IMG/VR virus record: IMGVR_UViG_3300033144_007636
Location: 1 to 22,391 of that record
Strand: one strand, 5' to 3'
Length of the DNA: 22,391 bases
DNA from: a virus
The notes under the pieces were generated by a model. The model worked only from the letters and a program-made list of their open reading frames with translations. It was not told where the DNA came from and searched no databases. Shown one piece after another: positions 1 through 22,391 of this stretch. The position numbers and the translations under genes were made by a program. Each line of letters starts with the position of its first letter. Within the stretch, counting starts at the first letter, position 1.

Positions 1-1370
1 TGTTGACTCATTCCAAGTTTTCCACCTTCTTGCGGCAAGTATCTATGAGATAGTTCAGCATTTGTTCCAAGAGGAACTTCTGTTGTGTCTATGTGAGCCT
101 TGACCTTGACGGACCCTCTTGCAGTTGAAAGTCTTTCCAAAATACGGCCAGCACGATTGAGAGCAATGGAGGCTCCATCAAGAGCGCTTGTGACTCCCTT
201 CCATTTATATTTTTTCTCTTTAACCTTTCCGAATGTATTTTGAGAATCGGAGTCATTCAGAGTCAGACTTGATTCAAAAGTTCCGGTCCCATAGTTGAAA
301 TCATAAAAAATTGTCACTCTGTTCACAATCTTGTCAGAATTCAAGCTCCAAGTTGGTGTTCCTACTATTTGTGATTCATCTATTGTTGGAACTGTTTCAG
401 AGAGATCAACTTGATCAAGAACAGTAATTGAAACTTGTCCGTTGATTGTTATGAGCCGAGCAATAGCCATTGAAAGGATCTCATCTTCAATCCACTTCAA
501 AATTGTTTCTTGTCCGAATGTTATCAGGTCCATCTTTTCGTCAAGAAACTCTCCGGCTTCGAGCGCTTCAAAAGCTGCAATGTCTACTTCATCCGGACTC
601 ATTCCAAGACCCCCAGGAAGAACATCATAGACAGGATGATTGTTGAGATCTCCGTCTTTTGAAAGAAGGATCTGAAGAATGATTGTCATGGGATTGAGAT
701 CATCAAACTCAGTTATGAATTGGACTATTTCACCAACTTCATGAGAGCTTGCATCTGTTGAAGAAAGACCTCTAACAAGATTTTGAAGAGTGTTTGAAAC
801 TATTCCATTGAAGGACATGATTTCACCTTCAACATAAATGAGTCCTGAAGTGAAGGGAGCAATAGAAGCATCAACAACATCAAGGGAAGTTGAAGCTGGC
901 AAAAGAGCTGTTGTCAGTCCCGATTCAACATTCAAAGCCGGTTGATTTACTTTGTGAGTGATTTGCTTTGATGTTATTGAATAGCCGTTTGGAATCTTTT
1001 TGACTCCCGTGATTGATGTTCTTGATACTTCAACATATTCGGACCAGTCAAAAGGATCTGAAGGATCTTTGATAACTCCTAAATACATGATGACATCTTT
1101 CTCAAGAAAGAGTCCTTCTGTTTTCATGATTTCTATTGTTGTCGTTTCATCATCATCATCTTTCAAAACAAAAGAAGAAGATCCTATTGGAGTGTTCACT
1201 TTTCTAATATCTAGTTTGACTCCATTTATTTTAGGTCTATCAACAACAAGTTTTTCATCATCAACAACAAGTCCTGAGTCAACTTGTTTTTCAGCATAGT
1301 AGTCATCTCCTATCTTGATAACAGTGTTTGTTTGAAATTCTTTTGTTTTCAATTCATCTATGAGAGCCAC
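1..1370 (-). CDS. Distal tail / baseplate hub-like protein, 3'-truncated by window edge
   Basis: The minus frame is open from a GTG start at 1368-1370 to the window edge, giving 456 codons with no stop. The GTG overlaps the TAG of the preceding tail gene by one base and has AAGGA about 9 bases upstream. Residues 177-216 carry the pattern YVEGEIMSFNG, then NTLQNLVRG, then a His-x3-Gly-Glu-Ile-Val tail, which matches a motif widespread in phage tail proteins (hydrophobic-GEII-x-Y-x-G, L-x-RG, H-x-x-G). Near the visible C-terminus, residues 431-446 (EVPLGTNAELSH) look like the beta-rich linker of tail hub proteins. It comes second after the tape measure, where distal-tail or hub proteins sit in siphovirus genomes. 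The role in tail-tip assembly or host contact is inferred from position and motif; the missing C-terminus prevents a firmer call. Confidence 0.72.
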   Translation of the reverse strand, partial: MALIDELKTKEFQTNTVIKIGDDYYAEKQVDSGLVVDDEKLVVDRPKINGVKLDIRKVNTPIGSSSFVLKDDDDETTTIEIMKTEGLFLEKDVIMYLGVIKDPSDPFDWSEYVEVSRTSITGVKKIPNGYSITSKQITHKVNQPALNVESGLTTALLPASTSLDVVDASIAPFTSGLIYVEGEIMSFNGIVSNTLQNLVRGLSSTDASSHEVGEIVQFITEFDDLNPMTIILQILLSKDGDLNNHPVYDVLPGGLGMSPDEVDIAAFEALEAGEFLDEKMDLITFGQETILKWIEDEILSMAIARLITINGQVSITVLDQVDLSETVPTIDESQIVGTPTWSLNSDKIVNRVTIFYDFNYGTGTFESSLTLNDSDSQNTFGKVKEKKYKWKGVTSALDGASIALNRAGRILERLSTARGSVKVKAHIDTTEVPLGTNAELSHRYLPQEGGKLGMSQ

Positions 1371-1783
1371 TATTTTATTTTCCTTTCAAATTTCAGTTTG
1401 AATCTATAGAGAAAATCTCCGTTCCCGTCAGCTAGATCTCTTTGAAATCTGATTCTTTTTTCAGTATATTTCACTTCTATGAAATCAACTTCGTCTTTGC
1501 TTTCAAAATAGTTCACACTTCCACCCAGGGCACAGTGATTGACAATCATATCTCTAACTTGATCAGTGAGAGCTTTTGAGGCAAAAATGAAATTGTGAGT
1601 CTGACTCTCCCTGATATTATTGAACTGAGTTTGAATTGTTCCATTGTTTGATCTTGTTACAACAGAAGAGATCCTGAGTTCTTCTTGAACAGGATCTGCG
1701 TCAGGTGGAAAATCAAATTCAATCACCCTTGCAATGCCAGTGAACTTTTCAGTGTATTCAATTTTTGGAATAAAGTTTGCCAT
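1370..1783 (-). CDS. Minor tail protein downstream of tape measure (137 aa)
   Basis: I start this gene at the ATG beginning MANFIPKIEY. It lies one base after the tape-measure TAA and has a GGGGAGA ribosome-binding site about 10 bases upstream. The longer in-frame extension would run into the tape-measure gene and is not needed. The protein looks beta-rich. It has alternating hydrophobic stretches and ends in a strand-like RFKLKFERKI segment, typical of small distal tail (Dit) or minor tail proteins. It sits between the tape measure and the hub-like protein, the slot of lambda gpM/gpL-type genes. I recognise no specific family, so the tail-tip role rests on position. There are few cysteines, no signal peptide and no membrane segment. 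Confidence 0.6.
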   Translation of the reverse strand: MANFIPKIEYTEKFTGIARVIEFDFPPDADPVQEELRISSVVTRSNNGTIQTQFNNIRESQTHNFIFASKALTDQVRDMIVNHCALGGSVNYFESKDEVDFIEVKYTEKRIRFQRDLADGNGDFLYRFKLKFERKIK

Positions 1784-1784
1784 T

Positions 1785-4334
1785 TTAAGTTTCTCCCCTT
1801 GCTTCAAGTCTTGCTCCGCTGAACTCCTGAACATCATTCAGTCTTTCAACTAATTCAGCAACAAAAGATTCTTCACCTATGAAGTTTTCAACTTGAACAG
1901 TCACGTTTCTTGAAGAGCTTCCATCCGCTCCGATCTGTCCACCTCTATTTGCGTCAGCTATAGCTCGAACTCCTTCTCTTGTCAGAATGCCTTCACCTCC
2001 GTCAGCTCGGATCAAGTTTCTATCTCCGGTTTGAGGTCCGGCAACAATCCCTCCGGTTTGCATTCTTGCAACTCCGGCAACAGTTTGAGCTGCAATTGTT
2101 CCAAGAGAAAGGGCAGTGTTTTTTGTGATAGCAGCATTGAATCCGGCAAGCGCAGTTGAAAAAACAGCCGGAGCTGCTGGACCGGCAGCTGAAGCAGCGG
2201 ATAAGGCAGCGGCAGCGGCTGAAGCTCTTGCAAGTCCATCTTTCACAAAGACATCCGCAACAGCAAAAGCCTTTCCTATTGCAAGGGCAGCAATTCCATT
2301 GTCTCCGGCTATAGCAAGAACAGCGTCAGCCGTAGCTTTTGCAAATCCTATTTCAGCCTGTGAGCTGGCCTTTGCAAGCTCTTCTCTTTTCTTTTGAACT
2401 GCTTTTTGAGCCTTCTCTTTTCTTTTGTTATCAAGAGCCGCAAGCTTCGCAACAGTTTGAGTTCTTATTTTTTCTTGTTCAAGTGATCTCTCATTTTCAT
2501 CAACAATCAATTGAGTTCTTGCAAGAGCTGCTTCTTCAGCTATTTCAATTCTTTGCTCTTCAAATTCTTGAAGTCTGACAAGAGCATTGATCTTTTCTTC
2601 TTCTGAAGATTCATTGTCAGCAATAGTTCTTTCTTCTTCAGCTATTTGATTTTCGTTTGCAATGCCTTCTTCAAGCTCTGCAATAGAGATTGCAAGCTCT
2701 TTCCTCTTGTTTAGAATGAGCCTATTTTTTTCTGATAGTTGTTCATCTAGTTTATCAAGATCTTCTCCATCATCTCCACCTTCTCCGGCTGGCTGGCCTG
2801 GCTCTTGAATAGGTCCAACAAATGTTTGAGCCTTAAGGTCTTCAGCTCTTTTCTTTAACTCTCCGAGCCTGTCATTTGTTTTTTCAATAGAAGCATTAAA
2901 GTCTTCTTCATCCTTTAAAAATAAAGAAGCAAAAGTTCCTCTACCTCCGGAAGCTTTCAGATCTTCAAGGGCTTTTTGATCAGCCTTCAAAGCTCTTTCA
3001 TTTTGATCAATTTGAAATGTTATTTTTGCAAGTTCTTCAGCTGCCGAATCTCCGGTCAACTCTCCTATTTTTGAAATTGTTTTCTCTAAAGCTCCACCCG
3101 TTTCAGCAATTCTTTCTTTGAATTTGATCCAAGCATCCGCAAGAGGTCCACCAACAGTTTTACCAAGAGCGTCCAGTTTGTTGTCAGCTATCTCTCCCCT
3201 TGCTTCTAAAGACTTGAAGGCGGCAGCTGATTCCTTGAGAAGTGAAGTGTTCTTTGAAAATTCAGTGTTTGAATCTGAAATAGATCTTGTGAGCCTATCT
3301 GATTTTTTAGCAAGAGAAGGAAGAACTTTCTCAATCTCTTCACCTTTCAATCCAAACTGTTCAAGAACACTTGAAGCTTGACCTAGATTTTTTCCAAGTC
3401 CATCAATGAATTTTGCAAAAACTGAAGCAGCATCTTTCTCAAAAGTTTTCTTGAGTTGCTCTCCTGTCATTCCTGTCAATTGTTGAAGGAGAGTGAAAGA
3501 TGATCCACCCTCTTTGATTGACTTGTCGATTGCTCTGAAGCCACGTCCAACAGCCGAACCTGAAAGTTCAGCTCTAATTCCGAGTTCAGTTGTAGCTGTC
3601 GCAAGAGCAAGAACATCCGCTGAAGACAAATCAAATCTTGAAGTTGCGGCAGCGATATTTGTGCCAGCTTTAACAATCTGACTTTCTGTGACGTTGAAAT
3701 TGTTTCCAAGAAATGAAACAGCCGATCCGAAATTTTCAATTGATCCAACACCCTCTTCAGTTATGTTGAGAATTTTTAGAATATTTTGAGCGCCTTCTTC
3801 TCCAACAATATCAGTTGAAGCTTCGAGCCTTGTCATTGTCTCTGCAAATTTCAATAAATTTTTGCTGCCTCTAACACCGAGCTGGCCAGCAATTTTTTCT
3901 AGTTCAAGGAGAGCCGTGGCTGACTTCGGAATAGTTTTAGAAAGTTTTAAAGTTTCCTTTCCAAGATCTTCAAGAGATTTTCCAGTGAGTCCAGTTGTCT
4001 TTTCAACTCCGATCAAAGCCTTATCAAAATCAATTGCAAGTTGAATTGATTCTTGAATTTGTTGATTGATGATTGCAATCCCTCTTGAAACTGCGATAGC
4101 TCCTAAAGTACCAGCGAATGTTGAAAGAGCCGAATTTGTTTTCTTGAGTCCAGTTGAAGCTTCTTTTGTGAAAGTCGTGACCTTTCCTGTTGCAATATCA
4201 AAAGAAGATCCTATCTGTCCGGCTCTTTTAGTTGCGGATTTGCCAGCGGCAGTGAAAGAGTCTTCAAAGTTGCGGATTGATTTCAACGCTCCTTTGTCAT
4301 CAACTTCTAATTCAACAAAAACTTTGTTTGCCAT
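1785..4334 (-). CDS. Tail tape measure protein (849 aa)
   Basis: This is the largest gene in the window. It sets tail length and is carried inside the tail tube. Residues about 90-290 carry the conserved core of TP901-type tape measures, with alternating helices and the segment AELSGSAVGRGFRAIDK. Residues about 430-650 are strongly charged heptad-like helices (coiled coil, many Glu/Lys/Ala). Residues about 660-770 are Ala-rich and hydrophobic, as expected for a segment that may interact with membranes during DNA entry. The C-terminus has the Gly-rich motif MQTGGIVAGPQTGDRN followed by GEGILTREG, which is typical of tape-measure tails. The ATG directly follows the TAA of the chaperone extension and has AAGGAAG upstream. 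At about 0.15 nm per residue, a tail near 125 nm is inferred. Confidence 0.93.
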   Translation of the reverse strand: MANKVFVELEVDDKGALKSIRNFEDSFTAAGKSATKRAGQIGSSFDIATGKVTTFTKEASTGLKKTNSALSTFAGTLGAIAVSRGIAIINQQIQESIQLAIDFDKALIGVEKTTGLTGKSLEDLGKETLKLSKTIPKSATALLELEKIAGQLGVRGSKNLLKFAETMTRLEASTDIVGEEGAQNILKILNITEEGVGSIENFGSAVSFLGNNFNVTESQIVKAGTNIAAATSRFDLSSADVLALATATTELGIRAELSGSAVGRGFRAIDKSIKEGGSSFTLLQQLTGMTGEQLKKTFEKDAASVFAKFIDGLGKNLGQASSVLEQFGLKGEEIEKVLPSLAKKSDRLTRSISDSNTEFSKNTSLLKESAAAFKSLEARGEIADNKLDALGKTVGGPLADAWIKFKERIAETGGALEKTISKIGELTGDSAAEELAKITFQIDQNERALKADQKALEDLKASGGRGTFASLFLKDEEDFNASIEKTNDRLGELKKRAEDLKAQTFVGPIQEPGQPAGEGGDDGEDLDKLDEQLSEKNRLILNKRKELAISIAELEEGIANENQIAEEERTIADNESSEEEKINALVRLQEFEEQRIEIAEEAALARTQLIVDENERSLEQEKIRTQTVAKLAALDNKRKEKAQKAVQKKREELAKASSQAEIGFAKATADAVLAIAGDNGIAALAIGKAFAVADVFVKDGLARASAAAAALSAASAAGPAAPAVFSTALAGFNAAITKNTALSLGTIAAQTVAGVARMQTGGIVAGPQTGDRNLIRADGGEGILTREGVRAIADANRGGQIGADGSSSRNVTVQVENFIGEESFVAELVERLNDVQEFSGARLEARGET

Positions 4335-4763
4335 TTATTTCTTCCTTGATTCACGTTCCATTTTTTCTTTTCTTTTCTGATACATCTTATCAGAAATAGC
4401 CTGAAAAACTTCAATGATTTTCGCTGGCTGATCACCTAGTGTTCCTTTATATGGTAACACTCCAAGCTCATATTTGGAATTCAGGTCAATAAAATAGTTA
4501 ACTGACAAGGAAGTGTTGTTGCCAGGACATCCGGAAAATTTGACGCTTTTGCTTTCCTTATCTATTCCAACAGTGAAGCCGCTTCCTATAGGTCCGAAGC
4601 ATCCCTTCCCCCTTCTGAATGCTATAGACTTTTCAAGGGCTTTCTCCTTGTCTTTTTGGTTTGAATACTTTGAGCAACACTTGTGACAGCTAAAAGCTTC
4701 ATTGAAGTGAGACTCTATAGTTGCAACTATCTCAACAAATTCAAATTCTGACAGTGAAGACAT
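4335..4763 (-). CDS. Tail assembly chaperone extension (T part), reached by -1 frameshift
   Basis: This reading frame encodes the C-terminal half of a lambda gpGT-like fusion. In the -1 frame the sequence is open from the slip site at 4820-4826 through 19 extra codons (VINYLYNNGLSFVGGAIKE) to the ATG at 4761-4763 and on to a TAA just before the tape-measure ATG. The fusion would be about 320 residues. The AAGGAG beside the internal ATG is too close to act as its ribosome-binding site, so frameshifting is the better explanation. A weaker GGTGGAG lies further up and leaves some independent initiation possible. Visible features are a C26-H-x-C29-C30 cluster plus C55 and C79, which could bind zinc, and a basic C-terminal helix. 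The family role is to coat the tape measure during tube assembly; the extension is not expected in the virion. Confidence 0.85.
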   Translation of the reverse strand: MSSLSEFEFVEIVATIESHFNEAFSCHKCCSKYSNQKDKEKALEKSIAFRRGKGCFGPIGSGFTVGIDKESKSVKFSGCPGNNTSLSVNYFIDLNSKYELGVLPYKGTLGDQPAKIIEVFQAISDKMYQKRKEKMERESRKK

Positions 4764-4813
4764 CTCCTTGATAGCTCCACCAACAAAAGAAAGTCCGTTG
4801 TTGTAGAGATAGT

Positions 4814-5296
4814 TTATAACTTTTTTGGCATACCTCCGGAGGGATAAACTACTTCAACTCCTTCAATCTCTTCTCCTGTGAAAGGATGCGTGATTTTGTT
4901 GGGAATCCCTTCTTTCAAATGCTTTGCTGTGAATATCAATCTATCTTCAAAAGGAGTGTTGAAGATCTCATTCATGCATTTGTCAGTGACTCTCCCATTT
5001 TCAAATTCTAATTCATATGGAACTTCTTCAAAGTGACTTTCTCCACCTTCTTCCGGATTCTTGTTTTCAATTCTCTTTGAAAGCCCTTCAACTTTAACAA
5101 GAGCAATTTGAGCCGAAAGGTAGTCAGAGAGACAAACATCTTGAAGAACTATTCCTTGATTGTGTGAAGTAGTCTTCTGAACAATCTCAGATTTTTCTGC
5201 ATATGTTAGTTGTCTAAAATGAAAATCAACTTGCGACTCTTCATGAAACATTCTGACTTGATAAGTTTTTTCTATGTCATGGACTACTATGGACAT
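4814..5296 (-). CDS. Tail assembly chaperone, short form (G-like, 160 aa)
   Basis: This is the short tail assembly chaperone, placed between the tail tube gene and the tape measure as lambda gpG is. I start it at the ATG at 5294-5296 because GGAGGA lies four bases before it. A TTG four codons earlier is part of that ribosome-binding site. The protein is acidic, with a folded N-terminal part and a C-terminal segment ending GGMPKKL; the slip site lies in the codons for P-K-K. Length is close to lambda gpG (140 aa). The product, alone and as the frameshifted fusion, is expected to bind the tape measure and recruit tail tube subunits. A terminator directly upstream suggests that its mRNA arises mainly by read-through from the tail tube gene. 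Confidence 0.85.
   Translation of the reverse strand: MSIVVHDIEKTYQVRMFHEESQVDFHFRQLTYAEKSEIVQKTTSHNQGIVLQDVCLSDYLSAQIALVKVEGLSKRIENKNPEEGGESHFEEVPYELEFENGRVTDKCMNEIFNTPFEDRLIFTAKHLKEGIPNKITHPFTGEEIEGVEVVYPSGGMPKKL
4820..4826 (-). promoter_or_regulatory. A-AAA-AAG slippery heptamer for -1 programmed frameshift
   Basis: In the chaperone frame the codons read CCA AAA AAG TTA TAA, so the last A of CCA with AAA and AAG makes the canonical X-XXY-YYZ heptamer A-AAA-AAG, two codons before the stop. A -1 slip joins exactly to the open frame of the downstream gene. A Shine-Dalgarno-like GGAGG lies six bases upstream of the heptamer, reminiscent of the stimulator in dnaX. A weak 6-bp stem (CAACAA with TTGTTG) begins about 20 bases downstream. 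Both stimulators are inferred. Confidence 0.88.
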
Positions 5297-5310
5297 TGAT
5301 TCCTCCAAAT

Positions 5311-5340
5311 AAAAAAAGGGAGCCGATATTGACTCCCTTT
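5311..5340 (-). terminator. Rho-independent terminator after tail tube gene
   Basis: On the minus strand a 10-bp stem (AAAGGGAGTC with GGCTCCCTTT, one G-T wobble) encloses the loop AATATC and runs into seven Ts. It lies between the tail tube stop and the chaperone ribosome-binding site. It probably limits transcription into the chaperone and tape measure, which are needed in far fewer copies than the tube protein. Confidence 0.9.
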
Positions 5341-5368
5341 AAAGTAATTCATTTTTTTTATTTATTGT

Positions 5369-6568
5369 CTAGTGAAATGAGATGAAGAAAGAATCATTTC
5401 CTAGTGTCTTGTGTCCAGTGAAAGAAATTTCATCTGTCACAACACCGTCTTCATTTCCAACACCTAGTTCTGAGTTTCTCGCATTCGGAATATAAAAAGC
5501 AATTCCGTCCTTGAAAACCCCAGGATTCAAACAATCTTCAGTCTGAGTTCTAGCGAAGATAGAAAACTTCTTGTTACAATCAAAGTTCTCAAAGTTGGTG
5601 ATGTCAGAATCTGAAGCATATGGATTCATAGATCCACCTACTTCAAACTTTGTTATTCTTGAATTTGTCCGTCCATTAACTGAAGCGGTAGAAGTCAAGA
5701 ATGCAAGAGTGTTTGTCAGTGTCACTCCTAGATTATTGACAGCAACTTCAACACCTTCTTGAAAAACTTTTGAGTTTAGAATAGGAGGTGGAGTCACTCC
5801 ATTGTCAGAATCATAGACAGGAGTAAAAAGCGGAGTTGCAATTTCCGGAGTTAAATATGTTAAGCCTTCAACAGTGAATGAAACATCAGCAAGCGCTCCT
5901 GTTGAAAAGTTTCCAAGCTCAGCACCTGTTGGACGAATCCCAACGAATTTTTTTCTTTTCTTTCCACCCACATATTCAGTGACTGAAAGAGAAGGCGCTC
6001 CACTTTGATGAAAGAATGTGATGAAGCCAGCAACAACAACATTGTCAGTGAAGGCTGAAGCTCTTGGAACTAACAAATCAATGAAAGCAGCTCCACCTGT
6101 AGGATCAACGGCAACAATAGGAGAGACATGATCTTCTCCGGCAGTTGCTGATTCAACAACTCGAACAATATCTCCAACACTATATTTTCCAATATCAGCA
6201 TCTTCAATTTCAATTCTTGAAACAGTGTGACCTGTTTTAGAAGTTGAAGCAGTTCCGGATCTAACTCCACCTAGTAGAGCTTCCCACATATTTCCTGTTT
6301 CAGGTCTAGCGCCAGGAGTACCGCCTCCGGCAGCTTTCAACTCAACTGGAATTGTTCCTGAACATGACTTTGTTCCAAGTAGAGAAGCAACTGTCTCAAC
6401 AGTTCCCGTTCTATTGTTTCTAGTTAAAAGTTCACGTTGAATTTGAAGTTCAAGACCGTCAGACAAAACTTCAACAGCTGTTGCTCCGGATTGTTCAGGC
6501 TGATAAGTTCCTTCAGCTGCCTCAAGTTCTACGAAGACAACACCTTCGTCAGTGACTAATGATCCCAT
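5369..6568 (-). CDS. Major tail tube protein (399 aa)
   Basis: The N-terminal part (residues 1-110) has the pattern of phage tail tube proteins: an opening VFVELEAAEGTY, then VLSDGLELQIQRE, a Gly-Thr-Ile-Pro-Val-Glu-Leu-Lys strand and a G-x-x-WEALLGG helix. The rest is beta-rich with many Gly, Thr and Ser and no membrane segment. At 399 residues it is longer than minimal tube proteins (about 180-250), so an added surface domain is plausible; I cannot place its borders. It is followed by a strong terminator and then the G/GT chaperone, the usual siphovirus context for the most abundant tail protein. The start has AAGGAAGGA five bases upstream of the ATG. Hexamers of this protein would stack into the tail tube around the tape measure. 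Confidence 0.85.
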   Translation of the reverse strand: MGSLVTDEGVVFVELEAAEGTYQPEQSGATAVEVLSDGLELQIQRELLTRNNRTGTVETVASLLGTKSCSGTIPVELKAAGGGTPGARPETGNMWEALLGGVRSGTASTSKTGHTVSRIEIEDADIGKYSVGDIVRVVESATAGEDHVSPIVAVDPTGGAAFIDLLVPRASAFTDNVVVAGFITFFHQSGAPSLSVTEYVGGKKRKKFVGIRPTGAELGNFSTGALADVSFTVEGLTYLTPEIATPLFTPVYDSDNGVTPPPILNSKVFQEGVEVAVNNLGVTLTNTLAFLTSTASVNGRTNSRITKFEVGGSMNPYASDSDITNFENFDCNKKFSIFARTQTEDCLNPGVFKDGIAFYIPNARNSELGVGNEDGVVTDEISFTGHKTLGNDSFFISFH

Positions 6569-6583
6569 TTTTTCCTTCCTTGT

Positions 6584-7042
6584 TTAGGTTCTAATTCTAT
6601 ATTGAAAAACTAAATTCATTCTCAATGCTACTCCTTCATTTTCGCCTAAAATCTCAGGAATATCAACTTCCCCTTCTTTGACTTGAATGATTGTTGTAGT
6701 TGCATTTGAGATGCATAGACTTTTATTTTTTATAAAATCTTCGCAAATAGCGAAAAGGCAAGGATAGAGACTTTTGATCTTGTCTCTCATATCCTTATCA
6801 CATCCGTCATTGCTGACTTCTTCAGTCAAGATGACTTGAAAAGTGTGATCATATGTCTTTGCTCCGTTAGTTCCTGAAACAGGTCTTGCTCCAAGAGGTA
6901 TGAAGCCGAATTTCTTCTCCATAGATTCGGAGGCATTCATTTGAAGATCATAAACATATGAAAGCTCTTCTTCAAATTCTGGACAAGCAATAGGAATTCT
7001 TTCAATAGCTTTGTCACAAATTTCTGAAACGATGTCTGTCAT
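6584..7042 (-). CDS. Putative tail terminator / tail completion protein (152 aa)
   Basis: This small protein sits directly upstream of the tail tube gene, where the tail terminator (lambda gpU-like) is normally encoded. It has an N-terminal helix (residues 1-20), a central basic-hydrophobic region and a C-terminal strand pair ending MNLVFQYRIR, which resembles the last strand of tail terminator folds. Five cysteines are scattered (residues 9, 19, 79, 93, 100) with no obvious metal site. The ribosome-binding site is weak (GGACTAGAA). The function, capping the tail tube and making the head-side interface, is inferred from order and shape; no decisive motif is visible. Confidence 0.55.
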   Translation of the reverse strand: MTDIVSEICDKAIERIPIACPEFEEELSYVYDLQMNASESMEKKFGFIPLGARPVSGTNGAKTYDHTFQVILTEEVSNDGCDKDMRDKIKSLYPCLFAICEDFIKNKSLCISNATTTIIQVKEGEVDIPEILGENEGVALRMNLVFQYRIRT

Positions 7043-7045
7043 TTT

Positions 7046-7876
7046 CTAGTCCAGTGAAAGCATTGTTGTAGTTGTTTGATTCAATTCATCAAGATCTTCT
7101 TTCCCATCATCATCAATGTCAATTCTTGAGACATATGCATCAAGGAGATCTCCGGCTGTTGCTTCATATCGAAGCCCTTGAGTTTCCCACTTGTCACCTT
7201 CTTTGTCTGACTTCTCTTCTAAAAAGTATAAGGCCAGCGCTTTATAAGCTGAAGCAAGTCTCATTTGTTCAATGTCAAAGAAGTCGAATTCATTCACTTC
7301 ATCAATATAAGATCCTGAAGTCAAAGATCCTGTTGGATCTTGTTTGATCTTCACATTTCCTCTTGAATTCATTTCTCTGACAATGTGATCCTTTGCAAGA
7401 GAAATTTTAGAGATCAAGCTCTCTCCCTTGTTTAGCTTTGAGATGACATTTGTTTTGATGTCAACTAGATCTTGATTGTTGCAAAAAACTACTCCAACTC
7501 CTTTGAGCTTTGTTCCTGGGTCAAGGGCAGTGTCAGTTTTGATTTCAACAAACATTTTCTTGAGTGAAGAAGCTTCTGTCTCAACAATGTCTTCAGGTCT
7601 TTTGAATTTGATGAATCCTGATCTTGTGAATCCCTTTGTTTCATCTATGATTTCCAATGACTGATTCCCGTCTTCGTTCTCATAGGTAGCTACCAACTTT
7701 GCAGAGGCTGTTGAAGGTGTTGATAGTTCAAAATAAATTAAAGCAAAAGGTTTTCTAAATCCAACTCGGAGAGTTTGAGCCGGAGTCAATTCAAAATCGA
7801 CTTCATCGGTTGAAAAGGATGACATTTCATTTGAGATGTCAGTTGTTTCATTTATAACTGAGAAGAATTCTTTCAT
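7046..7876 (-). CDS. Putative head-tail connector protein with C-terminal EF-hand-like loop (276 aa)
   Basis: Residues 1-135 look beta-rich, while residues 140-250 are helical (a KLNKGESLISKISLAKDHIV segment, then FFDIEQMRLASAYKALALYF). The helical half resembles head-tail adaptor proteins of the gp6/gp15 type, and the gene lies between fibre and tail terminator genes. An unusual feature is the 12-residue segment at 253-264, DIDDDGKEDLDE. It fits an EF-hand loop at ligand positions 1, 3, 5, 9 and 12 and has Gly at position 6; position 8 is Glu rather than a hydrophobic residue. A helix precedes it. Calcium binding at the neck would be plausible but is inference. The ATG has GGAT upstream and begins four bases after the previous stop. 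Confidence 0.5.
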   Translation of the reverse strand: MKEFFSVINETTDISNEMSSFSTDEVDFELTPAQTLRVGFRKPFALIYFELSTPSTASAKLVATYENEDGNQSLEIIDETKGFTRSGFIKFKRPEDIVETEASSLKKMFVEIKTDTALDPGTKLKGVGVVFCNNQDLVDIKTNVISKLNKGESLISKISLAKDHIVREMNSRGNVKIKQDPTGSLTSGSYIDEVNEFDFFDIEQMRLASAYKALALYFLEEKSDKEGDKWETQGLRYEATAGDLLDAYVSRIDIDDDGKEDLDELNQTTTTMLSLD

Positions 7877-7879
7877 AGT

Positions 7880-8356
7880 TTATCCAAATATCATTTTATA
7901 GATTCCTTTCGGCTTGATGAAATCTATCGGTTTTTTACTAGGTGGAAAGATCCAAGGAACTGCTCTTCTAACAAATTCAGAACAGTTGAAATCGTCTTCT
8001 CCCTTTGAAAATAGTTTAACATGGAAAGCTTCATAAAATAAAACACCAACATTCTGAAAGGCTGCGTAGGGCTTCTGAAGGTGCATAAAAGTGTAGGTCA
8101 TGAAGACTTTGAATTGTTGATGACTAATATCGTACTTCTTTGATCTGACAATGATGTTCTCAGCTTCCCACTGACTTCGCTCCATCAAATGAACTTCTCC
8201 ATGAGATGCTTCGGCTATCATGTGGAGTCTTGTCACTTCACAATAAAAAGAAATCGAGCAATGAGAATATTCGGTCCACTGATAGAGCCGTATAATCCAA
8301 GAGAAAGGAACGAAGAATCTTCTAGGTCTTGAAAATAGAAGTTCTATTTTTCTCAT
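7880..8356 (-). CDS. Permuted papain-like (YiiX/YaeF-type) cysteine peptidase or amidase (158 aa)
   Basis: Two motifs appear in the order of circularly permuted NlpC/P60 enzymes: a His first (EYSHCSISF, His32), then a catalytic-type Cys near the C-terminus (FNCSEFVRRA, Cys125). Between them, AEASHGEVHLM (47-58) matches the usual strand and turn after the His. CSE-hydrophobic-V is characteristic of the YiiX/YaeF-like permuted group. No signal peptide or membrane segment is seen, though residues 14-26 are hydrophobic. It is encoded among fibre and connector genes, so it is probably a virion-associated or assembly enzyme. Cleavage of peptidoglycan peptides during entry, or processing of a virion protein, are both possible. 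The start overlaps the previous stop (TAATG) with GGTGAT upstream. Confidence 0.7.
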   Translation of the reverse strand: MRKIELLFSRPRRFFVPFSWIIRLYQWTEYSHCSISFYCEVTRLHMIAEASHGEVHLMERSQWEAENIIVRSKKYDISHQQFKVFMTYTFMHLQKPYAAFQNVGVLFYEAFHVKLFSKGEDDFNCSEFVRRAVPWIFPPSKKPIDFIKPKGIYKMIFG

Positions 8357-8985
8357 TATATCACCAAATGTAAGTCATGATTCACATAGACATCCCTGTC
8401 TTTGTCGGAATCATTGTTAGTGTATTCAACTCTTATTATCATTCCAGTGTAAAGAGTTGCTTCGTATGGAAGTTCTTTTGACATCTCAGGCTTTGTGTTC
8501 CAATTATCTCCGAATTGATCAAGTGTCACAACAGGAGGTGATGTAGGATAGCCTGAGTATGATCCGGCTTCATCGTCAATTATCTTGAGATCAACAGAAT
8601 CTCCATATTGTCCATTAAGAATTTCAATTGCGTTATATCTAAAAGTGGCTATACCTCCGGAGCCAGGTGGAATCACAAAATCAATGAAAGTTGTCGATCC
8701 TTTGCCGCAATTCTTTTTAACTCCCTTTCCTCTGAAATGATTCTTTCCTTTTGCTGCAAATGGTTTTATAGCAATTTCATCTCCAAATTTTTCATTTGAA
8801 TTTGATAAAAGGGTTTCATCATACCTGTCTTTGTTTATATCGGACAAAGGATGATAAAAGTATAGAGGTCCATCAACGGCAATAAGAAAAGTTCTTGAGC
8901 CTTTAATATATTTGAAATGCTTTAAAGACTTGCTTGTCACATGATATTCAAAATCTGAATATTTTGTTAGATCTATCCTTATCAT
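8356..8985 (-). CDS. Unrecognised beta-rich protein next to fibre gene (209 aa)
   Basis: I do not recognise the family. The sequence has many short hydrophobic strands separated by Gly, Asn, Asp and Ser turns, for example KGSRTFLIAVDGPLYFYHP at residues 29-47 and TTFIDFVIPPGSGGIATF at 98-115. There is no signal peptide or coiled coil and only one Cys. It overlaps the fibre gene by one base (TAATG) and is itself followed by the YiiX-like enzyme with the same overlap. Translation is therefore probably coupled, and the three products may work together as one appendage. The shape suits a jelly-roll or other surface protein of the virion, possibly partner or tip of the fibre; this is inference from composition and context. 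Confidence 0.55.
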   Translation of the reverse strand: MIRIDLTKYSDFEYHVTSKSLKHFKYIKGSRTFLIAVDGPLYFYHPLSDINKDRYDETLLSNSNEKFGDEIAIKPFAAKGKNHFRGKGVKKNCGKGSTTFIDFVIPPGSGGIATFRYNAIEILNGQYGDSVDLKIIDDEAGSYSGYPTSPPVVTLDQFGDNWNTKPEMSKELPYEATLYTGMIIRVEYTNNDSDKDRDVYVNHDLHLVI

Positions 8986-10169
8986 TATGGATTTACCTTA
9001 TATTCTTTTATTGTCATGAGACATCCACCTGAAAAAACTTGAACAGTTGAACTGTCAGCCTCTTGTAATTGTATAGAGAAAAGATCACCATCCGAACAGG
9101 AAGCGATGAAGCTGGATGACATACCCCCTCTTCTTTGATTCTGTGCTTTCCCACAAGCTATATTTTCAAAAAATCCTTGAGGTATTTCTATCCCGTTTTT
9201 TAAAATTCTAACATTGAAAGAACGATCATTGTCAGCAGAATCAACAATAATAGAGAAACTTATCTCAGTGTATCCATCAAAATCGGCTCTAAAATTATTA
9301 TTATTAGTTTTTGTGAATAGACCGTTAGGAAGTGATTCCCTATTAGTGGGCATTGGGATTGTAACCCATGCTCCTGTGGAGCTTATCGTAGCATTATTTT
9401 GATATTGCAAAAAACCTTTTTGATTTATTTGTCCTTGTAGTTTACCTATAGCCTCTTGTACTGTGTCTGAGTTTGTTACTACGGAATTTACTACGTTTAG
9501 CCCTGATAAAACCACATTTTTAACAGTGGTTGCAAAGTTGGAAATAGTGTTAGACAACTGTGAACCAGTGTGATTTGCCCTGTCTCTATTTGCAACATCT
9601 CTTGCATTCAACTCAGCCGAAGTTTCAAAGCCTGAAGGATTTGCAATATCATAATAATTAGCGTCAGCTTCAGTTTCAGTCAAATATTGTGAATGCGGAT
9701 CAGCTAAATTTTCATGATCAGTTATAGATTGAGCAACTTCAGCTCCTGTCTGAAAATCACTAGGATTGTTTGCATTATACTTTAAATCAAGCGCAGTTTG
9801 TTGATCCGTAGAAACAGGCTTATCTATGTCACTTGTGTTGTCAGCATTCCCTAGACCTATTTGAGACTTTGAAACATTGTGAGGATTGTCTGAAGGTAGA
9901 GAATCATGAGAAGATTCGTTCAAGAATCCGTCAGGGTTTGAAGCATTATATTTCAAATCAATAGCTGTCTGTTGATCTGTTGAGACAGGCTTGTCAGCAT
10001 CCGAAGTGTTGTCAACTTGATCAATTCCAAGAAAAACTTTGTTAAAAAGATTCAAGATCTTCATCTTTTTTGTTGTCTTAGGAACTTCACTATCATCAAC
10101 AATCACAATGAGATCTTCATTGTCCAATGTGGTTAGTTCTGTTAGTTCTGTTATTTTTGCGTCAGCCAC
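8985..10169 (-). CDS. Fibre protein with repeated shaft and C1q-like tip (394 aa)
   Basis: The start is GTG with TAGGAG upstream. Residues 1-50 are probably the virion anchor. Two near-identical 30-residue units (53-82 and 110-139: DNTSD-x-DKPVSTDQQTA, then DLKYNA-x-NP) are typical of phage fibre shafts. They are followed by DPHSQYL (158-164) and an NRDRANHTGSQ segment (194-204), both common fibre motifs. Residues 205-250 look like a trimerising helix. Residues 255-394 resemble a C1q/TNF-like jelly roll (FRADFDGYTEISFSI, VRILKNGIEIP, then GDLFSIQLQEAD). Such tips often bind surface glycans or proteins. The gene lies inside the head-to-tail joining block rather than at the tail end, so it could be a head fibre or neck whisker instead of a tail fibre. 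Confidence 0.82.
   Translation of the reverse strand: MADAKITELTELTTLDNEDLIVIVDDSEVPKTTKKMKILNLFNKVFLGIDQVDNTSDADKPVSTDQQTAIDLKYNASNPDGFLNESSHDSLPSDNPHNVSKSQIGLGNADNTSDIDKPVSTDQQTALDLKYNANNPSDFQTGAEVAQSITDHENLADPHSQYLTETEADANYYDIANPSGFETSAELNARDVANRDRANHTGSQLSNTISNFATTVKNVVLSGLNVVNSVVTNSDTVQEAIGKLQGQINQKGFLQYQNNATISSTGAWVTIPMPTNRESLPNGLFTKTNNNNFRADFDGYTEISFSIIVDSADNDRSFNVRILKNGIEIPQGFFENIACGKAQNQRRGGMSSSFIASCSDGDLFSIQLQEADSSTVQVFSGGCLMTIKEYKVNP
9753..10013 (-). repeat. Two diverged 90-bp shaft repeats in the fibre gene
   Basis: The two copies lie at 9924-10013 and 9753-9842, about 170 bases apart. They encode almost the same 30 residues while many third positions differ, so the repeat is old and held by protein selection. 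Confidence 0.85.
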
Positions 10170-10179
10170 CTTTCAACTC

Positions 10180-10611
10180 CTATGGGACAAGCCCTTGTGT
10201 TTTTAGATTGTCTCCACTTTCTAAAAGAATATTGTCTCCACTTTCCTGAAGCATGAAATATTCAGCTGGTCTCTTTTGAATAGAAAAACTTTCTAAGCTA
10301 AATATTTTTATAACAACTTGAAACTGGGAAATTTCATCTAGTGAATATGTTAGAATATTACAATACCCGTCAAAGACTCCATATTCTATAAGGTCATAAC
10401 TTTCACCTTCAAGCAATCCTGAACTTGATGCAAGCCCAAAAAGATCTATTAAATTTATATCTGATTTTACTCTATAGGTATGAAGTGGAGCATCTTTGTC
10501 ATTTCCTATTCTTCTTGCTATCTTATCATTTTCAGTCTTAAAGAAGGATTCTGTTTCCCTACTATCATGATTGATCTCTGAAATGTCTTTTGTGTATATT
10601 TTATCAGGCAT
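10180..10611 (-). CDS. Unrecognised small structural-block protein (143 aa)
   Basis: No family is certain. The last 25 residues carry a short internal duplication, LQESGDNILLESGDNL, a type of Leu-x-Glu-Ser-Gly-Asp repeat often seen in small phage virion or tail proteins. Residues 85-115 are predicted strands. It starts eight bases inside the preceding 82-codon gene and has GAGGCAAAAG before its ATG, so translation is coupled. It ends 11 bases before the fibre start. By position it may connect the fibre to the capsid or be a minor head protein; that is a guess from context. Confidence 0.5.
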   Translation of the reverse strand: MPDKIYTKDISEINHDSRETESFFKTENDKIARRIGNDKDAPLHTYRVKSDINLIDLFGLASSSGLLEGESYDLIEYGVFDGYCNILTYSLDEISQFQVVIKIFSLESFSIQKRPAEYFMLQESGDNILLESGDNLKTQGLVP

Positions 10612-10852
10612 CTTTTGCCTCTTTCTTTTTTATTTTTTCTTCCTGTTTCTTCTTTCTTTTTTCCTGAATAAACTTCAAAGTAGAAGTGTGAGTGTCAATC
10701 CAATACCAAACAAAGCCAGGAAAACTTTGCGGGATAGATTCAACAGTCAACTTTCCGTCATTTCTATTCTTGATCATAAAAAGTTTTTCTTCTAGGTCAA
10801 TAGCTGACTCAGCTTCTTCATATGTTAAATATTTTTCTTGAAGTGAAGGCAT
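10604..10852 (-). CDS. Small protein downstream of capsid terminator, charged C-terminus (82 aa)
   Basis: This is the first gene after the terminator that follows the capsid gene. The N-terminal 60 residues look folded, including the aromatic stretch PGFVWYWIDT. The last 23 residues are almost all Lys, Glu, Gln and Arg and should form a free basic helix. The ATG has AGGAACACT upstream. The basic tail could bind nucleic acid or the inner capsid. I do not recognise the family. It overlaps the next gene by eight bases. Confidence 0.5.
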   Translation of the reverse strand: MPSLQEKYLTYEEAESAIDLEEKLFMIKNRNDGKLTVESIPQSFPGFVWYWIDTHTSTLKFIQEKRKKKQEEKIKKKEAKDA

Positions 10853-10861
10853 AGTGTTCCT

Positions 10862-10893
10862 AAAAAAAAGGGGAGAGACTAAGCTCTCCCCTT
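10862..10893 (-). terminator. Rho-independent terminator after major capsid gene
   Basis: On the minus strand a perfect 10-bp stem (AAGGGGAGAG with CTCTCCCCTT) with loop CTTAGT is followed by eight Ts. It lies about 20 bases after the capsid TAA. It would end most scaffold-capsid transcripts and leave downstream genes to read-through. Confidence 0.93.
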
Positions 10894-10915
10894 ATTTCTG
10901 TTAGTTATTTTTTAA

Positions 10916-11854
10916 TTAAACTAATTCAGCATTTGGAGATTTTGCTGACTTTGCAATCACAAGCGCTTCTTGCTCGATGATTCCATATTTCATGCAGCCT
11001 TTCCATCCGACATTTAAAAATCTGTTCAGCTTATCGTTTTGAGAGATAACCTGAGTTGGATCTTGAGAAACTGCTTTCCCTAGAGCGTTGAATCCCATGA
11101 AGTATGAAGTATAGACATCAATACCACCGGCACCGGCTCCGGCTTCGATAGTTGCAAGGTTATCCTTGATGATGCGAAATCCCTTAAACATCCCAACTTC
11201 ATTTTTTAGGATTTCTCCTGGCACTGCATACTTGTGAGTGTCTTGCCAAGTTCCAACAGCTGTTCCACTTCTGATAGAAGTGATCACATTATCATGTTGA
11301 AGAGAAACAAAATCTCCACCGGCTTGCGGTAGTCCCATAGAGTTTTTAGATCCAAGAGCTGAGAAAGCTTTCTCCATTAGATCAGCATCAATCTCATCGG
11401 CAGCGTCTACGTTTGCAACGGCTGTTGCATCTCCACCGAAAAGAACTCTTGTTGAAGCGTCCATAGCTTCAAGAGCAAGTTTGTTCATCAAACGTCCGGC
11501 ATGAATACCAACTAGCGCAGCGGCAGCAACATTTGTTTGACCTCCGGACTGAAGATTTGAAAGTGAAGTTGTCGTGATGACCTTTCCATGTTCTTCAGGC
11601 AAGAGAAGAACTTTCTCATCTGACATTGCTGTCGAATCAGGATCTTCTCTTTCAAGAAGTGGAGTTGTGTCAAGATCTAGCATTCCATAACGAGTGAATT
11701 CAATTGATTTTGCATCAATGTCTCTTTCATACGTCACGAATTGATCAGCAATCCCGTCAGCTCTTTGTGATAGTTGAAATTGTCTATCAAATTCATTGAT
11801 AGCGTTGTCATCTAGTTCAGCGGTCCCTGTTAGGACTTGAGTGTGATCTGCCAT
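10916..11854 (-). CDS. Major capsid protein, HK97 fold (312 aa)
   Basis: The protein follows the scaffold gene, is followed by a strong terminator and has an excellent AAGGAAGG ribosome-binding site, all as expected of the most abundant virion protein. Its pattern fits HK97-fold capsid proteins of the N4 gp56-like or related group. It has an N-terminal arm, then ERDIDAKSIEFTRYGML (43-59), a conserved spine helix (AAAALVGIHAGRLMNKLALEAMD, about residues 111-132), a P-domain region (GLPQAGGDFVSLQHDN) and a C-terminal segment with FKGFRIIKDN and VGWKGCMKYG. There is no fused protease. At 312 residues it is close to the family norm, and scaffolding is supplied by the separate upstream gene. Confidence 0.85.
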   Translation of the reverse strand: MADHTQVLTGTAELDDNAINEFDRQFQLSQRADGIADQFVTYERDIDAKSIEFTRYGMLDLDTTPLLEREDPDSTAMSDEKVLLLPEEHGKVITTTSLSNLQSGGQTNVAAAALVGIHAGRLMNKLALEAMDASTRVLFGGDATAVANVDAADEIDADLMEKAFSALGSKNSMGLPQAGGDFVSLQHDNVITSIRSGTAVGTWQDTHKYAVPGEILKNEVGMFKGFRIIKDNLATIEAGAGAGGIDVYTSYFMGFNALGKAVSQDPTQVISQNDKLNRFLNVGWKGCMKYGIIEQEALVIAKSAKSPNAELV

Positions 11855-11919
11855 TTTTAACCTTCCTTGTTGTTTTAGTTTTTAGTTAAATTCCTTCTTT
11901 AAAATATTGTAGTCGAAAT

Positions 11920-12537
11920 CTATTTCCTATTCCACTTTTTTCTGCAAGCATCAAATTCGGCTTGTGTCTCACAAGCTGCGAGTTCCTTATCATATTTCTC
12001 AGAATCTGTCAGTTCATCTTCATCTTGTTCATGTCCAGGAGGAAGATCTTCTGTTTCTTTCAGCTTCTTTTTAGTGTTCAAATAAGGATGCGTCTTCAAG
12101 CAAGCTTCTCCGAATTCCTTGATTCCATCAACTGCTTCATTTTCAGTGTCAATCTTCAGAAGTCCTTTGTGTTCTGAGATCTTCAGCATCAAGTCAACAG
12201 CTCCTGGCTGTAGAGTTGGAAACTGTTCTTTGATTCCTACTCTCAATTTTGCATCAATAGTTGTTTCAGTCTTTGATTTGATTTGTTTTTTTAACTCTAT
12301 GTTTTCAGCAATCTCAAGATCAAGGCGCTTTTGGATGTCTCCATCATTTTCAAGCTTCTCTTTCTCGAAATCAGAAAACTTTTGTTCAGCTTCTTTTGCT
12401 CTTGTCTTGTAGGTGTTTGCTTCCTTTTCAAGTCTCTTCTGAGTCTCTTCAAATTTTTCAAACTTCCCTGACATTTCATCAAGCTTCTTTGCTGAAGCTG
12501 TTAACTTATCAAGCTCTTCTTGACTGATTTCTGGCAT
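11920..12537 (-). CDS. Capsid scaffolding protein (205 aa)
   Basis: Residues 5-90 form a long charged coiled coil (Lys, Glu and Leu in heptads). Residues 95-150 look like a small helical domain, and the C-terminus is acidic then basic, ending CRKKWNRK, as in scaffolds whose basic tail binds the capsid subunit. The gene directly precedes the major capsid gene with a 65-base gap, the standard order. It is read from a promoter at 12605-12633 through a leader with two hairpins. Its ribosome-binding site is AAAGGAG, six bases before the ATG. No protease gene is seen near it, so the scaffold may leave the shell intact or be removed by an enzyme outside the window. Confidence 0.85.
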   Translation of the reverse strand: MPEISQEELDKLTASAKKLDEMSGKFEKFEETQKRLEKEANTYKTRAKEAEQKFSDFEKEKLENDGDIQKRLDLEIAENIELKKQIKSKTETTIDAKLRVGIKEQFPTLQPGAVDLMLKISEHKGLLKIDTENEAVDGIKEFGEACLKTHPYLNTKKKLKETEDLPPGHEQDEDELTDSEKYDKELAACETQAEFDACRKKWNRK

Positions 12538-12552
12538 AAATTTCTCCTTTGA

Positions 12553-12597
12553 ATGACTAACCTACGTTGGGTCATCGGACTAACCTTCGTTGAGTCC
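12553..12597 (-). repeat. Tandem 23-bp repeats forming two 5'-UTR hairpins before scaffold
   Basis: Two copies (12555-12573 and 12578-12596, 17 of 19 bases equal) lie between the promoter and the scaffold ribosome-binding site. On the minus strand each folds as a short hairpin. The first pairs GGAC with GTCC and AAC with GTT around GAAG. The second pairs ATGAC with GTCAT and AAC with GTT around GTAG. The outer pair differs by a compensated change (G-C versus T-A). The first hairpin would begin within a few bases of the transcript start. Confidence 0.65.
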
Positions 12598-12604
12598 TAT
12601 TGTT

Positions 12605-12633
12605 ATTATAAGCATAAAGTGTAGGACTATGAA
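12605..12633 (-). promoter_or_regulatory. Sigma-70-type promoter for scaffold-capsid
   Basis: On the minus strand TTCATA (12628-12633, four of six matches to consensus) is separated by 17 bases from a perfect TATAAT (12605-12610). The -35 overlaps the stop of the upstream neck-type gene. Predicted start is about 12598, giving a leader of about 60 bases that contains both hairpins. It would allow extra expression of scaffold and capsid. Confidence 0.7.
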
Positions 12634-13250
12634 AATCTTTTGACAACAGCTCTGACTGATTTTGTCAGTAATTCTCTGACTGTTGTGTTGATTCTTCTAT
12701 TGAACTTTTCTCCGGTCTTGTTGGGAAGGAGTCTTCTTTCCGGTAGCTGGCCAGCGCCTTCATTGTGAAACGCTGCTTTCTCATCTTCATAACCTATTAG
12801 AAGTGTTAGTCCGTTGACAACAACTGAAGTTGAAAGAGTCTTGACTCTAACGATGAAGCTTCTGAACATATTCCCTTCAAGTCTCATATTGACCGGAGAG
12901 ATTGACTTTCTATTTTTGGTGAAGACTTCGTTCAGATCTGAGATCTTATCTGACAATGCGGATCTCTTTCTCTTAGATCCCTTTCCCTTTATTCCACGCC
13001 TATCAATTGCAAATGTTTTTCCGGACTTTGTTTTTCTAAACGCAACAAGACCACGGATCTGATCTTTGTAGCTCTTAGAATATTTAACAAAGCGCCCCTT
13101 TCCATCAACAGGAGAGACTCCGGAGACAGTATCATCAATGATTGTCTTTCTAATTACAGGGGGAGCTTTGACAGCAAATTCTTTTCTCACTTCAGGAACA
13201 AGCTTCTTCAGGTCTTTCAAATCTTGTGTGATGTTGACTCTAACTCCCAT
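12627..13250 (-). CDS. Neck/virion morphogenesis-type protein, copy 2 (HK97 gp10-like, 207 aa)
   Basis: I start at the ATG of MGVRVNITQ because GGGAGA precedes it by nine bases. A TTG eleven codons earlier would lengthen the overlap with the previous gene. The pattern fits the gp10-like/virion morphogenesis group: an N-terminal helix, SPVDGKGRFVKYSKSYK (about 46-62), a basic linker, SPVNMRLEGNMFRSF, then an AAFHNEGAGQLPERRLLPN segment near residues 160-178. These proteins usually act at the head-tail neck or in tail completion. The neighbouring upstream gene has the same chain of motifs, so the two are probably tandem paralogues. The protein is strongly basic. Position between portal and scaffold is earlier than usual for this group. 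Confidence 0.6.
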   Translation of the reverse strand: MGVRVNITQDLKDLKKLVPEVRKEFAVKAPPVIRKTIIDDTVSGVSPVDGKGRFVKYSKSYKDQIRGLVAFRKTKSGKTFAIDRRGIKGKGSKRKRSALSDKISDLNEVFTKNRKSISPVNMRLEGNMFRSFIVRVKTLSTSVVVNGLTLLIGYEDEKAAFHNEGAGQLPERRLLPNKTGEKFNRRINTTVRELLTKSVRAVVKRFS

Positions 13251-13851
13251 TGAGTGAGATCTCCCGAAGTAGTTCTGAGACAATAGTCTCTTCAGAAAAA
13301 AGATTTCCTCCGAAGCTTAGTTCAGAAACAGAATCACCAACAATATCAGATTGAAGGGCTTGCTCTGTTGATCTGTTGACTGATCTGAATTTGTTCAGTT
13401 CAAGATCTATGAGCTTTTGAGTTGAAGGCTTGAATGATTGATTCTCTTCGGGAATGAATCTTCTTTTTGGGAGCTTCTTCATTCCGTTGTCCCAAATAGG
13501 CTTTTTTGAATCAGCTGAGAATTGATTGTGTCCGTCAGCCTTATCAATTTCAGGATTGCTCTCAGAGAATCCGAATCCTATTTGATCACCTGAAAGAATA
13601 TCATATTCAACGGCTTCCAACATATCTCCTTCAAGCTGAAGATTTGGAGTTCTGTTTCCTTGTTTCTCATCATCCGCATAGTCTTCCGACAATTTGGGAA
13701 AGACTTCTCCTTTGACAGGAGATCTTCCTTTTGCGAGTGATCTTGATATTTCATTTTCAATGACATTGAGAACAGCTTTCTTTGCTGCGCTCACTCTACC
13801 TTCAGGAATTCCTGTCAGGTCCAATGAAAGTTTTTTATAAACTGCCGTCAT
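13240..13851 (-). CDS. Neck/virion morphogenesis-type protein, copy 1 (203 aa)
   Basis: Motif order matches the next gene: an amphipathic N-terminal helix, SPVKGEVFPKLSEDYAD (about 44-60), LQLEGDMLEAVEYD (about 71-84), an IGFGFSE strand, a DGHNQFS segment and KLPKRRFIPEE (about 127-137). This resembles gp10-like or virion morphogenesis proteins, which complete the neck or the head-tail interface. It carries an extra C-terminal region of about 60 residues (ALQSDIVGDS onward) that the neighbour lacks. The start has AAGGATAG upstream. It overlaps the neighbour by 11 bases. A role in head completion is also possible given its place just after the portal. Confidence 0.58.
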   Translation of the reverse strand: MTAVYKKLSLDLTGIPEGRVSAAKKAVLNVIENEISRSLAKGRSPVKGEVFPKLSEDYADDEKQGNRTPNLQLEGDMLEAVEYDILSGDQIGFGFSESNPEIDKADGHNQFSADSKKPIWDNGMKKLPKRRFIPEENQSFKPSTQKLIDLELNKFRSVNRSTEQALQSDIVGDSVSELSFGGNLFSEETIVSELLREISLNGS

Positions 13852-13855
13852 GATT

Positions 13856-13948
13856 CTATCCTTCTCCGTTTCCTACTATCATGCAAATTGCAAATCCCAT
13901 GATGCAAATAAAATAAAAAAGAAGATCAAAGAATTCTGCTTCTGTCAT
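13856..13948 (-). CDS. Tiny single-span membrane peptide (30 aa)
   Basis: The reading frame begins MTEAEFF and ends GNGEG, with TAGGTGA upstream of its ATG. Residues 7-26 are continuously hydrophobic and aromatic with two Cys, enough for one membrane span. It sits between a 54-codon gene and the first neck-type gene, with a gap of only four bases to the latter, and its last codons overlap that gene's ribosome-binding site. It could be a small holin-like or membrane-effector peptide, or a translation-coupling leader. Only ribosome-binding site, spacing and composition support it. Confidence 0.45.
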   Translation of the reverse strand: MTEAEFFDLLFYFICIMGFAICMIVGNGEG

Positions 13949-13955
13949 ATGTCAC

Positions 13956-14120
13956 CTAGGGCGCTGGTTTTGCAATCAACATGATAAGATCCTTTTCAAT
14001 TCTCTCAAAGATCTTATCTCCAATCTTTATGTTCACAAGTTGATTTGTGAATTGATTGAATTCTATAAACACTTCAACATGACCTATCATGTATCTATTC
14101 CAGTTTCTAATTTTACTCAC
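13956..14120 (-). CDS. Small unrecognised protein with GTG start (54 aa)
   Basis: A GTG start overlaps the stop of the preceding 85-codon gene (GTGA) and has GGAGAGG upstream. The product begins with a basic stretch (SKIRNWNRY), followed by a strand-rich HVEVFIEFNQF and a helical IGDKIFERIEKDLIMLI, and ends KPAP. It fills the space exactly between its neighbours with tight spacing on both sides, which supports it as a real gene. No family is recognised. Confidence 0.55.
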   Translation of the reverse strand: MSKIRNWNRYMIGHVEVFIEFNQFTNQLVNIKIGDKIFERIEKDLIMLIAKPAP

Positions 14121-14374
14121 TTTCCTCTCCTTTTCTTAAAGTGTTCTGTTTTCTCTACGCTATAAAGATGAAAGTTGAAACAGAAGCGGCATTCATAGAC
14201 TTTCATTATCTTTCTAGTTGCTCTCTTTATTTTTATAGCCTTTTGCTTTGCTTGCTCAAACTTATAAAATGTTTTCTTGTTATCGCAAGCCTTTCTCTTC
14301 TTCTGTTTTTGCCGCTTGTGGTTCTTCTTATATTCTTTCCATCTATTCTTCTGTTTCCTCTTCTTCGTTTTCAT
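14117..14374 (-). CDS. Very basic small protein with C-x2-C-x3-H motif (85 aa)
   Basis: The first 55 residues are rich in Lys and Arg, and the last third contains VYECRFCFNFHLYSVEK. This matches a widespread small-protein pattern, Tyr-x-Cys-x2-Cys-x3-His-Leu, found in many phage and bacterial genes of unknown function; Cys, Cys and His could hold a metal. The start lies 32 bases inside the 3' end of the portal gene with AGGAAGA upstream, so translation is coupled to portal. The basic tail suggests nucleic-acid binding. A role near packaging is possible from context, but nothing more can be said. Confidence 0.6.
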   Translation of the reverse strand: MKTKKRKQKNRWKEYKKNHKRQKQKKRKACDNKKTFYKFEQAKQKAIKIKRATRKIMKVYECRFCFNFHLYSVEKTEHFKKRRGK

Positions 14375-15884
14375 CGTTGTCTTCCTGACTGAATAAACCG
14401 TTCATTTCTTCAAGGTCTTTTTTACGAGCTTCAATGATTTCTTTGTGTCTCTTCTGAGCTTGCTTGTCAGTCAAGTTGGGATCCATGATTTGATGACGTT
14501 GCCACGGAAAGTCAATGAATAGTCTTTGACGTTTCTCTATGTTGTCCAGTGTTTCAGAATCTGAGATCATGACTGTTGGCTTCGGATAAACTATAGAGAG
14601 AACAGACTCTTCTCTGAAAACTCTATTTTCTTTTGCATCTTCATGCGCTCTGATAACTGAGAACTGTTCTTGCTCTGCTTTCATGTAGCAAGTTTGATGA
14701 TCAACAACAATCTCTTCAACGTCAGCATTTGAGACAATTCTATCAAGAGCCGAAGTGAATTCAGCTGAAGTTGATTTGTTTAGAGCTTCCCCTCCTTTGA
14801 TTCCATGATCATCTAAAATGTTAACGGCTTCAAATTTAAGACCGTCAAGTTGATCAGAAAGATTCGGGTTTGCATTTATATATTTTGCATCCGTGCCAGG
14901 ATCTTCTTTCTTCTTTCCTTGTGGACAATCAATAGCGGTATGCATCCCAGTGTGAATGATTTTCTTTTTGTCTTTCATTCCGTCAGGGTAGTAATAGAGA
15001 AGAACTCCATGTCCCTGAGCTGCCGAAGCGGTCTTGTAGTCAGAGAAAGCCACGTTCCAATTGATAGTTTGATCCGCAAGATTTGAAGGAAGTGGATAGT
15101 CAACAGAAGAACTCTTTTGAACATAAACAATCGGGAGTCTTCCTATTTCATTTTCATTTTCTTTGTTCTCAGGATCAACAATGATTTCAACTTTGACTTC
15201 GGCTGAACTGTCACCTTGACTGATAACTGTTCTCCTGACCTTCACAAAGTTTTCTTTGCTCCAAATAGAATAGTGAATCACTTCGGCTGAAGTGTCAGCT
15301 TGTGACTCTGAAGTGACTTCTTCAATCCCATCTGAGAACCTTGTCCCGTTTGTCGTTTCACGTCCAGGATAAGAAAGAATGAAAATCAGTGGCTCTCCTG
15401 TCACTTCATCTCTAACAAGATCAAACTCAAAAGGAGAGAGCGCTTGAAAGTGATATTTCCCGTCTTCACCTTCTTCTTCAGGATTGATATGCTTCGTCCA
15501 AATGCATCCGTATTTATGAAGCTGAACAATTCTGTCCAGTTCCTTCATTGTTTCATTGAAGTTTGATTCATCATATATTCTTTCTAATTCTTTATTCTCT
15601 TTTGAATTTCCAGTGTCACGCTTCGGATCTTTCCTGTAGGCTTTTGCCTTCTTCATGACAACTTTCTTTGTGAGAAGAATGTCAGCAATTCTAAATTTTG
15701 AATATGTTGAAGGATAGATCTTTTGAACTTCTTTCTTCACATATGCTTTCTGATTTTCATAGAGGCAGTTGTGAGCAATCCAAGCATGACGCTTTCTTGC
15801 TTTGTTGTCAGTTGACTCAACTCCCTTTAGGATCTTTGTCAGGTCTTTCACATCCGTGATGTCTAATGATTTGTTTTTTGGCAT
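14343..15884 (-). CDS. Portal protein (513 aa)
   Basis: It follows the large terminase with an 11-base gap and is about the right size for an SPP1/HK97-like portal. Residues 1-110 contain the wing and clip-like start (YENQKAYVKKEVQKIYPS), residues 115-215 carry the conserved FDLVRDEVTGEPLIFILSYP type strands, and residues about 330-440 contain the long stem helices (LDRIVSNADVEEIVVDHQ and the EQEQFSVIRAHEDAKE region). The C-terminus is very acidic (EEEETEE). Dodecamers would form the DNA channel at one capsid vertex and bind TerL and the neck proteins. The ATG has AAGGAAATCCA upstream. Confidence 0.85.
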   Translation of the reverse strand: MPKNKSLDITDVKDLTKILKGVESTDNKARKRHAWIAHNCLYENQKAYVKKEVQKIYPSTYSKFRIADILLTKKVVMKKAKAYRKDPKRDTGNSKENKELERIYDESNFNETMKELDRIVQLHKYGCIWTKHINPEEEGEDGKYHFQALSPFEFDLVRDEVTGEPLIFILSYPGRETTNGTRFSDGIEEVTSESQADTSAEVIHYSIWSKENFVKVRRTVISQGDSSAEVKVEIIVDPENKENENEIGRLPIVYVQKSSSVDYPLPSNLADQTINWNVAFSDYKTASAAQGHGVLLYYYPDGMKDKKKIIHTGMHTAIDCPQGKKKEDPGTDAKYINANPNLSDQLDGLKFEAVNILDDHGIKGGEALNKSTSAEFTSALDRIVSNADVEEIVVDHQTCYMKAEQEQFSVIRAHEDAKENRVFREESVLSIVYPKPTVMISDSETLDNIEKRQRLFIDFPWQRHQIMDPNLTDKQAQKRHKEIIEARKKDLEEMNGLFSQEDNDENEEEETEE

Positions 15885-15894
15885 TTGGATTTCC

Positions 15895-17337
15895 TTATCT
15901 CATAGTGATTGAATCTTGATATTCATATTCGCCTTCTTCAACAGCATAAACTCCGTAACCGAAAGCAACTGACATATCTTGTCCGTCCGTTGTCTGATCT
16001 TCCGTGTAGGAACTACCCTTTCCCGTTGATTTGTTTTCTTTCAGTTGAGCCTTTGACAGTCCATCATCAAGATTTTTGCAACGCTTGTCTATTTCAATCT
16101 TAATGTCTCCGAAAGAATTTTTCAATCTTCCGTTCAAGGTGTTGTGTCTATTTCTTATTGAAGGATTGATTGTAGGAACTTGAATCTCATATTCTAAATT
16201 ATAGCCGTCATTCCTTGTCAGGTTTGCAAGATATTTTTCAATGATGTCATAGTCATTGTCTTCAGATGTTGAGTCTCCGGCATAGCCCGTTGCATCTCCA
16301 TGAATGATGATCATGGGATTTCCTTTGATGTCAAAATATCCTTTGTCATTCCAGTTCTCAACAGCCTTTTGAGTTCTTGCTCCTTCAATTGCAACTTCAT
16401 CAATGACAGTGATCATTCCTGTTCTTGTATTTTTTTGGAACAAGATAGATGACATCGGCTTCCCTTTTGAGATGTTGAAGTCAAAAGAAATTCTGATAGG
16501 GAAGTTAGGATCAACAACAGTGTCTTCAAGAATGAAGTGTTTCTCTGTCTCATAGGAGTAGTAGATCCTATCTGACATGATATAAACCCACTTCCCTTCG
16601 AGAAGTCTCTCACACATCTTTGCATCATATTTTTCTCTGAGGCTGTGAATGTACCATGAAGGAAGAAAAGGATTTTGTTCTGTTAGTGAGTAGACAACGT
16701 GCCTTCTTGGATTGTCTCTTGAGCCTTTGATGAAGTAGTCATAACAGAAATGGCCAGGGCTATCAGGGTTTGAAGCTATGATAGACAAACATTCCTTTTC
16801 AGCAATGTGAGGAATCCTTCCAAGTCTACCAATAGCTTCGGTATAAAACCCCTTGCATTCATTGTTGTCATTCTCAGTCATTTCTTCAATAGCAAGTAAG
16901 GAAATGTTAACGGATCTAAATTTCTTATATTTCTTATCGTGCCATGATCTTGAAATGATTTCAGATCCGTTTCTGAATTTGATTGTTGTTGTCGTGTGAT
17001 TGATAACATAGTCACGCCCTTCAACAAACTCAGGATTTCCTTCTTCATCATATCCTTGAAGCATCTCAATGATAGTCTGAAAGAGAGTCTCCTTCAGGTC
17101 CGGCATTGCTCTACGTCCTATCAGCGCTCTTGCTCCATTGAATGAAGTGACATGAGAAATGATGATCCAAGAAAGGAGGCATGACTTTGCTGATCCGATT
17201 GAGCCGGAGAGAAAAACTTCATGCGGTCCTTCCTTGTAGCTGAAGCGCTTCTTGATGTTATAGATGACTTGATACTGATAGGGAATCAGCTTCGGATTGA
17301 ATTCCAAGAATGAAGGAGTTCCTCTATCAGATTGCAT
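15895..17337 (-). CDS. terL: Terminase large subunit (480 aa)
   Basis: This is the packaging ATPase and nuclease. The ATPase part (residues 1-260) has a Walker A GSIGSAKS at 45-52, with Ala in place of the Gly before Lys. Walker B is LLAIEE at 147-152, and a coupling motif ASNP lies at 188-191. The RNase H-like nuclease part (275-480) shows the expected acids in SFDFN (Asp286), HGDATG (Asp348) and DGQDMS (Asp454). It lies between the small terminase block and the portal. The ATG has no strong ribosome-binding site (GTGAAATAGAA only), so it may depend on translation of the 93-codon gene that ends three bases upstream. The packaging type (cos or pac) cannot be decided here. Confidence 0.93.
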   Translation of the reverse strand: MQSDRGTPSFLEFNPKLIPYQYQVIYNIKKRFSYKEGPHEVFLSGSIGSAKSCLLSWIIISHVTSFNGARALIGRRAMPDLKETLFQTIIEMLQGYDEEGNPEFVEGRDYVINHTTTTIKFRNGSEIISRSWHDKKYKKFRSVNISLLAIEEMTENDNNECKGFYTEAIGRLGRIPHIAEKECLSIIASNPDSPGHFCYDYFIKGSRDNPRRHVVYSLTEQNPFLPSWYIHSLREKYDAKMCERLLEGKWVYIMSDRIYYSYETEKHFILEDTVVDPNFPIRISFDFNISKGKPMSSILFQKNTRTGMITVIDEVAIEGARTQKAVENWNDKGYFDIKGNPMIIIHGDATGYAGDSTSEDNDYDIIEKYLANLTRNDGYNLEYEIQVPTINPSIRNRHNTLNGRLKNSFGDIKIEIDKRCKNLDDGLSKAQLKENKSTGKGSSYTEDQTTDGQDMSVAFGYGVYAVEEGEYEYQDSITMR

Positions 17338-17339
17338 TT

Positions 17340-17621
17340 CTATTTCACATCAATCTTGATTGCGTCTTCTTTCTTCTTTTGTTCTTTCATATCAGAGTCC
17401 ACCTTGTCGATTGCTGCGTCCATAGGCTTCTTCTTTGTAGGTTCTGTCACTTCCCACATATCAGGATGACACTTTCCTTCTTGAACAAGTTTGTCCAGGA
17501 TCTTCTTCCCTTCTGATTTGCTCTTCATCTCCATTGCTTCGGATAGGGAGTTTGTTCTCATTCCATTGAGATCCTTCATGTAGACTTGACCTTTTGCATT
17601 TTTCATTTTGATAACTGTCAT
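17340..17621 (-). CDS. Unrecognised Lys-rich small protein before TerL (93 aa)
   Basis: The gene starts four bases inside the previous stop (ATGA overlap) with AAGGAAAAATCAAA upstream, and ends three bases before TerL. The sequence is hydrophilic: a short strand at the start (TVIKMKN), then a helix-rich region with SLSEAMEMKSKSEGKKILDKL, and a Lys/Asp/Glu-rich tail. Residues 38-65 (EGKKILDKLVQEGKCHPDMWEV) might form a small folded unit. Its place between the terminase genes suggests a packaging accessory, which is only positional evidence. Confidence 0.55.
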   Translation of the reverse strand: MTVIKMKNAKGQVYMKDLNGMRTNSLSEAMEMKSKSEGKKILDKLVQEGKCHPDMWEVTEPTKKKPMDAAIDKVDSDMKEQKKKEDAIKIDVK

Positions 17622-17833
17622 TTTGATTTTTCCTTTTTTGCATATTGATCATCAAACATGACATCAATGATGTCTTGAATTGATGTGGGTGAATTGATGA
17701 ATCCGGAGTCATATCCGAAGACTATTGTGTTGCCGTTCTTTCCCTTCATCATGAAGCCGAATTCTCTGAAGTTAGTATGACAAGAAACATTGTTCATGTT
17801 GGGAATGTATAGATGAAGGTCATGATAGTTCAT
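17618..17833 (-). CDS. Unrecognised small protein between TerS and TerL (71 aa)
   Basis: The ATG overlaps the TerS stop (ATGA) and its own stop overlaps the next start, so the three genes are translationally coupled. The sequence is mixed alpha/beta with HLYIPNMNN, FGFMMKGKNGNTIVFGYDSG and a helix SIQDIIDVMFDD. It has one Cys and no membrane segment. I do not recognise a family. The tight position between small and large terminase suggests a role in packaging or in timing of it. Confidence 0.55.
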   Translation of the reverse strand: MNYHDLHLYIPNMNNVSCHTNFREFGFMMKGKNGNTIVFGYDSGFINSPTSIQDIIDVMFDDQYAKKEKSK

Positions 17834-18399
17834 ATTGGATCAGCCTCTTCAGTGAAATTGAATCCTATAGTTTTCTTTCCGTTGCCGTTTCCTTCTTCAG
17901 GCTCCGGCTTGTCACTCCACTTGTCACGCTGGCGATTGTTGAGCCAGTATTGTTGCGCTCTAACATCTCCCTTGATTTCAACAACTGTGATCTCAGTCCC
18001 GATGACGTTTCCATCATCATCAAGAATGTCTTTTGAGACTGACTCTGTTCTTCCCACGGCATTCCTAAAAAGAGCTGAAGTGACTCTTGAATCAGCCTCT
18101 TTTTTCCAGTCCTTCATGGAGTCTATAACTTCTTCAGTGAAGAACTCTTTTTTCCAGTTGTAGAAAGTTTGTTTTGATATGTTGAAGGCAAGACAAACTT
18201 CTTTGATTGTCCTTCCTCCACGGAATAGATTCTCTATAACTTGAAGATAAGAATCATTCCATTTCGTATGACGTTGAGGCTCCTTCTTTAAAGGAGACTT
18301 GTTGACCTTTTTTTTGACAGCTTTTTTCTTAGTTGCTTTCTTTTTTGCAACTTTCTTTTTTGCCTTCTTCTTCGATGTGGTTTTCTTTTTTACTGCCAT
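17830..18399 (-). CDS. terS: Terminase small subunit with Lys-rich N-terminal tail (189 aa)
   Basis: The small terminase recognises phage DNA for packaging. A helix-turn-helix lies at residues 64-83 (TIKEVCLAFNISKQTFYNWK), followed by a helical region and a strand pair with DDDGNVIGTEITVVEIKGD and AQQYWLNNRQRDKWS, a C-terminal pattern common in TerS proteins. The unusual part is residues 4-34, with 19 Lys in a KKKA/KKKV-like repeat, similar in style to histone H1 tails. I start at the ATG of MAVKKK. The longer frame from a TTG 17 codons upstream would run through a -10 box and has no ribosome-binding site. The chosen ATG also lacks one and lies six bases after TATTAT, so the mRNA may be leaderless. 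The gene opens the late operon. Confidence 0.78.
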   Translation of the reverse strand: MAVKKKTTSKKKAKKKVAKKKATKKKAVKKKVNKSPLKKEPQRHTKWNDSYLQVIENLFRGGRTIKEVCLAFNISKQTFYNWKKEFFTEEVIDSMKDWKKEADSRVTSALFRNAVGRTESVSKDILDDDGNVIGTEITVVEIKGDVRAQQYWLNNRQRDKWSDKPEPEEGNGNGKKTIGFNFTEEADPI

Positions 18400-18434
18400 A
18401 TATTTATAATAGGCACGGATTTTTGTTTCAGCAA
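18397..18434 (-). promoter_or_regulatory. Candidate leaderless-type promoter of TerS operon
   Basis: TATTAT (18406-18411) lies exactly six bases before the TerS ATG, which would place the transcript start on the A of the ATG. A weak TTGCTG (18429-18434) sits 17 bases upstream as -35. No Shine-Dalgarno sequence is present. Confidence 0.5.
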
Positions 18435-18462
18435 ACGAATTTCTTGTCAACGGAGCTTTTTA

Positions 18463-18499
18463 GTTGGTGAAATGATGCAAAGCTTTTGAAATCACCAAC
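18463..18499. promoter_or_regulatory. Inverted repeat between divergent TerS and plus-strand gene
   Basis: GTTGGTGA (18463-18470) and TCACCAAC (18492-18499) are perfect inverted arms 21 bases apart, extendable to 11 bases with one mismatch. The right arm covers the -35 region of the plus-strand gene. No T-run follows on either strand, so it is more like an operator than a terminator. Confidence 0.45.
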
Positions 18500-18514
18500 A
18501 AAATAAAAAGATGA

Positions 18515-18529
18515 TATGATGACAGTATG
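18515..18529 (+). promoter_or_regulatory. Candidate extended -10 six bases before ATG (plus-strand gene)
   Basis: TGATATGAT gives a TGn-extended -10 (TATGAT at 18515-18520). The ATG begins six bases later and no Shine-Dalgarno sequence precedes it, so a leaderless transcript is likely. No good -35 is seen, as is usual for extended -10 promoters. Confidence 0.5.
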
Positions 18530-18763
18530 AGAAGGCTGGCCGTTGTTCTATTCGTTTTGACCGTTGTTATCTATTCAGAAAATGAAAAAACCAGGATGAT
18601 CAAAGTCTATGACTATAATGATGAATCAATCGAACATCATTGTGCTGAAGGCGTTTCAAGATCTGAATGCATGAATCCGAAGCCGAAAGAAGAAAAGAAA
18701 GTTGATTCTATTTCCTACGAAGATATTCAAAACTTTGTGATTCATGGTCCCTATTTGTTCTAG
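18527..18763 (+). CDS. Small exported protein, the only plus-strand gene (78 aa)
   Basis: The product begins MRRLAVVLFVLTVVIYS, a typical signal peptide or membrane anchor with two Arg and a hydrophobic core. It is followed by an acidic/polar part with CAEGVSRSEC (Cys pair about residues 39 and 48), a Lys/Glu stretch and a C-terminal SYEDIQNFVIHGPY. If exported, the two Cys could form a disulfide. It stands alone, divergent from TerS and convergent with a 46-codon gene, sharing the CTAG stop palindrome. Such isolated exported genes in phages are often morons (superinfection exclusion, envelope change) or lysis accessories; neither is proven here. No ribosome-binding site is present. The start is supported by the -10 box and by the signal peptide starting at its ATG. 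Confidence 0.65.
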   Translation: MRRLAVVLFVLTVVIYSENEKTRMIKVYDYNDESIEHHCAEGVSRSECMNPKPKEEKKVDSISYEDIQNFVIHGPYLF

Positions 18764-18900
18764 TCATCTTCATAAACATATTCAACTTCTTCAAGAGGCT
18801 CTTCATATTCTCCATCTTGGAATTCTCCATCCGCTTCAGATCTCTCTCTGAGTTTCCTTTTTAATTTCTTCCATGAAGGAGGCTTTTTAGTCGTGGTCAT
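18760..18900 (-). CDS. Small charged protein after the phosphoesterase (46 aa)
   Basis: The ATG lies 14 bases inside the 3' end of the phosphoesterase gene, after an AGAGAAAGAGAAG purine tract. The first 20 residues are basic (KKPPSWKKLKRKLRERS) and the last 25 acidic (YEEPLEEVEYVYEDD), so the protein is bipolar and probably disordered or a partner-binding peptide. Its stop shares the CTAG palindrome with the plus-strand gene. It is the last minus-strand gene of its unit. No family is recognised. Confidence 0.5.
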   Translation of the reverse strand: MTTTKKPPSWKKLKRKLRERSEADGEFQDGEYEEPLEEVEYVYEDD

Positions 18901-20224
18901 CTTCTCTTTCTCTTGAGTAGGTTCTTCCATCAATCACGGTCCAGTTCTCATTTGTGAAATGAATTTTCTGAATGCATTCTTTTGTTCTTGTGTTGATGAC
19001 TACTTCGAGAAAGCCGGTGTTCCATCCGTTGAGATTGTCGATATAGGTGGCATCTTTGACGTGCATTCCTGGCGTTTGAGTCCATGAGTGAGACTTTGCA
19101 AGTCCAGTGAACTCATCAAGAATAGCGTATGATTCAAGAAGTCCTAAATGATGATGTCCGTTTGATCCTGACATTTTCTTCAGTCTCTTATCGGGAATGT
19201 GAGCAAAGACAAATGAGTCAAAATAGATTTGAAAGTTCTTCTTTGCATCATCTTTGATTTCTTTTTTTGAATAGACTCCTAGATCTAGTTTTGAAGTCCA
19301 GTTGATTTGAAATTCATCTAGTCCAAAAATATCTTTGAAGGAGAGTCCCATGACATCGGAGAGAAGGATCTTCACATTCGGAGTTGCATCCGCAAGAAGT
19401 TTCAAGAGTCTCATCTCATGATTTCCACAAATCAAATCAATCTGAGAGTCAGGACAAACTTCTCTCAGTGGAGCAAAGACTCTTTCTCTAACAAAATCAA
19501 AGCGGCTCTTGATGTCATAGCGCCTAGGGTCTACAACATATCTTCCGAATTCAAGAAGATCATAAATGTCTCCATTGAGAACAATAACATCCGGTTGTTT
19601 GATTCTGCATTCCTCTATAAAGACGGAGAGTGAAAACTCGCAACATTCCTTGTCGTGAAGATCACTCATTGCAAGAATTGTTTTGATGTGAAAAGGTCTT
19701 TCCGGTTTTTCATATTTCTTATAATAAGGAAGAACTTCTCTTGAAAAGAAATCTCTATAGTGCTGAACTGAAACGGCTCTTGCTTGTTGAATTTCAATTC
19801 GGTGTTGATGTCTTGAGAGTTCAAGATCAGCCTGTCTTTTGAACTCTTGAAAAGATCCGAAGTGAACACTCCAAGTAGAATCTGAAAAGCTCCCATGTTC
19901 TCTATAAAACATTCGGGTGATTGTTTTTCCCCAGTGTTCTTTTTGAAGAGATCTAAGATCTTCAATGAGATCTTCTTTCTTTGCTTCAGGATCATATTTC
20001 TTTTCATTCTCTGATAGCAATGATCTTTGAGATTGAGAAAGAGACTTCACCCAGGATTGCTCTCCCTGTCTTTGAAATTCTTTCCATGATCCGAAGTGTT
20101 TATAAATTTGAGAGAGTTTGATTTCGGTGACAGCAACAAAAGGTCTTCTTGAGAGAGCTTTTGACTTGTCATCTTTCCCTGATTTTAGATCAACATACTG
20201 TTGAAGAAGTTCCTTTTCTGTCAT
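18887..20224 (-). CDS. Calcineurin-like metallophosphoesterase with two homing-endonuclease-type repeats (445 aa)
   Basis: Residues 180-420 hold the metal-binding motifs of the superfamily in order: SDLH (Asp188, His190), GDIYD (Asp219, Asp222), GNHE (Asn268, His269), AH (342) and GHHH (357-359). Members cleave phosphate mono- or diesters, including DNA ends. The N-terminal part has two related units, about 1-55 (ending HFGSWKEFQRQGE) and 84-133 (EDLIEDLRSLQKEHWGK, ending HFGSFQEFKRQAD). They fit the helical 'homing endonuclease associated repeat' found beside HNH domains and thought to bind DNA. No HNH motif is present. This suggests a DNA-directed phosphoesterase or nuclease. The gene is unlinked to capsid genes but next to the packaging block. 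It has no ribosome-binding site; an extended -10 lies six bases before the ATG. Confidence 0.8.
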   Translation of the reverse strand: MTEKELLQQYVDLKSGKDDKSKALSRRPFVAVTEIKLSQIYKHFGSWKEFQRQGEQSWVKSLSQSQRSLLSENEKKYDPEAKKEDLIEDLRSLQKEHWGKTITRMFYREHGSFSDSTWSVHFGSFQEFKRQADLELSRHQHRIEIQQARAVSVQHYRDFFSREVLPYYKKYEKPERPFHIKTILAMSDLHDKECCEFSLSVFIEECRIKQPDVIVLNGDIYDLLEFGRYVVDPRRYDIKSRFDFVRERVFAPLREVCPDSQIDLICGNHEMRLLKLLADATPNVKILLSDVMGLSFKDIFGLDEFQINWTSKLDLGVYSKKEIKDDAKKNFQIYFDSFVFAHIPDKRLKKMSGSNGHHHLGLLESYAILDEFTGLAKSHSWTQTPGMHVKDATYIDNLNGWNTGFLEVVINTRTKECIQKIHFTNENWTVIDGRTYSREREDDHD

Positions 20225-20236
20225 GTAGAAATGATA
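20222..20236 (-). promoter_or_regulatory. Candidate extended -10 six bases before phosphoesterase ATG
   Basis: TGCTATCAT gives a TGn-extended -10 (TATCAT at 20231-20236) followed by six bases and the ATG. No Shine-Dalgarno sequence and no convincing -35 are present, so a leaderless transcript is predicted. Confidence 0.5.
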
Positions 20237-20278
20237 GCATAGAAATCAAGAGAGAAAAGTTTGCCTGATTTCTATGCT
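20236..20278. promoter_or_regulatory. Perfect 13-bp inverted repeat upstream of phosphoesterase
   Basis: AGCATAGAAATCA (20236-20248) and TGATTTCTATGCT (20266-20278) are perfect inverted arms separated by 17 bases. The dyad abuts the -10 box and spans the -35 region. As RNA it would form a strong hairpin, but no T-run follows on either strand. Operator is my first guess, with factor-dependent termination or mRNA end protection as alternatives. Confidence 0.6.
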
Positions 20279-20284
20279 CGGTCT

Positions 20285-20641
20285 TTATGCTTCTTCAGCT
20301 CTAAGAAGGTGAAGGATTCCATCTTCATCTTCTCCATATATAAGATTGACGTGCTGAAGTTCTAACTGTTGAAGATTTTCTTCATCATATGTTCCATGCA
20401 TGATTTGAACTTTGACTTCCTTGAGTTCAGGATTTACAAACTCGAAGTCAAAGGCAACAACGAGTCTTCCTATCTCTTCATCGGAAAGATTCCAGTAGTC
20501 AACTCCATCATGATCAGAGTTTCCACGCATATCAAAATCGGTCACGGTGTTCTTGCTTTGATAGCATTCTTCTTTCCTGTTGTAGAGTGTAGCAAAGCCT
20601 TCATGATTGATTTGCAAAATTGTTTTCTTTGTTATGTTCAT
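20285..20641 (-). CDS. Unrecognised acidic small protein (118 aa)
   Basis: The ribosome-binding site GGGAGG is followed by two successive ATG codons. I choose the second because its spacing is five bases, while the first (20642-20644) is only two bases away. The protein is acidic, with a beta-rich start (TILQINHEGFATLYN), a DFDMRGNSDHDGVDYWNLSDEEIGRLVVAF centre and a strand-rich end (KVQIMHGTYDE, then VNLIYGEDEDG). Asp/His-rich residues at 36-48 could bind a metal. It is coupled to the ribbon-helix-helix-like gene upstream by overlapping stop and start. I do not recognise a family. Confidence 0.6.
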   Translation of the reverse strand: MNITKKTILQINHEGFATLYNRKEECYQSKNTVTDFDMRGNSDHDGVDYWNLSDEEIGRLVVAFDFEFVNPELKEVKVQIMHGTYDEENLQQLELQHVNLIYGEDEDGILHLLRAEEA

Positions 20642-20841
20642 CATAGCCTCCCTTTCTTTTTAGTTATCTTCTTGAGGTTTGCTTTCTTCTTCTTGTCTCT
20701 TGCTTCTGTCTCACTGCCTTTGTAGTTCTCAAGATAGAAGTCAGCCAGCGTTTCAAATCCTTTTGTGTGACCTCCTAAACTTCTTAGAAGGTCATCTCTT
20801 TCTTCATCTATTCTGATATTCAGTTTCAAATCTTTTGGCAT
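20641..20841 (-). CDS. Ribbon-helix-helix-like small protein (66 aa)
   Basis: The N-terminal order of a strand (LKLNIRIDE), a helix (ERDDLLRSLGG) and a second helix (GFETLADFYLENY) fits Arc/MetJ-type DNA-binding proteins, which act as dimers on operators. The C-terminal 22 residues are mostly Lys and could add nonspecific DNA contact. The start has AAGGAGAAAG upstream. It lies in the operon read from the promoter at 21146-21174, so it is a candidate autoregulator of the dyad there. The fold call is by eye and could be wrong, since many small helical proteins look similar. Confidence 0.5.
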   Translation of the reverse strand: MPKDLKLNIRIDEERDDLLRSLGGHTKGFETLADFYLENYKGSETEARDKKKKANLKKITKKKGRL

Positions 20842-20851
20842 TTCTTTCTCC

Positions 20852-21115
20852 TTATTGATTGTTTAGGAATCCTAAAACTGTCTTGAATTTACTCTTCTCA
20901 ATTTTCAGATCACACTCCTGACAGATTGCAACGCTGTTTCCTCTTGTCCAATTTCTCCACACTTGATTTTCAGGAGTCTCTTTCATTAGATCACAACAAG
21001 AACATCTATAAAGTCTTCCCTCTTCAAGGTCTTTTGCTTCCTTCAGTTTCCTTTTCATTTCTTTGATAACTTCTTCGGCAACTTCTAAGATTTCAAATGC
21101 GTCTATTTTTTTCAT
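20852..21115 (-). CDS. Zinc-ribbon protein with N-terminal helix (87 aa)
   Basis: I start at the ATG of MKKIDAFEIL because the longer frame (25 more codons) would run through a strong promoter and its transcript start. AGGGAAACGGAC precedes the chosen ATG. Residues 8-32 form a charged helix. Cys38 and Cys41 with Cys65 and Cys68 make two C-x2-C knuckles, the layout of a zinc ribbon, plus an extra Cys40. This resembles small DksA/TraR-like or other phage zinc-finger proteins that touch RNA polymerase or nucleic acid, though the DksA signature is not evident. It is the first gene after the promoter, suggesting early or regulatory expression. Confidence 0.62.
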   Translation of the reverse strand: MKKIDAFEILEVAEEVIKEMKRKLKEAKDLEEGRLYRCSCCDLMKETPENQVWRNWTRGNSVAICQECDLKIEKSKFKTVLGFLNNQ

Positions 21116-21145
21116 GTCCGTTTCCCTGTTAAAGTTTCTAGGTCT

Positions 21146-21174
21146 ATAATAGCGCATTGTCCCATAAATGTCAA
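21146..21174 (-). promoter_or_regulatory. Strong sigma-70 promoter TTGACA-17-TATTAT
   Basis: TTGACA (21169-21174) is a perfect -35 and TATTAT (21146-21151) a near-perfect -10, 17 bases apart, on the minus strand. The predicted start near 21139 leaves a leader of about 25 bases before the zinc-ribbon ATG. Confidence 0.85.
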
Positions 21175-21190
21175 CACAATTATAGGACAA
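21157..21190. promoter_or_regulatory. 34-bp operator-like dyad centred on the -35 box
   Basis: Read on the minus strand, TTGTCCTATAA (21180-21190) and TTATGGGACAA (21157-21167) are inverted 11-base arms with one mismatch (half-site TTGTCCYATAA). The 12-base spacer contains most of the TTGACA -35. A protein bound to both arms would block polymerase. Confidence 0.65.
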
Positions 21191-21227
21191 ATAAAACTCA
21201 ACAATTTCTATAGGTTACGCTATCGGA

Positions 21228-21506
21228 CTAGATTTGATCTTTTGTCAGCCTTCCATTGACACAAAACTTTGCAAGACACTCCTTCTCAGTGTTCCACAAG
21301 TTGAATTCTTCCATTGATTTGAATCTCACAAAGTTTTCATCCGGCATGAAGCTACATTCCTTCAGCTCAACTTTAACTTCACCCAGGTCTTTAATAGGCA
21401 ACATCATGAAGAGCCTTCCGTTCTTTGATTTCATCTCATAGTGTTTATCAAAATTCAGGATTGTTTGAAGAGAGCAAGCAATCACTTTGATGATTTGTTC
21501 AGTCAT
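21228..21506 (-). CDS. Unrecognised small protein (92 aa)
   Basis: The start has AAGGAAAATAAA upstream. The protein is mixed alpha/beta: a helix with IKVIACSLQTILNFDKHYEM, strands RLFMMLPIK and VKVELKE, and a C-terminal helix MEEFNLWNTEKECLAKF. It has four Cys without a clear motif. It is the last gene before the intergenic region holding the promoter and dyad at 21146-21190, so it probably ends the upstream unit. No terminator is visible after it. No family recognised. Confidence 0.55.
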   Translation of the reverse strand: MTEQIIKVIACSLQTILNFDKHYEMKSKNGRLFMMLPIKDLGEVKVELKECSFMPDENFVRFKSMEEFNLWNTEKECLAKFCVNGRLTKDQI

Positions 21507-21516
21507 TTTATTTTCC

Positions 21517-21729
21517 TTATCCTGTCACTCTTTTGAATGATTGTACTTGTGAAAGATATAGGCTCATTTTATGACCTTTAACTTCCACGCCTTTATTAAC
21601 AACTCTTCCTATGGACTGAAACTTTAAATGAACTCCGTCAGCCTTCAGCTCATAGTCAATGAATCTAAATTGCTTTCCTGTTGAAGATAGATAGATCTCT
21701 CCTTCAACGAAATAGTCAATGTGATTCAT
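21517..21729 (-). CDS. Unrecognised small beta-rich protein (70 aa; 88 aa if started earlier)
   Basis: Two starts are possible. The ATG at 21727-21729 has GAGAGAG upstream and overlaps the previous gene by only 14 bases. An earlier ATG at 21783 adds 18 basic residues but overlaps by 68 bases and has no ribosome-binding site. I prefer the shorter form. It is rich in strands (HIDYFVEGEIYLSS, QFRFIDYELK, VHLKFQSIGRVV) and might be a small SH3-like or OB-like barrel. No function can be assigned. Confidence 0.5.
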   Translation of the reverse strand: MNHIDYFVEGEIYLSSTGKQFRFIDYELKADGVHLKFQSIGRVVNKGVEVKGHKMSLYLSQVQSFKRVTG

Positions 21730-22006
21730 TGAAGGCTCTCTCAATGCATTCTTCAATGCATATTTTTTGATAGTCACATTCATATGAACAGCGAAATTCT
21801 ATTTCTTTATATCGAAGACGTGCTGTTTCTCCTGAGTCAATTCCATATTGCTCAACACAAGTTCTTGCAATTTCTTTTTTCGGAAGATCTGAAATCTCTA
21901 CATATTTAGAGAAACAAGCTTTCGATTCCTGATAACATTCTTTCTGAGTATCTTGAAATTCTTGTGAGCAGTTGAATGTCAGAAATAGCATGATGAAAGT
22001 GTTCAT
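21716..22006 (-). CDS. Cys-rich exported protein, possible lipoprotein (96 aa)
   Basis: The N-terminus MNTFIMLFLTFNCSQEF is a short hydrophobic segment ending in Cys13. This looks like a lipoprotein signal, but the residues before Cys (T-F-N) do not match the usual L-[AST]-[GA]-C lipobox and there is no basic n-region. Seven more Cys follow (24, 31, 50, 73, 77, 83, 87). The last four have the spacing C-x3-C-x5-C-x3-C, a twin C-x3-C arrangement suited to disulfides between two helices in an oxidising compartment. The start has AAGGAATTTT upstream and overlaps the previous stop (ATGA). A role in the envelope, such as superinfection exclusion or lysis control, is a guess. Confidence 0.6.
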   Translation of the reverse strand: MNTFIMLFLTFNCSQEFQDTQKECYQESKACFSKYVEISDLPKKEIARTCVEQYGIDSGETARLRYKEIEFRCSYECDYQKICIEECIERAFNESH

Positions 22007-22254
22007 AAAATTCCTTTTGATTTTTCTAGTTGCATTTTTGCATAGTCATGAATCCAAGATGATTCATGTTCTTCTTCTAGTGATTTTTGAACTATAACTT
22101 CTAGTGATTTTTGAATATTTTTAAAAGACTGTTCTAGAGCTTTGCTATATCCATTTATAGCCTGTCTTCTGTTATCGTAACTCTCTCCTATGTCTGCAAA
22201 TCTTTTTAGCTCATTGAAGTCATGTAGACTGATCTTCACTGTTCCTTCAATCAT
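22003..22254 (-). CDS. Coiled-coil small protein with internal duplication (83 aa)
   Basis: The sequence is helical throughout, with HDFNELKRFADIGESYDNRRQ and a long ALEQSFKNIQKSLEVIVQKSLEEEHE segment. The eight-residue unit KSLE-x4 occurs twice because of a 24-base tandem DNA duplication. It is soluble, has no Cys and no membrane segment. Start and stop both overlap neighbours by ATGA, typical of a dense phage operon. No family is recognised; it may be a self-assembling or partner-binding helical protein. Confidence 0.55.
   Translation of the reverse strand: MIEGTVKISLHDFNELKRFADIGESYDNRRQAINGYSKALEQSFKNIQKSLEVIVQKSLEEEHESSWIHDYAKMQLEKSKGIL
22074..22115 (-). repeat. Exact 18-bp direct repeat, 24-bp period
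   Basis: CTTCTAGTGATTTTTGAA occurs at 22074-22091 and 22098-22115 (plus-strand reading). The 24-base period keeps frame and duplicates eight residues of the coiled-coil protein, suggesting a recent slippage event. Confidence 0.9.
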
Positions 22255-22391
22255 TTGCAGCTCTCAATCAAAAGGTTCTTGTAGTCCTTGTGAATTGCTG
22301 TGATCACTGTTGTGGTTCTGACATCTGTTATCTGAGAGAATAGGCAAATTTTTCCTATAGGTAGAGAACAGATCTCTCTCTCAATGTTTGA
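22251..22391 (-). CDS. 3' end of an unrecognised gene cut by the window edge (46 codons visible)
   Basis: The minus frame is open from the right edge to a TGA that overlaps the next ATG (ATGA). The visible C-terminus reads SNIEREICSLPIGKICLFS, then ITDVRTTTVITAIHKDY and LLIESCK. It has three Cys and a strand-rich feel. The operon-type overlap supports it as coding. No function can be given from this fragment. Confidence 0.55.
   Translation of the reverse strand, partial: SNIEREICSLPIGKICLFSQITDVRTTTVITAIHKDYKNLLIESCK

Follow-up and report, generated by a model that had tools for sequence, protein, structure and literature searches.

Leaderless genes of the TA-led (TANNNT) type, in which the first T of the hexamer precedes the start codon by about 12 bp and a Shine-Dalgarno (SD) sequence is absent, have been surveyed in cellular genomes and occur in 8 of 33 delta-proteobacterial genomes as well as in Actinobacteria, Deinococcus-Thermus and other groups; Bdellovibrio is unnamed in the text of that survey and phage families are untreated (Zheng et al. 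2011, PMC3160421). In Deinococcus-Thermus, the TANNNT motif is strictly spaced about 6-7 bp before the ORF, needs no -35 element, and was identified by reporter assays as a promoter for leaderless mRNA (PMC12340547). In phage lambda, the cI mRNA starts at its AUG and is read through this 5'-terminal AUG; 70S ribosomes bind a 5'-terminal AUG, and E. coli mRNAs carrying both a 5'-terminal AUG and an SD sequence have been described (PMC4965119).

The start type described here is already known from the TANNNT-led leaderless genes; what our analysis adds is that it is conserved in a phage lineage and that Bdellovibrionota show a parallel signal. The genes resemble those of Zheng et al. (2011) in the hexamer distance, the SD absence and a spacing that is significant at the level of the lineage, and differ from them in that they belong to a phage clade with conserved orthologous starts rather than to cellular genomes. 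Whereas about 30% of the ORFs in Deinococcus-Thermus use the motif, here it is used by a minority of unit-first genes (genes that open a transcription unit), most of the others having an SD sequence. Compared with lambda cI, which is likewise a phage case but a single regulatory gene, the genes concerned here are a packaging operon, a phosphoesterase gene and a gene for a small, apparently exported protein.

The window analyzed here is the whole 22,391-base stretch of an uncultured virus record from IMG/VR. Most of its genes lie on the minus strand, where the gene for the terminase small subunit (TerS), which has no SD sequence, heads the packaging and structural gene series and is followed by two small genes, TerL and the rest of the series (Table 1). 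The identities of TerS, TerL and the phosphoesterase come from family searches. A small plus-strand gene diverges from TerS and encodes a protein that, from its hydrophobic N-terminus, is apparently exported, and the phosphoesterase gene is preceded by a 60-base gap containing a hairpin. Judged from this gene layout, all three genes begin a transcription unit, and for the phosphoesterase and the small gene the ATG is the first possible start after the in-frame stop. The phosphoesterase has an HNH-endonuclease-associated repeat domain N-terminal to its calcineurin-like phosphoesterase domain. Its gene is convergent with the small gene both in the window (18527-20224) and in a related viral locus, L009 (5995-7955), and the pairing is conserved in this respect. 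A search with the 3.4-kb region around the three starts found no nucleotide relatives among 50,697 phage records, and protein matches in named phages were dropped from the start comparison as too distant.

Table 1. Genes, promoter hexamers and inverted repeat around the three starts (window coordinates)
Feature	Position	Strand	Remarks
Terminase small subunit (TerS)	17830..18399	-	PHROG 309 terminase small subunit, E 3e-23
-10 hexamer TATTAT of the TerS operon	18406..18411	-	6 bases before ATG
-10 hexamer TATGAT of the small gene, TGA extension	18515..18520	+	6 bases before ATG
Small gene, 78-residue protein	18527..18763	+	L009 homologue, BLASTP 3e-10
Phosphoesterase, without SD	18887..20224	-	PF18780 5e-12, PF00149 1e-4, PHROG 20266 1e-59
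-10 hexamer TATCAT of the phosphoesterase, TGC extension	20231..20236	-	6 bases before ATG
Perfect 13-bp inverted repeat	20236..20278 (arms 20236-20248 and 20266-20278)	-	Between the stop of the upstream gene and the phosphoesterase promoter

In the original prediction, TATNAT precedes the ATG of these three genes by exactly six bases and all of them are described as SD-less, and each site could be confirmed: TATTAT-AAATAT-ATG at TerS (18397-18411, minus strand), TATGAT-GACAGT-ATG at the small gene (18515-18529, plus strand) and TATCAT-TTCTAC-ATG at the phosphoesterase (20222-20236, minus strand), with ATG as the start codon in 3/3 genes and no SD 4-mer in the region from -20 to -5 at any of them. 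The TGn extension reported for two of the three boxes was borne out as well, being canonical at the small gene (TGA-TATGAT) and the phosphoesterase (TGC-TATCAT); at TerS (TGCC-TATTAT), there is one base too many between the TG and the box. The statement that nearly every other gene has an SD sequence was right for the unit-first genes but somewhat too strong as a general one, the SD 4-mer being present in 22 of the 32 curated minus-strand genes. Most of the remaining SD-less genes, namely g6584, g7046, g7880, TerL, g18760 and g21517, directly adjoin or overlap the preceding gene and may be coupled to it in translation; g20852 has nothing more than a weak GGGA, and g22003 is located at the edge of the window. 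Among the SD-less unit-first genes of the window, the hexamer is found at the identical spacing in 3/3.

Across both strands of the window, TATNAT-N6-ATG occurs five times against 0.65 expected, and five or more matches arose in 0 of 100 shuffles. The remaining two matches (6938 and 16615) are coincidental in-frame Tyr-Asp-x-x-Met codons, in the 152-residue gene at 6584 and in TerL, respectively; therefore, the pattern alone is no proof. These two plainly coding coincidences, the AT-richness of the region (62%) and the poor -35 boxes (a promoter scan found no good or convincing one at any of the three promoters) would fit the explanation that AT-rich upstream sequence matches TATNAT by chance and that the transcripts have long conventional leaders on which initiation is A-rich and S1-dependent. 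We consider this explanation very improbable in view of four orthologous or syntenic starts that are conserved and of a clade-wide peak only one base wide (see below).

The -10 hexamer of a sigma-70 promoter ends at about -7, so that, with six bases in between, the A of the ATG becomes +1. The transcript starts are accordingly predicted at 18399 for TerS, 20224 for the phosphoesterase and 18527 for the small gene. In the proposed mechanism, sigma-70-type promoters with a -10 box, TAnnnT, ending six bases before the ATG would drive the three genes, RNA polymerase would begin the transcript, a leaderless mRNA, at the A of the ATG, and the 5'-terminal AUG, not an SD sequence, would be what the ribosome recognises. 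The leaderless class would consist of genes opening a transcription unit, with most genes further down that unit using SD sequences. While the motif, its spacing and the SD absence are read directly from the DNA, the actual 5' ends and the leaderless translation are what we infer from them, and we regard this explanation as very probably correct for all three genes.

Relatives of the window carry corresponding starts as follows: First, the phosphoesterase homologue of L009, which is 64% identical, starts at the matching alignment position with TACAAT-TAGAGT-ATG and has no SD sequence. Second, the small-gene homologue of the same locus (7722-7955, minus strand), which is convergent with the phosphoesterase gene and whose initiator Met is aligned, starts with TGG-TATCCT-GGAAGT-ATG. 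Third, TerS starts with TAAAAT-AAATTC-ATG in L001 and with TAAACT-GTTTTG-ATG in L002, the two closest TerL relatives, although the window TerS is distant from both (31% identity); in L002, a weak AGGT overlaps the hexamer. The relatives thus retain TA at hexamer positions 1-2, T at the last position and the distance of six bases from the ATG. Conservation in related phages, as far as it had been expected, holds for TAnnnT at six bases, with the other bases changing, but not for TATNAT itself, which we dropped as the conserved motif.

A lineage-wide positional profile drew on about 80 viral loci that contain TerL relatives, supplemented by a few other retrieved relatives. After gene calling based on codon usage and the removal of near-duplicate upstream regions, genes with ATG starts, the only ones taken into the profile, were classed as unit-first or not and by the presence of an SD 4-mer in -20 to -5; TAnnnT was counted at every distance, and rotation of each gene's upstream 30 bases served as the null. 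Among the SD-less unit-first genes of the related phages, TAnnnT stands six bases before the ATG in 18 of 123 cases against 4.2 expected (the highest of 2000 rotations was 12), and the neighbouring distances give 1 case at five bases, 2 at seven and 2 at eight. At six bases, the hexamer was found in 2 of 217 SD-led unit-first genes and in 7 of 150 SD-less internal genes, and its frequency before all 26,439 ATGs of the loci is a flat background of 2.2%. With the window left out, the count is 15/117 (3.97 expected), which was reached in none of 5000 rotations; the closest clade, a set hand-picked from the TerL ranking, gives 11/29 (1.34 expected). TAnnnT is short, and chance should account for about 4 of the 18 phage cases; the listed members L011 and L060 look like such cases. 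The argument that the spacing at unit-first genes speaks against chance is nevertheless upheld by a one-base-wide peak that is found at SD-less unit-first genes only and by the conserved orthologous starts, both the restriction to unit-first genes, as judged by layout, and the conservation being direct readings of the sequences. In L017, the minus-strand gene starting at 11581 encodes a 68-residue lipoprotein-like protein (MKIIGFFLLVFLTSCG...) behind TGC-TATAAT-N6-ATG, a further leaderless-type start at a small exported gene.

The same profile bears on the explanation that the -10 boxes are real and that the transcription start is displaced by one to three bases, which would leave a leader of 1-3 bases. 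The choice of start site by sigma-70 commonly varies by a base or two, which counts for such a leader, as do the extension of the excess to seven and eight bases in Bdellovibrionota (see below) and a variant in L023 with a hexamer eight bases before an upstream ATG. Against these points, the one-base width of the phage peak makes a short leader quite unlikely, and we retain the A of the ATG as the predicted start.

The start type of TerS varies among the relatives. In more distant ones (L006, L023-L025, L030 and L031), TerS is SD-led, so the leaderless class is not fixed at TerS and the start type changes within the lineage. In L023 (2975), L024 (4622) and L025 (4989), a TerS promoter with TGC-TATACT is followed by a short leader, about 15 bases long, that contains an SD sequence, and in L003 (4854-4902), TACATT-TTATAA-ATG is followed by an in-frame SD-led ATG 48 bases on. 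The latter arrangement resembles, in sequence layout only, the E. coli mRNAs with both kinds of start signal, and differs from that of the window TerS. The TerS layouts of L023-L025 and L003 are possible intermediates between leaderless and leadered starts, and the two forms appear to interchange at the head of the orthologous TerS operon.

Two inverted repeats accompany the promoters of the window. The perfect 13-bp repeat (arms AGCATAGAAATCA and TGATTTCTATGCT, 17-base loop) immediately precedes the phosphoesterase -10 box and, as RNA, folds into a hairpin of -18.9 kcal/mol (z -4.9) with a poor U-run after it; it probably serves either to terminate the upstream transcript or as an operator. 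The other repeat, 12 nt long and 92% complementary (18459-18503), is located between the divergent TerS and small-gene promoters. With one repeat abutting a -10 box and the other between two promoters, both might be operators of repressor-controlled promoters at which leaderlessness is incidental. This is unlikely, as the two repeats are unlike in sequence and position, a similar repeat was not found at L009, and the 13-bp repeat is equally well explained as a hairpin ending the upstream transcript; moreover, repressor control would be compatible with leaderless transcripts.

As a positive control, plasmid MP1 of Deinococcus radiodurans, an organism known to have this mechanism (PMC12340547), gave 6/45 against 0.64 expected in the same pipeline, while E. 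coli gave 1/29 against 0.53 expected and no peak. With this difference between the controls, the orthologous TAnnnT at six bases and the lineage peak, the leaderless reading put forward in the original prediction is well supported in silico.

The search for a host pointed to Bdellovibrionota. The only clear TerL relative among bacterial-genome contigs, with 43% identity, was found in a MAG labelled Bdellovibrio sp.; a prophage search of 369 Bdellovibrionota genomes gave three weak partial matches, the phosphoesterase was not found in these 369 genomes, and when the L001 TerS was used for an additional scan, the only gain was one more copy of the L002 contig. We tentatively take Bdellovibrionota as the best-supported host lineage, a weakly supported assignment. 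In Bdellovibrionota chromosome stretches, the SD-less unit-first genes show TAnnnT at six bases in 21 of 235 cases against 6.0 expected, with 12 at seven and 11 at eight bases. The signals of single genomes (loci L129-L158) amount to 8/85 in G012 and 7/48 in G035 for TAnnnT six bases before the ATG, an excess that suggests leaderless genes in Bdellovibrionota; the peak is absent from G022, another member of the group (0/43), and thus the class is not universal there. If the host is in Bdellovibrionota, leaderless genes are probably already within the capacity of its ribosomes and polymerase. An escape from translational control by the host, which had been offered as a possibility for leaderless mRNAs, is unsupported and need not be invoked, since the likely host lineage itself appears to use the same start class.

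As for the biological reason, we infer with considerable doubt that, in what is probably a Bdellovibrionota-infecting lineage, leaderless promoters may form a conserved regulatory class heading the late packaging operon and small exported-protein genes, and that orthologous operons may switch between leaderless and SD-led forms in the course of phage adaptation to host translation or to growth phase. Leaderless starts would be a conserved trait of one uncultured phage lineage, its terminase operon included, and Bdellovibrionota chromosomes carry the same signal, the host lineage itself being uncertain. Leaderless starts can be misplaced by gene callers whose scoring favours SD sequences. The orthologous operons with and without leaders would provide natural pairs for testing the role of the leader in phage.
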